From the NCBI RefSeq assembly GCF_026242055.1, contig NZ_JAPJDL010000010.1, positions 124,001 through 188,000 of the forward strand: 64,000 nucleotides of DNA, in the 5' to 3' direction. Below the pieces are notes generated by a model. That model did not search any database. It was not told where the DNA came from and saw nothing but the letters and a program-made list of their open reading frames with translations. Numbering within the stretch: the first letter of the stretch is position 1; each line of letters opens with the position of its first letter. A program made the translations under genes and the position numbers. Source of the stretch: Lentzea sp. NEAU-D7 (GTDB taxonomy: Bacteria; Actinomycetota; Actinomycetes; Mycobacteriales; Pseudonocardiaceae). Of the stretch, positions 1-64,000 are shown one piece after another.

Positions 1-355
1 CCTCCAGGAACTCGTCCACCTGCGCCACCCGGTCCTTGAGCAGGTAGCCGACCTTGCCTCCCGTGCTGGTGATGAGCTCGGTCGCGTAGCGGTTCTCCAC
101 GTACTGCGAGAGCACGAGCACGCCGACCTCCGGCCACCGCTCCCGGATCTCCAGTGCGGCGCGCATGCCGTCGTCCTTGTGGTCCGGCGGCATCCGGACG
201 TCCGTCACCACGATGTCCGGCCGGAGCTCCCCGGTCGCCTTCAGCAGCTCCGGCGCGGTGCCGACGGCGGCCACGACGTCGTGCCCCTCCTCGGCGAGCA
301 ACCGGATCAGGCCCTCGCGCAGCAGCGTCGAGTCCTCGGCCAGGATCACCCGCAC
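1..355 (-). CDS. Response regulator, receiver domain (partial)
   Basis: This is the N-terminal part of a two-component response regulator; the gene runs off the left edge. The visible product starts VRVILAEDSTLLREG, carries the phospho-acceptor stretch DIVVTDVRMPP and the signalling stretch VLVLSQYVE, and ends at the lysine-containing GGKVGYLLKD region. This is the pattern of NarL/LuxR-type receivers. The GTG start overlaps the stop of the upstream histidine kinase by ten bases, so the two are translationally coupled and very likely cognate. The output domain is outside the window; a LuxR helix-turn-helix is expected from the kinase class but is not seen. Confidence 0.9.
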   Translation of the reverse strand, partial: MRVILAEDSTLLREGLIRLLAEEGHDVVAAVGTAPELLKATGELRPDIVVTDVRMPPDHKDDGMRAALEIRERWPEVGVLVLSQYVENRYATELITSTGGKVGYLLKDRVAQVDEFLE

Positions 356-1509
356 GGCACCCTCGCGCGGATCGTGGTGGGACCGCCCGGCGGACTGGTC
401 ACCTCGAAGTCCCCGTCCACCGCCTTGACCCTCCTCGCGAGCCCGGACAGCCCGGTACCGGCGGGGTCGGCACCGCCCACGCCGTCGTCGCGCACCACGA
501 CCACGATGCCGCCCCTGCCGTCCGCGCGCACGTGCACCTCGACCAGCGACGGGTTCGCGTGCTTGGCCGCGTTGGTGACGGCCTCGGACGTCACGAAGTA
601 GATCACCGCCTCCAGCGCGGTGCCGGGCGAGGACCGCAGCCTGTTGTCGATCTCGACGCGCACGCTCGACCGTTCCGCCAGCACCTCGAGCGCCGTGTCC
701 AGCCCCGAGTCGTCCAGCACGGCCGGGTAGACGCGCGTCGCGACCTCGCGCAGCTCGTCGATGGCCTCGCCCGCCGTGTCGTGCGCCTGCCGCAACAACT
801 CCTGCAGCTGCTCCTCGCCCCTGGCCCGCTTCGCCCGGCCGATCAGCATGCCCAGCGCCACGAGCCGCTGCTGGACGCCGTCGTGCAGGTCGCGCTCGAT
901 GCGCCGCCGTTCGTCGTCGATCGCCTCGATCACCTCGGCCCGCGTGCTGGTCAGTTCCGCGACCCGCTGGCGCAGCAACGCCTGCTGGCTCGTCCCGAGC
1001 ATCGAGGTGGCGAGCCACCGGTCCAGCACCGCGACGCCGACCACGCCGGCCGTCGTCACGAAGACGACCAGCGCACCCGGGATCGCCACCAGCGCGATCA
1101 GCCCGAGGGACACCCGGTCCGCGTCCTCGATGAGCGCCCAGTCGCCGTCGAACAGCCACGCCGTCACCATCGAGATCCCGACGGCGTACCAGGACACCAG
1201 CAGACAGATCACGCCGGCGCCGAGCGCGCCGACCAGCCACCGCGCCGCGAGGTAACGCCGGCATCCCTGACGTGTCAGCGGATTCGTGTGCACGGCCTGG
1301 TCGAACCGCGCGATCCTGCCGAGCTCGTACCCGGTCAGCCCCACCACGCCCACGCCGGTGGCCGCGGCGGCCAGACCGGCCACCCCCGTCAGCGACCCGA
1401 TCGTGAGACCCACGAGCATCCGGAACCAGCCGCGCACCAACGAACCCGCGCTGAGCCTCTCCCCCTGATGCACGTTCGCCACCGTACTGACGTCCCCGCC
1501 CTCCGGCAT
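346..1509 (-). CDS. Sensor histidine kinase, HisKA_3 (NarL-type)
   Basis: A 387-residue membrane sensor kinase. The N-terminal half has about four hydrophobic segments (roughly residues 31-60, 92-117, 134-162) with little extracytoplasmic sequence, like the putative-sensor kinases of actinobacteria. The dimerisation/phospho-acceptor segment reads ERDLHDGVQQRLV with His209. It is followed by a HATPase_c domain with N-box TSEAVTNAAKHA and G-box DDGVGGADPAGTGLSGL near the C terminus. It is the first gene of a pair with the partial response regulator. A 14-bp palindrome lies directly upstream of the ATG. The signal sensed cannot be deduced. Confidence 0.93.
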   Translation of the reverse strand: MPEGGDVSTVANVHQGERLSAGSLVRGWFRMLVGLTIGSLTGVAGLAAAATGVGVVGLTGYELGRIARFDQAVHTNPLTRQGCRRYLAARWLVGALGAGVICLLVSWYAVGISMVTAWLFDGDWALIEDADRVSLGLIALVAIPGALVVFVTTAGVVGVAVLDRWLATSMLGTSQQALLRQRVAELTSTRAEVIEAIDDERRRIERDLHDGVQQRLVALGMLIGRAKRARGEEQLQELLRQAHDTAGEAIDELREVATRVYPAVLDDSGLDTALEVLAERSSVRVEIDNRLRSSPGTALEAVIYFVTSEAVTNAAKHANPSLVEVHVRADGRGGIVVVVRDDGVGGADPAGTGLSGLARRVKAVDGDFEVTSPPGGPTTIRARVPCG

Positions 1510-1523
1510 TGCGGTTTACCGCA
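1510..1523. promoter_or_regulatory. Perfect 14-bp palindrome upstream of kinase gene
   Basis: TGCGGT-TT-ACCGCA is a perfect inverted repeat that abuts the ATG of the histidine kinase gene, and a third TGCGGT half-site follows at about 1533-1538. The position suggests an operator, possibly for autoregulation by the adjacent response regulator. This rests on symmetry and position only. Confidence 0.4.
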
Positions 1524-1636
1524 GTATCGCGCTGCGGTTTTCCCCACGATTCCCGACGGATGACCTCATGGTCCCGCCCCTTGCCCATTCCTAACGTGGA
1601 CCTCGACCGATTTCACAGTCCTGCGAGGGGAAACAA

Positions 1637-4607
<2,971 letters not shown>

Positions 4608-5042
4608 TCAGGAACTTTTCGCGGCGGTCGTGCACTCGGGGCAGGAGCCCCAGTAGATGACCTCGGCCTCGTCGATGGCGAAACCGTGGTCGTCGGATGC
4701 GTCCAGGCATGGCGCGTGGCCGACTGCGCAGTCGACGTCGGCGATGGCACCGCAGGATCTGCAGACGACGTGGTGGTGGTTGTCCCCGACGCGCGCCTCG
4801 TAGCGGGCGACCGAGCCCTGGGGTTCGATCTTCCGCAGCAGGCCGGCTCCGGTCAGCGCTCGGAGCACGTCGTACACGGCCTGGTGGGAGACCGCGCCGA
4901 GGTTCTGACGCACGACGCCGATGATCGAGTCCGTGTCGGCGTGCGGGTGGGAGTGCACTGCGGACAGCACTGCTATCCGCGGGGCCGTCACCCGAAGCGA
5001 CGCTCCACGCAGCAGGCGCTCGAAATCGGAAGCCGTGGGCAC
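4608..5042 (-). CDS. furA: Fur-family peroxide/iron regulator FurA/CatR
   Basis: A 144-residue winged-helix repressor of the FurA/CatR group. The DNA-binding part covers residues 1-80 (RVTAPRIAVLSAV, SHQAVYDVLRAL). The metal sites are visible: NHHHVVC with His89-91, Cys94 and Cys97, and the C-terminal pair Cys134/Cys137 (CPEC) that would hold structural zinc. It starts with GTG and is followed after 18 bases by katG, so it most likely represses its own operon until oxidised. The start coincides with the position where transcription from the upstream promoter would begin, so the mRNA is probably leaderless. Confidence 0.95.
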   Translation of the reverse strand: MPTASDFERLLRGASLRVTAPRIAVLSAVHSHPHADTDSIIGVVRQNLGAVSHQAVYDVLRALTGAGLLRKIEPQGSVARYEARVGDNHHHVVCRSCGAIADVDCAVGHAPCLDASDDHGFAIDEAEVIYWGSCPECTTAAKSS

Positions 5043-5080
5043 GACCCCACCCTGCCGCCTTTTCTGGAATGAGTCAAGTT
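5042..5080 (-). promoter_or_regulatory. furA-katG promoter, probably leaderless
   Basis: On the minus strand TTGACT (5077-5072) is followed by exactly 17 bases and CAGGGT (5054-5049). A start site 6-7 bases further falls on the GTG of furA. The spacer begins with the AT-rich stretch CATTCCAGAAAA, unusual in this GC-rich DNA and similar to the region bound by FurA in mycobacterial furA promoters. The promoter boxes are seen; FurA binding is inferred. Confidence 0.65.
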
Positions 5081-5108
5081 AATGAATGGTGCAATTCACC
5101 CGAAGCGG

Positions 5109-6503
5109 TCATCGCCGCAGGGTGGACAGGGCGTCGGCCAGCCGCCGGACGCCCTCGGCGAGCACGTGCTCGGGGGCGCCGCCATAGGTCAAACGGAGAA
5201 AACTGCCCGGTGGTTCAGCGGCGAACCACGGGCGGCCCGGGAACACCACGACGTCCCGTGCGGCGGCGGCCGTCGTGAGCTCCAGGTCGTCGACGTCGTC
5301 GGGGAGCTGTGCCCACAGGTGCAGCCCGCCGGACGACCTCGCGACGTCCAGTTCGGGCAGGTGCTCGCCGAGCGCGCGTCTCAGAGCATCACGCCGGGAC
5401 CTCAAGGCCTGCTGGAGCGTGCGCAGGTGCCGGCGCCAGACGGGGGACGTCACGAAGTCGATCGCCGCCTCCTGCAACGGCCCCGCGACGTACAGGTCCT
5501 GCCGGGAACGGGTGTTCTTCAAGCGGATGCCCGCCGGGCCGCGGGCCCCGATCGCGGCGACGCGCAGGCCCGGCGCGGCGACCTTGGTGAGCGAGCGGAC
5601 GTAGACGACGTGGCCGTCGGTGTCCTGCGAGACCAGTGTCGGCGGCGCGGTGCCGTCGACGGTGAAGCCGCGCGCCCAGTCGTCCTCGACCAGGAACGCG
5701 CCCACGGCGCGGACGATCCGCATGACCTCCGCGCGCCGCTCGTCGGACAGCACCGCGCCGTGCGGGTTCGCGTGCAGCGGCTGGCAGTAGAAGATCTTCG
5801 CGCCGGTGCGTTCGAAGGCGGCCTGGAGCAGGTCCGGCCGCACCCCGTCCTGGTCCGCCGGCACCGGGACGACCTTGAGCCCGGCGTCGCGCGCCGCCGC
5901 GATCGCGCCGAGGTAGGTGGGGGACTCGACCAGCACGGCGTCACCGCGGTCGCCGAGCCCGCGGAACACCGTCGCGAGTGCCTCCTGGGCGCCCGCGCAC
6001 ACCGTGATGTCGCCGGCCCTGAGCTCACCGCCGGCCTCCTTCGCGAACCACGCGCGAAGCTCCTCCCGGCCCTCCACCGGGACGCGTCCCCACGAGGCGG
6101 GGCGGCGTGCGGCGCGGCTGAGCGCGGCGCCGAGCGCGTCCACGGGCTGCAGAGCGGGGTCGAGGTAGCCGCTGGTCAGCGGGATCGCCTCGGGTTTCGG
6201 CACCGCGAGGAGGCTCGCCACCAGGTCCTCGCCGGGCCTGCCCTCGCCGAGCGCGACGGCCTGCCACGACAGGTCGTGGCTCACTGCCGACGTCCGAGGG
6301 GCGACGTAGCTGCCCCGGCCGGGGCGCACCTCGACCAGTCCTTCGGCTGCTACTCGCTGGATCGCCTGCTGGACCGTCGCGGGTGACGCCCGGTGCCGCG
6401 CCATCAGTTCGCGCACCGAGGGCATGCGGTCGCCGACGTGGCCGGACCGTGCCGCTGCTCTCAGGTGCTCGATAACGCGGGCAGCTGCGTTATCCTCATC
6501 CAT
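5109..6503 (-). CDS. MocR-type GntR/aminotransferase regulator
   Basis: A 464-residue fusion of an N-terminal GntR winged helix (residues about 5-70, DRMPSVRELMARH, SPATVQQAIQRV) and a fold-type I aminotransferase-like domain. PLP-site residues are present: SPTYLG, CQPLHANPHG, DDWARGF and the Schiff-base lysine Lys307 in VRSLTKVAAPG. MocR proteins use PLP or its adducts as effector and usually control a divergent gene, here the EamA transporter. I chose the ATG at 6503 over an upstream in-frame TTG at 6512 because CATG at 6501-6504 gives start codons to both genes. CGTTATC repeats lie around the starts and are the likely operator. Confidence 0.9.
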   Translation of the reverse strand: MDEDNAAARVIEHLRAAARSGHVGDRMPSVRELMARHRASPATVQQAIQRVAAEGLVEVRPGRGSYVAPRTSAVSHDLSWQAVALGEGRPGEDLVASLLAVPKPEAIPLTSGYLDPALQPVDALGAALSRAARRPASWGRVPVEGREELRAWFAKEAGGELRAGDITVCAGAQEALATVFRGLGDRGDAVLVESPTYLGAIAAARDAGLKVVPVPADQDGVRPDLLQAAFERTGAKIFYCQPLHANPHGAVLSDERRAEVMRIVRAVGAFLVEDDWARGFTVDGTAPPTLVSQDTDGHVVYVRSLTKVAAPGLRVAAIGARGPAGIRLKNTRSRQDLYVAGPLQEAAIDFVTSPVWRRHLRTLQQALRSRRDALRRALGEHLPELDVARSSGGLHLWAQLPDDVDDLELTTAAAARDVVVFPGRPWFAAEPPGSFLRLTYGGAPEHVLAEGVRRLADALSTLRR

Positions 6504-6525
6504 GAGAGCCAAGAGTAACGTTATC
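6471..6525. promoter_or_regulatory. Shared MocR/EamA start region with CGTTATC repeats
   Basis: The palindrome CATG (6501-6504) supplies the ATG of both divergent genes. GATAACGC (6471-6478) and GCGTTATC (6487-6494) form a perfect 8-bp inverted repeat, and a further CGTTATC lies at 6519-6525; a fourth is inside the transporter gene at 6677-6683. TATCCT at 6491-6496 sits where a -10 box for a leaderless rightward transcript would be, and TACTCT (6517-6512) does the same leftward. Repeats and start overlap are seen; operator function is inferred. Confidence 0.55.
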
Positions 6526-7422
6526 GTGCCAGCGGGGGTAACACTCGGCGCGCTCGGCGTCCTGGGTTTCAGCTTCTCCCTGCCGGCGACCCGCCTGGCA
6601 GTGGCGGGAATGGACGCGTGGTTCGTCGCGTTCGGACGCGCCGTCGTCGCCGGGCTCCTGGCGATCGCCTACCTCGCGTTATCGCGAGCGCCCCTCCCGT
6701 CGGTGACGCAGGTCCGCCGCCTGCTCGTCGTCGCCCTCGGCATCGTGGTCGGCTTCCCGCTGCTCACGTCCCTGGCCCTCACCACGCAGACCTCGGCCCA
6801 CGGCGCCGTCGTGATCGCCGTGCTGCCCATGTCCACGGCGATCTGGGCGGTCCTGCGCGCCGCCGAACGCCCACCCCTCAAGTTCTGGCTCTCCAGCGGC
6901 GCCGGTCTGCTCGCGGTGCTGGCGTTCGTGGCCACCGGCGGCGGCTTCTCCGGCTCGCTGAGCCTGGCCGACGGCTACCTGCTGGTCGCCGTGGTGCTGT
7001 GCGGCCTGGGCTACGCCGAGGGAGGCGCGCTCTCCCGCGAGTTGGGCGGCGCCAGGACCGTCTGCTGGGCGCTGGTCGTCTCGTTGCCGGTGACGATCCC
7101 GATCTCCTTGTACACGGCCGACTTCTCACGCGCCGGCACAATCGTGTGGCTCAGTTTCGCTTACGTGTCGGTGATTTCGATGTTCTTGGGCTTCTTCGCC
7201 TGGTACGCGGGCCTGGCCGCGGGCGGCGTGGCCAAGATCGGCCAGATCCAGCTGGCCCAGCCGGTGCTGACGCTGCTGTGGTCGGCGCTCGTGCTGGGCG
7301 AACAGGTCGGCTGGCCGGCTCTCGCCACCGCGGCCGTCGTGCTCGTCTGCGTCGTGCTGACCCAACGCAGCCGCGTGCCCCACGGCAGTACGCCTCTGAA
7401 CACGCCCGAACTCGCACGCTAG
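6502..7422 (+). CDS. EamA/DMT-superfamily transporter
   Basis: A 306-residue membrane protein with about ten hydrophobic segments in two EamA repeats (approximately residues 5-140 and 150-290), the organisation of drug/metabolite transporters that export amino acids, nucleosides or vitamers. Typical elements are the N-terminal GVTLGALGVLGFSFSLPATRLA and the C-terminal repeat KIGQIQLAQPVLTLLWSALVLGEQ. It is divergent from a MocR regulator whose start codon overlaps its own, so it is the likely target; export of a PLP-linked amine or amino acid is a reasonable guess. Its stop overlaps that of the convergent downstream gene. Confidence 0.88.
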   Translation: MRAKSNVIVPAGVTLGALGVLGFSFSLPATRLAVAGMDAWFVAFGRAVVAGLLAIAYLALSRAPLPSVTQVRRLLVVALGIVVGFPLLTSLALTTQTSAHGAVVIAVLPMSTAIWAVLRAAERPPLKFWLSSGAGLLAVLAFVATGGGFSGSLSLADGYLLVAVVLCGLGYAEGGALSRELGGARTVCWALVVSLPVTIPISLYTADFSRAGTIVWLSFAYVSVISMFLGFFAWYAGLAAGGVAKIGQIQLAQPVLTLLWSALVLGEQVGWPALATAAVVLVCVVLTQRSRVPHGSTPLNTPELAR

Positions 7423-8060
7423 CGGCGGGCCAGCTTCTCGAGCTTCATGTTCGGTGCCTGCCCGCACGTGTACTGGCCGTTCTGCAGGATGAACGGGTCG
7501 CCGGCCCTCTCCGCGTCGCCCGCCTCGAGGTAGACGCGTTTCAGCGTCGCGAGCTGGGTGGGCTGGTCGGCGGCGAGGAAGTCGCGGCAGGTGTGGGAGC
7601 CCGTGAGAGCGGGGATGCTCCCGCCGGCCGGGTCGCCAGGGTCACCCGTGGTCAAGTTGTTGATCACCGCCCTGCCGGCCAGGAGCAGCCCCGCCACGGC
7701 CACCACGGTCACGAGGATGCCGCCGAAGCTGGTCTTCTTCTTGCTGTTGTCGGTGTTGTTGCTGCCGCTGACGTCGCCGCCGGCGATGACACCTCCGGTC
7801 GCGGTGATCGAGCCGCCGGCGGAGATCGTGTTGCCCTGGACGGCCGGCAGCTGCGCGGTGACGGACCGGCGAAAAGCCCGGTCGTCCTCCAGCAGCCGGG
7901 TGACCTCGCTGATGAGGGCCTGCGGGTCCAGGTCAGCGAGGTCGTACCTCTCGAAGAGGGTCTGCAGGGCCTGCGCGCGGTGCACCTCGTCGGGCCGGTG
8001 CAGCTGCCTGAGCTCCAGGCGCCGCACCAGGTCGACGGCCGTCGTCGCTGCCTTCCTCAC
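7419..8060 (-). CDS. Single-pass membrane protein with ISAGG/IAGGDV motif
   Basis: A 213-residue protein of unknown function. Residues 1-72 are helical and charged. Residues 76-101 carry the glycine-rich motif GNTISAGGSITATGG followed by VIAGGDVSGSNN, then a basic patch and one TM helix at about 112-133. The outer part (134-213) holds two cysteines (SHTCRDF and QYTCGQ) that could form a disulfide. The GTG start overlaps the stop of the lipoprotein gene upstream, making it the last gene of a three-gene unit headed by the cyclase-like protein. A paralogous motif plus TM occurs in the protein at 10173-10730. I know no established name for this family. Confidence 0.75.
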   Translation of the reverse strand: MRKAATTAVDLVRRLELRQLHRPDEVHRAQALQTLFERYDLADLDPQALISEVTRLLEDDRAFRRSVTAQLPAVQGNTISAGGSITATGGVIAGGDVSGSNNTDNSKKKTSFGGILVTVVAVAGLLLAGRAVINNLTTGDPGDPAGGSIPALTGSHTCRDFLAADQPTQLATLKRVYLEAGDAERAGDPFILQNGQYTCGQAPNMKLEKLARR

Positions 8061-8368
8061 GAGCCCGTGGCCGGGGAGAGGCAGTAGACGGCGTCGTCGG
8101 GTTCGTGCTTGAGCTGGATGCCGCCGAACGTGCTGCCGTTCGGGCAGGACTTCTCGTACTCGAGCACGGCCGTGATCTTGTACACCGGATCCGTGATGGA
8201 CTTCGCGTCGAAGCCCTTCGTCGTGGGGCAGTCGGCCGCGGTGATGTCGGTGCCGCCCAGCGACACGCGCGTGCGCACGCACTCGCCGACCTTGTGCTTG
8301 CTGTCCAGCAGGCCGCAGCCGGACGCGGTCAGGGCGATGACGAAACCCAGCGCCAGCAGTCTTCTCAT
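8057..8368 (-). CDS. Small secreted lipoprotein
   Basis: A 103-residue predicted lipoprotein: signal MRRLLALGFVIALTASGC with a lipobox (TASGC) and Cys18 as the lipidation site. The mature part has VGECV and further cysteines in AADC, KSC and VYC, a pattern like the actinobacterial extracellular VGDCV-type domains, probably disulfide-bonded. Its ATG overlaps the stop of the cyclase-like gene (TGATG) and its stop overlaps the next GTG, so the three proteins are co-translated. No function can be given; the context suggests an envelope component of the same signalling unit. Confidence 0.8.
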   Translation of the reverse strand: MRRLLALGFVIALTASGCGLLDSKHKVGECVRTRVSLGGTDITAADCPTTKGFDAKSITDPVYKITAVLEYEKSCPNGSTFGGIQLKHEPDDAVYCLSPATGS

Positions 8369-9117
8369 CAGTTGTCCTTCCTCCGGCGCCACCACGGGCT
8401 GTGGCGGTGCTCTGCGGTGGTCACGTCCCGACCGGCCAGGACGCCGTTCTCGACCCGGATGTCGCCGCCGGCGCTGATGTGGGCACCGTTGTGGTGCGGC
8501 GCGGGTGGGGCCGGTGCGGGTGGTTCCTGAGCGGGTGGCGCGGGTGGGGGGACGACGCCTCCCGGCACGTGCAGCCAGGCCCGCACGGTCGTCTCCTCCG
8601 CCCGCACTTCGACGGGGTGGAACACGCGGCCGGCCATTCCGGGGTAGTCGTGCCGCACGGTGCTCTCGTACAGCGAGTCCGACACCACCACGGCGCAGCG
8701 CGCGGCCGACCCGGTCAGCGCCTCGCGCAGCACCCGCGAGCCGAGCAGCCGGAACGGCAGGATCACGTCCGAGCCGGCGAAACCCTTGACGTCGCGGTGG
8801 ATCTCGCCGCCGTGGGCGGCGATGCGCACCTGCATCGCCGTCCCGTCGGGGTTGGCGGGCGCCTCGGCGACGCGGCGCATCAGTTCGGTGAGGACGGGTC
8901 CCAGCACGGCGGTCTTCGGCACCGTCGCCGGTACGACGACGAGGACTGCGGCACCGCGGTCCTCGTGCGAGCAGTCGTCCCAGCACACGCCGGCCGCGTC
9001 GAACGACTCGGCCACCAGCTCGTGCAGCAGTTCCCGCACGGACAGCATGTCCGGGTTGCTCAGGTCGCTGAAGGACCGGACTTCGACCACGAGTACCAAG
9101 CCGGGCAAGGGATCCAT
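8368..9117 (-). CDS. Degenerate class III nucleotidyl cyclase-like protein
   Basis: A 249-residue protein whose first 190 residues resemble the cyclase homology domain common next to Crp/Fnr genes in actinobacteria: LVLVVEVRSFSD, DRGAAVLVVVP, VRIAAHGGEIHRD and FRLLGSRVLREAL. The catalytic features look lost: the first metal Asp is Glu (VVEV), the second Asp of the usual RGDG is Ala (RGAA), and the Asn before the conserved FRLL segment is absent. It is therefore probably a ligand-binding pseudoenzyme. A proline-rich linker leads to a C-terminal HISAGGDIRVENG...VLAGRDV motif shared with two neighbours. A Crp-like gene lies upstream and an operator-like sequence sits 43-61 bases before the start. 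The ATG at 9117 is the best start; extension upstream is not excluded. Confidence 0.75.
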   Translation of the reverse strand: MDPLPGLVLVVEVRSFSDLSNPDMLSVRELLHELVAESFDAAGVCWDDCSHEDRGAAVLVVVPATVPKTAVLGPVLTELMRRVAEAPANPDGTAMQVRIAAHGGEIHRDVKGFAGSDVILPFRLLGSRVLREALTGSAARCAVVVSDSLYESTVRHDYPGMAGRVFHPVEVRAEETTVRAWLHVPGGVVPPPAPPAQEPPAPAPPAPHHNGAHISAGGDIRVENGVLAGRDVTTAEHRHSPWWRRRKDN

Positions 9118-9159
9118 GCCGGCCAGTGCAGCACCGCGCGCGGCGCGTTTCGCGCCTAC

Positions 9160-9178
9160 TGCGTCACGTGCGGCACAG
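9160..9178 (-). promoter_or_regulatory. Operator-like 19-mer, copy 1 (cyclase-like operon)
   Basis: Read toward the cyclase-like gene this is CTGTGCCGCACGTGACGCA, 43-61 bases before its ATG. The core is a near-palindrome TGC-nn-CACGTG-nn-GCA, a plausible Crp-family half-site pair. CATAAC lies exactly 12 bases before it (9196-9191), as in copy 2. Between it and the gene is a GGCGCG-TTT-CGCGCC dyad (9142-9156). The adjacent Crp/Fnr protein is the obvious candidate binder. Confidence 0.65.
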
Positions 9179-9191
9179 CGGCCACGAACTG

Positions 9192-9872
9192 TTATGTCGC
9201 ACGGAGAGCCGCCAGGTCGTGCACCACGACGACGCCACGTCGATCTGTCGAGATGAGACGTTGTGCGCGCAGCGTGCGCAACGCCCGCACCACCGATTCC
9301 CTGGAGAGCCTCAGCTGTTCGGCCAGCGCCGACTGCGAACCGATCGGGATCCGCAACCGTCCGTGCTCGTCGCCCCGGAAGTCCTCCGCCAGCCGCACCA
9401 GCGAGTCGACGACGCGGGTGAACGCGTCGTCGGCCTGGCTGTCGAGCAGCTGGTCGGCCTCCCGCAGCCGCTCGGACACCACAGCGCACAACGTCAGCAC
9501 CACGTGCGGGAACTTCGCGAAGAGGCCGTCCAGGTCCTGTTTGCTGAGCAGGATGGCCTTGACCTTCGTGTCCGCCACGACGGCGCCGGGCCGTGCGCCC
9601 GCGTCGATCACCGCCTGCTCACCGACGATGTCGCCGGCCCACCGCGTCGCGACGACCTTCCGGCCTTCACCGATGATTCTGACCCGTCCGCTGTAGATGA
9701 TGGCGGCCCAGCGGTTCCGGTCGTCGGCGGAGATCAGCTCCGACCCCCTGGCGAAGCAGCGGATCTGCGCGTTCGTCGCGAACGCCGTTCTTTCGATCTC
9801 GGTGAGGCGGCGCCAGAAGCTGCCACGGCGGTGTTCGCGGGTCACCGAGGCGACGACCTGGGTGTTTGTCAT
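9192..9872 (-). CDS. Crp/Fnr-family transcriptional regulator
   Basis: A 226-residue regulator with an N-terminal cyclic-nucleotide-binding beta-barrel (about residues 20-130; RWAGDIVGEQAVI and ARPGAVVADT match the phosphate-binding cassette, although the canonical RSA is altered to RPGA) and a C-terminal winged helix (about 150-225; SALAEQLRLSRESVVRALRTL). Ligand binding is uncertain because of that change. It lies 74 bases upstream of the cyclase-like gene on the same strand and divergent from 10173-10730. Both targets have an identical operator-like 19-mer. A weaker match (TGCGAGATGTGACCGA, 9925-9940) lies in its own upstream region and could mediate autoregulation. Confidence 0.9.
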   Translation of the reverse strand: MTNTQVVASVTREHRRGSFWRRLTEIERTAFATNAQIRCFARGSELISADDRNRWAAIIYSGRVRIIGEGRKVVATRWAGDIVGEQAVIDAGARPGAVVADTKVKAILLSKQDLDGLFAKFPHVVLTLCAVVSERLREADQLLDSQADDAFTRVVDSLVRLAEDFRGDEHGRLRIPIGSQSALAEQLRLSRESVVRALRTLRAQRLISTDRRGVVVVHDLAALRAT

Positions 9873-10087
9873 GTTCCGTCCTGACGTTCCGGGGACAGGG
9901 CAATCCCCGTCATCGCTCGGATCGTGCGAGATGTGACCGAATTGCTCCTGACGTATGAATGCGCGCGGTTTTCCGTTGCGTTCCTGCCGGCGGGAACGAT
10001 GTTCATGCGGCTTTGCCCGGCAAGGAAAGAAAGTGGACATGCGCCCGCGCATTGGACGTGGTGCCGTGGCATAACGAAACGCGGTGT

Positions 10088-10106
10088 CTGTGCCGCACGT
10101 GACGCA
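10088..10106 (+). promoter_or_regulatory. Operator-like 19-mer, copy 2
   Basis: CTGTGCCGCACGTGACGCA, identical over 19 bases to the copy at 9160-9178 and in the same orientation relative to its downstream gene (start at 10173). CATAAC again precedes it by exactly 12 bases (10070-10075), although the intervening bases differ. The rest of the 300-base gap between the crp-like gene and 10173 shows no gene. Confidence 0.65.
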
Positions 10107-10172
10107 CAACGGCCGTCAGGTCCCCGTCCCCGGTGGTGGAGTGCGGGAACTGCAGAGCCGAGGAGGACGAAC

Positions 10173-10730
10173 GTGCAGCCACAGCCGGGAACGCCGCCGC
10201 GCGACGAGCAGAACCGCTCGACGATTTCGGCAGGCGGCTCCATCAGTGCGAGCGACAACGGCATCATCGCGGGCCGCGACGTCACCGGCAGCAACAACAC
10301 CACCCACAACCGCAACAAGAAGTTCAACTTCGGTGGAATCCTGGTGGCCGCGGTGGCGATCGTCGCGCTCTTCTTCGTGGGACGGGCCGTGGTGGTCGAC
10401 CTGACCGGCGACGGCGATCCACCGGCGAGCGCCGACGTGGCGCAGACGGCGGTCGGCACCTGGACCGCGTCGGACGGCACCGGCACGAAGACGTTCGGCG
10501 GCAATGGCGCGCAGTGCGACGGCTTCTACTACCACCAGGGCAAGCCGCTCGACATCGGTGGTCCGATGAGCTGCACGCTGTCCTCCGCTCCGGACGGCGA
10601 GAACCGCTATTCGCTGATCGTGAAGCAGGGAACCAACCAGGCCACGTTCAAGATCGCCTTCGACAAGGCGGACCACGCTGTCGTCTACGGCTCCAACGGC
10701 GCGAAGCTCTACGAGCTGACCAGGTTCTGA
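10173..10730 (+). CDS. Membrane-anchored ISAGG/IAGRDV motif protein
   Basis: A 185-residue protein starting at a GTG six bases after a strong AGGAGG. Residues 16-42 hold RSTISAGGSISASDNG followed by IIAGRDVTGSNN, then a basic stretch and one TM helix (about 52-72), the same order as in the protein at 7419-8060. The outer domain (about 80-185) differs and looks like a small beta-sandwich (GTWTASDGTGTKTF, ELTRF C terminus) with two cysteines (AQCDGF, MSCTLSS), recalling extracellular lipocalin-like domains. Its promoter region has the operator-like 19-mer shared with the cyclase-like operon, so both units are probably co-regulated. Function unknown. Confidence 0.78.
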   Translation: MQPQPGTPPRDEQNRSTISAGGSISASDNGIIAGRDVTGSNNTTHNRNKKFNFGGILVAAVAIVALFFVGRAVVVDLTGDGDPPASADVAQTAVGTWTASDGTGTKTFGGNGAQCDGFYYHQGKPLDIGGPMSCTLSSAPDGENRYSLIVKQGTNQATFKIAFDKADHAVVYGSNGAKLYELTRF

Positions 10731-10784
10731 ACGGGGCGGTGCGCGCCGACGGAAATTGTCAGACCCCCCTGCCATGCTCGGGCC

Positions 10785-11327
10785 ATGCCGATCGAAGTCG
10801 CGAGCAAGCGTCGCAAGGTGAAGCGCCCGGACGCGGTGGTCGTCGACGTGACGTCGCGCGGCCCTGAGCCGTGGGTGCGCTTCAGCCCGTTCTTCCCGCA
10901 CGGCCGGATCCCTGTGCCGTTGTCGCCCGGAGTGACGAGCGAGTCCGTCGAGGGCCTTTGGCAGGCGCTGAAGGTGTTCGAGGGGGCCGACGTCGATCCG
11001 TCGAAGCTCGCGGTGACGTCGATGAAGGGCCTGAAGCGCACGGTCCGGCGCTTCGGGCCGGTCCAGGGGCACCGGGCGGGGCTCGCGGGAGAGCGGCTGC
11101 TCGACTACCGCACGGCCCGGCAGGAGATCTACTTACCCGCCTACCGCTGGGTTCTGGAGCACTGCCTGCGGGCCGAGGTCGAGCGCTTGCACGAGCTGGC
11201 CGGGTCCGCCGACGTCGTGCTGCTCGACTACACGACCAACGGCGACGTCGAGGACCTGAGCACCCCGCTGTCCCACGCCGCGCTGATCGTCGACCACCTG
11301 GGGAGGCTCACCGCGCCCGCGTCCTGA
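10785..11327 (+). CDS. Conserved hypothetical protein (DUF6939-like)
   Basis: A 180-residue soluble protein that starts MPIEVASKRRKV and contains SRGPEPWVRFSPFFPHGRIPVP and SMKGLKRTVRRFGPVQGHRAG. I recognise it as a conserved actinobacterial hypothetical, probably the family labelled DUF6939; no activity is known to me. The C-terminal part has VVLLDYTTNGDVEDLSTPLSHA. It stands alone after a gap of about 55 bases. The family assignment is from memory and moderately sure. Confidence 0.75.
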   Translation: MPIEVASKRRKVKRPDAVVVDVTSRGPEPWVRFSPFFPHGRIPVPLSPGVTSESVEGLWQALKVFEGADVDPSKLAVTSMKGLKRTVRRFGPVQGHRAGLAGERLLDYRTARQEIYLPAYRWVLEHCLRAEVERLHELAGSADVVLLDYTTNGDVEDLSTPLSHAALIVDHLGRLTAPAS

Positions 11328-11370
11328 AAGCCGGTTTTATACTTTCCGCCTTCGGCTTTGGGGGTCGGCA

Positions 11371-11718
11371 GTGGCGACATCGAACAAGCAGCTCTTCAAG
11401 ATCGTGGACGGGCTCGCCGAGGCGCGGCGGTCGTCGGGTCAGCAGTACGACACGTTCCGCGTGCGCGGCAAGGTGTTCGGCTACTACTGGCCGCGCACGC
11501 AGACGGTCGGGCTGAAGCAGACGCTGTCCGAGCAGCAGGCTCTCGTGGCCGAACGGCCCGAGGTGTTCGAGGAGCAGTTCACGTCCGGCGGCTTCGGCTG
11601 GGTCGTGGTGCACCTCGAAGGCATCGAGGCCGACGAGATGAAGGAGCTGGTGTTCGAGGCCTGGCGGCTGTCCGCGCCGGAGGAGCTCGTCGCCCAGGTG
11701 CCGGACCTCGCGCGATGA
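11371..11718 (+). CDS. MmcQ/YjbR family protein
   Basis: A 115-residue protein with the CyaY-like fold of the MmcQ/YjbR family. Recognisable parts are GKVFGYYWP, the lysine-containing VGLKQTLSEQQALVAERPEVF and the C-terminal GWVVVHLEGIEADEMKELVFEAWRLSAP. The family is often annotated as DNA-binding on weak evidence. The GTG start has only a purine-rich GGGGG upstream. Its stop overlaps the ATG of the VOC gene (ATGA), so the two form a small operon. Confidence 0.85.
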   Translation: MATSNKQLFKIVDGLAEARRSSGQQYDTFRVRGKVFGYYWPRTQTVGLKQTLSEQQALVAERPEVFEEQFTSGGFGWVVVHLEGIEADEMKELVFEAWRLSAPEELVAQVPDLAR

Positions 11719-12074
11719 GCAGGGTCAAGTTCGAGCTGCCCGCGGACGATCTCGGCCGTGCGACGGCGTTCTACCGCGACGTCTTCGGGTGGTCGGCGCA
11801 GCGGCTGCCGTTCGACTACGTGCTCGTCGACACGGACGGGGAGCCGGTCGACGTGGCCGACTCGGACGGCGGGATCTCGCCGCGGACCGAGTTCGTGCAG
11901 GGGCCGGTGCTGATCATCGAGGTGCCGGACGTCGACGACGTGGCGCGCAGGGTCGAGGAGGCCGGCGGCACGGTGCTCAACGCCAAGGAACGCGTGGGCG
12001 ACTACGGGTTCTCGCAGTACGTAAAGGACAGCGAGGGCACAGTGCTCTGCCTGTGGGAGTCGATCCAGGGCTGA
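11715..12074 (+). CDS. VOC-family protein (glyoxalase/bleomycin-resistance fold)
   Basis: A 119-residue protein made of one vicinal-oxygen-chelate unit: KFELPADDLGRATAFYRDVFGW at the start, a central EVPDVDDVARRVEEAGG segment and the ending DSEGTVLCLWE. A possible metal ligand is the C-terminal Glu; the canonical first His is replaced, so catalytic status is unclear. It is coupled to the MmcQ/YjbR gene by an ATGA overlap and converges on the beta-lactamase-like gene with four bases between stops. Confidence 0.88.
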   Translation: MSRVKFELPADDLGRATAFYRDVFGWSAQRLPFDYVLVDTDGEPVDVADSDGGISPRTEFVQGPVLIIEVPDVDDVARRVEEAGGTVLNAKERVGDYGFSQYVKDSEGTVLCLWESIQG

Positions 12075-12078
12075 CGGC

Positions 12079-12954
12079 CTAGCGGAAGAGGATGCGCGTG
12101 ATCTCGGTGTCGGTCGCGCGGCCCTCGTCGTAGGCGCCCTCGCCCTTGAGGTTGTTCATGATCGCGAGCGTGTACCGCTCGTCAGCGCCGACGAACCCGA
12201 CCGAGTTCATCACCCAGCCGCCCTCCTCCTCCGACCAGCCGTTCTTGACGCCGGAGTCCGGGCCCCAGACACCCCACTGCTGCACGGGCCCGACCTCGCG
12301 CATCTGTCCGAGGATGTACGCGCGGTCGTCCTGCGGCACGGAGTCGAGGACGTAGTTCATCAGGCGGTCGAGGTCGTTCGCGGTGCACTTCTCGAAGCCC
12401 CAGTAGGGGAACGCGGCCGAATAACCCTTCTGCGGCACCAGGTCGGTCATCCCGTACCTGCCGAACGCCGCGTTGAACGTCGCGCCCGTGTAGCGCTTCC
12501 ACAGCGTGTCGGCCGCGTCGTCGTCGGACGTGTGCAGCATCGCGTTCATCAGCCAGCGGTCCTCGGCGCTGAGCCTGATCTTGCCGGCGCGGTGGCGTTC
12601 CAGCAGGTTCACGACCATCGCGAGCTTGATCGTCGACGCGGTCCACGTCATGTCGCCGGAGTGGTCGTTGCGCCAGATCGCGCCGGACTCGCGGTCGCGC
12701 AGCACGAAGCCCGTGGTTCCCGGCCTGGTCTCGGCGTAGTCCTGGGCCGCCTTGATCCGCTTTTGGAAGCCGCACTCGAACCCGCTGTCGGGCAGCGGGC
12801 AGACCTCGGGCGTCGCCACGAGGGGCGCTGCCGCGGGGGTGTGCGACTGGGGCTGCGTGCGCGCGGCGGCGGGGGGCTCCGCCGTCACTGCGTGGCCGCA
12901 CGCCGTGAGGGCAAGCGCGCACGCAACAAGGATCGGACGGAGCATGCGCCGCAC
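12079..12954 (-). CDS. Class A beta-lactamase-fold lipoprotein
   Basis: A 291-residue serine hydrolase with lipobox LTACG (Cys19) and a proline/alanine-rich linker to about residue 50. The penicillin-binding-type motifs are in order: SxxK as Ser107-Lys110 (TASTIKLA), an SDD at 143-145 in place of SDN, and KNG at 237-239 in place of KTG. The Omega-loop Glu is not evident. These changes argue for a D,D-peptidase/esterase-like enzyme or an atypical lactamase acting at the outer face of the membrane, not a classical resistance enzyme. It stands alone. Confidence 0.85.
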   Translation of the reverse strand: MRRMLRPILVACALALTACGHAVTAEPPAAARTQPQSHTPAAAPLVATPEVCPLPDSGFECGFQKRIKAAQDYAETRPGTTGFVLRDRESGAIWRNDHSGDMTWTASTIKLAMVVNLLERHRAGKIRLSAEDRWLMNAMLHTSDDDAADTLWKRYTGATFNAAFGRYGMTDLVPQKGYSAAFPYWGFEKCTANDLDRLMNYVLDSVPQDDRAYILGQMREVGPVQQWGVWGPDSGVKNGWSEEEGGWVMNSVGFVGADERYTLAIMNNLKGEGAYDEGRATDTEITRILFR

Positions 12955-13017
12955 GCTAACGGCTCCGATCAGACGGAGTCGACCGCCATACGGACGCGTT
13001 GGTCACGAAAAGGTTAA

Positions 13018-13082
13018 GTCAAAGATATTTGACACGGTGTCCGGTTCGCTTTACCTTGGTGATGTCAGGTTTCTTTGACATC
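13018..13082 (+). promoter_or_regulatory. Promoter with two TGACA-type dyads
   Basis: TTGACA (13029-13034), a 17-base spacer and TACCTT (13052-13057) form a good housekeeping promoter. The -35 box lies in the dyad GTCAAA-gata-TTTGAC (13018-13033). A second perfect dyad, GATGTCA (13061-13067) and TGACATC (13076-13082), covers the expected start site. The HTH protein encoded two genes on is the likely binder, giving autorepression. Confidence 0.7.
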
Positions 13083-13093
13083 AGGAGCGGGAC

Positions 13094-13516
13094 ATGGCGT
13101 TCGAGGAGAAGCGGGCGTGGGCATTGGCGGTCATCGCCATAGTTGGTTATGCCGTGTACGTCGTGCTCGTCCTGAACGGGGCGGCGGGACGTCCGCTGGC
13201 CGAGGCGCCGTACGTGGGCGCGTTGCTGTGGACGATCCTGTTCGGGATCGTCGCCGGCATCGTGTCCGGGATCTGGTTCGGCGTCGCCGCGCGCAACGAC
13301 GGGCTGCAGGCCGACGAGCGGGACCAGGAGATCGGCCGGTTCGGTGACCACATCGGCCAGTCGTTCATCGCCATCGGCGGTGTGTCCGCGATGGCGCTGG
13401 CGATGTTCGAGGCGCCGTACTTCTGGATCGCCAACGTGCTCTACCTGTGCTTCGTGCTGTCCGCGGTGCTCGGGTCCGCGGCGAAGATCGCGTTCTACCG
13501 GCGGGGAATGCCGTGA
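13094..13516 (+). CDS. Four-helix membrane protein of HTH operon
   Basis: A 140-residue integral membrane protein with four predicted TM helices (about residues 10-30, 43-66, 88-108 and 110-132) and a charged loop ARNDGLQADERDQEIGRFGDH between the second and third. That loop resembles those of small membrane proteins (DUF2178-like) encoded beside short Xre-type regulators. Its stop overlaps the GTG of the HTH gene. A role as membrane-bound sensor or anti-regulator for the HTH protein is inference from gene order. Confidence 0.82.
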   Translation: MAFEEKRAWALAVIAIVGYAVYVVLVLNGAAGRPLAEAPYVGALLWTILFGIVAGIVSGIWFGVAARNDGLQADERDQEIGRFGDHIGQSFIAIGGVSAMALAMFEAPYFWIANVLYLCFVLSAVLGSAAKIAFYRRGMP

Positions 13517-13737
13517 AGCCGACCAAAGTCACGAACTCCATCCGTGCGCTGCGGTTCGCGCACGGCGAGATGAAGCAGGCCGACCTCGCCGCGGCCATCG
13601 GCGTGACGCGGCAGACGCTGATCGCCATCGAGCAGGGCAAGTACTCGCCCTCGCTGGAGGTGGCGTTCAAGATCGCCCGCGCGTTCGGGGTGTCGCTCGA
13701 AGAGGTGTTCCAGTACCCGGAGGAGGAAGAGCTGTGA
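13513..13737 (+). CDS. Short Xre-type HTH regulator
   Basis: A 74-residue protein that is almost entirely one helix-turn-helix domain: MKQADLAAAIGVTRQTLIAIEQGKYSPSLEVAFKIARAF, the YozG-like group of mini-regulators that often pair with a membrane protein. The acidic C terminus is short (YPEEEEL). GTGA overlaps link it to the membrane protein before it and the dehydrogenase after it. It most likely binds the two dyads in front of the operon. Confidence 0.92.
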   Translation: MKPTKVTNSIRALRFAHGEMKQADLAAAIGVTRQTLIAIEQGKYSPSLEVAFKIARAFGVSLEEVFQYPEEEEL

Positions 13738-14678
13738 AGGCTGTCGTGCAACGAAGATACGGATCGGCGGTGTTCGGTGACCTCGATGTGCCTGTGCCTG
13801 GGCAGGGCGAGGTTCTGCTGGAGGTGCGGGCGGCGGGCGTCGACATGGGCGTCTGGCACCTGCTCACCGGCAAGCCGTACCTGCTGCGGTTCCTCGGTTT
13901 CGGGGTCCGCGGGCCGAAGTCACCGGTGCCCGGACGGGACGTCGCCGGTGTGGTGAGGGAGATCGGGCCCGGCGTGACCGCGTTCGCGGTCGGCGACGAG
14001 GTGTTCGGCACCTGCGAGGGGTCGTTCGCCGAGTACGCCGTCGCCCCGGTCGCACGGCTGGCGCGCAGGCCGGAGGGGACCTCGTTCACGGAGGCGGCCG
14101 CGATGCCGATCTCGGGCGGGACGGCGCTGCAGGGCCTGCGCGGAGTTCAACCGGGGCAACGGGTCCTGGTGCTCGGCGCGGGTGGGGGCGTCGGGTCGTT
14201 CGGGGTCCAGATCGCGAAAGCCCTCGGCGCACACGTGACCGGTGTGTGCAGCACGAGCAAGGTCGACCTGGTGCGCTCACTGGGCGCCGACGAGGTCTTC
14301 GACTACACCGTCGCGGACTTCACCGGCACCTACGACCTGATCCTGGACTGCGGCGGCGCCAGGCCGTTGTCCAGGTTGCGCCGAGCCACCAACGAACGCG
14401 GCAGGATCGTCCTGGTCGGCGCGGAGACCGGGGGCTCGATCACGGGCGGTTTCCACAAGTCGCTGGGCTCGCTCTTGCTGAACCCGTTCTCGTCCAAGAA
14501 GTTCGTCCCGCTGATGTCCACCGAACGCGCCGACGTCTTCGACGAGCTGCGCGTGCTCGCCGAGGCGGGCTCGGTGAAAGCCGCCGTGGGCGAGGTCTTC
14601 CCGCTGTCCGAAGCGCTCGGTGCGGTGGACCACGTCTACTCGCGGCGGTCCGCCGGCAAGACGGTCGTCACGATCTGA
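13734..14678 (+). CDS. MDR-family NAD(P)-dependent dehydrogenase/reductase
   Basis: A 314-residue medium-chain dehydrogenase/reductase. The N-terminal GroES-like part includes PGRDVAGVVREIGPGVTAFAVGDEVFG, and the Rossmann part has VLGAGGGVGSFGVQIAK. There is no GHE zinc motif and no structural zinc cluster, so it belongs to the zinc-free quinone-reductase-like branch. It is the third gene of the membrane protein-HTH operon. The start GTG overlaps the HTH stop, with an AGGAGGA RBS in the HTH tail. Its 3' end overlaps the convergent amidohydrolase gene by 43 bases. Confidence 0.9.
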   Translation: MKAVVQRRYGSAVFGDLDVPVPGQGEVLLEVRAAGVDMGVWHLLTGKPYLLRFLGFGVRGPKSPVPGRDVAGVVREIGPGVTAFAVGDEVFGTCEGSFAEYAVAPVARLARRPEGTSFTEAAAMPISGGTALQGLRGVQPGQRVLVLGAGGGVGSFGVQIAKALGAHVTGVCSTSKVDLVRSLGADEVFDYTVADFTGTYDLILDCGGARPLSRLRRATNERGRIVLVGAETGGSITGGFHKSLGSLLLNPFSSKKFVPLMSTERADVFDELRVLAEAGSVKAAVGEVFPLSEALGAVDHVYSRRSAGKTVVTI

Positions 14679-15817
14679 CCTCCGATCACCACGGTCGTCA
14701 CGTGGTGCAACGCCGTGATGTCCCGCACGGGATCCCCCTGCACGGCGATGACGTCCGCATCCCAGCCGGGCTTCAGCACGCCCTTGCTCACGCCGCACGC
14801 CCTGGCGGCCTGGCTGGTCGCGCTCGCCAGCACGGCGATGTTCGGGATGCCCGCCTTGACGAGGTCCTGCATCGCGTGGGCAATGATCCCGTGTGGTTTG
14901 CCCGCGCCGATACCACCGTCCGTGCCGGACACCGTGCGCACGCCGTGGTCGTACATGCGTCCGGCGACGGCGATCTTCGCGGCCATGGACATCCCCATGC
15001 GGTCGAACGCCTCCTTGATGTGAGGAGGCGGTTCCATCGTGGCGCCGAGCGTGTGGCAGACGGCGATGCCGGCCTCCGCCAGCGCGTCCACCAGATCGGC
15101 GGGGACGACCATGGCACCGCCGGACAGGCACGTGCAGTGCTCGATGCCGTCCACACCGGCGGCCACGGCGTGCTGGACGGCCCGGAGGCTGTGGGCGTGC
15201 GCGGTCACCGGGAGGCCCAGCGAGTGGGCCTCCTCGACCACCACGCGCAGGTCGTGCTCGGTGAACTGGCAGTCGTCGACGATCGTGCCGGGGGTGGCGA
15301 ACCCGCCGCTGGCCATGATCTTGACGACGTCGACGTTGCGCTCGGCTCTGGCGCGCACGGCCTGGCGGAGCGCGTCGTCACCGGACGCTTCACCGCCCAT
15401 CGACCAGCAGTGACCGCGCGGGCTGGTGATGGGCGGCCCGGAGGCGAGAACGCGTTGCCGGTGCTTCGAGCGCTGCTCCACAACGGACCACTCGCGGTCA
15501 CCCAGGTCGCGGACCGTGGTCACGCCTGCCCTGAGGTGGCGGTCGAGGCTGTCCCTGATCACCTCGTCGAGGTGCTCGGGTGTGAAGCCGGGCAGGCGGT
15601 CCAGCGCGCCGTTCTCGCTGTCCGCGCACAGGTGGACGTGGGTGTCGATCAGTCCGGGCAGGACGGTGGCGGTGCCGAGGTCGACCACCTCGGCACCGGC
15701 GACCTCGGGACGCCCCTGCTCGACGGCCTTGATCTTCCCGGCCTCGACGAGGACCGTGACGGGGCCCGGAACGGACCTCTCACCGTCGAACGCACGCCCT
15801 GCCCGCAGCGCCAGCAT
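14636..15817 (-). CDS. Amidohydrolase (imidazolonepropionase/prolidase-like)
   Basis: A 393-residue metal-dependent hydrolase of the amidohydrolase superfamily. Metal ligands are visible: His60 and His62 (GLIDTHVHL), the likely carboxylated Lys166 (VDVVKIMASGG), His207 and His227, and Asp300 (SGTDGG). The small beta-sandwich is formed by both termini (LKPGWDADVIAVQGDP). The substrate is unknown; this branch includes Xaa-Pro dipeptidases and ochratoxinase-like enzymes. No signal peptide is seen. It converges on the MDR gene. Confidence 0.9.
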   Translation of the reverse strand: MLALRAGRAFDGERSVPGPVTVLVEAGKIKAVEQGRPEVAGAEVVDLGTATVLPGLIDTHVHLCADSENGALDRLPGFTPEHLDEVIRDSLDRHLRAGVTTVRDLGDREWSVVEQRSKHRQRVLASGPPITSPRGHCWSMGGEASGDDALRQAVRARAERNVDVVKIMASGGFATPGTIVDDCQFTEHDLRVVVEEAHSLGLPVTAHAHSLRAVQHAVAAGVDGIEHCTCLSGGAMVVPADLVDALAEAGIAVCHTLGATMEPPPHIKEAFDRMGMSMAAKIAVAGRMYDHGVRTVSGTDGGIGAGKPHGIIAHAMQDLVKAGIPNIAVLASATSQAARACGVSKGVLKPGWDADVIAVQGDPVRDITALHHVTTVVIGGQIVTTVLPADRRE

Positions 15818-15855
15818 CGGCCCAGTCTGAGCGCCACATGGTGGGAAAGCAATGG

Positions 15856-16491
15856 TCAGCGGGCATGCGGCAGCGTCGTGAACTCCTCGACCTGGGGCAG
15901 GTCGTGACCGAGCCGGTCCCGCTTCGCCGTCAGGTACGCGATGTTGTGCGCGTTGGGGGTCATCAGCGACGGCACGCGCGCGGTCACCGAGATCCCGTGC
16001 GACTCCAGCGCCGCGATCTTGTCCGGGTTGTTGGACATCAGCCGCACGGACTGCACGCGCAGGTGCTTGAGCACGCGAGCCGCGGGGGAGTAGTCGCGGA
16101 TGTCCACGGGCAGGCCGAGCGACGTGGCCGAGTCCAACGTGTCCAGTCCCTCGTCCTGCAGCACGTGGGTGCGGATCTTCGACACCAGGCCGATTCCACG
16201 CCCCTCGTGTCCGCGCAGGTAGACGAGGATGCCGCTGCCTTCGCGCACGATCGTGTTCAGCGCGGCGTCGAGCTGTTCACCGCACTCGCAGCGCATGGCG
16301 GCGAAGATGTCGCCGGTCATGCACTCGGAGTGGATGCGCACGAGGACGTTCTCGCGCAGCTTCGTCTTGCCGTACACCAGGGCCATGTGCTCGTGGCCGT
16401 CCGCGCGGAACGCGACTGCGCGGAAGGTGCCACGCCGTGTCACCAGATCGGACTCCGCCACGTCTTCGTCGTTGAAGGCCTGTTCGAACAT
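15856..16491 (-). CDS. GTP cyclohydrolase II paralogue, Tyr-to-His variant
   Basis: A 211-residue GTP cyclohydrolase II. The zinc ligands Cys57, Cys68 and Cys70 (HSECMTGDIFAAMRCECG) and the GTP-binding RGHEGRGIGL are intact. It lacks the DHBP synthase domain of riboflavin RibBA. At the position of E. coli Tyr105 (KIRAYALQD) it has His109 (KIRTHVLQD). That Tyr is replaced in the S. coelicolor paralogue SCO6655, which stops at the formylated product FAPy, so this enzyme may also release FAPy. It is divergent from the PTPS-fold gene with 92 bases between starts, placing it at the head of the cluster. Start at the ATG following GGGGACCGGAG. Confidence 0.93.
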   Translation of the reverse strand: MFEQAFNDEDVAESDLVTRRGTFRAVAFRADGHEHMALVYGKTKLRENVLVRIHSECMTGDIFAAMRCECGEQLDAALNTIVREGSGILVYLRGHEGRGIGLVSKIRTHVLQDEGLDTLDSATSLGLPVDIRDYSPAARVLKHLRVQSVRLMSNNPDKIAALESHGISVTARVPSLMTPNAHNIAYLTAKRDRLGHDLPQVEEFTTLPHAR

Positions 16492-16583
16492 CTCCGGTCC
16501 CCTTGTCGCCAGGCGCCTTCCGAACGTGCAGCTACGCTCGGATGGAGGTCGCACCGTAACCCGACCGCACAGCGGAGGTCATC

Positions 16584-16994
16584 CTGTTCAGCATCACCGT
16601 TCGCGATCACGTGATGATCGCCCACAGTTTCCGCGGCGAGGTCTTCGGTCCAGCACAACGTCTCCATGGAGCAACGTTCGTGGTGGACGCAACGTTCAAA
16701 CGGGCTGAGCTCGATTCGGACAACATCGTCGTCGACATCGGACTCGCCACCCAGGAGCTGAACAAGGTCCTGGCCGCTTTCAACTACCGCAACCTGGACG
16801 AAGAACCCCAGTTCGCGGGCATCAACACCTCCACGGAGTGGCTCGCGAAACACATCGCGGACCAGCTCGCGGACAAGATCTCCGAGGGCGCTCTGGGTGA
16901 GGGCGCTCACGGGATCGATGCGATCGCCGTCACACTTCACGAGTCGCATGTGGCGTGGGCGGGCTACGAACGTGCACTTCGTCCTTCCGGCTGA
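16584..16994 (+). CDS. Divergent 6-pyruvoyl-tetrahydropterin synthase-fold protein
   Basis: A 136-residue T-fold protein of the PTPS/QueD family ([17 protein letters not shown] at the start, [10 protein letters not shown] at the end). Several family catalytic residues are missing: the Cys loop reads GPAQ, the HGH zinc pair reads HGA, and the DH of DHxxLN reads NY (FNYRNLDE). A new reaction or a binding role is likely. The best start is a CTG five bases after CGGAGG, because the residues FSITVRDH after it match the family N terminus; GTG at 16611 would delete them. The 3' end overlaps the glycosyltransferase start by 23 bases. Confidence 0.85.
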
Positions 16995-17943
16995 CGTCGG
17001 AGATCCGGGCAGTCCCAGTGGCGGCAACGTCTACGACCTGCGCGTGAGCGCCGGCCTGAACCGTCTGCTCGTCGCTGGCGACTGGCCGATTCCGAGCGAC
17101 GCCACCGCGTTGGAGCAAACGCTTGCGGCGATCCCGCACGGAGACGTCGTGCTCCTCGACGGCCTCGTGAGTTGCGGCTTACCCCAAATCGTCGTTCCTC
17201 ACACACGAAGATTGAACATCGCTGTCCTGGTGCACCTGCCGCTCGCCGACGAGACGGGTCTGGACGCCGGCACCGCACGCGACCTCGACGCGCGCGAAGG
17301 GCAGGTCCTGAGGGCCGCGAAGGCCGTCATCGCGACGAGCCCGACGGCCGCGCGCGAGATCGAGCGCAGGCACGGGCTCGACCACGTCCACGTCGTCGTC
17401 CCCGGCACCGACCCGGCACCGCTGGCGCACGGCACGGACGGCATCCACCACCTGCTCTGCGTCGCGTCCATCACACCCCGCAAAGGCCACGACCTGCTGC
17501 TCAGGGCGTTGCGGAGGATCGAACGCGACTGGCGGCTGACGTGCGCGGGCCCGCACCGGCCGTTCCTGCGCGAGCTTCCGCGAGACGACCGGGTCAGCTT
17601 TCCCGGACCGCTCGCCGGCGAGGCGCTGACCAGCGCGTACGCCAGTGCCGACCTCTTCGTGCTGGCCTCCCGCGCCGAGACCTACGGCATGGTCGTCACC
17701 GAGGCGCTCGCCCGCGGTCTGCCGGTCATCGCGAGCGCGGTCCCCGACGCCCTCGGCGACGGCGGCCTGCTCGTTCCCGCCGGGGACGAAAACGCGGTGG
17801 AAGCTGCACTGACACGCTGGTTCGAAGATCAAGACTTTCGGGCGGAACTGCGTGCGAAGGCGCTCGCGCGGCGAGCCGTTCTGTCCACTTGGGACGAATC
17901 CACAGAGGACCTGCGGAGGGTGCTGGCTACGCTCCGGCCATGA
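16972..17943 (+). CDS. GT4-type glycosyltransferase
   Basis: A 323-residue GT-B glycosyltransferase. The N-terminal domain is short but keeps a glycine-rich loop ([11 protein letters not shown]). The donor domain has [19 protein letters not shown] and the EX7E motif Glu236-Glu244 in [23 protein letters not shown], typical of retaining GT4 enzymes using nucleotide sugars. The GTG start lies inside the 3' end of the PTPS-fold gene and its stop overlaps the methyltransferase ATG, so it is translationally coupled within the cluster. The acceptor is unknown, perhaps the pyrimidine/pterin intermediate or a lipid. Confidence 0.9.
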
Positions 17944-18719
17944 CCTTCGCCCCGGAATGGCTGGCACTGCGTGAGAACGCCGACGCGACCGCGCGCTCGA
18001 CCGAGCTCGTGGACGTGGTCCGCGAAACTCTGGTGAACCGAAACCCCCTGACGATCCGTGACCTCGGTTGTGGCACGGGATCGATGGGACGATGGCTCGC
18101 CGGGAGGCTCGGCGGCGTGCAGCACTGGGTGCTGCACGACCGCGACCCCCGGCTGCTCGGGCTGGCGGAGGCCAGCGTGAGCGCGCTGGAGAACGTCACC
18201 GCCGAGACGCGTGAGGGCGACCTCACGGCCCTGAAGGCCGCCGACCTCGCGGGCGCCGACCTCGTCACCTGCTCCGCCCTGCTCGACCTGCTCACCGCCG
18301 AAGAGATGAACGCTCTGGCACTGGCCTGCGTAGAAGCTCATGTGCCCGCACTGTTCACGCTCTCGGTGGCAGGCCGGATCGACATCGATCCGGCCGAGCC
18401 GCTCGACGCCGCCTTCCAGGACGCGTTCAACGCCCACCAGCGTCGCGTCGTGGACGGGCGTCGTCTGCTCGGACCTGACGCACCCGCCGCCGCCGAAGAG
18501 GCGTTCGTGGCGGCCGGAGCTTCGGTTCGAACGGCTCAGAGCCCCTGGCGCATGAATGCCGACGACCTCCAGCGGGAATGGCTGAAGGGCTGGGTCGGCG
18601 CCGCGGTGGAGCAGGAACCCTCACTCGCCCCTGAGGCCTCCGAGTACCTGCGCCGCAGGTCAACGGCCTCCGTGGCGGTCCACCACGTCGACCTGCTGGC
18701 ACTACCGGGAGCTGTGTGA
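17940..18719 (+). CDS. Class I SAM-dependent methyltransferase
   Basis: A 259-residue Rossmann-fold methyltransferase. Motif I is IRDLGCGTGSMG (residues 39-50), the acidic motif II region reads WVLHDRDPRLLGLA and ADLVTCSALLDLLTAEEM forms motifs III/IV. It is linked by ATGA to the glycosyltransferase before it and by TGATG to the membrane protein after it. The substrate cannot be read from the sequence; the cluster suggests a methylated, glycosylated GTP-derived compound. Confidence 0.9.
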   Translation: MTFAPEWLALRENADATARSTELVDVVRETLVNRNPLTIRDLGCGTGSMGRWLAGRLGGVQHWVLHDRDPRLLGLAEASVSALENVTAETREGDLTALKAADLAGADLVTCSALLDLLTAEEMNALALACVEAHVPALFTLSVAGRIDIDPAEPLDAAFQDAFNAHQRRVVDGRRLLGPDAPAAAEEAFVAAGASVRTAQSPWRMNADDLQREWLKGWVGAAVEQEPSLAPEASEYLRRRSTASVAVHHVDLLALPGAV

Positions 18720-19681
18720 TGAAGAAGTTCTGGCCGTGGCTCCGCCTGGTGCTGGCGTTGGGCATCCTGGTCGCTCTGGGCGTGCGCCTGGGCACCGGGG
18801 CGTTCGTCGACGGACTGCGCGCGATCGACGCGTTCTCCGTGGCCGCCGCACTGGCGATCGGGCTCGTGACGACGGTGCTCAGCGCGGGTCGCTGGGTCCT
18901 CGTCGCGCGCCGCCTCGGCCTGCCGCTGACCCTGCGCACCGCGGTCAGCGACTACTACCGCGCCCAGCTCGTCAACGCCGTGCTGCCCGCGGGCGTGCTC
19001 GGCGACGTGCACCGCGCGGTGAACCACGGCCGTGAGTCGGGCGACGTCGGACGGGGCGTGCGCGCCGTGTTCTTCGAGCGCTTCGCCGGCCAGGTCGTGC
19101 TCATCGGGATCGGGCTCGCGGTGCTGCTCACGCACCCCGCGCCCGGCCTCGACCTGGCGCCGGACGGCACCACCGCCGCGCTGGTCCTCGCCGGTCTGGC
19201 CGTCCTGACCGCCGCCGGCTGGAACATCCGGCCGGTGCGCCGGGCGCTGGTCAACACCCTCGCGGACGGCATCAGGCTGCTGTCGCTGCGGACCTGGCCG
19301 GCCGTCATCGGGCTGTCGGCCGCCACGGTCGCGGGCTACGTCGCGATGTTCCTGGTGGCGGCCCGCGCCGCCGGGTCGGACGCGACGGTCACCCAGCTCG
19401 CGCCGGTCGTCGTGCTGGCGCTGCTGATCATGGCGATCCCGGTCAACATCGGCGGGTTCGGCCCGCGCGAGGCGTTCCTCGCGGTGGCGTTCGGCGCCGC
19501 CGGTCTGGGCGCCGCGCAGGGCTTCACCACGGGCATCGTCTACGGCGTGCTCGCGCTCATCGCCGCGCTGCCCGGCGCGGTCGTGCTGTTCCTCTCACGC
19601 CGTGCCAAGACCGAACAGGTCGAGGTAGTGGCGGAAGGACTCGGCCAGCCCCGCGAGCAGGAGCTCGCCCTTGCGCGCTGA
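18719..19681 (+). CDS. LPG-synthase-TM-like (flippase-type) membrane protein
   Basis: A 320-residue polytopic protein of the lysylphosphatidylglycerol synthase TM region/UPF0104 family, with about eight TM helices and the family signatures DYYRAQLVNAVLPAGVLGDVHRAV and AIPVNIGGFGPREAFLAVAFG. Relatives occur with glycosyltransferases and are thought to move lipid-linked products. The last 29 codons overlap the convergent creatininase-family gene by 87 bases. In this cluster it may translocate the final, possibly lipid-linked product. Confidence 0.88.
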   Translation: MKKFWPWLRLVLALGILVALGVRLGTGAFVDGLRAIDAFSVAAALAIGLVTTVLSAGRWVLVARRLGLPLTLRTAVSDYYRAQLVNAVLPAGVLGDVHRAVNHGRESGDVGRGVRAVFFERFAGQVVLIGIGLAVLLTHPAPGLDLAPDGTTAALVLAGLAVLTAAGWNIRPVRRALVNTLADGIRLLSLRTWPAVIGLSAATVAGYVAMFLVAARAAGSDATVTQLAPVVVLALLIMAIPVNIGGFGPREAFLAVAFGAAGLGAAQGFTTGIVYGVLALIAALPGAVVLFLSRRAKTEQVEVVAEGLGQPREQELALAR

Positions 19682-20287
19682 CGCGAGTGACGGACGCCCG
19701 ATGACGCCGGAGGACGTGTACGGCGCCAGACCCAGGGTGAGCATGTGCCGCCGGTCCTCCGCCAGGTGGTCAGAGGTCTCGTAGCCGGGACGGATCAGAT
19801 CGGGGTGCGCGTGCAGCAGGATCGAGGTCTCCAGCTCGCCCGCGTGCATGTCGCTGTAGGCCGAGGTCTCGATGCCGGCCTTCTCCCGGGCGAACGCCCA
19901 GTCGTCCCGGCCGGGGAACAGTGCCAGGCCCTCGCCCTCCTGCACGATGTTGGACAGCACGTAGTTGCCGCCGTGGCCGTTGACCAGCACCACGTTCGTG
20001 ACTCCGTTGCGCCGCAGGGACTCCGCGATGTCCGTGACCACTGAGATCAGCGTGCGGGCGGAGATGCTGACGGTCCCCGGCCAGTCGGCGTGCTCCTGCG
20101 AGCACGAGAACTGGATCGGCGGCAGCAGCCGGACCGGGTACCTCGCGGCGATCTCCGACGCGATCGTCCACGCGATCACCGAGTCCGTGGCCAGCGGCAG
20201 GTGCGGGCCGTGCTGCTCGGTGCTGCCGACCGGGAGCACGGCCACGCTCCTGCCGCGGACGTCGACCGTGGTGTCACTCGGGAACAT
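19595..20287 (-). CDS. Creatininase-family amidohydrolase, ArfB-like
   Basis: A 230-residue metal-dependent amidohydrolase of the creatininase family, which includes creatininase, MftE and the archaeal FAPy deformylase ArfB. Metal-site residues are visible: Glu24 and His26 (GSTEQHGPHLPL), Asp35, NGHGGN at 103-108, and His148/Glu151 (MHAGELETS). Next to a GTP cyclohydrolase II that may stop at FAPy, FAPy deformylation is the most economical role. The ATG at 20287 overlaps the dehydrogenase gene upstream by 14 bases; an in-frame TTG at 20305 is an alternative. The 3' end overlaps the flippase-like gene by 87 bases. Confidence 0.88.
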   Translation of the reverse strand: MFPSDTTVDVRGRSVAVLPVGSTEQHGPHLPLATDSVIAWTIASEIAARYPVRLLPPIQFSCSQEHADWPGTVSISARTLISVVTDIAESLRRNGVTNVVLVNGHGGNYVLSNIVQEGEGLALFPGRDDWAFAREKAGIETSAYSDMHAGELETSILLHAHPDLIRPGYETSDHLAEDRRHMLTLGLAPYTSSGVIGRPSLASARKGELLLAGLAESFRHYLDLFGLGTA

Positions 20288-21251
20288 GACCCTGACCGTA
20301 GTCAATCCGGTGGCACAGCGCCGGAATCTCGCCGTTCGCGAGCTTCGGCATGACGTCGGGGAGCTCCTCGAACGCGCTGTGGCCCGTGACCAGCGCGTCG
20401 AACCTGTCGTCGGCCAGCAGGTCGAGCGCGACCGCCATGCGTTCGGCGTAGGTGCGGTCCGGGCGGCCGACCGCGCCGACCTGGCTGCTGCGGATCGTCA
20501 GCCGGCGCGAGTGGAAGAACTCGCCCAGCGGCACGGAGATCTTCCTGTCGCCGTACCAGCTCAGCTCGATCACGCGGCCTTCCGGCGCGAGCAGGTCGAG
20601 AGCCGTGGTGAGACCCGCTTCGGTCGCACTGGCGTGGAAGACGAGGTCGCAGCCGTCGAGGGCGTCGCCCGGCAGGGCGAAGCCGACACCGAGCTTCCGC
20701 GCGACCTCCTCCCGAGCCGGATCGGCGTCCACGAGCTCGACGCGGGCGCCGGGGAACGTGGCGAGCACCGCCGCGATGCTCGACCCGACCATGCCGCCAC
20801 CGACCACCGCGATCCGGTCGCCGATCAGCGGGCGCGCGTCCCACACGGCGTTGACCGCGGTCTCGACCGTGCCCGCCAGTACCGCCCGCGAAGCCGGCAC
20901 CGCGTCGGGCACGAGCGTGACCGAGGTTTCCGGCACCACGTAACGGGTCTGGTGTGGATAGAGGCAGAACACCGTGCGCCCGCGCAGGTCCCCGTGTTCG
21001 ACGACGCCCACGTTGAGGTACCCGTACTTGACCGGCCACGGGAAGTCGCCCTCCTGGAAGGGAGCCCTCATCACCGCGTACTGGTTCTCCGGCACACCAC
21101 CGCGGAACACGAGGGTCTCCGTGCCCCGGCTGACGCCCGAGAACAGCGTGCGCACCTCGACCTCACCCGGACCGGGTTCGGGCAGCGCGACCTGCCGGAC
21201 TTCCCCATTTCCGGATTCATTGAGCCAAAAGGCACTCGCCGTACGTGTCAC
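20274..21251 (-). CDS. MDR-family dehydrogenase, BchC-like
   Basis: A 325-residue medium-chain dehydrogenase with the SGVSRGTETLVFRG segment typical of the BchC-like/zinc-binding alcohol dehydrogenase-related branch, and a Rossmann loop IAVVGGGMVGSSIAAVLA. The classical catalytic Cys and structural zinc cluster are absent. It is the first gene of the leftward pair dehydrogenase-creatininase, and its start is 41 bases from that of the divergent CDP-alcohol phosphatidyltransferase. It could oxidise or reduce a side-chain alcohol/carbonyl of the pathway product. Confidence 0.88.
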   Translation of the reverse strand: MTRTASAFWLNESGNGEVRQVALPEPGPGEVEVRTLFSGVSRGTETLVFRGGVPENQYAVMRAPFQEGDFPWPVKYGYLNVGVVEHGDLRGRTVFCLYPHQTRYVVPETSVTLVPDAVPASRAVLAGTVETAVNAVWDARPLIGDRIAVVGGGMVGSSIAAVLATFPGARVELVDADPAREEVARKLGVGFALPGDALDGCDLVFHASATEAGLTTALDLLAPEGRVIELSWYGDRKISVPLGEFFHSRRLTIRSSQVGAVGRPDRTYAERMAVALDLLADDRFDALVTGHSAFEELPDVMPKLANGEIPALCHRIDYGQGHVPE

Positions 21252-21292
21252 TCACAACACCTCCGCCGCACGAAGTTCGTTAGGGGCACCTG

Positions 21293-22027
21293 ATGATCAC
21301 ACTTCAGCACACCAGGACACCCGTCGTCGTACGGGAGCCTGCCGCCTGGGCCGCCGCCCAGGTGCTCCTGCTGGCTGTGGTGGGTGCCACCACCGGCCTG
21401 GGACTGCTCGGCTGGGCCGCCGGTCTCGCCTACGGGTTCGCCACGTGGGCGTTCCTCGGCTACGGCATGCAACGCCATCGCACCAGCTCACTGGGCCCCG
21501 CCGACCGCGTCACGCTCGCGCGCGGCCTCATGGTCGGCGCGGTGACCGCCCTGGTCGCGGACCGCGCCGGGCAGGACGTGCCGGTCGCGCTGGTCGTGAC
21601 GCTGGCGGCCGTCGCGCTGTCACTCGACTGGGTCGACGGTCAGGTCGCCCGCCGCACGGGCACCTCGACCGCGCTGGGCGCCCGGTTCGACATGGAGGTC
21701 GACGCCTTCCTCATCCTGGTGCTGAGCGCCTACGTGGCCGTGCACATGGGTCCGTGGGTGCTCGCGATCGGGCTCATGCGGTACGTGTTCGTCGCCGCCT
21801 CCTGGCGTCTGCGCTGGATGAACGCGCCGCTGCCCGCCAGCTACGCCCGCAAGGTCGTGGCCGCGGTCCAGGGGATCTTCCTCGTGGTGGCGGCGTCCGG
21901 CCTGCTGCCGTTCGCGGGTGTCCTCGTCGGTCTCGCGCTGGCATCGCTCGTGTGGTCGTTCGGTCGCGATGTGCTCTGGCTGTGGACCAACGCGGCCGTT
22001 CCGGTGGGAGAATCCCGCCATGCCTGA
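21293..22027 (+). CDS. CDP-alcohol phosphatidyltransferase
   Basis: A 244-residue membrane enzyme with the complete CDP-alcohol phosphotransferase signature: D-V-D-G-Q-V-A-R, eight residues, then G-A-R-F-D-M-E-V-D, where the four Asp bind the catalytic metals. About six TM helices surround it. Such enzymes join a phosphatidyl or similar group from a CDP-activated donor to an alcohol. In this cluster it suggests that the product, or its carrier, is phospholipid-linked. Its stop overlaps the DoxX-like start by eight bases. Confidence 0.93.
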   Translation: MITLQHTRTPVVVREPAAWAAAQVLLLAVVGATTGLGLLGWAAGLAYGFATWAFLGYGMQRHRTSSLGPADRVTLARGLMVGAVTALVADRAGQDVPVALVVTLAAVALSLDWVDGQVARRTGTSTALGARFDMEVDAFLILVLSAYVAVHMGPWVLAIGLMRYVFVAASWRLRWMNAPLPASYARKVVAAVQGIFLVVAASGLLPFAGVLVGLALASLVWSFGRDVLWLWTNAAVPVGESRHA

Positions 22028-22421
22028 GCAGACCTCAACCGCGGCGAAGATCGGCAACATCGTCGTCTGGATCCTGCAGATCGTGCTCGCCGTGCAGTTC
22101 GTGATGAACGGCTACGCGCTGTTCACCGACTCGTTCGTCGCCAAGTTCGACGACATCGGCTTCGGTCAGTGGTTCCGCTACTTCACCGGCGTGCTGGAGA
22201 TCGGCACCGCTATCGGCCTGCTCATCCCGCCCATCTGCGGCCTCGCGGCGCTGGGGCTCGCGGGCATCATGGCCGGCGCGGCGCTGACCGAGCTGTTGCT
22301 CGTCACCAACGGCGGCTTCGACGACGCGATGATGCCGCTGATCTTCATGGTGTGGGCGCTGGTGATCGCGGTCTACCGCCGCGAACAGATCTTCGGTGCG
22401 CTCAGGCTCGTCCGGAAGTGA
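22020..22421 (+). CDS. DoxX-like membrane protein
   Basis: A 133-residue protein with four TM helices of the DoxX/DoxD-like fold (WILQIVLAVQFVMNGYALF, GVLEIGTAIGLLIPP, LIFMVWALVIAVY). DoxX-like proteins are quinone-linked or scaffold proteins of varied function. It is translationally coupled to the phosphatidyltransferase and its 3' end overlaps the convergent RibD-type gene by 20 bases, so it is in the cluster physically; its role is unknown. Confidence 0.85.
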   Translation: MPEQTSTAAKIGNIVVWILQIVLAVQFVMNGYALFTDSFVAKFDDIGFGQWFRYFTGVLEIGTAIGLLIPPICGLAALGLAGIMAGAALTELLLVTNGGFDDAMMPLIFMVWALVIAVYRREQIFGALRLVRK

Positions 22422-23064
22422 CTTTCGGGAAGTAGCGGAGCACCGCGACGTCCCCGACTTTCGTGACGTCCTCCAGGTGGAATCGGCGTGCCGGTCCACC
22501 GGGGAATTCGGCGGGATTCACGAAACGCGGGGCCGTTGCCTGTCCGATCAGCATCGGTGCCACCGCCACCCGGATCTCGTCGGCCAGTCCGGCTTCGAGG
22601 AACGCCGTGTGAATGCTCGTGCCGCCTTCGACCATGAGCTTTCTCACCCCGCGCGAGCCGAGATCGTCCAGAATCTCCGAGAATTCGCTGAAGGTCTTCG
22701 TCTCGGTGAGATGACCGACCGTGGTCTCCGGCGTGCGCGAGTACACCAGGGTGGCGCCGCCGCAGTGCCAGAACCGCAGCTCAGGGTCCAGATCGCCGCT
22801 TCTGGTGACGGTGACGCGCAACGGGAACTCGGGTTTGCCTTCGGCTGTTCTGCGCGCGCGCCGCTCTTCGCTGTAGACGAGCAGTCGCGCGTTGTCCCGG
22901 CGCAGCGTCTCGGCTCCCGCCAGAATGGCGTCCGACTCCGCGCGCATCCGGTCGACGTGGTCGAAGTCCTCGGCGTTCGAAAGAGGAAACCTCTCGGTGC
23001 CGCGATCGTCGATGTGGCCGTCGAGGCTGACGGCGACGCTGAGCAGAACGTGCGGGCGGGTCAC
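22402..23064 (-). CDS. RibD C-terminal (DHFR-like) reductase
   Basis: A 220-residue stand-alone reductase of the RibD C-terminal family: start VTRPHVLLSVAVSLDGHIDD, the nucleotide-binding DAILAGAETLRRDNARLLVY and the ending VRKLMVEGGTSIHTAFLEAGLADE. These enzymes reduce the ribosyl group of the pyrimidine formed from GTP, or act as dihydrofolate-type reductases. Beside a GTP cyclohydrolase II and a FAPy-deformylase-like gene it fits the third step of a riboflavin-like pathway branch. The GTG at 23064 is chosen because family sequences begin there. Confidence 0.9.
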   Translation of the reverse strand: MTRPHVLLSVAVSLDGHIDDRGTERFPLSNAEDFDHVDRMRAESDAILAGAETLRRDNARLLVYSEERRARRTAEGKPEFPLRVTVTRSGDLDPELRFWHCGGATLVYSRTPETTVGHLTETKTFSEFSEILDDLGSRGVRKLMVEGGTSIHTAFLEAGLADEIRVAVAPMLIGQATAPRFVNPAEFPGGPARRFHLEDVTKVGDVAVLRYFPKVTSGRA

Positions 23065-23142
23065 GAACCCGATCGTAGAGCAGTTGAACCGGTCGCGTGC
23101 CGCGCCGCGTTTACCCCATAGGATCTGGAAAGGGGATTCTCG

Positions 23143-24723
23143 GTGAGGATGTTGCTGCGGCGGACGGTCACGGTCCTGGCGGGGCTGTTCGTGTTGTTCG
23201 TGCTCATCGCACCGAGCGACCTGGAGAAGTTCTCGTTCGAGGCGTTCCTGCGGGTGCCGCTCGAAGGCCTCGTCGGCGTGCTGGTGCTGGTGCTGCTGCC
23301 CGACCGGATCCGCAAGCCCGCCGCCATCATCGGTGGTGTCGCGCTGGGCCTGTTCGCGGTCGTCAAGATCATGGACATCGGCTTCGACGTGGTGCTGTAC
23401 CGGCCGTTCGACCTCGTGCTGGACTGGCCGCTGCTGGTGCCCGCCATCGACTTCGTGGACGTGACGTTCGGCCGCTTCGCCTCCGTTCTCGCCGTGGGCC
23501 TCGCGGTCGCGCTGGTCGCCGGGATCGTGTTCGTCGCGGCGATCTCCGTGCAGCGCCTCGGTTCTGTCGCCGCCGGACGGCGTCCCGTCGCGATCCGGGC
23601 GGTGGCCGCGGCGGTCGTGGTGTGCGTTTCCCTTGCCGTGCCAGGAGTTCCGGTCTACTCCGACGCCGCCGCGACGTCGCTGGTCGACCACGCGCGGCGC
23701 GTCCAGGCCGGGCTGAACGACCGGGAGGTGTTCGCGGCGGAGGCGTCGGTCGACGCGTTCCGCGGTCGCCCCGGGCTGCTGTCCTCGTTGCAGGGCAAGG
23801 ACGTCGTCTTCACGTTCGTGGAGAGCTACGGCAAGTCCGCGCTGGACATGCCGGACGTCGCCGCGAAGCTGGCGCAGGGCGACGACCGGCTGAAGAAGGC
23901 CGGGTACTCGGCCCGCTCGGCGTACCTGACCTCGCCCACCGCCGGCGGTGGCAGCTGGATGGCGCAGGCGACGCTGCTGTCCGGGCTGTGGATCGACAAC
24001 CAGCAGCGGTACCGCAACCTCGTGGCCTCCGACCGGCTGACGCTGCCGCGCGCGTTCCGCGAGTCGTCGTGGCGGTCGGTCGGTGTCGTCCCCGGCATCA
24101 CGCAGGCGTGGCCGGAAGGCGACTTCTTCCACTACGACAAGATCTACGCCGCCCAGGACCTCGGCTACGAGGGCCCGCGGTTCGGGTACGCGACCACGCC
24201 CGACCAGTTCACGCTGGAGTCGTTCCAGCGCAACGAGCGCGCGAAGGCCCACGGCCCGGTGATGGCGGCGATCCCGATGGTGTCCTCGCACGCGCCGTGG
24301 TCGCCGACCCCGGACTCCGTGGACTGGGAGGACCTCGGCGACGGCTCGGTCTACTCGACGATGCCCGCCTCGAACGACCCGCCGGAGTCGATCTTCGGCC
24401 GCGACCCGGCGGCCGTGCGCGCCGACTACGCGCACTCCATCTCGTACTCGCTGGAGTCCGTGGTCTCCTACCTGGAGCGGTACGGCGACGAGAACCTGGT
24501 GATGGTGTTCCTCGGCGACCACCAGCCGGCGCAGATGGTGACCGGCGAGGGGGCGTCGCGGGACGTGCCGATCACCGTCGTCGCCAAGGACCCGGCCGTG
24601 ATGGCGGAGGTCGAGGCCTGGAAGTGGGACGACGGGATCAAGCCGGGAGGGTCGGCCCCGGTGTCGCGGATGAGCGACTTCCGGGACCAGTTCCTCTCGG
24701 CCTTCTCGCCGCCCGAGGCCTGA
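23143..24723 (+). CDS. Membrane sulfatase/LTA-synthase-like hydrolase
   Basis: A 526-residue protein with about five N-terminal TM helices (residues 5-175) and an extracytoplasmic alkaline-phosphatase-superfamily domain. The nucleophile region reads DVVFTFVESYGKSALD, and the second metal site is VMVFLGDHQPAQMV; both occur in lipoteichoic-acid-synthase-like phosphotransferases and related sulfatases. It starts at GTG after AGGGGA. It could transfer or remove a phospho-alcohol group at the cell surface and may belong functionally with the CDP-alcohol phosphatidyltransferase. Its stop abuts that of the convergent DinB gene. Confidence 0.85.
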   Translation: MRMLLRRTVTVLAGLFVLFVLIAPSDLEKFSFEAFLRVPLEGLVGVLVLVLLPDRIRKPAAIIGGVALGLFAVVKIMDIGFDVVLYRPFDLVLDWPLLVPAIDFVDVTFGRFASVLAVGLAVALVAGIVFVAAISVQRLGSVAAGRRPVAIRAVAAAVVVCVSLAVPGVPVYSDAAATSLVDHARRVQAGLNDREVFAAEASVDAFRGRPGLLSSLQGKDVVFTFVESYGKSALDMPDVAAKLAQGDDRLKKAGYSARSAYLTSPTAGGGSWMAQATLLSGLWIDNQQRYRNLVASDRLTLPRAFRESSWRSVGVVPGITQAWPEGDFFHYDKIYAAQDLGYEGPRFGYATTPDQFTLESFQRNERAKAHGPVMAAIPMVSSHAPWSPTPDSVDWEDLGDGSVYSTMPASNDPPESIFGRDPAAVRADYAHSISYSLESVVSYLERYGDENLVMVFLGDHQPAQMVTGEGASRDVPITVVAKDPAVMAEVEAWKWDDGIKPGGSAPVSRMSDFRDQFLSAFSPPEA

Positions 24724-25242
24724 TCAGCCCATGGTCTTCTGACCGTCGATCGTCTCGCGGATGATGTCCGCGTGGCCCGCGTGCTGCGAGGTCTCCGCGA
24801 CGATGTGCACGAACACCCGCCGCGCCGACCACGTCTTGCCCTCCGGGAACCACGGGGCGGCCGGCAGCGGGTGCGAGAGGTCCATGTCGACCGTCTCGAC
24901 CAGCTTGTCGGTGTGGGCCGCGACCTCGTTGTAGCGGGCGATGATGCTCTCCAGCGTCTCGCCCGGCTCCATCCGGAAGTTCGCCTCGTGGTTCTCGTAG
25001 TCCTGCGACTCGGGGTCGGACTCCATCGCCGAGGTGCCGTGCTCGATGAACTTGACCCAGTTCTCCTCGACCGACGCGACGTGCTTGATCAGACCGCCGA
25101 TGCTCAGCGCGCTCGCGGTCGGGCTCGACGCCGCCTGCTCGTCGCTCAGGCCCTGCGCGGTGAACGTCAGGAACCAGCGGTGCTGCCGCAGGGTCTCGAG
25201 GAGGTCCGCGCGCTCGCCGGTGAGGATCTCGGTGGTGGTCAT
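24724..25242 (-). CDS. DinB-family protein (DUF664)
   Basis: A 172-residue four-helix-bundle protein of the DinB/YfiT superfamily. Metal-binding histidines are apparent in GGLIKHVASVEENW and in RVFVHIVAETSQHAGHADIIRE. Actinobacterial members may be bacillithiol/mycothiol-dependent transferases, but the substrate of this one is unknown. It has no gap to the convergent membrane hydrolase gene. A second DinB protein lies at 26424. Confidence 0.9.
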   Translation of the reverse strand: MTTTEILTGERADLLETLRQHRWFLTFTAQGLSDEQAASSPTASALSIGGLIKHVASVEENWVKFIEHGTSAMESDPESQDYENHEANFRMEPGETLESIIARYNEVAAHTDKLVETVDMDLSHPLPAAPWFPEGKTWSARRVFVHIVAETSQHAGHADIIRETIDGQKTMG

Positions 25243-25316
25243 CGCTTCTGTCCTTCGCTCGTTTGTCCCGACATGAAGGACTCTAGGACCACTTGAGGTC
25301 AGCTTGTGTCCTAGAC

Positions 25317-25350
25317 GAACGGCCGCTCAAGCGAAACTTGAGCGGCGTTC
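25317..25350 (-). terminator. Terminator hairpin after small acidic gene
   Basis: CCGCTCAAG (25323-25331) and CTTGAGCGG (25337-25345) pair perfectly around a five-base loop, extended by GAACG/CGTTC with a one-base bulge. It lies about 50 bases beyond the stop of the minus-strand gene at 25403, in the 160-base gap before the DinB gene, and is the likely end of that transcript. Confidence 0.65.
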
Positions 25351-25402
25351 GAGCGATCCGGCGCTGACCTGGCGTCACCCTCCGTGAGTCAGCCGAACGT
25401 GC

Positions 25403-25597
25403 CTATTCGTCCAGGTAACCGTCACCCGGACGGTCGACGCGGCCGCCGCCTTCCTCGGTCTCCTCGATGTGCATGGCCGTCTCCTCGGGCGAGGTGACGA
25501 ACTCGCCGCCGCCCGCCTCGGTCGCGACCGCGTCCGGTTCCTCGTCGACGGGCTCGCCGCCGCCCTCGGGCGTGGTGAACTGCTGGTGCTCGGTCAT
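25403..25597 (-). CDS. Small acidic hypothetical protein
   Basis: A 64-residue, strongly acidic and glycine-rich protein (MTEHQQFTTPEGG at the start, GYLDE at the end) with no hydrophobic segment and probably disordered. The start is the ATG at 25597. The reading frame, start and following hairpin support a real gene. Function unknown. Confidence 0.6.
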   Translation of the reverse strand: MTEHQQFTTPEGGGEPVDEEPDAVATEAGGGEFVTSPEETAMHIEETEEGGGRVDRPGDGYLDE

Positions 25598-25696
25598 GCC
25601 CTCGTGGTTTCCGGCGAACGGGACTAGCAAACGTCAGCGGTTCCGGACCTCTTCGTTCCACGCGTCGAGATCACCCTGTTGCGCCAGACTCCAGGC

Positions 25697-26413
25697 ATGC
25701 GTCTCGTCCTGTCCCTGCTCCTCGTGCTGACCGCGTGCTCGGCGGCGCCCGCCGACCCCGTGGCGCTGATCGACGGCTGGCGGGAGGTGATGCGGAAGCA
25801 GAAGTCGGTGCGGCTCGACGTCAGGACCGAGGTCGACGGCAAGCATCCGCGCACAGAGGCCTATGCCGGTGTGCTGCACTTCAGCTGGATGGGTGGCACA
25901 CCGCAGTGGGACGTGACCGCGCACGTCGAGAACAGGTACGGCACCACCGACTACCGCTCGATGAGAGTGCACGACGACGAGTACCTCAGCCACAGCGATC
26001 TCACCCTGCCGCCCGGCAAGGAGTTCTCCAGCATGGAGCTCAACGACGCGTTGTGGGTGGGCACGCTCTCCGTGGAGCTGTCCCTGGCCCAGCGCGAGTA
26101 CTCACCCAGCGGCGCGTTCAGCGAGATCGACCGCAAGACCGTCCGGCTCGTCGAGCACGACGGCGACCGGTACGTGTTCGCCGCGGGAGGGGTGCCGCAC
26201 TCGGGCGGCTTCACGGACGGCGACGTGCGGCTCGTCGTCGAGGTGGACGACGAGAACAGGCCGGTCCGGGTCGAGCGCAGCGCGCCGACCGTCGACGAGC
26301 AGACCGAGCGGTTCACCGCCGTGTACAGCCAGTGGGGAACCGCGCCGGACGTGCTGCGGCCGCCGCAGGAGGTCGTGGCGAAACCGAAGGACGTTGCCGC
26401 CCAACGGCGTTAG
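25697..26413 (+). CDS. Putative lipoprotein
   Basis: A 238-residue secreted protein with a short signal MRLVLSLLLVLTACS, where LTAC is a lipobox with Cys14. The mature part looks beta-rich (VRLDVRTEVDGK, LHFSWMGGTPQWDVT, DGDRYVFAAGG) and is reminiscent of the LolA/LppX-like lipoproteins of actinobacteria, but the family is not certain. It is followed 10 bases later by a DinB-family gene on the same strand. Confidence 0.82.
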   Translation: MRLVLSLLLVLTACSAAPADPVALIDGWREVMRKQKSVRLDVRTEVDGKHPRTEAYAGVLHFSWMGGTPQWDVTAHVENRYGTTDYRSMRVHDDEYLSHSDLTLPPGKEFSSMELNDALWVGTLSVELSLAQREYSPSGAFSEIDRKTVRLVEHDGDRYVFAAGGVPHSGGFTDGDVRLVVEVDDENRPVRVERSAPTVDEQTERFTAVYSQWGTAPDVLRPPQEVVAKPKDVAAQRR

Positions 26414-26423
26414 AGTCGGCGGC

Positions 26424-26993
26424 ATGATCGCCCACGACCTCCAGCGCTACCTCCAGGACTCGCGCGACTCGGTGCTGTCCTCTTTGGACGGACTCGGCGA
26501 GTACGACGTCCGGCGCCCGCTCGTGCCCAGCGGCACCAACCTGCTCGGCCTCGTGAAGCACCTGGTCGGCATCGAGTTCGGCTACCTCGGCGACAGCGCC
26601 GGCCGTCCGGCGCCGGTCACCCTGCCGTGGAACGAGGACGGATCGGTCTGGGAGAACGGCGACATGTGGGCCAAGCCTTCCGAGTCCCGCGAGTACCTCG
26701 TCGACCTGTACCGCCAGGCCTGGAAGCACACCGACGAGTCGATCGCGAGCCTGCCGCTGGACGCGCCGGCCTCGGTGGCCTGGTGGCCGGAGCACGAGCG
26801 GCAGACCACGTTCGGGCACCTGCTCGTCCGCGTCACGGCGGAGACCGCGCAGCACGCCGGGCACTGCGACGTCGTGCGCGAGCTGATCGACGGCCGGTCC
26901 GGCGCCGACAACCCCGACGGCTACTACGACCTGGTCCTGAGCATGGCGAGCGCACCGACCACCGGGCCGGGCACGAGCAGCAGGAACGCGTAG
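26424..26993 (+). CDS. DinB-family protein (DUF664)
   Basis: A 189-residue DinB/DUF664 protein (NLLGLVKHLVGIEFGYLGD, RVTAETAQHAGHCDVVRELIDG) with the family's three-histidine pattern. It is distinct from the DinB protein at 24724 in length and sequence. The last 70 bases overlap the 3' end of the convergent MFS gene, which is unusually long. Confidence 0.9.
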   Translation: MIAHDLQRYLQDSRDSVLSSLDGLGEYDVRRPLVPSGTNLLGLVKHLVGIEFGYLGDSAGRPAPVTLPWNEDGSVWENGDMWAKPSESREYLVDLYRQAWKHTDESIASLPLDAPASVAWWPEHERQTTFGHLLVRVTAETAQHAGHCDVVRELIDGRSGADNPDGYYDLVLSMASAPTTGPGTSSRNA

Positions 26994-28060
26994 CGCCAGG
27001 TCACGACGTCGGCGAGCAGCGGGACGAGCTGGATGCTCACCACCGTCAGCCCGAACCCGACGGCGGTCAGCGCGGTGAGCGCCGTCCCGACGTAGCGCGG
27101 GTCGGCGACCTCGCTCAGCGACGCCGAGAACACCCCGGAGTCGGCGATCACCGAGGCGCCCCACACCGCGCAGAACGCGATGAGCAGCGACGTCCCCCAC
27201 GCGAGCGGCGAGAGCAGGCAGCAGAGCCCGCTCACCGTCAACGCCCCCACGGCGGCGGGCGCGCGCCCGAACCTGTCCGCCGCCCAGCCGCCCACCAGGC
27301 AGCCGGCGAACCCCGCCACCCCCATCGTCAGGAACACCGTGACACCAACGGGTTCGCCCGAGCTCAGCAGGAACGTCGGCAGCCACGTCCACAGCGCGTA
27401 CAGCTCCCACATGTGCCCGAAGTAGCCGAGGTTCACGAGCCGCGGCCCGCGCTCCCGGAACATCTGCACGGCGTACCGGGGGTTGAGCTGCGCGGTCGTG
27501 GCGGTCAGGAACGGCCCCGGCCGCACGACCAGCAGCGCCACCAGGGCGCCCAGCAGGGCGAGGGCGGCGGCCGCGAAGAGCACCTCGCGCCACGGCAGCC
27601 GCCCGAACACGTGGGGGAGCGCCGAGCCCAGCGTCAGCGCCCCGATCAGCACGCCCAGCGCCCGTCCGCGGTTGCGGGGCTCCGACCAGGACGCCATCAG
27701 CTTCATGCCCACCGGGTAGACACCGGCGAGCGCCACCCCGGTCAGGAACCGCAGCGGGATCGCGGCCCCCAGCCCGTCCACGGACAACCCGAGCACCAGC
27801 GTGAACACCGCGCCCAGGGCGGCGGAGCAGGCGAGCAGCACGTGCGGGCGGACGCGGTCGGCGAGGTTCAGCACCGTGGCCCCCACCGCGCCGGTCACGA
27901 AGCCGAGCTGCACCGACGCGGTCAGCCACACCGCCGCACCCGCGCTGATGCCCCACTCGGCGCGCAGGGAGGGAACGACGGCGGACATCGAGAACCACAC
28001 GGCCAGGCCGAGGACCTGGACGAGCGCGATGGCCGCTCGCTGGATCAACACCTCGCGCAT
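26924..28060 (-). CDS. MFS transporter
   Basis: A 378-residue major-facilitator protein with about twelve TM helices. It starts MREVLIQRAAIALVQVLGLAVWFSMSAVVPSL and has the loop motif GWAADRFGRAPAAVG between helices of the second half. The substrate is unknown. The start is set at the ATG at 28060 because upstream codons are not family-like. Its 3' end overlaps the DinB gene by 70 bases. Confidence 0.88.
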   Translation of the reverse strand: MREVLIQRAAIALVQVLGLAVWFSMSAVVPSLRAEWGISAGAAVWLTASVQLGFVTGAVGATVLNLADRVRPHVLLACSAALGAVFTLVLGLSVDGLGAAIPLRFLTGVALAGVYPVGMKLMASWSEPRNRGRALGVLIGALTLGSALPHVFGRLPWREVLFAAAALALLGALVALLVVRPGPFLTATTAQLNPRYAVQMFRERGPRLVNLGYFGHMWELYALWTWLPTFLLSSGEPVGVTVFLTMGVAGFAGCLVGGWAADRFGRAPAAVGALTVSGLCCLLSPLAWGTSLLIAFCAVWGASVIADSGVFSASLSEVADPRYVGTALTALTAVGFGLTVVSIQLVPLLADVVTWRYAFLLLVPGPVVGALAMLRTRS

Positions 28061-28170
28061 TCTCCACGCTCTGGCCGTCGCCGCAGGACGGCCGGCCTTG
28101 TCGAAAGTAAAGGGCACCCGGTTCCGAAGGGCAGGGGCGCCGGTGCCGGTGCCTTCGTAGGTTCGGCTGG

Positions 28171-28656
28171 GTGACTTGGCTGACTGTGGGCACCGACGCG
28201 GTGCTCGGTGTGTTCGCGTTGATGTTCTTGTTGTTGTGGTTCCAGCACAGGCTGCGGGCTTTCCTCGCCGGTGCCGGTGTGGTGGTGGCGTACGCGATCA
28301 GCGAGGTCGTCAAGCTGGTCGTGCGGGAGGAACGGCCCTGCCGCACGGCGCCGTCGATCGCGGAGTGCCCGGAGCCGGGCGACTGGTCGTTCCCCAGCAA
28401 CCACTCGGTGATCGCCGGGGCGTCCGCGATGGCGATCTGGGCGCTGCACCGGACCTGGGGCTGGGTGGCGGCCGTGTGCGCGGTCGCGGCGGCGTCGTCG
28501 CGGGTGGTCGTGGGTGTCCACTATGTACACGACGTCCTGGCCGGGCTGGCGCTCGGAGCGTTGGTGTCGTGGGGGATCGCGGTGCTGCTGGACAGGAGGC
28601 GGCAGCGAGCTGAGGTGGCGGACGCTCCGACCGTGGTGCTGCAGCGACTGCGATGA
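28171..28656 (+). CDS. PAP2-family phosphatase
   Basis: A 161-residue membrane phosphatase of the PAP2 superfamily. All three catalytic motifs are present: KLVVREERP, PSNHS and SRVVVGVHYVHDV, embedded in about five TM helices. Such enzymes dephosphorylate undecaprenyl pyrophosphate or phosphatidic acid. The stop overlaps the ATG of the next gene, a histidine kinase, so it heads a three-gene unit with the two-component pair. Confidence 0.92.
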   Translation: MTWLTVGTDAVLGVFALMFLLLWFQHRLRAFLAGAGVVVAYAISEVVKLVVREERPCRTAPSIAECPEPGDWSFPSNHSVIAGASAMAIWALHRTWGWVAAVCAVAAASSRVVVGVHYVHDVLAGLALGALVSWGIAVLLDRRRQRAEVADAPTVVLQRLR

Positions 28657-30044
28657 TGGTCGCCGTGTGGGAGGTTCTGCTCTACCTGGTCCTGTTCGGC
28701 GCGGCTTTCGCCGTCGTGCGCGACCGGCCCGCCGTCGCGCTGGGAACCGCACTGGGGACCTGGCTCGTCTGCTACCTCGTCACCGTCGACTTCGACGTCA
28801 GGGTGATGGCGCTCGCTCCCGCACTGGCACTGGTCAGCTTCCTCGCCGGACGCAACGCGGAGGATCCGCGGCCCACCGCCATCGCGCTGACGATCGCCGA
28901 GGTCGCCGGTGTCGTCGTGGCTCTCACCGAGCGCGGTGGCTCCGACACCGCGCTCGCGGTCACCTCCGGCGTCGGCGTGCTCGGTGTCGTGCCCTGGGCC
29001 TTCGGCCGGTTCCGGCGCCGGTACGCGGAGCTGCGCGAGGTCGGCTGGGAGCACGCCTCGTTGCTGGAGCGGAGCGTCGAGAACGCCCGCAACGCCGAAC
29101 GCGCCCGGCTCGCGGGCGAGATGCACGACCTCGTCGGTCATGAGCTGGCGCGGGCCGCGTTGCTGACCGGCGCGCTGGAGCTGGAACCGTCGCTCACCGC
29201 CGAACAGCGCGAGGCGGCCAAAACCGCCCGTGCCAGCGTCACGGCCGCGGCGGAACGGCTCGCCGACGTCATGCAGGTGCTGCGCGCCGACGAGGACGAA
29301 CCCGTCGCGACGATCGAGGAGGTCGTTGCCAGGAGCGGACTCGACGTCGAGCTCGTCAACGGCCGCAGGACCGCGATCGACGGCATCATCGCGCGGACCG
29401 TCCACCGGGTGACGGCCGAGGCGCTGACGAACGTGATCAAGCACGCTCCCGGCGCGAAGGTCACCGTGAGCCTGTCCGCGAACCTCGAACTGCGCATCAC
29501 CAACGGCCCGGTGCCGAGGACCCAGGCGGTCGGCAGCGGCAAGGGGCTGGTGGGCCTCGCCGAACGCGTCGCGCTCGTCGGCGGCTGGTTCGAGGCCGCG
29601 CCCTCCGACGACGGAGGGTTCGAGGTCAGGGCGAAGCTCCCGGAACGCCCACGCGCCCGCACGACGCCCACGCACGTGCGCCGCGAACGCACGGAGGAGG
29701 AGCTTCGCAAGAGCGCCAGACGCACGGTCCTGATCACCACGGTCGTGTGCGCGGGGATCGCCATCGGAGTGCCCGGCTACATGGTGTTCGACGCCGTGAC
29801 GTCCGTTCTCACACCGCAGCAGTTCGAACGGGCACAACCCGGGCAACACGAGGACGCCCTCGACCTGCCGCTGCGCACCCGCGTCGACAACCCGCTCGGC
29901 GTCACCGCCCCGCCGGGCACCGAGTGCCGCTACTACAGCACGCACCCCAACCCGTTCGACGGCGACCGCCACGACCTGCACCAGCTGTGCTTCCGGGATG
30001 ATCGGCTCGTGTCCAAGCAGTGGCTCGCCAGGAGGAGCGGTTGA
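28653..30044 (+). CDS. Histidine kinase with C-terminal TM and outer domain
   Basis: A 463-residue NarL-type kinase. About four N-terminal TM helices are followed by HisKA_3 (GEMHDLVGHELARA, His158) and a HATPase domain (EALTNVIKHA, GKGLVGLAERV). Unusually, the chain continues: a basic linker, a fifth TM helix (about 359-379) and an 80-residue extracytoplasmic tail with two cysteines (Cys425 and Cys446, ECRYY...QLCF). The tail may be a second sensor or a redox/metal site. It is coupled by ATGA to the PAP2 gene and by TTGA to the response regulator. Confidence 0.9.
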   Translation: MMVAVWEVLLYLVLFGAAFAVVRDRPAVALGTALGTWLVCYLVTVDFDVRVMALAPALALVSFLAGRNAEDPRPTAIALTIAEVAGVVVALTERGGSDTALAVTSGVGVLGVVPWAFGRFRRRYAELREVGWEHASLLERSVENARNAERARLAGEMHDLVGHELARAALLTGALELEPSLTAEQREAAKTARASVTAAAERLADVMQVLRADEDEPVATIEEVVARSGLDVELVNGRRTAIDGIIARTVHRVTAEALTNVIKHAPGAKVTVSLSANLELRITNGPVPRTQAVGSGKGLVGLAERVALVGGWFEAAPSDDGGFEVRAKLPERPRARTTPTHVRRERTEEELRKSARRTVLITTVVCAGIAIGVPGYMVFDAVTSVLTPQQFERAQPGQHEDALDLPLRTRVDNPLGVTAPPGTECRYYSTHPNPFDGDRHDLHQLCFRDDRLVSKQWLARRSG

Positions 30045-30691
30045 TCAGGGTCGTGCTGGCGGACGACGAACCGGTGGTCAGGTTCGGCGTGAAGGCCGTC
30101 CTCGCCACCGCCGGGGACGTAGAGGTGGTCGCCGAGGCGGAGAACGGGAGCGCGGCGATCGACCTCGTGGCCCGGCACCGGCCCGACGTGGCCGTGCTCG
30201 ACATCCGCATGCCCGTGTTCGACGGCCTCGACGCGGCCAAGGTGATCCGCGAGTGCCATCCCGGCACCAGGACGCTGGTGCTGACCACGTTCGCCGACGA
30301 CGCGTACATCAGCCGGGCGCTGGGGGAGGGCGCGGCCGGGTTCGTGCTGAAGACCGGCGACCCGCAGGAGATCATCTCCGGGGTCCGCGCCGTCGCGAAC
30401 GGCGGCGCGTTCCTGTCACCCATGGTGGCGAAGCGGGTCGTGGACCAGCTCTCCCGCGCACACCCGCGACCGCTTGCGACGCAACGGATCGAGGTCCTGA
30501 CGGCACGCGAGCGCGAGGTGCTCGGCCTGGTCGGCGCCGGCCTGTCCAACGCCGAGATCGCCGCCCGCATCCACGTCGTCGAGGGCACCGTGAAGGTCTA
30601 CGTCAGCACGATCTTCCGGCAGCTCGGGGTCCGCAACCGCGTGCAGGCCGCGATCATCGCCCACGAGTCGGGGATCATCCCCGCGGGTTAG
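30041..30691 (+). CDS. NarL/LuxR-family response regulator
   Basis: A 216-residue regulator with a receiver domain (LADDEPVVRFGVKAVL, VAVLDIRMP, VLTTF, FVLKTGD) and a LuxR-type helix-turn-helix (LTAREREVLGLVGAGLSNAEIAARI). The start is a TTG at 30041, supported by AGGAGG five bases upstream and by overlap with the kinase stop (TTGA). It is the cognate partner of the preceding kinase. The end overlaps the convergent symporter gene by four bases. Confidence 0.95.
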   Translation: MIRVVLADDEPVVRFGVKAVLATAGDVEVVAEAENGSAAIDLVARHRPDVAVLDIRMPVFDGLDAAKVIRECHPGTRTLVLTTFADDAYISRALGEGAAGFVLKTGDPQEIISGVRAVANGGAFLSPMVAKRVVDQLSRAHPRPLATQRIEVLTAREREVLGLVGAGLSNAEIAARIHVVEGTVKVYVSTIFRQLGVRNRVQAAIIAHESGIIPAG

Positions 30692-32268
30692 GTGCGGGCG
30701 CCGATGCCCGAGATCGCCCGGACTTCCATCTCCGCCGCCTTCGCGGCCATCTCCGGTTCGCGCGGGGAGAAGATCGTGGCGAGGAACCCGCACAGGAACG
30801 AGAACGGGATCGACACCAGGCCGGGGTTGCCGAGCGGGAACCACGCGAAGTCCAGGTCCGGGAAGATCGACGTCTTCGCGCCCGACATCACCGGCGAGAA
30901 CAGGATCAGCACCAGGCACGATCCGAGCCCGCCGTAGATGCTCCACAGCGTGCCGGTGGTGTTGAAGCGCCGCCAGAAGATCGTGTAGAGGATCGTCGAC
31001 AGGTTCGCCGAGGCGGCCAGGGCCAGCGCCAGCGACACGAGGAACGCGACGTTCTGCCCGTTCGCCGCGATGCCTCCGATGATCGACAGGATGCCGACCA
31101 CCACGGCCGTCAGCCGCGCGACCCGGATCTCCCTGCGGGGTTCGGCGTTGCCGCGCTTGATCACGTTCGCGTAGACGTCGTGCGCGAACGAGGCGGAGGC
31201 CGCGAGCGTCAGGCCGGCGACGACCGCGAGGATCGTGGCGAAGGCGACGGCGGACACGACGCCGAGCAGCACCGCGCCGCCGATCTCGAACGCGAGCAGC
31301 GGCGCGGCGGAGTTCTCGCCGCCCGGTGCCGCGGCGATCTTGTCGGTGCCGACCAGGGCCATCGCGCCGAAGCCGATCACCAGCGTGCACAGGTAGAAGA
31401 TGACCATCGTCCAGGTCGCCCACACGACCGAACGACGCGCCTCGGAGGCGTTCGGCACGGTGTAGAAGCGCATCAGCACGTGCGGCAGCGACGCGATGCC
31501 GAGCACCAGCGACAGCGCCAGCGAGACGAAGTCCAGTTTGGACATCGCGCTGAAGCCGTACTTCGCGCCCGGATCCAGCACCGCCTCGCCGAGCTTGTTG
31601 TTCTCGGTGGCCTGCTGCATGATCGCCGACAGGCTGAACCCGAACTTGCCCAGCAGGAAGACGCTCATCAGCGTCACGCAGAGCAGCAGCAGGACGGCCT
31701 TGATGATCTGCACCCAGGTCGTGCCCTTCATGCCGCCGACCAGCACGTAGAGCACCATGACCATGCCGACCAGCGCGATCAGGATCGCCTGGCCCCACTT
31801 CGAGGTCACGTTGAGCAGCAACGCGATCAGCCCGCCGGCGCCCGCCATCTGCGCGATCATGTAGAAGAACGAGATCACCAGCGTCGCGTTCGCCGCCGCC
31901 GCGCGGACCGGGCGCTGCTTCATCCGGAACGCCAGCACGTCGCCGACGGTGAAGCGGCCGGTGTTGCGCAGGCCCTCCGCGATCAGCAGCAGGCCGACCA
32001 GCCACGCGACGACCCAGCCGACGGAGTAGAGGAACCCGTCGTAGCCGTGCGCCGCGATGCCGCCGGAGATGCCGAGGAACGACGCGGCGGACAGGAAGTC
32101 GCCGGACAGCGCCACGCCGTTCTGCGCGCCGGTGAACGAGCTGCCGGCGGCGTAGTAGTCCGACGCCGTCACGTTGCGGCTGCTCACGCGGTAGACGATG
32201 TAGAGGGTGATCAGGACGAACACCGCGAAGACGCTGAGGTTCAGCACCGGGTTGCCGGTGGTGGGCAT
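30688..32268 (-). CDS. SSS-family cation/acetate symporter
   Basis: A 526-residue sodium/solute symporter close to ActP/MctC, with about thirteen TM helices. Signatures are GVALSGDFLSAASFLGISGG, AEGLRNTGRFTVGDVLAFRM and a long helix set to the C terminus. Likely substrates are acetate, propionate or pyruvate. It is encoded directly after a DUF485 protein on the same strand (3-base gap), the usual pairing for this transporter type. Confidence 0.94.
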   Translation of the reverse strand: MPTTGNPVLNLSVFAVFVLITLYIVYRVSSRNVTASDYYAAGSSFTGAQNGVALSGDFLSAASFLGISGGIAAHGYDGFLYSVGWVVAWLVGLLLIAEGLRNTGRFTVGDVLAFRMKQRPVRAAAANATLVISFFYMIAQMAGAGGLIALLLNVTSKWGQAILIALVGMVMVLYVLVGGMKGTTWVQIIKAVLLLLCVTLMSVFLLGKFGFSLSAIMQQATENNKLGEAVLDPGAKYGFSAMSKLDFVSLALSLVLGIASLPHVLMRFYTVPNASEARRSVVWATWTMVIFYLCTLVIGFGAMALVGTDKIAAAPGGENSAAPLLAFEIGGAVLLGVVSAVAFATILAVVAGLTLAASASFAHDVYANVIKRGNAEPRREIRVARLTAVVVGILSIIGGIAANGQNVAFLVSLALALAASANLSTILYTIFWRRFNTTGTLWSIYGGLGSCLVLILFSPVMSGAKTSIFPDLDFAWFPLGNPGLVSIPFSFLCGFLATIFSPREPEMAAKAAEMEVRAISGIGART

Positions 32269-32271
32269 GAC

Positions 32272-32688
32272 TTACTCCTCGACGCCCGTCTTCTCGGCGA
32301 GCAATTTCCGCTGCGGGTCCAGCCGTCGCTTTGCGTAGCGGGCATAACCGAGCGTGATGATGATCGAAGTCACAAACTGTCCGAGGCCCAGCAGGATCCC
32401 GAGGTTGATCACGCCGATCACCTTGGTGCTGACGAAGTCTTTCGCGTACGCGGACAGCAGTACGAAGGTCAGGTAGGACGCGAGGAAAAGAGCGGTCATC
32501 GGGAAGATGAACGTCGTGAGCCGGCGACGGAGAGTGCGGAATTCTTCGGTCTGCCGAATCAGCTCGAACTTCGGGGTGCCGTCGGAATCGACGTACGACA
32601 AAGTGTCCGGGTCGTCGAACGACGCGAAACCCCGGCTTTCCCGGTACTCGTGCTGCGCTTCGCCAGGCGACCGCATCGCCTTGGTCAT
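32272..32688 (-). CDS. DUF485 membrane protein, symporter partner
   Basis: A 138-residue protein with two TM helices in the DUF485 domain (FRTLRRRLTTFIFPMTALFL, IGVINLGILLGLGQFVTSII). The domain regularly accompanies ActP-type symporters, of which it may be a subunit. The ATG at 32688 follows AGGGG. It is the first gene of the two-gene unit and divergent from the OFA-type carrier across a 300-base region with a palindrome and a promoter. Confidence 0.92.
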   Translation of the reverse strand: MTKAMRSPGEAQHEYRESRGFASFDDPDTLSYVDSDGTPKFELIRQTEEFRTLRRRLTTFIFPMTALFLASYLTFVLLSAYAKDFVSTKVIGVINLGILLGLGQFVTSIIITLGYARYAKRRLDPQRKLLAEKTGVEE

Positions 32689-32879
32689 GTACCCCTGCCC
32701 CTCGTGTGCGGCGCCCACTGTAGCGCTCTCACGTGTGCAGTCAACGTGACGGAGGCCCCGGAAACGGACGAAACCGGACCAATGCCGAACGCCGACCGGA
32801 CCGAAACCGGACTGAAAGCCGGACTCCCATTCGTCTCAAATGGTTCGCACCAACGTCTGTATCACGTGGACGGTCCGGA

Positions 32880-32896
32880 GTTGCACCAGGTGCAAC
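32880..32896. promoter_or_regulatory. 17-bp perfect palindrome between two transporter units
   Basis: GTTGCACC-A-GGTGCAAC is a perfect dyad 23 bases upstream of the -35 box of the OFA-type carrier gene and 192 bases upstream of the DUF485 start. It has the size of a LacI- or GntR-type operator. No regulator gene for it lies adjacent. Confidence 0.5.
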
Positions 32897-32919
32897 ACCT
32901 GAAGCCTTGGTCAAGACCG

Positions 32920-32948
32920 TTGTCGCACGTGTGCACCTGGCCTAGGAT
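32920..32948 (+). promoter_or_regulatory. Promoter of OFA-type carrier gene
   Basis: TTGTCG (32920-32925), a 17-base spacer and TAGGAT (32943-32948) match the housekeeping sigma pattern. Transcription would start near 32955, about 30 bases before the GTG. Confidence 0.55.
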
Positions 32949-32985
32949 CGGCCGGTCCGCGTTATTGGTGACGGTTGGGGATAAA

Positions 32986-34431
32986 GTGGGGTTCTTAGCG
33001 CGCGAACGCCAAGTCGCGCCTCCCGGATGGAACCGCTGGCTCGTTCCGCCCGCAGCTCTGGCGATTCATCTCTCCATTGGCCAGGCCTACGCCTGGAGCG
33101 TCTTCAAGACGCCGCTGGAGAAATCTCTCGGCATCACCGGAACGCAGTCCGCTCTGCCGTTCCAGCTCGGCATCGTGATGCTCGGGCTCTCCGCCGCCGT
33201 GCTCGGGACGACGGTCGAGCGCAGGGGCCCGCGCTGGGCCATGCTGATGTCCCTGATCGCCTTCTGCTCCGGCCTGCTGATCTCGGCGGTCGGCGTGTGG
33301 GCCGGTCAATACTGGGTCGTCGTCCTCGGCTACGGCCTCGTCGGCGGCATCGGCCTCGGCATCGGCTACATCTCGCCGGTCTCGACGCTGATCAAGTGGT
33401 TCCCCGACCGGCCGGGCATGGCGACCGGCATCGCGATCATGGGCTTCGGCGGCGGCGCGCTCATCGCGTCACCGTGGTCGACCTCGATGCTGACGGCGTT
33501 CGGCGCCACCACGTCGGGCATCGGCAAGGCCTTCCTCGTGCACGGCATCGCCTACGCGGTCTTCATGAGCGTCGGCGTCCTGCTGATCCGCCTGCCCTCC
33601 AAGGAGTTCACGGCGGAGAAGGAGGCGTTGCTCAAGGACAGGCCCAAGGCCAACGTCGGCTTCAACGTCTCCGCGAACAACGCGATCAAGACGCCGCAGT
33701 TCTGGCTGCTGTGGGTCGTGCTGTGCTTCAACGTCACCGCGGGCATCGGCATCCTGGAGAAGGCCGCGCCGATGCTGGTCGACTTCTTCAAGGAGTCCTC
33801 GACGCCCGTCGCCGCCACCGCGGCCACCGGTTTCGTGGCACTGCTGTCCGCCGCGAACATGGCGGGACGGTTCATCTGGTCGTCCACTTCGGACATCGTG
33901 GGCCGCAAGAACATCTACCGCCTCTACCTCGGTGTCGGCGCGCTGCTCTACCTGGTGCTGCTGACCGTCGGCTCGACCAGCACCCCGCTGTTCGTGATCG
34001 CGGCGATGGTGATCCTGTCGTTCTACGGCGCGGGCTTCGCGACCGTCCCGGCGTACCTGCGCGACCTGTTCGGCACCTACCAGGTCGGCGCGATCCACGG
34101 CCGCCTGCTCACCGCGTGGTCGGTGGCCGGCGTCCTCGGGCCGCTGATCGTCAACGCCATCGCGGACGCGGGCAAGAAGGCCGGGCACGTCGGCCCGGAC
34201 TTGTACGCGACGTCGTTCTACATCATGATCTCGCTGCTGGTCGTCGGTTTCGTCGCGAACGAGTTGATCCGCCCGGTCAACCCGAAGTTCCACGAACCCG
34301 CGGCCGGGGAGACCGGCAAGCCCTCGTCCCAGGACGACGAGGCCGCGGTCGCCAAGTGGAACGAGGCCGAGGCCGCCGAAGCCGCCGAGTCGGCGGACAA
34401 GGACGAAGCGGAAGGCGTGGTGAAGAAGTGA
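32986..34431 (+). CDS. OFA-type MFS antiporter (oxalate/formate family)
   Basis: A 481-residue twelve-helix MFS protein of the oxalate:formate antiporter family (NRWLVPPAALAIHLSIGQAYAWSVF, YVSPVSTL-like GYISPVSTLIKWFPDRPGMATG, FYGAGFATVPAYLRDLFG). The C terminus is a long charged Ala/Glu-rich tail. I chose GTG 32986, preceded by GGGGATAAA, over GTG 32968. The stop overlaps a 41-codon gene for a one-helix protein, a known partner arrangement. Substrate probably a small mono- or dicarboxylate. Confidence 0.9.
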   Translation: MGFLARERQVAPPGWNRWLVPPAALAIHLSIGQAYAWSVFKTPLEKSLGITGTQSALPFQLGIVMLGLSAAVLGTTVERRGPRWAMLMSLIAFCSGLLISAVGVWAGQYWVVVLGYGLVGGIGLGIGYISPVSTLIKWFPDRPGMATGIAIMGFGGGALIASPWSTSMLTAFGATTSGIGKAFLVHGIAYAVFMSVGVLLIRLPSKEFTAEKEALLKDRPKANVGFNVSANNAIKTPQFWLLWVVLCFNVTAGIGILEKAAPMLVDFFKESSTPVAATAATGFVALLSAANMAGRFIWSSTSDIVGRKNIYRLYLGVGALLYLVLLTVGSTSTPLFVIAAMVILSFYGAGFATVPAYLRDLFGTYQVGAIHGRLLTAWSVAGVLGPLIVNAIADAGKKAGHVGPDLYATSFYIMISLLVVGFVANELIRPVNPKFHEPAAGETGKPSSQDDEAAVAKWNEAEAAEAAESADKDEAEGVVKK

Positions 34432-34553
34432 GCTCACCCCGAGAGAACCGATCGAGCACGGTGCTGCTGGTCGGTGCCTGGCTGTGGGTGGGCCTGCCGC
34501 TCGCCTACGGCCTGTACCGGCTCTTCCTGAACGCGGCCAAGCTCTTCGTCTGA
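34428..34553 (+). CDS. MFS transporter small subunit-like protein (41 aa)
   Basis: A 41-residue protein starting VSSPRENRSSTVLLVGAW, with one TM helix and a short basic end (FLNAAKLFV). GTGA overlap with the carrier gene before it and TGATG-type overlap with the kinase-like gene after it fix both ends. Such mini-proteins are found with OFA-type carriers and are annotated as a small subunit; direct function is unproven. Confidence 0.8.
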   Translation: MSSPRENRSSTVLLVGAWLWVGLPLAYGLYRLFLNAAKLFV

Positions 34554-36643
34554 TGTTCAACGCGCTCGTGAACTGGCGCAACTGGCGCCTGCCGGTCAAG
34601 CTCGCCGCGGTGTTGATCGTTCCGGTCGCCATCGCGGTGGGCTCCGGCGTGTTGCAGATCAACTCGCAGATCGACCGCGCCGAGACCTACGCGGCGCTCC
34701 AGCGACTGGTGAAGGTCCGCGCCGCCCTGATCCCCGTGATCGAGGGCGTGCAGGCGGAACGGCACATCGTCGCTGAGGGCGCCGGCCCGGAGATCCTCTC
34801 CGAGCAGAGCAAGCGCACCGACGACGCCCGCGCGGTACTGCGCGACCAGATCGGCAAGACCTCGCTCAGCGAGGTCGTGACCGCCCGCCTCAGCGACGTC
34901 CAGAACCGCATCGGCGACCTGACGGTGTTGCGCGACCGCAGCAGCAACGACATCCCCGCGGTGATCAAGATCTACACCGAGCTCACCGACTCGCTGCTCG
35001 ACGTCGACGAGGTGATGGCCAGCGAGTTCGGCGACGCCGCCCTGCTGCGCACCGCGATGGGTCTGCACCACGTGGTGCACGTCCGCGACCAGGTGCTCTA
35101 CCAGCAGGCCGTCGTGCTGTCCGGGCTCACCCGCGGCCAGCTCACCAACGCCGAGGTCCGCGCGCTGGTCGAGTCGAACGTCAAGCTCGGCTACATCGCG
35201 GACGAGTTCGCGGCCCTCGCGACGCCCGACCAGATGAAGGTCTACGGCAAGAACTTCAGCGGCCCGGACATCGAGGCTCAGCGCACGATGCTGGCCACGG
35301 CGGTGCTGCACCCGACCTCGGACGCGCCCAGCACCGGCACCAACGCGAACAGGCCCAAACCGCCGTTGCCGATCGCGGCCGCGGACTGGAGCAGGGCGAC
35401 GGGCGCCGTCGTGGCGTCGATGGGCAGCGTGGTGACGGGGTTGCAGGACGACCTGCGCGCCACCGCCGACCGCCTGCGCGACGAGTCCAGCGACGCCGCC
35501 GGCGCGGCGTCCGCGATCCTGTTCGCCAGCCTGATCCTGGCCGCCACCATCGGTTTCGTCGTCGGCCGCTACCTGCTGCGCTCGCTCAACGCACTGCGCC
35601 GCTCCGCGCTCGACGTGGCCTGGGACAAGCTCCCCGAGATGGTCGCGACCGGACGCGGCAGCACCGAGATCGAGGCCGTGCCGGTGCACACGACCGAGGA
35701 GTTCGGCCAGGTGGCGCGCGCGTTCGACGCGGTGCACCAGCAGGCCGTGAAGTCGGTCATCGAGCAGGCCAGCATGCGCGCCAACATGCGCAACATCTTC
35801 GTGAACCTCTCGCGGCGCAGCCAAAGCCTCGTCGAACGCCAGCTCAAGCTGATGGAGGAGCTGGAGAAGTACGAGGAGGACCCGGACCAGCTCGCGAACC
35901 TCTTCAAGCTCGACCACCTCGCCACCCGCATGCGCCGCAACAACGAGAACCTGATGGTGCTCTCCGGTGGCGACGTGGCGCGGCGGTTCCACAAGCCGAT
36001 CCCGCTCACCGACGTGCTGCGCGCCGCGGCCGCGGAGATCGAGCAGTACCAGCGGGTGATGGTGCACACCGCACCCAACGCCGAGGTCGTCGGTTACGTG
36101 GCGAGCGACCTGGTCCGCCTGCTCGCCGAGCTCCTCGACAACGCCACGGCGTTCTCGCCGCCGCACACCCAGGTCTCGATCAGCGCGTCGATCGAGGCGG
36201 GCGGCATCGTGCAGATCGACGTGGCCGACCACGGCATCGGCATCGACCCCGAGGCGCTCGAGGGGGTGAACCGGCGGCTGGAGGCCGCGGGCGAGGGCGT
36301 GGACGTGCAGGTCTTCCGCGAAATGGGACTTTTCGTCGTCGGAAGGCTCGCCGCACGCCACCAGATCGTGGTACGTCTGGATGCGAAGCAAGGTTCCGGG
36401 ACTCGCGCGATCGTGTTGGTTCCGGCCGAACTGGCACCACGACGGCAAGAGTCCTGGGAGTCTTTCCGAGGGGAGACGATCGAACGGCAGCGAGCGTCGT
36501 GGTTCCAGCAGACGACGCAGGCCGCCGCACCGCCGCCTCCCCCCGCGCCCGCACGCCAGACGCCGGAATCGGCCCGGGGCTTCCTCGACGCCTTCCAGCG
36601 GGGTGTGCAACGCGGCCTTCCCGAGAACCAGGAGAGTCGATGA
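34553..36643 (+). CDS. cvnA: Conservon CvnA: nitrate-sensor-domain ATPase/kinase-like
   Basis: A 696-residue protein: TM helix near 16-36, a large extracytoplasmic NIT-type sensor (about 45-310), a second TM helix near 318-342, and a cytoplasmic HATPase domain (ELLDNATAFSPPHTQV near 525; VADHGIGIDPEAL). The segment RNIFVNLSRRSQSLVERQLKLME replaces a normal HisKA region, as in CvnA proteins, where an ATPase without ordinary autokinase His heads a membrane complex. It is followed by CvnB and CvnC homologues through ATGA overlaps. The proline-rich C terminus (residues about 665-680) may mediate contacts. Confidence 0.9.
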   Translation: MFNALVNWRNWRLPVKLAAVLIVPVAIAVGSGVLQINSQIDRAETYAALQRLVKVRAALIPVIEGVQAERHIVAEGAGPEILSEQSKRTDDARAVLRDQIGKTSLSEVVTARLSDVQNRIGDLTVLRDRSSNDIPAVIKIYTELTDSLLDVDEVMASEFGDAALLRTAMGLHHVVHVRDQVLYQQAVVLSGLTRGQLTNAEVRALVESNVKLGYIADEFAALATPDQMKVYGKNFSGPDIEAQRTMLATAVLHPTSDAPSTGTNANRPKPPLPIAAADWSRATGAVVASMGSVVTGLQDDLRATADRLRDESSDAAGAASAILFASLILAATIGFVVGRYLLRSLNALRRSALDVAWDKLPEMVATGRGSTEIEAVPVHTTEEFGQVARAFDAVHQQAVKSVIEQASMRANMRNIFVNLSRRSQSLVERQLKLMEELEKYEEDPDQLANLFKLDHLATRMRRNNENLMVLSGGDVARRFHKPIPLTDVLRAAAAEIEQYQRVMVHTAPNAEVVGYVASDLVRLLAELLDNATAFSPPHTQVSISASIEAGGIVQIDVADHGIGIDPEALEGVNRRLEAAGEGVDVQVFREMGLFVVGRLAARHQIVVRLDAKQGSGTRAIVLVPAELAPRRQESWESFRGETIERQRASWFQQTTQAAAPPPPPAPARQTPESARGFLDAFQRGVQRGLPENQESR

Positions 36644-37038
36644 GCACGCAGGTGGACCAGTTCGGCTGGCTGGTCACCAACTTCGCCGAACGCACCCCCG
36701 GCATCGAGCACGCCGTGGTGATCTCCGCGGACGGCCTGGTGTTGATCTCGTCCTCGAAGCTGCCGGCGCACGTCGCACCGCAGTTCGCGGCGATCGTGGC
36801 CGGCGTGGTCTCCCTCGCCGAGTCCGCGTCGAAGTGCTTCGCCGGCGAGGCGGTGGTCCGCACGGTCGTGCAGATGGACAGAGGCGTGATGCTGCTGTCC
36901 TCGATCAGCGACGGCTCCGTCCTCGCGGTGCTGGCGACGTCCGCGGCCGACGTCGCGCAGATCGCCTACGAGATGACCGTCGTCGTGCGGCAGGTGGGCC
37001 AGCTGCTCACGCCCGAACTGCGGGCCGAGCTCGCATGA
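36640..37038 (+). CDS. cvnB: Conservon CvnB: roadblock/LC7 protein
   Basis: A 132-residue roadblock/LC7 (MglB-like) protein: DQFGWLVTNFAERTPGIEHAVVISADGLVL and QFAAIVAGVVSLAESAS. In conservons this class partners with the ATPase CvnA and usually acts on the GTPase CvnD. Overlaps by four bases at both ends show tight coupling with cvnA and cvnC. Confidence 0.94.
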   Translation: MSTQVDQFGWLVTNFAERTPGIEHAVVISADGLVLISSSKLPAHVAPQFAAIVAGVVSLAESASKCFAGEAVVRTVVQMDRGVMLLSSISDGSVLAVLATSAADVAQIAYEMTVVVRQVGQLLTPELRAELA

Positions 37039-37565
37039 GAGAGCCCGACGAACAGGTCAACTTCGGCGATCTGATCAGCGGTTTCAGCTTCGACAGCGAG
37101 CGGATCCGCAAGCGGAACAAGAAGAAGAAGCCCGAGCGCGCCGCCGAACCCGTCCGCGAGCCGGACCCGTACGCGACGCTGGCGTTCGAGCCGGTGCCAC
37201 CGCTGCCGTCGGTCGAGACGGGCATCGACTCGTCGTCGTCGATCGTGCGCGCCTACGCGTGGACCGGCGGTCGCACCACGTCCGACGTGCACCTGGAGAT
37301 CGAGACCCTGGTCTCGGTCAACGAGTTCTCGTCCACCGCCGTGCGCCCGGAACACCAGGACGTGCTGGCCCTGTGCATGCAGCCGCGTTCGGTGGCGGAG
37401 ATCGCCTCCCTGCGCGGGCTGCCGCTGGGCGTCACGAAGGTGCTGCTCGGCGACATGGCCGGGCACGGCCTGATCGACGTGCACCGCACAGCGTCGTCCT
37501 ACGGCGGCGACAGGCCGGACGGGATGCTGCTCGAACGCGTGCTGGCAGGGCTCCGCCGGCTCTGA
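37035..37565 (+). CDS. cvnC: Conservon CvnC: DUF742 protein
   Basis: A 176-residue DUF742 protein. A basic linker (KRNKKKKPERAAEP) is followed by the conserved domain starting IVRAYAWTGGRTTSDVHLEIETLVS and ending in a winged-helix-like part (SVAEIASLRGLPLGVTKVLLGDMAGHGLI). In known conservons the next gene encodes the GTPase CvnD; here the next gene is a nitroreductase and no GTPase is present. Confidence 0.92.
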   Translation: MREPDEQVNFGDLISGFSFDSERIRKRNKKKKPERAAEPVREPDPYATLAFEPVPPLPSVETGIDSSSSIVRAYAWTGGRTTSDVHLEIETLVSVNEFSSTAVRPEHQDVLALCMQPRSVAEIASLRGLPLGVTKVLLGDMAGHGLIDVHRTASSYGGDRPDGMLLERVLAGLRRL

Positions 37566-37618
37566 GTGGGCGAGTCCGGCCGCTGATACGGTCGAGGCTC
37601 GACTGTCTGGGGGTCGCG

Positions 37619-38206
37619 ATGGAGTTCCAGGAAGTGGTCCGCCGCCGGCGGATGGTGCGCAAGTTCACCGACGAGCCGGTCAGCGACGAGAGCATCCAGC
37701 GGATCATGCGCAACGCCGTGCGCGGTCCGTCGGCCGGGTTCTCGCAGGGCCAGGGCTTTCTCGTGTTGCAGGGCGAGCCGCTGCGGCGGCTCACCGAGAT
37801 GTTCGAGTGGTGGGGCGGGGAAGACGCGAAGACGGCGCCGGTCGTCGTGATCCCGTTCTCGGCCAAGGACGTCTACCTGGACCGGTACGCGCAGGAGGAC
37901 AAGGGCTGGACCGACCGCAGCGAGGACCACTGGCCGGTGCCCTACTGGGACATCGACACCGGCATGGCCGCGCTGCTGATCCTGCAGACCGCCGTGGACG
38001 AGGGCCTCGGCGCGGTGTTCTTCGGGATGGACGAGGACAAGTGGCCTGAGCTGCGCGCGGCGTTCGGCGTGCCGGACATGTACGTGCCGATCGGCATGAT
38101 CGCGATCGGGCACTCCGCCGACGAGGCCATCTCCGAGGGCGCTTCGCCGCGCACGCGCAAGCGCCGCCCGTTCGACGAGGTCGTGCACTGGGGTCAGTGG
38201 CGGTGA
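37619..38206 (+). CDS. Nitroreductase-family protein
   Basis: A 195-residue FMN-dependent nitroreductase-fold protein: MEFQEVVRRRRMVRKFTDEPVSDESIQRI at the N terminus, RGPSAGFSQGQGFLVL and LILQTAVDEGLGAVFFGM. The substrate is unknown; the group includes F420- or FMN-linked oxidoreductases. It follows cvnC with about 50 bases between. Its end overlaps the start of the AfsR-like gene by four bases (GTGA), which may couple them. Confidence 0.9.
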   Translation: MEFQEVVRRRRMVRKFTDEPVSDESIQRIMRNAVRGPSAGFSQGQGFLVLQGEPLRRLTEMFEWWGGEDAKTAPVVVIPFSAKDVYLDRYAQEDKGWTDRSEDHWPVPYWDIDTGMAALLILQTAVDEGLGAVFFGMDEDKWPELRAAFGVPDMYVPIGMIAIGHSADEAISEGASPRTRKRRPFDEVVHWGQWR

Positions 38207-41127
38207 GGTCGTTCGGCCTGCTCGGGCCGCTGGAGGTGGTGCTCGACGGGCGCCAGGTCCACATCCCGCCCGGCAAGCGGCGCGTGGTGCTGGCCGCCCT
38301 GCTGCTGCGGCCGGGGCAGGTGGTCGGTGTCGACGAACTCGTCGAGCTGGCCGGCGGCTCGCGCAACGCCCTGCAGACCGCGGTCGGCCGCCTGCGCGAA
38401 GTGCTGCCGGGTCTCGTGCGCACCAAGCCCGGCGGCTACCTGCTGGACGTGCCGCCCGACGAGGTCGACCTCCACCGGTTCGACCGCCTGGAACCCCGGG
38501 AGGCGCTCGCGCTCTGGCGCGGCCGCCCGTTCGCGGACATCGGCAGCGACGCGCTCGAGCGCGACCACGTGCCCGCGCTGACCGAGAAGTACCTGGCGAC
38601 GCTGGAAGCCCGGATCGACGCCGACCTCGCCCGCGGCGGGCACGAGCGACTGGTGCCCGAACTGCGGTCGCTCACCCGTCAGCACCCGACCAGGGAACGG
38701 ATGTGGGCGCAGCTGATCGTGGCGCTGCACCGCTGCGACAGGCAGACCGAGGCGTTGCGGGCCTACGACGACATCCGCGGCAGGCTCGCCGGGGAACTGG
38801 GCCTCGACCCCGGCAAGGACCTGCAGAAGGCGCACCAGCAGGTGCTCACGGCGGACAACCGGCCGCGCGTGCGCAACGACCTGCCCGGCGACATCGCCGA
38901 CTTCGCGGGCCGTGCCTCCGACCTGGACGAGATCCTCGCCGCCGTGCCGTCCGGGTGCGTCGCGATCACCGCGATCGACGGCATGGCGGGCATCGGCAAG
39001 ACCACCATCGCCGTCCGCGCCGCACACCGCCTGGCTTCCCGCTTTCCGGACGCACAACTGTTCGTCGACCTGCACTCCTACACCGCGGGCGTCGCGCCGC
39101 GCACGCCGTCGGACGCGCTGCTGGAGCTGCTGACGGCGCTCGGCGTGCCCGCGCAGGACATCCCGGACGGCCTGGACGCCCGCGCCGCCCGGTGGCGAGC
39201 GGAGTTGGCGCACCGCAAGGCACTCGTGGTGCTCGACAACGCGGGCAGCGCCGCCCAGGTCCGCCCGCTGCTGCCGGGCTCGGGCCTCGTGCTGGTCACC
39301 AGCAGGCGCCGCCTGGTCGACCTGGACGCCGCCCACACCATCTCCCTCGACGTGCTGTCCGAAGAGGACTCGCTGAACCTGCTGGCGAGCATCGCCGGAC
39401 GCGCGAAGGTCGGCCAGGACACCGGTTCCGCGCGCGAGATCGTCCGCCTCTGCGGCTACCTGCCGCTGGCCGTCCGCATCGTCGGTGCCCGCTGGCGCAC
39501 CCGCCCGGCGTGGTCCGCGAAGGACCTCGTCCGCCGCCTCACCGAGCAGCGCCTGACGGAGCTGACCGCGGGTGAGCGCAGCGTCGCGGGCGCGTTCGCC
39601 CTGTCCTACCAGCAACTCACGCCGGACCAGCAGCGCCTGTTCCGGCGGCTGGGCCTGCACACCGGCGAGGACTTCGACGCGTACCTGGCCGCGGCGGTCA
39701 TCGGCACCACCCGCGCAGAGGCCGAACGGCTGCTCGACGAGCTCCTGGACGCACACCTGGTGCAGCAGAAGGAGAACGGCCGCTACCGCCTCCACGACCT
39801 GCTGGCCGACCACGCCAAGGCGTCGGTCGAGCCGGGGGAGAGGAACGAGGCGATCGCGCGAATCCTCGACCACTACCTGCGCGGAGCGGAGGACTCCGCG
39901 CGGAGGATCGCCCCCGGCCGCCCGGAGCTCGACTCCGCCGTCACCCACGAGCTGGTCGATCCGCCGCGGTTCCCCACCCCGTTCGAGGCACTGGCGTGGC
40001 AGGAGGCCGAGCGGCTGAACCTCAGGGCCGCCGTCTACCTGGCGGCGTACGAGGGGTTCTACCACCACGCGTGGCAGCTGCCGCACCAGTTCGCCCACTT
40101 CCTGTTGTTGCGCGGGTCCGGCAGGGAGCGGGTCGAGGTGCTGAACGTCGCCCTCGGTGCCGCACGCCACCTCGGCGACCTGAAGGCACGCGCGGAAGCG
40201 TTGCGGGGCCTGGGTTCGGCGTACATGGAGGACGGCGACCCGAAGGCGGAGAGGGACCTGCGCGAGGCGCTCGACCTGATGCGGCAGATCGGCGACCTGC
40301 GCGGTGAGGCGTCCGTGATGGGGCTGCTCGGCATGATCGCGCGCGAACGGCACGAGTACGACAGGTCGCTGGACCACTTCGAACGCGGTGTCGTGCTGAT
40401 GCGGCAGGCGGGCGCGCCGACCGGGGTGGCGGCCGCGCTGCACAACATCGGCATCAACCACGCCCAGCTCGGCCGGACCGAGGAAGCCCTGGCGTACATG
40501 GGCGAGGCTGTCGCGTTGATGGAGGAGCACGGCGACGTCCGGGCCGCGGCCATGACGCTGCACAACATCGCTCACGTGCACTTCGACGCGTTCGCCGACG
40601 AGGAGTGCCTGGCCTACGCGGAACGCTCGCTGATCGCCTACCGCGAGTCGGCCGACCGGCGCGGTGAAGCGCTCGCCCTGGCCGACTACGCCTACTGGCG
40701 CTACGAGATGGGCCACCACACCGTCGCGCGCGAACTGGCGCGTGAGGCGGCACGACTGTGCCGGACGTACACCAACCTCTCCGACGACCACGCGGTGCTG
40801 GCGTCCATGGAGGACGTTCGCGACCACATCGGACAGGCCGCGCTGCTCGTGGCCCTGTCACTCGACGCCCAGCTGGGCGGAAGGCCGGTCGAGGCGCTCG
40901 GCCACCTGCGCCGGTGCCTGGTGATCGTGCGGGAACGCAGCTGGTGGAGCGTGGACCGCGTGCTCGGGCAGCTCTCCGCCGTGCACCTGGCGCTGGGCGA
41001 CCGGGACACCGCCGTGCGGTACGCGCGGGAGGCGGTGGCCGCGGCCAGGAACACGCCCCAGCCGCGGGCCGTCGCGTTCGCGGAACAGACCCTCGCTAGA
41101 GCGAAAGCCCCAGTGCCACCAGCGTGA
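38203..41127 (+). CDS. AfsR/SARP-type regulator (BTAD-NB-ARC-TPR)
   Basis: A 974-residue regulator. Residues 1-80 form an OmpR-like winged helix, and 85-215 a BTAD domain (VDLHRFDRL, EALRAYDDIRGRLAGELGLDPG). An NB-ARC ATPase follows, with Walker A GMAGIGKT at 260-267, KALVVLDNA as Walker B and CGYLPLAVRI. About eight TPR-like repeats fill residues 600-970. Such proteins sense ATP/ADP or a partner and activate secondary metabolism genes. I chose GTG at 38203, overlapping the nitroreductase stop. No biosynthetic cluster is adjacent except the geosmin gene 1.2 kb downstream. Confidence 0.93.
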   Translation: MRSFGLLGPLEVVLDGRQVHIPPGKRRVVLAALLLRPGQVVGVDELVELAGGSRNALQTAVGRLREVLPGLVRTKPGGYLLDVPPDEVDLHRFDRLEPREALALWRGRPFADIGSDALERDHVPALTEKYLATLEARIDADLARGGHERLVPELRSLTRQHPTRERMWAQLIVALHRCDRQTEALRAYDDIRGRLAGELGLDPGKDLQKAHQQVLTADNRPRVRNDLPGDIADFAGRASDLDEILAAVPSGCVAITAIDGMAGIGKTTIAVRAAHRLASRFPDAQLFVDLHSYTAGVAPRTPSDALLELLTALGVPAQDIPDGLDARAARWRAELAHRKALVVLDNAGSAAQVRPLLPGSGLVLVTSRRRLVDLDAAHTISLDVLSEEDSLNLLASIAGRAKVGQDTGSAREIVRLCGYLPLAVRIVGARWRTRPAWSAKDLVRRLTEQRLTELTAGERSVAGAFALSYQQLTPDQQRLFRRLGLHTGEDFDAYLAAAVIGTTRAEAERLLDELLDAHLVQQKENGRYRLHDLLADHAKASVEPGERNEAIARILDHYLRGAEDSARRIAPGRPELDSAVTHELVDPPRFPTPFEALAWQEAERLNLRAAVYLAAYEGFYHHAWQLPHQFAHFLLLRGSGRERVEVLNVALGAARHLGDLKARAEALRGLGSAYMEDGDPKAERDLREALDLMRQIGDLRGEASVMGLLGMIARERHEYDRSLDHFERGVVLMRQAGAPTGVAAALHNIGINHAQLGRTEEALAYMGEAVALMEEHGDVRAAAMTLHNIAHVHFDAFADEECLAYAERSLIAYRESADRRGEALALADYAYWRYEMGHHTVARELAREAARLCRTYTNLSDDHAVLASMEDVRDHIGQAALLVALSLDAQLGGRPVEALGHLRRCLVIVRERSWWSVDRVLGQLSAVHLALGDRDTAVRYAREAVAAARNTPQPRAVAFAEQTLARAKAPVPPA

Positions 41128-41191
41128 TCACGGCTGCCGCCAGCACGGCGAAGGCCATCCACTGCGCCACTTTGTCCCCGGTCCTGCGCAT
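41096..41191 (-). CDS. 31-residue single-helix membrane peptide
   Basis: A very small ORF reading MRRTGDKVAQWMAF then a hydrophobic helix to SL, 31 residues: charged N terminus and one TM segment. Its last 32 bases overlap the 3' end of the AfsR-like gene on the other strand. GAGGGGAGCAGGGG precedes the ATG. A stable hairpin lies directly upstream. Coding is probable from the composition and RBS; function unknown. Confidence 0.5.
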   Translation of the reverse strand: MRRTGDKVAQWMAFAVLAAAVITLVALGLSL

Positions 41192-41200
41192 CCCCTGCTC

Positions 41201-41225
41201 CCCTCGGTGGTGTCGCCACCGAGGG
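41201..41225. terminator. Hairpin: AfsR-like gene terminator / leader of mini-ORF
   Basis: CCCTCGGTGG (41201-41210) and CCACCGAGGG (41216-41225) pair perfectly around five bases. On the plus strand it is 74 bases after the AfsR-like stop, a suitable terminator. On the minus strand it ends just before the RBS of the 31-codon ORF and could affect its translation. Confidence 0.6.
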
Positions 41226-41672
41226 TCGTGAAGGCCGTCCCCACGTCGTCCCCACCGCGATCACACGGATTCAAGGGAATGCGAACGGCGTGTTTTGATC
41301 AACGCGGTGTGAGGTACTCGTGAGGTATTGCTCCAACGGAGTGCTTGGCTCGCCCGTAAGATTCCGTTAGGGTCGCATTCGCGGGCAATTGGCAGGGCGG
41401 CGCGCGTTATCAAAAATCGCCCGAAAATTGATCAGAAATTAGCCACTTGTTCGATTGAAACCATCACGCTGCTCCGTCCGGGTGGTGCCTTCCACGGCAG
41501 GACCAACAGCCGCTCACCCTGCGGGACGGTGGTGACGAGGACGTGTGCGTGCAGTGGTGCGGGGTCGGCCAAAAGGGGCTTGCGAGTCGTGAGAATCGGA
41601 CCAGTCTTGTCTAATGGCATCGCCGGGATCCGTCCGGCGGGCAGTGGCCACGACACGGGGGTGGAACGCACC
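41226..41672. other. Gene-free region with AT-rich patch
   Basis: No convincing gene is seen in these 450 bases; the reading frames lack protein-like composition. The stretch at about 41405-41465 is markedly AT-rich for this DNA (runs such as TCAAAAATCG and GAAAATTGATC), suggesting a regulatory or foreign segment upstream of the Uma2 gene. Confidence 0.4.
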
Positions 41673-42221
41673 ATGGGTGGTGTCCCTACGTTTCCCCACG
41701 GCAGACCACTGACGTGGGCGGACCTGGAGGCGATGCCTGATGACGGGCACCGTTTCGAACTCGTCGACGGGGTGCTCGTCATGAGCCCCTCACCCCGCCC
41801 CGTGCACCAGCGGGTGGTCGCCCGCCTGCTGGTGGCGCTGACCGCTGTCTGCCCACCGGAGCTCGAGGTCCTGCCGGCTCCGGTCGACGTCGTGCTCGCC
41901 GACGACACGGTCTTCATCCCCGACCTGGTGGTGGGCCGGCGCGAGCAGTTCTCGAAACAGGCGCTCATCGGGCCGCCGGTGCTGGCGGTCGAGGTTCTGT
42001 CGCCCCGCACGCGGCACGTGGACCTCGAACTCAAGCGGGCGAAGTTCCAGGAAGTCGGCTGCGAGAACTACTGGATGATCGACTACGACAGTCCGTGGCT
42101 GCGGTGCCTGCATCTCGAAAACGGCGTGTACGTCGAGCAGGCCCGTTCCGAGGGAGAAGAAATCATCGAGCTGCAATTCCCGTTCGCGGTGAAGCTCAGC
42201 GCCCAGTCGCTGGTGCGCTGA
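41673..42221 (+). CDS. Uma2-family PD-(D/E)xK nuclease-like protein
   Basis: A 182-residue Uma2 protein. The fold signature is present: MPDDGHRFELVDGVLVMSPSP, FIPDLVVG with the catalytic Asp, VLAVEVLSP with the Glu, and KRAKFQEVGCENYWMID. Uma2 proteins are abundant in actinobacteria and cyanobacteria and are thought to be mobile-element-related or house-keeping nucleases without known targets. The ATG at 41673 is preferred; GTG 41661 is in frame. Confidence 0.9.
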   Translation: MGGVPTFPHGRPLTWADLEAMPDDGHRFELVDGVLVMSPSPRPVHQRVVARLLVALTAVCPPELEVLPAPVDVVLADDTVFIPDLVVGRREQFSKQALIGPPVLAVEVLSPRTRHVDLELKRAKFQEVGCENYWMIDYDSPWLRCLHLENGVYVEQARSEGEEIIELQFPFAVKLSAQSLVR

Positions 42222-42261
42222 GTGTGCGCCGGGCGGGCCGGGTTGGGCTGAACGGGCGACA

Positions 42262-45518
<3,257 letters not shown>

Positions 45519-45694
45519 GCTGAAGGCTTTCTTCTCGTGGCCCGGCCCCGGCACCGACGTGCCGCGGCATCGCCATCACCCTTTCGTGCGACCCCGAACA
45601 ACCTAGGGTCATCCGTCCAGTGGTGGCGAGCAGATGCACACGATCGGATGCTCATCCGTTCAGCCGGACCGGTGTGCACAAGTACGCTCGGCCG

Positions 45695-46507
45695 GTGAGC
45701 AGCGACCTCGGCTGGGTTCCACCAGGTGTGGACACGACGGTGCCGTCACCTGCCCGGGTGTACGACTACTGGCTCGGTGGTGGCCACAACTTCGCGCCGG
45801 ACCGCGCGCTGGGGGAGAAGATCCTGCAGATCATGCCCGGCGTGCGTGACGCGGCACGGCTGAACAGGTCGTTCCTGCGCAGGGCCGCGGTGCACGTGGC
45901 GGAACGGGGCGTGCGGCAGTTCCTCGACATCGGCTCCGGCATCCCGACCGTCGGCAACCTGCACGAGATCGTGCGGGCGGAGGCGCCCGGCTGCAGGGTC
46001 GTCTACGTCGACAGGGACCCGGTCGCGGTCGCGCACAGCGAGCTGATCCTCGCGGGAGACCACGACACCGCCGTGGTGCAGGCCGACCTGCGCGACCTGG
46101 ACCAGATCTTCGGCGCGGCCGGCCGGCTGATCGACTTCGACCGGCCCGTCGGCCTGTTCATGTTGCTGGTGCTGCACTTCGTCCCGGACGAGTGGGACCC
46201 GGCGGCGATCGTCGGGCAGTACCGGGACAGGCTCGCGCCCGGCAGCTTCCTCGCGTTGACGCACGCCTCCGCCGAGGCGAAGCCCTCCGGAATGGACGAG
46301 GCCGTGCGGACCTACAACGTCAGGAGCTCGGCGAACCAGGCGTTCCCGCGCACGCACGACGACGTGCTCGCGTTCTTCGACGGGTTCGACCTCCTCGAGC
46401 CGGGGCTCGTCGGCTGCCCGTCGTGGCGGCCCGAAGGCGAGGGCGACTTCGCGGCCAACCCGGCGATCAACGAGGTTCCGTTCGCCGGGGTCGCCGTCAA
46501 ACCCTGA
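45695..46507 (+). CDS. DUF574 SAM-dependent methyltransferase
   Basis: A 270-residue protein of the actinobacterial S-adenosylmethionine-binding family DUF574: PSPARVYDYWLGGGHNFAPDRALGEK at the start, then FLDIGSGIPTVGNLHEI as motif I and VVYVDRDPVAVAHSE. The family is greatly expanded in actinomycetes; substrates are mostly unknown. It is divergent from the secreted hydrolase. Confidence 0.95.
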   Translation: MSSDLGWVPPGVDTTVPSPARVYDYWLGGGHNFAPDRALGEKILQIMPGVRDAARLNRSFLRRAAVHVAERGVRQFLDIGSGIPTVGNLHEIVRAEAPGCRVVYVDRDPVAVAHSELILAGDHDTAVVQADLRDLDQIFGAAGRLIDFDRPVGLFMLLVLHFVPDEWDPAAIVGQYRDRLAPGSFLALTHASAEAKPSGMDEAVRTYNVRSSANQAFPRTHDDVLAFFDGFDLLEPGLVGCPSWRPEGEGDFAANPAINEVPFAGVAVKP

Positions 46508-46579
46508 CCGCGTTCGGTCAGCGAGTGGTCAGCGCCGGTCGGCACCTTGTGGGCAACACCGATCCACAGGGGGAACACC

Positions 46580-47668
46580 GTGCAGAACGTTCTGATCTCC
46601 GGCGCCAGCATCGCCGGGCCCGCGCTCGCGTACTGGTTGCGCCACCACGGTTTCAGCGTCACCGTCGTCGAACGGGCGCGCGGCCTGCGGCCCGGCGGCC
46701 AGGCCATCGACGTGCGCGGCCCGGCGCTCGAAGTCGTGGAGCGCATGGGTCTCGGCGAACGGCTGCGGTCGTCCAGCACCGGCATGCGCGGCATGACCAT
46801 GGTCGACGCCGACGGCAACGAGCTGTTCCGCTCCACCACGCACAGCCTGAGCGGTGGCGACCTGTCGAGCCCCGACGTCGAACTGCTGCGCGACGACCTC
46901 GCCCACATGCTGTTCGACGCGGCGGAAGGCGTCGAGCACCTCTTCGACGACACCATCACCTCGATCGACGGCACCCGCGTCACGTTCGAGAAGGCCGCCC
47001 CGCGCGACTTCGACGTCGTCGTCGGCGCGGACGGCCTGCACTCCCACGTCCGCCGGCTCGTGTTCGGGCCCGAGTCGCGGTTCACCACCCACCTCGGCAC
47101 GAACCTCGCCGTCTTCACCGCGCCGAACTTCCTCGGCCTCGACCACTGGCAGACGTTCCAGCAGGGCGGGACCGTCGGCGGTGGCATCATGAGCGCCTGC
47201 GCCAACGCGGAATGCCGCGTCTACATGGGTTTCTACGGCGAGGTGCCGTTCGACCACCGCGACGTCGACGCCCAGCGGCGGCTGGTCGCCGAGAAGTTCG
47301 ACGGCGCGGGCTGGGTGTGGCCGACGGCGCTGAAGCACATGTGGGAGGCGCCCGACTTCCACTTCGACTCGATGAGCCAGGTCAGGATGGACTCGTGGTC
47401 GCGCGGCAACGTCGTGCTGCTCGGTGACGCCGGCTACTGCGGTTCGCCGATGTCCGGGCAGGGCACGAGCCTGGCACTGGTCGGCGCGTACGTGCTGGCC
47501 GGTGAGCTCGCGAAGGACCCGTCGGCCGCCTTCGGGCGCTACGAGGAGGTCCTGCGGCCGTACGTGACCGCCAACCAGGACATGGCGCTGCGGAACGTGG
47601 AGACGGGCGGGGCGCCCGGCGAGGACTTCGCCGAGATCGTGAACAGCCTCAGCCTGCCCCGGTACTGA
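46580..47668 (+). CDS. FAD-dependent monooxygenase (PHBH/TetX-like)
   Basis: A 362-residue flavoprotein monooxygenase. FAD-binding motifs are GASIAGPALAYWLRHHG (Rossmann), GADGLHSHVRRLVFG (DG motif) and VVLLGDAGYCGSPMSGQGTSLALVGAYVLA (GD motif). Related enzymes hydroxylate aromatics or antibiotics. GTG start after GGGGGA. It stands 72 bases after the methyltransferase gene in the same direction; linkage is not proven. Confidence 0.92.
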   Translation: MQNVLISGASIAGPALAYWLRHHGFSVTVVERARGLRPGGQAIDVRGPALEVVERMGLGERLRSSSTGMRGMTMVDADGNELFRSTTHSLSGGDLSSPDVELLRDDLAHMLFDAAEGVEHLFDDTITSIDGTRVTFEKAAPRDFDVVVGADGLHSHVRRLVFGPESRFTTHLGTNLAVFTAPNFLGLDHWQTFQQGGTVGGGIMSACANAECRVYMGFYGEVPFDHRDVDAQRRLVAEKFDGAGWVWPTALKHMWEAPDFHFDSMSQVRMDSWSRGNVVLLGDAGYCGSPMSGQGTSLALVGAYVLAGELAKDPSAAFGRYEEVLRPYVTANQDMALRNVETGGAPGEDFAEIVNSLSLPRY

Positions 47669-47704
47669 GCCGGAAGGCCGCTTCCAGAAGGTCTCGAACA
47701 AAGA

Positions 47705-47720
47705 ATTGGCTCAGACCATT
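47705..47720 (+). promoter_or_regulatory. Weak dre-like (DasR) site
   Basis: ATTGGCTCAGACCATT matches the DasR consensus ACTGGTCTAGACCACT at 11 of 16 positions, with an intact AGACCA half. It is 67 bases before the GH20 hexosaminidase start, a gene class often controlled by DasR. Confidence 0.45.
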
Positions 47721-47786
47721 GACGACAAAAGGGATGTTTGAGCACGCTGGAGCAGGGTCGCCGCCCCCGACTCGTGAGGAGGAGTC

Positions 47787-49514
47787 GTGAGAACTCGCGT
47801 TCTCGCCGCGGTCGTCGCTGTCACCGCAGCGCTGTCCGTGAGCGCGCAGTCGCAAGCCGCGGAACCACTGCAGAGCCTCGTGCCGGTCCCTGTCTCGGTG
47901 CAGGCCAGAAGCGGTGTCACGCACACGCTGACGGCAGCCACGAAGATCTACACCGCCCCTGCCGCGCGTGACGTCGGCGACTTCCTCGCCGGCGTCCTGC
48001 GGCCCTCGACCGGGTACGCGTTCCCGGTGTCCGACTCGACCGGGACCCCGTCCGACGGCATCTCGCTGCTGCTCACGGGCGCGCCGGGCACGGTCGGCCA
48101 GCAGGGCTACCAGCTCGACGTGGCGGCGAGCTCCATCGTTCTGCGCGCCGCCACCTCCGAAGGCCTGTTCGCCGGCGTGCAGACGCTGCGGCAGCTGTTG
48201 CCGGCCAAGGTCGAGAGCACGACCGCGCAGGCCGGTCCGTGGACCGTGCCGGGCGCGCTGATCGTCGACCACCCGCGGTTCTCCTACCGGGGCGCGATGC
48301 TCGACGTGGCCCGCCACTTCCACCCGGTGTCCACGGTCAAGCGCTACATCGACCAGCTCGCGCTCTACAAGATCAATTACTTCCACCTGCACCTGACCGA
48401 CGACCAGGGCTGGCGGATCGTCATCGACAGCTGGCCGCGCCTCGCCACGTACGGCGGCAGCACGCAGGTCGGCGGCGGCCCCGGCGGGTACTACACCAAG
48501 GCGCAGTACAGCGAGATCGTGCAGTACGCGGCGTCGCGCAAGATCACGGTGATCCCCGAGATCGACATGCCGGGCCACACCAACGCAGCGCAGGCCTCGT
48601 ACGCGGAGCTCAACTGCAACGGCCAGGCCCCGCCGCTGCGCACGGACATCGAGGTCGGCTACTCCTCGCTGTGCGTGAACAAGGACATCACCTACCAGTT
48701 CGTCGACGACGTGGTGCGCGAGATCGCGGCGCTCACGCCCGGCCCGTACTTCCACATCGGCGGTGACGAGGCGCACGCGACCTCCGACGCCGACTACCAG
48801 GCGTTCATGGACCGGGCCCTGCCGATCGTGAAGAAGTACGGCAAGACCGTGCTCGGCTGGCACGAGTTCGTGAAGACCACGACCGACACCACGGCCATGC
48901 CGCAGTACTGGGGCACCACGACGTCCAACGCCACGGTGCAGGCAGCGGCGGCACGCGGCCAGAAGGTCATCATGTCGCCCGCGAACAAGGCGTACCTGGA
49001 CATGAAGTACAACTCCAGCACGCCTTTGGGCCTGTCGTGGGCCGGTCTGATCGAGGTCCAGACCGCCTACGAGTGGAATCCCGGCACGCACCTGAGCGGC
49101 GTCCCGGAGTCCGCGGTCCACGGCGTGGAGGCTCCACTGTGGAGCGAGACGCTGGTGACCGGCCGCGACATCGAGTTCATGGCGTTCCCCAGGCTCGCCG
49201 CGATCGCCGAGCTGGCGTGGTCGCCGTGGTCCACGCACAACTGGGACCAGTTCAAGGCGCGCCTGGGCAACCAGGGCCCGCGCTGGACGACCATGGGCAT
49301 CAACTTCTACAAGTCGGCCCAGGTGCCGTGGGACACCGGTGGCCCCGGCCCCGGTCCGTGCACGCAGCCGGCGTGGGAGCGCGACAAGGTCTACAACGGC
49401 GGCAACGTGGTCTCGCACAACGGCCACAAGTGGACCGCGCAGTGGTGGACGCGAGGTGAGGAGCCCGGCACCACCGGTCAGTGGGGTGTCTGGCGCGACG
49501 GAGGCGTTTGCTGA
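47787..49514 (+). CDS. Secreted beta-N-acetylhexosaminidase, GH20 + CBM
   Basis: A 575-residue exported glycoside hydrolase. It has a signal peptide to about residue 25 (VSAQSQAA), a GH20 N-terminal alpha/beta domain (27-155) and a TIM-barrel catalytic domain (165-500) with the assisting/acid pair Asp327-Glu328 in FHIGGDEAH. A Gly/Pro linker leads to a C-terminal CBM5/12-type chitin-binding module (about 525-575, PAWERDKVYNGGNVVSHNGH). It releases GlcNAc from chitooligosaccharides. GTG start after GAGGAG. A dre-like site upstream suggests DasR control. Confidence 0.95.
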   Translation: MRTRVLAAVVAVTAALSVSAQSQAAEPLQSLVPVPVSVQARSGVTHTLTAATKIYTAPAARDVGDFLAGVLRPSTGYAFPVSDSTGTPSDGISLLLTGAPGTVGQQGYQLDVAASSIVLRAATSEGLFAGVQTLRQLLPAKVESTTAQAGPWTVPGALIVDHPRFSYRGAMLDVARHFHPVSTVKRYIDQLALYKINYFHLHLTDDQGWRIVIDSWPRLATYGGSTQVGGGPGGYYTKAQYSEIVQYAASRKITVIPEIDMPGHTNAAQASYAELNCNGQAPPLRTDIEVGYSSLCVNKDITYQFVDDVVREIAALTPGPYFHIGGDEAHATSDADYQAFMDRALPIVKKYGKTVLGWHEFVKTTTDTTAMPQYWGTTTSNATVQAAAARGQKVIMSPANKAYLDMKYNSSTPLGLSWAGLIEVQTAYEWNPGTHLSGVPESAVHGVEAPLWSETLVTGRDIEFMAFPRLAAIAELAWSPWSTHNWDQFKARLGNQGPRWTTMGINFYKSAQVPWDTGGPGPGPCTQPAWERDKVYNGGNVVSHNGHKWTAQWWTRGEEPGTTGQWGVWRDGGVC

Positions 49515-49537
49515 CTTCCAGTGGGTACTCGTCGGCC

Positions 49538-49723
49538 ATGACGGATCCGGAAGTTGCCGAGGAGTTCGCCGAAGAGGCCGGCGTCGACCCGACACCGCAG
49601 GAGGTCGACCAGTACCGCGACATGACGCAGCCGGGTGAGTGGCGCGCCGACGACGAGATGGGAGCGGACGGCGCGCCCGCACCGCAGGACGGGGAGGACC
49701 CGACCGGCGGTTCCGGCGCGTGA
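49538..49723 (+). CDS. Small acidic hypothetical protein
   Basis: A 61-residue, highly acidic protein (MTDPEVAEEFAEEAGVDPTP) without hydrophobic segment, ending in a Gly/Asp-rich tail. It begins 23 bases after the GH20 gene on the same strand. Probably a genuine small conserved actinobacterial protein; function unknown. Confidence 0.55.
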   Translation: MTDPEVAEEFAEEAGVDPTPQEVDQYRDMTQPGEWRADDEMGADGAPAPQDGEDPTGGSGA

Positions 49724-49781
49724 TGTCTGATTCATCCGGTGCGGGCGCTTATCGAGCGTCCGCACCGGGTAACAGAGCGTC

Positions 49782-50687
49782 GTGGATGCCCGAGTTGCCG
49801 TATTTGCCCCGTCCCCTCAACTGACCATCACCGTCGAGGACCTCGACGGTGAGCCGGACGTGCACCTGCACGCCGGCGGCCAGGGTTTCTGGCAGTCCAG
49901 GATGATCGCCGCTTTAGGCGTCGAAGCCGTCGTGTGCGCGACGTTCGGCGGTGAGACCGGTCGTGTGCTGCGCACTTTGCTCGAAGGCGAGCACGTCGAC
50001 CTCAAGGCGCGCGACGTCGCCGCCCGCAACGGCGCCTACGTGCACGACCGCCGCGACGGCAGCCGGGACGAGATGGTCGAGATGCTCCCGGATGCGCTGT
50101 CCCGCCACGAGCTCGACGACGTCTACGAGTCGGCACTGGTGGAGGGCATCCGCGCGGGCACGGCCGTGCTGAGCGGGCCGTCCGACGACCGGGTGCTGCC
50201 CCACGACACGTACTTCCGCCTCACCTCGGACCTGACCGGCAACGGTTGCCGCGTGATCGTCGACCTGGCGGGCGACCGGCTCGCCGAAGCCGTGCGCGGC
50301 GGCCCGCACGTCGTCAAGGTGTCGCACGAGGAACTGGGCGAGGAAGACCTGCCCAAGCTCATCGAGAAGGCACGCGAGATCGCTGCCTCGTGCGTGCACG
50401 GAGTGGTGGTGTCGCGCGCCGACGAACCGGCGTTGGCCCTGCTGGAAGACCAGCTCTACCTCGTGCGGATGCCGCAGCTTCAGCCCGTCGACACGCGTGG
50501 CGCCGGCGACTCCATGACCGCGGGGATTTCGGCGGGCCTCGCGCTGGGTATGTCGTTGACGGACGCGGTGAAGCTCGGCGCGGCCGCGGGAGCGGTCAAC
50601 GTGACGCGGCACGGCCTCGGCAGTGGCGGGGGAGAAGCCGTGCGCGAGCTGAGCAAACGCGTGGAACTGGAGCCGATCGAGGAATGA
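49782..50687 (+). CDS. PfkB-family sugar kinase
   Basis: A 301-residue ribokinase/PfkB-type kinase, most like the 1-phosphofructokinase/tagatose-6-phosphate kinase branch. The N-terminal substrate region is PSPQLTITVEDLDGEPDVHLHAGGQGFWQSRM and the ATP-site motif with the catalytic Asp is DTRGAGDSMTAG (about 236-247). The sugar substrate is not certain. It ends four bases before the surE start, indicating an operon. Confidence 0.9.
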   Translation: MDARVAVFAPSPQLTITVEDLDGEPDVHLHAGGQGFWQSRMIAALGVEAVVCATFGGETGRVLRTLLEGEHVDLKARDVAARNGAYVHDRRDGSRDEMVEMLPDALSRHELDDVYESALVEGIRAGTAVLSGPSDDRVLPHDTYFRLTSDLTGNGCRVIVDLAGDRLAEAVRGGPHVVKVSHEELGEEDLPKLIEKAREIAASCVHGVVVSRADEPALALLEDQLYLVRMPQLQPVDTRGAGDSMTAGISAGLALGMSLTDAVKLGAAAGAVNVTRHGLGSGGGEAVRELSKRVELEPIEE

Positions 50688-50691
50688 GCGG

Positions 50692-51447
50692 ATGCGCGCG
50701 CTGATCACGAATGACGACGGAATCGACTCTCCCGGCCTGTGGACCCTGGCGTCCGCCGCTGCCGAGTGCGGCCTCGAAGTGGTGGTGGCGGCGCCGTCGG
50801 CCCAGGCCAGCGGCACCAGCGCCTCGGTCGCGGCGGTGGGAGGGAACGGCAGGGTGGCGAGCGAGCGCCGCACCCTGCCGGGACTCGACGTCGAGGCCTA
50901 CGCCGTCGCGGCGCATCCGGGCCTGATCTCGCTGATCGCGTGCAGGGGCGGCTTCGGCGGCAAGCCCGACGTCGTGCTGTCCGGCGTGAACCTGGGCGCG
51001 AACGTGGGCCGCGCCATCCTGCACTCCGGCACCGTCGGCGCGGCGCTGACCGCGCACCTGAACGACGTCACGGCGATGGCGGTGTCGCTCGACGTGGGAC
51101 TGGACGCGCCCGAACCGTTGTGGGACAAGGCGGGCGAGGTGGTGCGCGTCGTGCTGCCCGCGTTGCTGGAGATGCCCGCGGCCACGGTGCTGTCGGTGAA
51201 CGTGCCGAACGTCGTCGACGTGCGGGGACTTCGCTGGGCGGAGCTGGCGCGGTTCGGCACCGTGCAGAGCCGGGTGGACGACGTGGGCGACAACGAGGTC
51301 GAGCTCGTGCACGTCTACAACGAGGAGTCGCTCGTGCCGGGTACGGACACGGCGTTGCTGGCGGACGGTTTCGCGACCGTGACGGCGCTGCGCTCGGTCG
51401 ACCGCGACGTCAGCTCGGAGCCCGCTTTGCCGGCCTGGCCAGCGTGA
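50692..51447 (+). CDS. surE: 5'/3'-nucleotidase SurE
   Basis: A 251-residue SurE phosphatase. The metal-binding N terminus is ALITNDDGIDSPG (Asp8, Asp9), followed by the APSAQASGTSASV loop and SGVNLGANVG with the conserved Asn. It dephosphorylates nucleoside monophosphates and possibly short polyphosphate. It is coupled to the PfkB kinase gene and overlaps the convergent small membrane protein gene by 38 bases. Confidence 0.95.
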   Translation: MRALITNDDGIDSPGLWTLASAAAECGLEVVVAAPSAQASGTSASVAAVGGNGRVASERRTLPGLDVEAYAVAAHPGLISLIACRGGFGGKPDVVLSGVNLGANVGRAILHSGTVGAALTAHLNDVTAMAVSLDVGLDAPEPLWDKAGEVVRVVLPALLEMPAATVLSVNVPNVVDVRGLRWAELARFGTVQSRVDDVGDNEVELVHVYNEESLVPGTDTALLADGFATVTALRSVDRDVSSEPALPAWPA

Positions 51448-51739
51448 TCACGAGCCCGAGCAGCGCTGTCCGCACCCCGAGGAAGCCCTCGGTCGTGACG
51501 TCGTCGAGCGAGAACGCCAGCATCCCGAACCCCAGCAGCAGGAGGAGTCCGTACATCCGCGCGTGGCCGAGCCGCCACGCCATCAAGATGCCCATCACCC
51601 CGACGCCGAGCTGGACGACGCGGTAGTTCGGATCCAGGCCGAAGAGATCCAGCCATCCGAAGGCGAGCTGCACCACGCCCGCCGTGAGTGTGATCGCCTG
51701 CGGCCTCGTGAACTGGAACTGATCGGTCGACAAGGCCAC
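51410..51739 (-). CDS. Small membrane protein
   Basis: A 109-residue protein with three to four hydrophobic helices (ITLTAGVVQLAFGWLDLFG, VVQLGVGVMGILMAW, MYGLLLLLGFGMLAF). It resembles actinobacterial DUF4383-like proteins but the family is not certain. It is the last gene of the leftward MarR-DUF5313 group, six bases after the DUF5313 stop. Its 3' end overlaps surE. Confidence 0.8.
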   Translation of the reverse strand: MALSTDQFQFTRPQAITLTAGVVQLAFGWLDLFGLDPNYRVVQLGVGVMGILMAWRLGHARMYGLLLLLGFGMLAFSLDDVTTEGFLGVRTALLGLVITLARPAKRAPS

Positions 51740-51745
51740 AGGTCT

Positions 51746-52141
51746 TCACCCCTCGGATCGCCGCCAGACCGCGTCGTACTTCGCCTGTCGTTCGCGATCC
51801 TTCACAGCATTGCGTTCTCGGCGCCCCTGAGTCGCCGTCCCTCGTGGATACCCGTACTTCGTGAGGCGGTAATCCACACTTTCCGGTGCGTAGGAGAGCG
51901 CGAAGTACAGTCCTACAACGAATCCGAGCGCACCGCACGCGATCGCCAGCGGCCACGGCGAACCGAGTCCGAAGACGAGCGCGAGCGTGATGGCCGTCGT
52001 CAGCGGCGTGACCTGCACGAGGCTGCGCACCGTGAACCGCAGCAACCACTTTGGACCGGTCACGTCGTCGTAGACGAACTCCCGGTACTTCTGGGGCACC
52101 CGCCCGCCCGCGTAGTACCAGGCCTTCAGCGCGGGGTTCAC
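51746..52141 (-). CDS. DUF5313 membrane protein
   Basis: A 131-residue protein of the DUF5313 family: NPALKAWYYAGGRVPQKYREFVYDDVTGPKW, two TM helices, then YRLTKYGYPRG and a basic C terminus. It is known from actinobacteria without function. GTG start overlapping the MarR stop (GTGA), so it is co-translated with the regulator. Confidence 0.88.
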   Translation of the reverse strand: MNPALKAWYYAGGRVPQKYREFVYDDVTGPKWLLRFTVRSLVQVTPLTTAITLALVFGLGSPWPLAIACGALGFVVGLYFALSYAPESVDYRLTKYGYPRGTATQGRRERNAVKDRERQAKYDAVWRRSEG

Positions 52142-52587
52142 CGGGTCGCCTTGGCGATCACCTTGTGCAGCACCTGGTTCAGCTGCGCGAGCTCTTCGAA
52201 CGTCATGTCGAGCTGCTCCACGACCTTGAAGGGGATCTTGAGCGCTTCCTGGCGCAGCTCGGTGCCCTTCTCGGTGAGGGTCAGCGCGAGCGCGCGTTCG
52301 TCCGCTTTGTCCCGTTGCCGCTCGACGTACCCGATCGCCTCCAGCCGCTTGAGCAGCGGGCTGAGGGTGCCGGGGTCGAGCTGCAGGACGCTGCTCAGGT
52401 CCTTGACGGTGCGCGGTGACCGCTCCCAGAGCGCCAGCATCACCAGGTACTGGGGATGCGTGAGGTTCAGCGGCTCCAGGATCGGGCGGTAGACCGCGAT
52501 CACCGTCCGGCTGGCCACGGCCAGCGCGAAGCAGACCTGCCGCTCCAGTTCGAGCGGGTTCTCCGGAACACTTGGTGTACTAATCAT
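52138..52587 (-). CDS. MarR-family regulator (OhrR-like)
   Basis: A 149-residue winged-helix regulator. The N terminus has the single cysteine of OhrR-type redox sensors (LERQVCFALAVASR), followed by LTHPQYLVMLALWERSPRTVKDLSSVLQLDPGTLSPLLKRLEAIGYV. A thiol-based organic-peroxide sensor is therefore likely, although no ohr gene is adjacent. Repeats of TTGGTGTAC span its start codon, consistent with autoregulation. It heads a leftward unit with two membrane proteins. Confidence 0.93.
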   Translation of the reverse strand: MISTPSVPENPLELERQVCFALAVASRTVIAVYRPILEPLNLTHPQYLVMLALWERSPRTVKDLSSVLQLDPGTLSPLLKRLEAIGYVERQRDKADERALALTLTEKGTELRQEALKIPFKVVEQLDMTFEELAQLNQVLHKVIAKATR

Positions 52588-52597
52588 TGGTGTACAC
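52572..52597. promoter_or_regulatory. MarR operator-like direct repeats
   Basis: TTGGTGTAC occurs at 52572-52580 and again at 52587-52595, exactly 15 bases apart; the second copy continues into the palindrome GTGTACAC (52590-52597). The repeats straddle the ATG of the MarR gene, a good place for autorepression. Confidence 0.6.
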
Positions 52598-52642
52598 ACT
52601 AACTGCCGGGAACGCTCGGATCCAAGAGGTGTGGCGCAGTGC

Positions 52643-53470
52643 TCAGCTCTTCAACGCCTCCGCGAGCACCTCGGCGGTGACGGCCGCGCCCGTCCGGGTC
52701 ATCACGGTGCCGCCGTGGTCGACCTCGTTGATCAGCACGGGGTCGCGCAGGACGGGCAGTTCGGCGCGGAACGCCTGGGCCTGGTCGGCGGTGTAGGCCG
52801 GTGGGGAGTCCGGGCCGGTGCTCCACTCGGCGTGCACGAACCACGTCGGGACGGTCAGCTCCCGCCAGCGCGAGGTGCCGAAGACGACGTCGGTGGCGTC
52901 GGCGACCAGGGTGTCGGCCGGCAACCTCAGCTGGCCGTCCGGGGTCAGGTCGTGGGCGAAGTACTCGCGGATCAACGGGTCGGTGGCGTCGACCGTCGAG
53001 TTGACCGCCGCCTGGACGGCCACGTACTCGTCGACGGTCCAGGTGCGTTCACGGGCGGCCACCTGCGGGGCGAACGCCGCCGAGAGCATCTCCTCGGTCA
53101 TGTGGGCGTGGGCGGGCATGGGGAAGCCGCCGTCCACGAGCACGAGCGCGCGCACTCGGTCCGGGTGGCGCACGGCCAGGTCGACGGCCACGTAGGCGCC
53201 CATGGACATGCCGCACACCGTCACGGTCTGGAGGTTCAAGGCGTCGAGCACGCGGACCATGTCGTCGGCGTGCTGCCCGATGGACGAGCCGGGCACCTCG
53301 CAGCTGTCGCCGCGGCCGCGCAGGTCCGGGGCGATGAGCGAGAAACCGTGCGCCGCCACCCAGTTCCACAGCCTGCGGCTGCCGCTGACGCCGTGGATCG
53401 CCAGCACGGGCGGGGTGTCGCCGTCGTGGATCTCGACGGCGAGATCGCCGCCGTCTACCGGAACGCGCAT
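52643..53470 (-). CDS. Alpha/beta hydrolase
   Basis: A 275-residue cytoplasmic alpha/beta hydrolase. The oxyanion segment is LAIHGVSGSRRLWNW, the nucleophile Ser89 is in VCGMSMGAYV, and the His is in NEVDHGGTVM near the C terminus. The substrate is unknown. It is the last gene of the leftward unit TetR-oxidase-hydrolase, nine bases after the oxidase stop. Confidence 0.92.
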   Translation of the reverse strand: MRVPVDGGDLAVEIHDGDTPPVLAIHGVSGSRRLWNWVAAHGFSLIAPDLRGRGDSCEVPGSSIGQHADDMVRVLDALNLQTVTVCGMSMGAYVAVDLAVRHPDRVRALVLVDGGFPMPAHAHMTEEMLSAAFAPQVAARERTWTVDEYVAVQAAVNSTVDATDPLIREYFAHDLTPDGQLRLPADTLVADATDVVFGTSRWRELTVPTWFVHAEWSTGPDSPPAYTADQAQAFRAELPVLRDPVLINEVDHGGTVMTRTGAAVTAEVLAEALKS

Positions 53471-53479
53471 GCGGACTCC

Positions 53480-54802
53480 TCAGGCTTTGCCGGGGTTGAA
53501 GAGGTTCAGGGGGTCGAGCGCCTGTTTGACCGCCCGGTGGACCGACCACGCGTCCGGGCCCAGTTCGCGGATCATGCCGTCCCGCTTGAGCAGGCCCACG
53601 CCGTGCTCGCCGGTGACGGTGCCGCCCAGCCGCAACGCCTGGTCGATGATGTCCTCGAACGCCGCCTGCGCGGCGATCCTCGCGTTGTCGTCGCCGGGCG
53701 GGGTGATCAGCAACGGGTGCAGGTTGCCGTCGCCGGCGTGGGCGATGGTCGCGATCCGGACCTGGTGGCGCGCGCCGATCTCCTCGATGTGCGCGAGCAA
53801 CGCGGGCACCGCCGACCTGGGCACGCACACGTCCTCGGTCAGCAGCGGGCCGAGGCGTTCCAGTGCCGGGTAGGTCAGGCGGCGGGCGGCGAAGAGCGCT
53901 TCGGCCTCGGTCGAGTCGGTGGAACGCTCCGTCCAGACGGCGCCCGCGTCGGTGAAGGCCGCGACCAGGCCGTCGGCGTCGTCCGGTGTCTCGGCGCGGG
54001 CCAGCAGCATGGCCTCGGTGTCCGGCTCGATGCCCAGGTGCTTCCAGTCCTCCACGGCCTGCAGGCAGGCGCGGTCGACCAGTTCCAGCGCGGCGGGCTG
54101 CAGGCCCCGGCTGGTGCTCAGCGCGACGGCCTGACCTGCGGCGACGAGGCTGGAGAACGCGCCGACGACGGTGGCGGACGGACGCGGGGCCGGGCGCAGG
54201 CGGACGGTGACCTCGGTGACGACGCCGAGCGTGCCCTCGGAGCCGACCAGCAGGCTGGTCAGGTCGTAGCCGGCGACGCCCTTGGTGGTGCGCCTGCCGA
54301 GCCGCACCGCCGTCCCGTACGCGACGGGGCCGCCCATCACGGCCTCCAGGCCGAGCACGTAGTCCCGCGTCACGCCGTACTTGAGGCAGCACAGGCCGCC
54401 CGCGTTCGTGGCGACGTTGCCGCCGATCGTCGACCACGGCGAACTGGCCGGGTCCGGCGGGTACCAGAGCCCTTGCGCGGCAACGGCTTTCTTCAGGTCG
54501 TCGTTCACGACACCCGGCTGCACGACGGCGAGCAGGTTGTCCCGGTCGATCTCCAGGATCTCGTCCATGCGGCTGAGGTCGAGGACCAGGCAGCCGTCGA
54601 CCGCGTTGGCGCCGCCGGACAGACCCGTGCCCGCGCCTCGCGGCACGATCGGGATGTTGTGCGCCGCGCAGTGCCGCACGGCTTCTTGAACGTCCTCTGT
54701 GGACTGAGGTCGCAGTGCGGCGTACGGCGTTCCCGCCGGGGCCCACTCTGCCTCGTCGTGGCTGAGGCCGGCCAGCGTGTTCGGGTCCGTGATGAGGTTC
54801 AT
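53480..54802 (-). CDS. FAD-linked oxidase, GlcD/D-lactate dehydrogenase type
   Basis: A 440-residue PCMH-type flavoprotein: AVRHCAAHNIPIVPRGAGTGLSGGANAVDG and PWSTIGGNVATNAGGLCCLKYG in the FAD domain, and a C-terminal oxidase domain with IATIAHAGDGNLHPLL and GEHGVGLLKR. These features fit glycolate/D-lactate or D-2-hydroxyglutarate dehydrogenases. Its ATG overlaps the TetR stop, so the regulator probably controls it. Confidence 0.94.
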   Translation of the reverse strand: MNLITDPNTLAGLSHDEAEWAPAGTPYAALRPQSTEDVQEAVRHCAAHNIPIVPRGAGTGLSGGANAVDGCLVLDLSRMDEILEIDRDNLLAVVQPGVVNDDLKKAVAAQGLWYPPDPASSPWSTIGGNVATNAGGLCCLKYGVTRDYVLGLEAVMGGPVAYGTAVRLGRRTTKGVAGYDLTSLLVGSEGTLGVVTEVTVRLRPAPRPSATVVGAFSSLVAAGQAVALSTSRGLQPAALELVDRACLQAVEDWKHLGIEPDTEAMLLARAETPDDADGLVAAFTDAGAVWTERSTDSTEAEALFAARRLTYPALERLGPLLTEDVCVPRSAVPALLAHIEEIGARHQVRIATIAHAGDGNLHPLLITPPGDDNARIAAQAAFEDIIDQALRLGGTVTGEHGVGLLKRDGMIRELGPDAWSVHRAVKQALDPLNLFNPGKA

Positions 54803-55377
54803 GACCGCTCCAACGCGCCGTGGGCCGCCTTGTGCACAACTCGTTCCAGTTCCGCGCCCCACGCCGCCGGTGTGGTGTCCGTGTGGATCGGCACCGCGCC
54901 CATGCCCGCCACCGCGAACCGCGCGAAGAGCACCAGGTCGAAGGCCTGGGCGGGGGAGGCGAGCGGCGGGGTCAGGACCGCGGCGATCTTCGCGGCACCC
55001 GTGTTGAGCTCCTGGGTGCCGGTCGCGATCAGGTCGGGCTCCGTGACGATCACGGCGCGGCGGCCGAGCTCCAGCGCCCACTGCTCGGGTGTGATCGTGT
55101 CGATGGCCGTGCGCACTGCTTTCGTCAGCGCCGCAACGGGATCGGGGTCCGCGACGAGCGCGCGGACGACGCGGCTGAGGAACGCGTCGTACCAGAAGAT
55201 CGCGGCCTTGGTGCCGAACGTGCGGAACAGCGTGCGTTCGGAGACGCCCGCGCGGTCGGCGATGGCCTTGGTCGACGTGGCGGCGAAGCCCTGGTCGAGA
55301 CACAGCGCGATGGCCGCCTCCTGGATCGCGAGGCGGGTGCGCAGGTCCTTCGCGGCACGGGCGGTGAGCGTCTCCAC
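54799..55377 (-). CDS. TetR-family regulator
   Basis: A 192-residue regulator with an N-terminal TetR helix-turn-helix (AIQEAAIALCLDQGFAATSTKAIADRAGVSERTLFRTFGTK) and a ligand domain of unknown specificity. It is the first gene of the unit with the FAD oxidase and hydrolase, coupled by an ATGA overlap. A hydroxy acid or a related compound may be the inducer (inference from the neighbour). Confidence 0.93.
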   Translation of the reverse strand: METLTARAAKDLRTRLAIQEAAIALCLDQGFAATSTKAIADRAGVSERTLFRTFGTKAAIFWYDAFLSRVVRALVADPDPVAALTKAVRTAIDTITPEQWALELGRRAVIVTEPDLIATGTQELNTGAAKIAAVLTPPLASPAQAFDLVLFARFAVAGMGAVPIHTDTTPAAWGAELERVVHKAAHGALERS

Positions 55378-55396
55378 GCCGTCAACCTAGCCCAGA

Positions 55397-55415
55397 ATGT
55401 CAGCAACTGCCAGAT
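55397..55415. promoter_or_regulatory. Imperfect dyad upstream of TetR gene
   Basis: ATGTCAG-CAA-CTGCCAGAT is an imperfect inverted repeat 20-38 bases before the TetR start, in the gap shared with the divergent glycosyltransferase. It is a possible TetR operator; the symmetry is weak. Confidence 0.3.
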
Positions 55416-55470
55416 TTCGCGTCAGCTGGTGTCAAAGTGTCGATGCCGGACGACGGGGTAGACGACTGGC

Positions 55471-56295
55471 ATGGCCAGAACCACCGTCGTCATCGCCTCG
55501 CGGAACCGCGCCGACAGCCTGCTGCGCACGCTGTCACGCCTCAGCGAGCTCGCGGTGCCGGTGATCCTGGTCGACAACGCCTCCGCGGACGACACGGTGT
55601 CCCGCGTGCGCGACGAGTTCCCGAGCGTCCTGCTGCTCGAGTCGGCGGTGAACCGCGGCGCGGTGGCCCGCAACCTCGGCGTGCAGGCGGCGCGGACACC
55701 GTTCGTCGCCTTCGCCGACGACGACTCGTGGTGGGCGCCCGACGCGCTCGAACGAGCCGAGCTGATCTTCGACGAGCACCCGGACCTGGCGGTGATCGCC
55801 GCGCGCACGCTGGTGGGGCCGGAGGAAAGACCCGACCCGATCACGCCGCTGCTGCGCGACAGCCCGCTGGGCGAGGGGGTCGCGGGGCCCGCGGTGCTCG
55901 GGTTCCTGGCCTGCTCGGCCATCGTGCGGCGGCAGGCGTTCCTGGACGTGGGCGGCTTCAGCCCGGTGCTGTTCTTCCGCGGCGAGGAGACGTTGCTGTC
56001 GTGGGACCTCGCGGCGGCGGGGTGGGCGCTCTGCTACGTCGACGACGTGGTGGCGCACCACCACCCCGCGGCAGGCCGGGCGCCGGGCGAGGACGTCGTC
56101 GAGCGGCGCAACGCACTGCTGGCCGCGTGGATGCGACGGCCGCTGGCCAGCGCCCTGGCGGCGTCGCTGAAGGACCCGAAGGCGTTCCGGGCGGCCTTGC
56201 CCCGGCTGCGTCAGGCGCTCCGGCAGCGGCGTGCGCTGCCGGACCACCTGGAGGCGCAGATCAGAGCGATCGCACGGCAGCCGCGAGGCGCGTGA
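55471..56295 (+). CDS. GT2-family glycosyltransferase
   Basis: A 274-residue GT-A glycosyltransferase of family 2: TTVVIASRNRADSLLRTL at the nucleotide site, LVDNASADDT, FVAFADDDSWW with the metal-binding DDD, and FRGEETLLSWDLAAAG in the acceptor/base region. Acceptor unknown. The last 35 bases overlap the convergent aminotransferase gene. Confidence 0.93.
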   Translation: MARTTVVIASRNRADSLLRTLSRLSELAVPVILVDNASADDTVSRVRDEFPSVLLLESAVNRGAVARNLGVQAARTPFVAFADDDSWWAPDALERAELIFDEHPDLAVIAARTLVGPEERPDPITPLLRDSPLGEGVAGPAVLGFLACSAIVRRQAFLDVGGFSPVLFFRGEETLLSWDLAAAGWALCYVDDVVAHHHPAAGRAPGEDVVERRNALLAAWMRRPLASALAASLKDPKAFRAALPRLRQALRQRRALPDHLEAQIRAIARQPRGA

Positions 56296-57337
56296 TGCCC
56301 TCGTCGATCTGCTCCGGCGTGACGCCCGAGAACGCGAGGCGGATGGCGTTGTCGCCGCCCTCCAGCAGGAAGTCGGAGCCCTTCACGAACTCGACGCCGT
56401 GCTCCTTCGCGACCGGCACGAGCTTGTCGATCGAGACGCCCGGCAGCTCGACCCACATGAAGTAGCCGCCCTGCGGCGCGGTGAAGACCGCCTCCGGCAG
56501 CTCGCGCTGGAGCGCGGCGACCAGGGCGTCCTTGCGGGCGCGCAGCGCGGTGCGGACGTTCGCGACCGACTCCTCGAGACGGCCGGAGCGGCAGTACGAG
56601 TTCACGATCGACTGCGCCACCATGTTCGGCGAGATGTACGTGGTGGTGGCGATGTCCTGGATGGACTTGATGACGGCCTTCGGGCCCACCAGGTAACCGC
56701 AGCGGATGCCGGGCGCCATGGTCTTCGAGAACGACGACGCGTAGACGACCTTCTCGTTCTTGTCCTGCGACAGCATCGTCGGCAGCGTCTCGCCCTCGAA
56801 CCGCACCTTGACGTACGGGTCGTCCTCGAACAGCACGAAGTCGTACTTCGCCGCGAGGTCGAGCAGACGCGCGCGCTTCGCCTCGGACAGCGTGTAGCCG
56901 GCCGGGTTGTGGAAGTTCGGGATGATGTGCGCGAGCTTCGGGCGCACCCCGCTCTCCAGCAGCTCCTCGAGCGCGTCGACGTTGATGCCGTCGGTCTCCA
57001 GCTCGATCGCGTGGATCTTGGCGCCGCGCTGGCGCAGGTTCAGCAGCGTGCGGTCGTAGGTCGGCGCCTCGACCACCACGTCGTCGCCCTGCCCGACGAG
57101 CAGCTCGAACAGGAACGCGTCGGCCTGCATCGAGCCGTTGGTGACGAGCACCTGCTCCGGCGCGACGCCGTGCTGCTCCGCGAGCCAGGTGCGCAGCGGG
57201 ACGTAGCCGACGCTCGTGCCGTACGCGAAGGTGCCGCCGGGGTCGTCCGTGAAGGCTTTCTGCGCCGCTTCGCGCAGGCCTTCCTGGTCGATGATGTCGA
57301 GAGAGGGCGCTCCGCGCGTGAACAGGATCGAGGCCAT
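56261..57337 (-). CDS. PLP-dependent aminotransferase, LysN/KAT-like
   Basis: A 358-residue fold-type I aminotransferase: FAYGTSVGYVPLRTWLAEQHG, VTNGSMQADAFLFELL, NFHNPAGYTLSE, the Schiff-base Lys205 in ASSFSKTMAPGIR and a late Arg in NAIRLAFSG. This branch includes 2-aminoadipate and broad-specificity aminotransferases. It could supply the missing transamination of the methionine-salvage pathway encoded 2 kb downstream, but that is only positional inference. ATG at 57337. Confidence 0.92.
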   Translation of the reverse strand: MASILFTRGAPSLDIIDQEGLREAAQKAFTDDPGGTFAYGTSVGYVPLRTWLAEQHGVAPEQVLVTNGSMQADAFLFELLVGQGDDVVVEAPTYDRTLLNLRQRGAKIHAIELETDGINVDALEELLESGVRPKLAHIIPNFHNPAGYTLSEAKRARLLDLAAKYDFVLFEDDPYVKVRFEGETLPTMLSQDKNEKVVYASSFSKTMAPGIRCGYLVGPKAVIKSIQDIATTTYISPNMVAQSIVNSYCRSGRLEESVANVRTALRARKDALVAALQRELPEAVFTAPQGGYFMWVELPGVSIDKLVPVAKEHGVEFVKGSDFLLEGGDNAIRLAFSGVTPEQIDEGITRLAAAVRSL

Positions 57338-57367
57338 GCGCGGAGCGTACAACTCCCACGATTTGGG

Positions 57368-58579
57368 CTACGGCCCATATGCGTATGAGTTCAGCAGGCT
57401 GACCGCGGCCTGCGCGTTTCCGAGGTGGTAGAGGTCGACCGCGAGGAAGTTGGGCTTCTTCCTGGCGGCGGGCTGGCAGAAGTGCTGCGCCCGGTTCGCG
57501 AGCTTGCCGTTGTCCGTCGTCGCGGTGCTCGTGAACGGAACGTCGCGGAAGTGGTTCATGACGAACAAGGGCTGGAAGGTGCCCGTCGCGGTGAGCGGTT
57601 TTTCATCCCATCGGCTGTAACAGGACCAGTCGGAACCGCCGAGCCCCGAGCCCATCGACCAGTAGTTCTCGACGGTCCAGTCCTTCTGGTACAGCACGCC
57701 CGAGTCCTCGCGCCCGTCCTTGCCGTGATCGGTGAAGATGAGCAGCCGCTTGTTGCTGCTCAGCATCTGGCTGCGCGTGGGCCAGCCGTTCTGCTGCACG
57801 CCTTCGGCCCGGTACAGGACGTCGTTCAGCCCCTGCACCTTGCGGAGCTCGGCGCGCAGCGTGTTCGCGTCGACGTAGTCCTCCAGGAAGACCGTGACGA
57901 TCTCGCTGCGGTTGGCGCGCAGGAAGTCCACGATCCGCTGGACGTCGACGTTGAGCGCCACCGGCTTGCTGACGAGGGTGCAGCTGTTGTGGCACAGGAT
58001 CGCGCCGTCCGGGGTCTGGTGGATGTCCAGCATGAACCCGCGAACGCCGTCGCTGAGCTGCTGCACGATCCCGCGCGTCTGGTTCTTCGCGAGATTGACG
58101 AACGGCGGCGCGAACCCGCCGTCCACCCCGTTGGCATAGGCGTTGTGGGCGGTCAGGAACGTCATCTGGTCGAGCCGCGGATCCGCCGGCATCGGGCTGG
58201 TCTGGGCGACGACCGGGGTCAGGTACCAGCGCGACTCACCGCCGAGGACGAAGAACTCCCACTGATCACCGAACTGACGCAGCTCGTGAGCCGTATCCCC
58301 TTGTGAGCACGAACCCATGGTGAGCTGGCGGGTGATGCACTGGCCCGGCGAGTCGGTGTTCTCGAACCTCCCGTCGCTCAGCCGCCACTGCTGGTGGTCC
58401 TCGTTTCCCTTCGGACGGTGCAGTGCCAGTCCACCGCCGCTCTGGGCGACGTTGAGGCCGGTCCGGACACTGGTGACGTAGAACGTGCCCGCGGGAGCCG
58501 CTTCAGCGGTGGCGGGTACCAGAGGCAGCAGGAGCAGGGCCGCGATGGCAGGGAGGAGTCGCACGGTGACCAGGGTCAC
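57368..58579 (-). CDS. Secreted PI-PLC X-domain protein with lectin-like N-terminus
   Basis: A 403-residue exported protein. The signal peptide ends near AEAAPA (residue 30). Residues about 31-125 form a beta-trefoil/lectin-like region (GLNVAQSGGGLALHRPKGNEDHQQW). The rest is a phosphatidylinositol-specific phospholipase C-like TIM barrel with His145 (FLTAHNAYA) and His187 (FMLDIHQ) at the catalytic positions. It probably cleaves phosphoinositides, GPI-like or other glycerophosphodiester lipids outside the cell. GTG 58579 is used; GTG 58564 is an equally possible start. Confidence 0.9.
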   Translation of the reverse strand: MTLVTVRLLPAIAALLLLPLVPATAEAAPAGTFYVTSVRTGLNVAQSGGGLALHRPKGNEDHQQWRLSDGRFENTDSPGQCITRQLTMGSCSQGDTAHELRQFGDQWEFFVLGGESRWYLTPVVAQTSPMPADPRLDQMTFLTAHNAYANGVDGGFAPPFVNLAKNQTRGIVQQLSDGVRGFMLDIHQTPDGAILCHNSCTLVSKPVALNVDVQRIVDFLRANRSEIVTVFLEDYVDANTLRAELRKVQGLNDVLYRAEGVQQNGWPTRSQMLSSNKRLLIFTDHGKDGREDSGVLYQKDWTVENYWSMGSGLGGSDWSCYSRWDEKPLTATGTFQPLFVMNHFRDVPFTSTATTDNGKLANRAQHFCQPAARKKPNFLAVDLYHLGNAQAAVSLLNSYAYGP

Positions 58580-58580
58580 C
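58565..58580. promoter_or_regulatory. 16-bp palindrome over PI-PLC start
   Basis: GGTGACC-AG-GGTCACC is a perfect 7-bp-arm dyad covering the candidate start codons of the PI-PLC-like gene. It may be an operator or chance symmetry within coding sequence. Confidence 0.35.
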
Positions 58581-58680
58581 TACCGGAGTGAAACATGAAA
58601 AGCCTTCAAGCGTTTGGACGTTTAACACTGTGGGTATCCCACGTGTCGTAGAGCCCTCTTAGAGGTCAGCACAACTCCAA

Positions 58681-58767
58681 GGCAGCCGTCGCCCAACCGA
58701 AGGGTTAGGGCCGGTACTCGGGCGCCGCCTTCACAAGCCGCGCAGGGTTCGACTCCCTCGGTTGCCA
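58681..58767 (+). tRNA. tRNA-like sequence, probably degenerate
   Basis: GGCAGCC (58681-58687) can pair with GGTTGCC (58760-58766) as a 7-bp acceptor stem with one G-T pair and an A discriminator. The T-arm reads CAGGG-TTCGACT-CCCTC with its outer pair mismatched, and GCCC/GGGC gives a D-stem. The middle does not fold into a clear anticodon arm, although TTCACAA looks like a Val(CAC) loop. A decayed tRNA or an attachment-site remnant is more likely than a working tRNA. Confidence 0.35.
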
Positions 58768-58791
58768 CAAATCCGTCCCCGTGCAGCAGAA

Positions 58792-58820
58792 AGCCCGCCC
58801 GGCACGCGGCTGGGCGGGCT
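58792..58820 (-). terminator. Terminator of the cold-shock gene
   Basis: AGCCCGCCC (58792-58800) and GGGCGGGCT (58812-58820) form a 9-bp stem. Read on the minus strand it lies 14 bases past the cold-shock stop and is followed by TTTCTGC, a normal intrinsic terminator. Confidence 0.8.
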
Positions 58821-58834
58821 CTCGAAGAGCTCAA

Positions 58835-59038
58835 TCAGATGGCGCGGACGTCCTGCGCCTGCGGGCCCTTCTGACCCTGACCGATCTCGAACTCCACGCG
58901 CTGCTGCTCTTCCAGCGACTTGAAGCCCGAGCCGGAGATCTGCGAGTAGTGCACGAACACGTCCGGACCGCCGCCGTCCTGCGCGATGAATCCGAAGCCC
59001 TTCTCGCCGTTGAACCACTTCACGGTGCCCTGCGCCAT
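58835..59038 (-). CDS. Cold-shock domain protein
   Basis: A 67-residue single-domain cold-shock protein: [23 protein letters not shown] and [19 protein letters not shown] contain the RNP1 (KGFGFI) and RNP2 (VFVHY) nucleic-acid-binding motifs. It acts as an RNA chaperone. The ending QDVRAI is typical of the actinobacterial CspA/ScoF group. It is monocistronic with a terminator immediately downstream. Confidence 0.97.
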
Positions 59039-59127
59039 ACCGATTGCTCCCTAGATGTTGGACCCCCGCCAGAGCGAGGTTCGCGGGGCAGTCTGCCAGG
59101 CGACGGTCTCTCTCACATCGTGGTTAG

Positions 59128-59167
59128 CCCGGTGGTGTGACGAAGTAAGTTGAACCGGGTACCACCG
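59128..59167 (+). promoter_or_regulatory. Competing stems before methionine-salvage operon
   Basis: CCCGGT (59128-59133) can pair with ACCGGG (59154-59159), while CGGTGGT (59130-59136) can pair with ACCACCG (59161-59167) next to the GGAG ribosome site. The two share bases, so they are exclusive or form a small pseudoknot. A regulatory RNA is possible but unproven; no known riboswitch class is recognised. Confidence 0.35.
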
Positions 59168-59179
59168 AGAGGAGCAGGG

Positions 59180-60280
59180 ATGTCGAACTGGCTGGACGTC
59201 GCGCACGAGGTTGCGGCGACGCTCAGGTCCGACGCGGCGGACAGGGACCGGGCCAACCAGCCGCCCGCCAAAGAGGTGGAACTGCTCCGGCAGAGCGGTC
59301 TGCTGAACGTCCGCGACTGGACGCAGCAGCAGCGGATCGGCCGGATCGTCGGCGCCGCCGACGCCAACGTCGGGCACCTCCTCGGGTACCACTACCTGCA
59401 GATCTGGCGCAGCGGCCTGTTCGACACCCAGTTCAGCGTCCAGCCCGACCAGTTCTGGGCCGGTGTCAGCAACCCGCTCGACGCGGCGCTCGAGCTGACG
59501 CCCGCCGAGAACGGTTTCGTCCTGAACGGCCGCAAGACCTTCGCCACCGGAGCCGCCGTCGCCGACCGCCTCGTGGTCAGCGCGACCCGCACGGACAACG
59601 GCGAGAAGCTCACGTTCCTGCTCGACGGGAAAGCACCCGGAATCACCTACTTGGACGACTGGGACAACATCGGTCAGCGCCTCACGGCGTCCGGCGGGGT
59701 GAACTTCGAGAACGTCCAGGTGACGGAGGTGCTCGGGGTCCAGCCGGCCACCGAGGACCCGCGCGTCAGCCTCGCCGCGATCGGCTTCCAGCTCGTGCTC
59801 GCCCAGCTCTACGTGGCCATCGCGGAAGGCGCGCTCGCGGAGGCCGCCGACTACACCCGCACCAAGACCCGCCCGTGGTTCGTCAGCGGCGTCGAGTCCG
59901 CCACCGAGGACCCGTACATCGTCGCCGCCTACGGCGAGATGGTGGCCCAGACCAGGGCCGCCGGGCTGCTCGCGGACGAGGCCGCCCGCCAGCTCTGGGA
60001 GGCGTCCGAGTTCGGCCGCAACCTCACGCCGGCCAAGCGCGGCGAGGTCGCGGTGACGATCTCCGAGGCGAAGGTCGTCAGCACCAAGCTCGTCAACGAG
60101 GTCACCAGCCGCATCTTCGAGCAGGTCGGTGCGCGCGGCACCGCGGCCAAGTACGGCGTCGACCGCTTCTGGCGCAACGCCCGCACGCTCACGCTGCACG
60201 ACCCGGTCGTCTACAAGGCCCGCGAGGTCGGCGAGCACTTCCTGACCGGCGCGCGCCCCGCTCACACCGGGTACAGCTGA
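59180..60280 (+). CDS. Acyl-CoA dehydrogenase-fold flavoprotein (DszC/SfnB-like)
   Basis: A 366-residue flavoprotein of the acyl-CoA dehydrogenase superfamily, closer to flavin-dependent monooxygenases such as DszC/SfnB than to fatty-acid enzymes: NVGHLLGYHYLQIW, NGFVLNGRKTFATGAAVADRLVVSA and ARGTAAKYGVDRFWRNARTLTLHDPVVYKAREVG. It lacks a clear catalytic Glu. Relatives act in sulfur-compound metabolism, which fits its place as first gene of the methionine-salvage operon (TGATG overlap with the mtnA-like gene). ATG 59180 follows GGAG by five bases. Confidence 0.88.
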   Translation: MSNWLDVAHEVAATLRSDAADRDRANQPPAKEVELLRQSGLLNVRDWTQQQRIGRIVGAADANVGHLLGYHYLQIWRSGLFDTQFSVQPDQFWAGVSNPLDAALELTPAENGFVLNGRKTFATGAAVADRLVVSATRTDNGEKLTFLLDGKAPGITYLDDWDNIGQRLTASGGVNFENVQVTEVLGVQPATEDPRVSLAAIGFQLVLAQLYVAIAEGALAEAADYTRTKTRPWFVSGVESATEDPYIVAAYGEMVAQTRAAGLLADEAARQLWEASEFGRNLTPAKRGEVAVTISEAKVVSTKLVNEVTSRIFEQVGARGTAAKYGVDRFWRNARTLTLHDPVVYKAREVGEHFLTGARPAHTGYS

Positions 60281-61281
60281 TGCAGCCGGTCCTCGCCGAC
60301 TCGGTGCGGCTCACCGATGACGGCGTGCTGATCCTCGACCGCCGGCAGTTCCCGTTCGAACGCGACTGGGTGCTCTGCCGCACGGCCGAAGACGTCGCGC
60401 AGGCCATCGAGGACATGGTCACCCAGTCCTCCGGCCCGTACTTCGCGGTGCTGTTCGGCATGGTGCTGAAGGCACGCACCCTCGAAGCGCTGCCGTTCGA
60501 GCAGGCCCGCGCGCAGCTCGCGGAGACCGCGCTGATGTTCGAGAACACCAGGCGCACCAACAACGCCCTGCGCAAGGCCACCAAGGTCGTCCTCGACCAC
60601 GTGGACGCCGCGCGGGACGTCACGCACGCGCTCGCGGGCGCCGAGGAAGGCGACCGCCGGTACCGGGCGAAGAGCCAGGCGCTGGGCGAGCACACGGCCG
60701 ACCTGCTGCCCGACAACGCCACCGTCATGACGCACTGCTGGGCCGACCTGTACCTGACGGAGACGGTCAGGGCGGCCCAGAGGCAGCAGAAGACGCTGCG
60801 CTTCTTCTGCACCGAGACGAGGCCCTACCTGCAGGGAGCCAGGCTCACCGCGGAGACGTTGATCGAGATGGGCGTCGACACCACGCTCATCACGGACGGC
60901 ATGGGCGCCGCGGTGCTGCAGAGCGGTGAGGTCGACGCGCTCGTGACGGCGGCTGACCGGGTCACCATGGACGGGCACGTCGTGAACAAGGTGGGCACAC
61001 TGGGTCTCGCCGTGGCCGCGCACGCGTTCGGAGTACCGTTCCACGCCCAAGTGCAGGCACCCGACCTGCTGGCGCCCACGACGGACCACGTGGAGATCGA
61101 GTACCGCGACGGTGCCGAGGTGCTGCAGGTGCTGGGCAGGCCGAGTGCCACGCCGAGGGTCAGAGGGCACTACCCGGCGTTCGACGTGACGCCGCCGCGC
61201 TTCGTCACGACCGTGGTGACCGACCGGGGCGTCTACCAGGCCGGCGAGCTCGACAAGTACTACGAGGGAGAACAGCGGTGA
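60280..61281 (+). CDS. mtnA: MtnA-like methylthioribose-1-phosphate isomerase (divergent)
   Basis: A 333-residue protein of the MtnA/eIF2B fold. The isomerase Cys is in MTHCWADLY (Cys153), where typical MtnA has TCNTGALA, and the catalytic Asp is in ITDGMGAA (Asp206). FCTETRPYLQGARLTAETL and DRVTMDGHVVNKVGTLGLAVAAHAFGVPF match the family. The altered Cys loop and SSGPYFA instead of RGAPAI make it a divergent member. Position in front of mtnC-mtnB-mtnD supports the MTR-1-P to MTRu-1-P step. Confidence 0.85.
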   Translation: MQPVLADSVRLTDDGVLILDRRQFPFERDWVLCRTAEDVAQAIEDMVTQSSGPYFAVLFGMVLKARTLEALPFEQARAQLAETALMFENTRRTNNALRKATKVVLDHVDAARDVTHALAGAEEGDRRYRAKSQALGEHTADLLPDNATVMTHCWADLYLTETVRAAQRQQKTLRFFCTETRPYLQGARLTAETLIEMGVDTTLITDGMGAAVLQSGEVDALVTAADRVTMDGHVVNKVGTLGLAVAAHAFGVPFHAQVQAPDLLAPTTDHVEIEYRDGAEVLQVLGRPSATPRVRGHYPAFDVTPPRFVTTVVTDRGVYQAGELDKYYEGEQR

Positions 61282-61934
61282 GCAAGTGGGTCGTGCTCGA
61301 CATCGAGGGCACGCTGAGCGCGACGGACCAGGTGCTGGTCGTCCTCTACGACTACGCCCGTCCCAGGCTGGGTCCGTGGATCGAGCAGCACGGTGACGAC
61401 CCGGTGGTCGCCGACGCCGTGAAGCAGATCAAGGAGCTCAGCGGCCACGACGACGTTGTCAAGGCGCTGCACGACTGGATGGACGCCGACCAGAAGGTCA
61501 CGCCCCTCAAGACGTTGCAGGGCCTCATCTGGCAGCAGGGCTACGCCCAGGGCGACCTGGTGGCGGAGTTCTTCCCGGACGTCGTCCCCGCGATCCGCAA
61601 GTGGCACGGCGACGGCGTGAAGCTCGCGATCTTCAGCTCCGGCTCGGTCGCCGGTCAGGTCGCGTTCTTCAAGCACACCACCGACGGCGACCTGACCCCG
61701 TTGCTGGAGCACCACTTCGACACGGTCAACGCCGGTCCGAAGCGCGAGGCCGAGTCGTACCGCAAGATCGCCTCGGTGCTGCAGAGCGACGACATCACCT
61801 TCTACAGCGACGTTCCGGCCGAGCTGCACGCGGCGCAGGAGGCGGGCTGGAAGACGGTCGGCGTCGCGCGCGCCGGTGAGCCGTACGGCAACGCCGACTT
61901 CTCTCCCCACCCGACGGTCTGGGAGCTTTCGTGA
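61278..61934 (+). CDS. mtnC: Acireductone synthase MtnC
   Basis: A 218-residue HAD-family enolase-phosphatase: VVLDIEGTLSATDQVLVVLYDYAR with the nucleophile Asp8, FSSGSVAGQVAFFKHT and FYSDVPAELHAAQEAGWKT. It converts 2,3-diketo-5-methylthiopentyl-1-phosphate to acireductone in the methionine salvage pathway. GTG start overlapping the mtnA stop; coupled to mtnB. Confidence 0.96.
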   Translation: MSKWVVLDIEGTLSATDQVLVVLYDYARPRLGPWIEQHGDDPVVADAVKQIKELSGHDDVVKALHDWMDADQKVTPLKTLQGLIWQQGYAQGDLVAEFFPDVVPAIRKWHGDGVKLAIFSSGSVAGQVAFFKHTTDGDLTPLLEHHFDTVNAGPKREAESYRKIASVLQSDDITFYSDVPAELHAAQEAGWKTVGVARAGEPYGNADFSPHPTVWELS

Positions 61935-62527
61935 CCGCCGAGCTCGCCCGCGAGTGCGTCCGGTTCGCGCAGATGGGCTGGATGCGCGGCACGAGTGGCA
62001 ACCTCTCCGTTGTCCTGCAACGTGATCCGCTCCGTCTCGCGGTCACGGTCAGCGGCGTCGACAAGGGCGAGATCACCGCGCAGGACAGCGTGGTCGTCGA
62101 CGAGAACGGCGACGCCGTCGACTCTCCGAAGGTCCCGTCCGCCGAAGCGGGCCTGCACGCCAGGATCGCGAGGGTCGCGGGAGCGGGCGCCGTCGTGCAC
62201 GTCCACGCGCTCGCCACCGTCGTCGCTGCGGAGCACTGGCCCGGCGGTGTGGTGCTGAAGGACCTCGAGATGCTCAAGGGTTTCGGTCGCTACGACCACG
62301 AAGAGGTCGTGATCCCGGTCGTCCGCAACTCGCAGGACATGCTCGAACTGGGCGACGCCTTCGAGAAGGGCTTCGACCCGAAGGTGCCGGCGCTGCTCGT
62401 CGCACGGCACGGCGTGTACGTGTGGGGCGACGACCTCGTGCAGGCACGGCACCGCCTGGAATGCCTGGAGTGGCTGCTGCGCTTCAAGGTGGAGACGCGG
62501 GACATCTTTACGGGGAGGCACTCATGA
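61931..62527 (+). CDS. mtnB: Methylthioribulose-1-phosphate dehydratase MtnB
   Basis: A 198-residue class II aldolase-fold dehydratase: GWMRGTSGNLSVVL at the phosphate site, His90 and His92 (VVHVHALAT) and His160 (ARHGVYVWG) as zinc ligands. It dehydrates methylthioribulose-1-phosphate. Start GTG overlaps the mtnC stop and its stop overlaps mtnD. Confidence 0.95.
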   Translation: MTAELARECVRFAQMGWMRGTSGNLSVVLQRDPLRLAVTVSGVDKGEITAQDSVVVDENGDAVDSPKVPSAEAGLHARIARVAGAGAVVHVHALATVVAAEHWPGGVVLKDLEMLKGFGRYDHEEVVIPVVRNSQDMLELGDAFEKGFDPKVPALLVARHGVYVWGDDLVQARHRLECLEWLLRFKVETRDIFTGRHS

Positions 62528-63087
62528 CGCTGCTGACGGTGTGGCCGGAAACCGGCCCCGAGGAGACCGTCCTGCGCACCACCGACGCCGAGGAGATCAC
62601 CACCGCGCTCAAGGAGCACGGCGTGCGCTTCAGCCGGTGGTCCGTTGTGGACGGTGTGACCGCCGAGAACGCCCTGGAGATCTACGAGGACGAGGTCGCC
62701 CGTGTCAGCGAGACGGAGCGCTACGGCTACGTCGACGCGATGGAGATGACCCCGGCCGACACGGACGAGTACCGCGCGAAGGCCGTCGAGTTCCGGAACA
62801 AGTTCCTCGCCGAGCACACCCACGACGACGACGAGGACCGCTACTTCGCCCGTGGCGCAGGTGTTTTCTACCTGCACATCGGCGACAAGGTGTACGCGGT
62901 GTTCTGCGAGGCGGGCGACCTGCTGAGCGTTCCGGCGAACACGACGCACTGGTTCGACATGGGCACGACGCCCGACTACGTGTCGATCCGCTTCTTCCAC
63001 GACGACGACGGCTGGATCGGGAACTTCACCGGCAGCGACATCGCGACGAAGTTCCCGACTTTCGACGAGCTGCGTTCAGGAATGTGA
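62524..63087 (+). CDS. mtnD: Acireductone dioxygenase MtnD
   Basis: A 187-residue cupin acireductone dioxygenase. The metal ligands are His98, His100, Glu104 (EHTHDDDEDRYFARGAG) and His142 (NTTHWFDMG). With iron it gives the ketoacid of methionine; with nickel it takes the off-pathway route. It is the last gene of the operon, followed by a gap of about 110 bases holding a dre-like site for the next gene. Confidence 0.96.
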   Translation: MTLLTVWPETGPEETVLRTTDAEEITTALKEHGVRFSRWSVVDGVTAENALEIYEDEVARVSETERYGYVDAMEMTPADTDEYRAKAVEFRNKFLAEHTHDDDEDRYFARGAGVFYLHIGDKVYAVFCEAGDLLSVPANTTHWFDMGTTPDYVSIRFFHDDDGWIGNFTGSDIATKFPTFDELRSGM

Positions 63088-63158
63088 AAGGTTCAGCCAT
63101 CTGAACCTTGTGCCGGAATTTCGTGCGGCTATTGATCCCTCCGGCCCCTGACCTCCAC

Positions 63159-63174
63159 AGTGGTACAGACCACT
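63159..63174 (+). promoter_or_regulatory. DasR-type dre site
   Basis: AGTGGTACAGACCACT matches the dre consensus A(G/C)TGGTCTAGACCA(G/C)T at 14 of 16 positions, with perfect AGTGGT/ACCACT arms. It lies 25-40 bases before the start of the secreted PL7-like gene and would repress it in the absence of GlcN-6-P. Confidence 0.7.
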
Positions 63175-63198
63175 TGTCGAAGGTCGGAGGGATTCACC

Positions 63199-63876
63199 GT
63201 GGAAACCCCTGCACTCCACAGTCGCCGCTCCCTGTTAGCCCTCGCGCTGACCGCACCCCTGCTCGTGGCACCGGCGGCTCAGGCCCTCGCTCAGCCGCCG
63301 TCCGCGCAGTGGGCGTCAGCGCCGTACACCTACACCGTCCAGAAGCCCTACAACCTCGCGCTGAGCAGCCGCTACAAGTTCGAAGGCGGCGTCCACACGA
63401 TGTGGGTGTACGACTACGACCAGCCGCACACCCAGGGCAGCCCGACCGATCCGCGCACCGAGATGCGCTTCAACCAGGAGTACTCCAGCGGCTCCCGCGC
63501 CTGGGAAGGCGAGATCTACATCCCGGCCGGCGTCAGCGGCCCGACCATTGTGCAGATCCTGCGCGGCAGCCGACCTGACGGCACCCGCGCCACCGACGTG
63601 ATGCTCAACGTCGCGAACATCAACGGCGGCACCCTGCGCAAGGACAGCAACCAGGTCGTCGCCACCGGCATTTACAACAAATGGTTCAAGATTCGCGTCG
63701 AACACACCGCGGTGGCGGGCGGCCGCGGCACCGTGAAGACCTATTACAACGGCGCCCTCAAACTCACGCACCAGGACGAGGGCCCGGCGACGCGCTATTT
63801 CAAGAACGGCGTCTACCACCACGGCAGCGGCCGCGCGGAGGCCCGTTTCCGCAACATCACCTACTGGCGCCAGTGA
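63199..63876 (+). CDS. Tat-secreted PL7-like polysaccharide lyase
   Basis: A 225-residue exported protein with a Tat-type signal (HSRRSLLALALTAPLL, cleavage near AQA). The jelly-roll has PRTEMRFNQEY, matching the R(T/S)E(L/V)R motif of alginate-lyase family PL7, and YFKNGVYHHGSG matching YFKxGxY. The central QI(H/V) motif reads QIL, so catalysis or substrate may differ. A near-perfect DasR site upstream links it to amino-sugar polymer use. GTG start after GGAGGGA; a hairpin follows. Confidence 0.85.
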   Translation: METPALHSRRSLLALALTAPLLVAPAAQALAQPPSAQWASAPYTYTVQKPYNLALSSRYKFEGGVHTMWVYDYDQPHTQGSPTDPRTEMRFNQEYSSGSRAWEGEIYIPAGVSGPTIVQILRGSRPDGTRATDVMLNVANINGGTLRKDSNQVVATGIYNKWFKIRVEHTAVAGGRGTVKTYYNGALKLTHQDEGPATRYFKNGVYHHGSGRAEARFRNITYWRQ

Positions 63877-63888
63877 CCCCCTGATCTG

Positions 63889-63931
63889 GTCCCGCTTCCA
63901 CTCGCCACGGCGGGACGCGTGGAAGCGGGAC
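63889..63931. terminator. Terminator hairpin
   Basis: GTCCCGCTTCCAC (63889-63901) and GTGGAAGCGGGAC (63919-63931) form a perfect 13-bp stem with a 17-base loop, 12 bases after the PL7-like stop. It ends that transcript and separates it from the asparaginase gene. Confidence 0.78.
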
Positions 63932-63951
63932 TGCCGACCTAGAGTGAAGCC

Positions 63952-64000
63952 ATGGACTCACGGGTGGCGGTTGCCTCGCTCGGCGGCACGATCACGATGA
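63952..64000 (+). CDS. L-asparaginase, N-terminus (partial)
   Basis: Only sixteen codons are inside the window. They read MDSRVAVASLGGTITM, which matches the N terminus of type I/II asparaginases, where the first Thr of GGTI is the nucleophile. The rest lies beyond the right edge, so the enzyme subtype cannot be judged. Confidence 0.7.
   Translation, partial: MDSRVAVASLGGTITM

Follow-up and report, generated by a model that had tools for sequence, protein, structure and literature searches.

The region examined here belongs to Lentzea sp. NEAU-D7 (GCF_026242055.1, contig NZ_JAPJDL010000010.1, positions 124,001-188,000), and this whole stretch of 64,000 nt is referred to as the window. Pfam and NCBIfam profiles, with which 18 window proteins were scanned, confirmed at positions 15856-24723 all eleven genes and the families that a preliminary description had given them (Table 1).

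Table 1. The eleven genes, with positions in the window, strand and profile scores
Product	Positions	Strand	Profile match
GTP cyclohydrolase II (GCH II) paralogue	15856-16491	-	PF00925, 200 bits; zinc Cys motif retained
PTPS-fold (T-fold) protein, SCO6650 orthologue	16611-16994	+	PF01242, 77 bits
GT4-type glycosyltransferase, apparent core gene	16972-17943	+	PF13692, 96 bits
Class I SAM methyltransferase (MT), accessory	17940-18719	+	PF13649, 36 bits
LPG_synthase_TM flippase-like membrane protein	18716-19681	+	PF03706, 104 bits
Creatininase-family amidohydrolase, proposed FAPy deformylase	19595-20305	-	PF02633, 211 bits
MDR dehydrogenase, BchC-like sequence, apparent core gene	20274-21251	-	Best NCBIfam TIGR01202, 37 bits (cut-off 291)
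CDP-alcohol phosphatidyltransferase	21293-22027	+	PF01066, 51 bits
DoxX_2 (DoxX-like), probable passenger	22020-22421	+	PF13564, 49 bits
Stand-alone RibD_C reductase, archaeal type, apparent core gene	22402-23064	-	PF01872, 120 bits
Membrane alkaline-phosphatase-superfamily protein (AP)	23143-24723	+	PF00884, 25 bits, exactly at cut-off

Features of the encoded proteins

The translated CDP-alcohol phosphatidyltransferase contains the full D-x2-DG-x2-AR-x8-G-x3-D-x3-D pattern, which we take to be the motif of its family. For the AP protein, the structural model (pLDDT 89.1) has LtaP/LtaS as its top folds (E 7e-11, TM about 0.4 on the query), suggesting an LtaS/EptA-like fold, and Glu227, Ser271, His383, Asp459 and His460 are invariant in 23 aligned rows; LtaS uses Thr. 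The MDR dehydrogenase lacks the N-terminal zinc Cys motif and carries an SRGTE motif, and its model (pLDDT 90.3) matches many kinds of MDR in a PDB fold search, beyond polyol dehydrogenases. PDB matches of the GT4 are 6kih and MshA- and PimA-type enzymes. The RibD_C reductase likewise has PDB matches, and its best NCBIfam match by E-value is TIGR01508 (117 bits, below the cut-off of 186).

Members of the PTPS/QueD family use a zinc-binding His triad together with a catalytic Cys and His. The PTPS-like protein of the window, whose only PDB match is 3d7j (Streptomyces coelicolor SCO6650, E 1.4e-59), does have the predicted fold by PF01242, but departs from the family in lacking its usual catalytic residues: in alignments GPA replaces the Cys stretch and Tyr replaces the His. 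Its third zinc His has become Ala (HGA versus HGH), and the triad is broken in the PTPS-like proteins of all families except the most distant, f32. What it holds in common with PTPS/QueD is the Pfam fold and presumed pterin-anchoring Glu; Glu75 and Glu110, which we assume to be these anchors, are invariant in 12 rows, a conservation that would be compatible with an undeaminated 2-amino ring. In seven control loci the PTPS/QueD-like protein keeps both Cys and HGH, and MDR and GT4 are both absent there. For the phylum-wide tally of PTPS hits (74 of 396), counting every hit as this system was rejected as an overestimate, because the seven weaker hits that were fetched outside f32 and retain the Cys are without MDR and GT4.

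Conservation across actinobacteria and an apparent four-gene core

A one-genome-per-species scan that started from the PTPS-like protein, the marker of the cluster, confirmed at least 576 loci, many of them in Streptomyces, of which the best 80 were kept, so that the sample is weighted to close relatives. Among these 80 best loci, MT was found in 80, MDR in 79, CDP-alcohol transferase in 78, GT4 in 77, the flippase-like protein in 76, GCH II in 69 and creatininase in 68, followed by RibD (19), AP (10) and DoxX (4). The co-occurrence predicted for actinobacteria was thus recovered, Streptomyces included, and the recurrence of most families in this sample exceeds a chance grouping. Judged by gene neighbourhood, ten of the eleven genes are members of a conserved actinobacterial cluster; DoxX, which had been counted among them, falls outside the conserved set given its presence in only 4 of the 80. 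Three genes close by were rejected as pathway members, namely an amidohydrolase (14636-15817, matches in 3 of the 80 loci), a second MDR (13716-14678, 5 of 80) and an MST gene (24724-25242, 3 of 80). Across the wider set, MT is missing from the loci of several lineages, and inositol-monophosphatase or PHP genes are present in some loci.

The genes for RibD and AP are frequently unlinked from the cluster. An archaeal-type reductase at E 1e-25 was nevertheless found in 57 of the 58 genomes that encode the PTPS-like protein (all but G050) and in 16 of the 142 that do not, a tally combining two counts of 200 genomes that bear the same handles and are assumed to be the identical set; the Fisher p of 5e-34 takes no account of kinship and serves for description only. 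In 17 further cluster genomes with the reductase outside the locus, the match was strong in 15, split in G928 and weak in G207. By comparison, its co-occurrence with the cluster thus extends to genomes in which the gene lies elsewhere.

Most Streptomyces loci share the order CDP-alcohol transferase, MDR, PTPS, GT4, MT, flippase, creatininase, GCH II. Compared with them the Lentzea cluster is rearranged, contains the reductase and AP within it, and has a His-type instead of a Met-type GCH II. The Lentzea PTPS-like protein is the orthologue of SCO6650 (3D7J), and counting locus tags from there along the Streptomyces order puts GCH II at SCO6655, a gene annotated as GCH II. The route had been described as matching no known pathway. 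Among the open-licence papers listed by the literature searches, none names a product or pathway in its title or the opening of its abstract, but the SCO6650 structure and the SCO6655 annotation do exist. To our knowledge, these two S. coelicolor proteins were studied singly, with no pathway given.

RibD, MDR, PTPS and GT4 share gene order and strand in 15 of the 16 loci of f32, the farthest family, and the sixteenth (L217) is truncated by a contig end. These four genes form the apparent core of the cluster, small enough for reconstitution. Lipid genes were not detected in the 16 f32 loci, so attachment to a lipid, originally put forward as a step of the route, would at most be a trait of other lineages. 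Four more loci (L151-L154, of which L152 and L153 are short) have the core genes with no CDP-alcohol transferase, flippase or AP detected, and AP lies outside the locus or is missing in many cluster genomes. All this would suit two unrelated neighbouring modules, in which the core, with GCH II and creatininase, makes a soluble pyrimidine or pterin glycoside and the CDP-alcohol transferase, flippase-like and LtaS-fold proteins serve some other membrane-lipid function. Such a split is possible, yet we doubt it, since CDP-alcohol transferase and flippase, present in 78 and 76 of the 80 best loci, stay beside the same partners despite many rearrangements.

The cyclohydrolase residue and the creatininase

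The GCH II of the window has the fold (PF00925) and the zinc Cys motif, its Cys residues aligning with those of E. coli 2bz0, and carries His in place of E. coli Tyr105, a Tyr that we take to be required for the full, deformylating GCH II reaction. Among 108 cluster copies, 89 have Met, His, Leu or Gln at this site (67 of them Met, Streptomyces copies included) and 19 have Tyr. Outside the clusters, eight genomes provided 12 copies, of which 11 have Tyr and the twelfth is degenerate at the site. Creatininase lies in the locus for 88 of the 89 Tyr-less copies, and for the remaining copy it lies in that genome 3.5 kb beyond the stretch fetched. It is absent from all 19 Tyr-type loci, from all 33 loci without GCH II (a weak 43-bit match at L043 being scored as none), and from three further Tyr-type loci (L214, L223, L227). 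Once contig-end loci were filtered out (15 of 140 dropped, window included, L145 scored by its creatininase outside the fetched stretch), 84 rows had both a Tyr-less GCH II and a creatininase, 42 had neither and none was discordant. In ten genomes with neither at the locus, all 15 full-length GCH II copies are of Tyr type and two extra hits are fragments. One genome speaks against the association: G918, which contains L057, encodes a 59% creatininase at another site, and its only GCH II is of Tyr type.

How often this association arose is a separate matter. On the GCH II tree, with non-cluster copies assigned as lacking creatininase by assumption, Tyr loss and creatininase gain are one single change. 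The cluster tree, edge loci dropped, has six changes each of GCH II type and creatininase (six and five with L057 scored by whole genome), with one independent pair on well supported branches and no significant sign test. It replaces an earlier tree that gave 7 joint changes and, on starred branches, 4 independent pairs, but in which two of the changes depended on loci truncated at a contig end (L103, L121).

A FAPy (formamidopyrimidine)-forming GCH II dependent on a separate deformylase would give this pattern, and we propose that the window GCH II stops at FAPy and that the creatininase is the FAPy deformylase. The GCH II residue would then predict whether a separate deformylase is present, the enzyme being dispensable where the cluster GCH II has Tyr or where the sole GCH II, of Tyr type, sits elsewhere. 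Spoonamore et al. are said to have reported in 2006 FAPy-only activity for the Tyr-less paralogue SCO6655. The suggested passage from GTP through FAPy to deformylation has its best support in this tie of the creatininase to Tyr-less GCH II, a comparative result with one origin on the GCH II tree.

The creatininase conserves residues aligned with 1q3k that presumably act as metal ligands, and against the curated ArfB profile it scores 39 bits (cut-off 180). Its best NCBIfam match is MftE, which raises the alternative of a peptidase for a mycofactocin-type peptide cofactor, with the GCH II link reflecting mere shared ancestry, as the single origin on the enzyme tree would allow. We consider this very unlikely: the MftE score of 139.6 bits is below the cut-off of 172, no radical SAM gene occurs among the 18 window proteins scanned (small precursor peptides being outside that scan), and creatininase keeps away from precisely the Tyr-type and GCH II-less loci.

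A proposed route from GTP towards a glycosylated product

We consider it probable (roughly 60%), on comparative sequence evidence, that the cluster encodes a biosynthetic pathway drawing GTP through a GCH II unable to complete its reaction. The Tyr-less GCH II would open GTP to a FAPy nucleotide, the creatininase would strip off its formyl group and leave 2,5-diamino-6-ribosylamino-4(3H)-pyrimidinone 5'-phosphate, and the archaeal-type RibD reductase would turn the ribosyl into a ribityl chain. Since genes and residue co-occur as described, this succession from GTP to FAPy, diaminopyrimidine and ribityl compound is supported by comparison, which puts the first three reactions in a definite order. 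From the observed genes, motifs, synteny and co-occurrence we infer the individual reactions, the sequence of steps beyond the reductase and the connection to a lipid.

The same FAPy formation, deformylation and reduction, before deamination, belong to the archaeal riboflavin/F420 front end (ArfA/MptA-type cyclohydrolase, ArfB and archaeal reductase), and the cluster could, in place of making a new product, be an additional way into riboflavin or F420 in archaeal style, feeding the ordinary pathway. A review describes a FAPy-forming cyclohydrolase and a formamide hydrolase for archaeal and Sinorhizobium riboflavin synthesis, and the Lentzea reductase is of archaeal type. The Lentzea set differs from the archaeal front end in that its cyclohydrolase has the GCH II fold and its creatininase is well below the ArfB cut-off. 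Against a second entry, the Lentzea genome has a separate GCH II of Tyr type. This copy sits in a 439-aa frame, and weak RibD_C hits precede it by 1.3-1.8 kb on its contig, as in an ordinary riboflavin locus. Deaminase, lumazine synthase and riboflavin synthase are all absent from the eleven genes, which continue instead into MDR, T-fold protein and GT4, three genes that this explanation does not account for. We judge it unlikely. Still less credible, and in our view highly improbable, is a non-biosynthetic role in clearing damaged GTP or FAPy nucleotides: by their families the GCH II paralogue, deformylase and reductase would act on opened guanine nucleotides, but glycosyltransferase, MDR, methyltransferase and membrane genes are conserved with them, and SCO6652, the methyltransferase by locus-tag counting, rises strongly in second-mycelium stages.

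Beyond the reductase, the biosynthetic reading would have the T-fold protein keep the 2-amino-4-oxo ring in place as the MDR works on the polyol chain, at a secondary alcohol or a ketone, and GT4 would attach a sugar. In most loci of the class Actinomycetes, the product would then be methylated and handled at the membrane by the CDP-alcohol transferase, the flippase-like protein and the LtaS-fold hydrolase. A passage of PMC13118837, considered as a synteny precedent for the CDP-alcohol transferase, deals with a teichoic-acid region and was set aside.

GTP cyclohydrolase I makes the 7,8-dihydroneopterin skeleton by an Amadori rearrangement. Tentatively, and with more doubt than belief, the parts may be read jointly as a redox bypass of that enzyme, a second pterin route ending in a glycosylated, membrane-anchored pterin; here closure of the ring and attachment of sugar and lipid are inferred steps. 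After formation of the ribityl chain, the BchC-like MDR would oxidise the C2' hydroxyl to a ketone, on which the 5-amino group would close with help from the pterin-binding T-fold protein, yielding 7,8-dihydroneopterin 3'-phosphate. Phosphatases (inositol-monophosphatase or PHP), GT4 and methyltransferase would tailor the pterin, joined in class Actinomycetes by the CDP-alcohol transferase, and the membrane-anchored product might serve aerial growth or spores. If the idea of ring closure is true, it would constitute a second way of making pterins. For the membrane genes we know of no counterpart in cyanobacterial pterin glycoside systems of the cyanopterin type, where the pterin comes from GTP cyclohydrolase I and not, as proposed here, from GCH II intermediates; a pterin-like ring and a glycosyltransferase would be common to both.

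Distribution of the cluster

The cluster is real and widespread. Family scans recovered all eleven genes of the preliminary description, each in the family proposed for it, between 15856 and 24723 of the window, and translation of the CDP-alcohol phosphatidyltransferase (CDP) gene revealed a complete catalytic motif. The host genome measures 9.3 Mb; its nearest named relative in the species scan was Lentzea californiensis, whose PTPS-like protein is 100% identical. At E 1e-3 this protein was matched in 59/200 genomes of the order, 59/394 of the class and 74/396 of the phylum, the last tally including ordinary PTPS/QueD-like proteins. When named species were scanned with it, at least 576 relatives were confirmed; the best 80, which were retained, come chiefly from Streptomyces, plus Amycolatopsis, Pseudonocardia, Actinomadura and others. 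The predicted co-occurrence across actinobacteria was borne out among these best 80 loci, which carry genes for the methyltransferase (80), MDR dehydrogenase (79), CDP (78), GT4 glycosyltransferase (77), flippase (76), GTP cyclohydrolase II (GCH II; 69), creatininase (68), RibD-type reductase (19), alkaline-phosphatase-superfamily protein (AP; 10) and DoxX (4).

The same gene set, rearranged or reduced, was found in 20 loci of the order and 40 more. In loci L151-L153, two of them short (L152 and L153), MDR, PTPS and GT4 were the only cluster genes detected. Two Amycolatopsis loci, L083 (A. rubida) and L085 (A. dendrobii), keep CDP, MDR, PTPS and methyltransferase, with GT4, flippase, GCH II and creatininase unmatched within 10 kb. 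L033, L034, L115 and L164 have an additional GT4 homologue close to where creatininase and GCH II lie at the cluster's end, with 43-45% identity to the window GT4 in the first three.

Features in and around the cluster, and a GCH II paralogue elsewhere in the genome
Feature	Position	Strand	Remark
Amidohydrolase gene	14636-15817	-	Separated from GCH II by about 40 bases, same strand; matched in just 3 of the best 80 of at least 576 related loci, all Lentzea
PTPS-like protein	16611-16994	+	T-fold marker of the cluster
DinB-type gene	24724-25242	-	Just beyond cluster; mycothiol-S-transferase by Pfam (PF04978)
DinB-type gene	26394-26993	+	Just beyond cluster; resembles its DinB-type neighbour, judged by eye
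Third GCH II paralogue (L186)	G000:C1:314111-314596		Own genome, outside cluster; Tyr type, 242-aa frame; contig differs from that of ordinary GCH II

SCO6648-SCO6655 is probably the S. coelicolor counterpart, because SCO6650 is the PTPS-like protein and counting along the Streptomyces gene order gives SCO6655 as GCH II, in agreement with its annotation. Tag counting from SCO6650 likewise puts the methyltransferase at SCO6652. SCO6652 is up by about 4 log2 units in second mycelium (48 and 72 h) relative to first mycelium (Table 3, PMC3610822), a rise that hints at aerial growth or sporulation. Searches of open-licence literature listed no paper whose title or opening abstract lines name a product of the cluster.

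GCH II and creatininase

The window GCH II keeps its zinc cysteines and has His at the position of E. coli RibA Tyr105 (alignment to 2bz0). GCH II is present in 108 of the 140 loci plus the window, with Met (67), His (18), Leu (3), Gln (1) or Tyr (19) at this position. Creatininase lies inside the examined stretch for 88 of the 89 non-Tyr enzymes, and the lone exception, L145, has a 60% identical creatininase 3.5 kb beyond it. None was found in the 19 loci with Tyr-type GCH II, the 33 loci without GCH II, or three later loci with the Tyr type. Among non-cluster GCH II copies of eight genomes, 11/12 have Tyr and the twelfth is degenerate. Ten genomes with neither gene in the locus yielded 15 full-length GCH II, every one of the Tyr type, and two fragments. 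In nine of these genomes no creatininase exceeds 41% identity; the exception, G918, has a creatininase at 59% but lacks a Tyr-less GCH II. Residues of the window creatininase that align with the 1q3k metal ligands are conserved.

In a 66-row GCH II tree, Tyr loss and creatininase gain each require one change, on the same branch; we therefore infer a single origin, after which both traits were retained jointly while the residue varied among Met, His, Leu and Gln. In an 82-row tree of MDR, PTPS and GT4, built after 15 of the 140 loci had been dropped for lying close to a contig end, each trait changes six times (6 and 5 when L057 is scored by genome) with no discordant rows. Just one independent pair has good branch support, too few to claim significance. 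Seven changes and four supported pairs had been counted on an earlier tree of 106 rows, two of the changes coming from loci truncated at contig ends.

Archaea have a deformylase of the creatininase family. Spoonamore et al. reportedly found in 2006 that SCO6655, with Met replacing Tyr, produces the formamidopyrimidine nucleotide (FAPy). A GCH II forming FAPy only would need a deformylase. The three Streptomyces GCH II isogenes are reported to differ in activity, and a review describes formamide-hydrolase routes for archaea and Sinorhizobium.

Four-gene core and PTPS-like protein

In f32, a distant family, 15 of 16 loci have RibD, MDR, PTPS and GT4 in this order on a single strand; in the sixteenth, L217, GT4 is absent at the contig end. 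Among these loci, L214 alone also has GCH II, of the Tyr type. CDP, flippase, methyltransferase, AP and creatininase were all undetected in these 16 loci. Attachment to a lipid, proposed for the cluster product, is thus not a general feature. Neither MDR nor GT4 was found in seven control loci, drawn from other families, in which PTPS has retained its catalytic Cys; in one of them, L223, a weak RibD and, several kb off, a Tyr-type GCH II are present.

The sole PDB sequence match of the PTPS-like protein was SCO6650 (3D7J), for which the 2008 structure paper reportedly describes a pterin-like pocket but neither zinc, a catalytic triad nor PTPS activity. Across 12 diverse aligned rows, Ala replaces Cys, Tyr occupies what we take to be the catalytic His position, and Glu75 and Glu110 are invariant. 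The zinc motif, HGH in f32, HGA in other families and HGV in L154, perhaps records a stepwise loss. In canonical PTPS, Glu anchors the 2-amino-4-oxo ring; if it does so here, the substrate would be undeaminated.

Proposed pathway and candidate enzymes

Comparison supports a sequence in which GTP would be converted to FAPy, deformylated and reduced to 2,5-diamino-6-ribitylamino-4(3H)-pyrimidinone 5'-phosphate. MDR, the T-fold protein and GT4 would act next; one chemically direct idea is that, once C2' is oxidized, ring closure by the 5-amino group would give 7,8-dihydroneopterin 3'-phosphate.

The stand-alone RibD_C protein scored best with the archaeal reductase model, below that model's cut-off. 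A RibD-type reductase (E 1e-25) occurs in 57/58 order genomes with the PTPS-like protein (59 minus one match at 6e-4) versus 16/142 without. Seventeen further cluster genomes (15 of them with the locus examined and no reductase in it; G222 and G522 are the other two) have the reductase elsewhere: strong in 15, split in G928 and only weak in G207.

The MDR model (pLDDT 90.3) matched 702 PDB chains at E 0.001, including threonine, sorbitol and xylitol dehydrogenases (TM on query 0.77-0.80), and many other MDR enzymes score similarly. The protein has no zinc Cys motif at its N-terminus, and among family models it scores best with BchC, a secondary-alcohol dehydrogenase. For AP (pLDDT 89.1), the closest folds were LtaP/LtaS, then EptA-type enzymes; a search of 13 other cluster genomes detected AP homologues (44-50%) in eight and none in the other five.

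An inositol-monophosphatase-family gene, a possible pathway phosphatase, is present in 11 of 160 loci searched (L031, directly after GCH II, and L032, L033, L034, L055, L058, L115, L137, L141, L163 and L164). Homologues of the PHP-domain gene of L167 occur in 12/160 loci: ten of these are among the 16 f32 loci (70-100%) and two are controls (38 and 28%). In f32 the gene sits downstream of GT4, at a distance of about 1 to 3 kb (L167-L170, L208, L210, L212, L214, L216 and L219). In L167-L170 a conserved gene comes after it, weakly matching the alanyl-tRNA-synthetase type.
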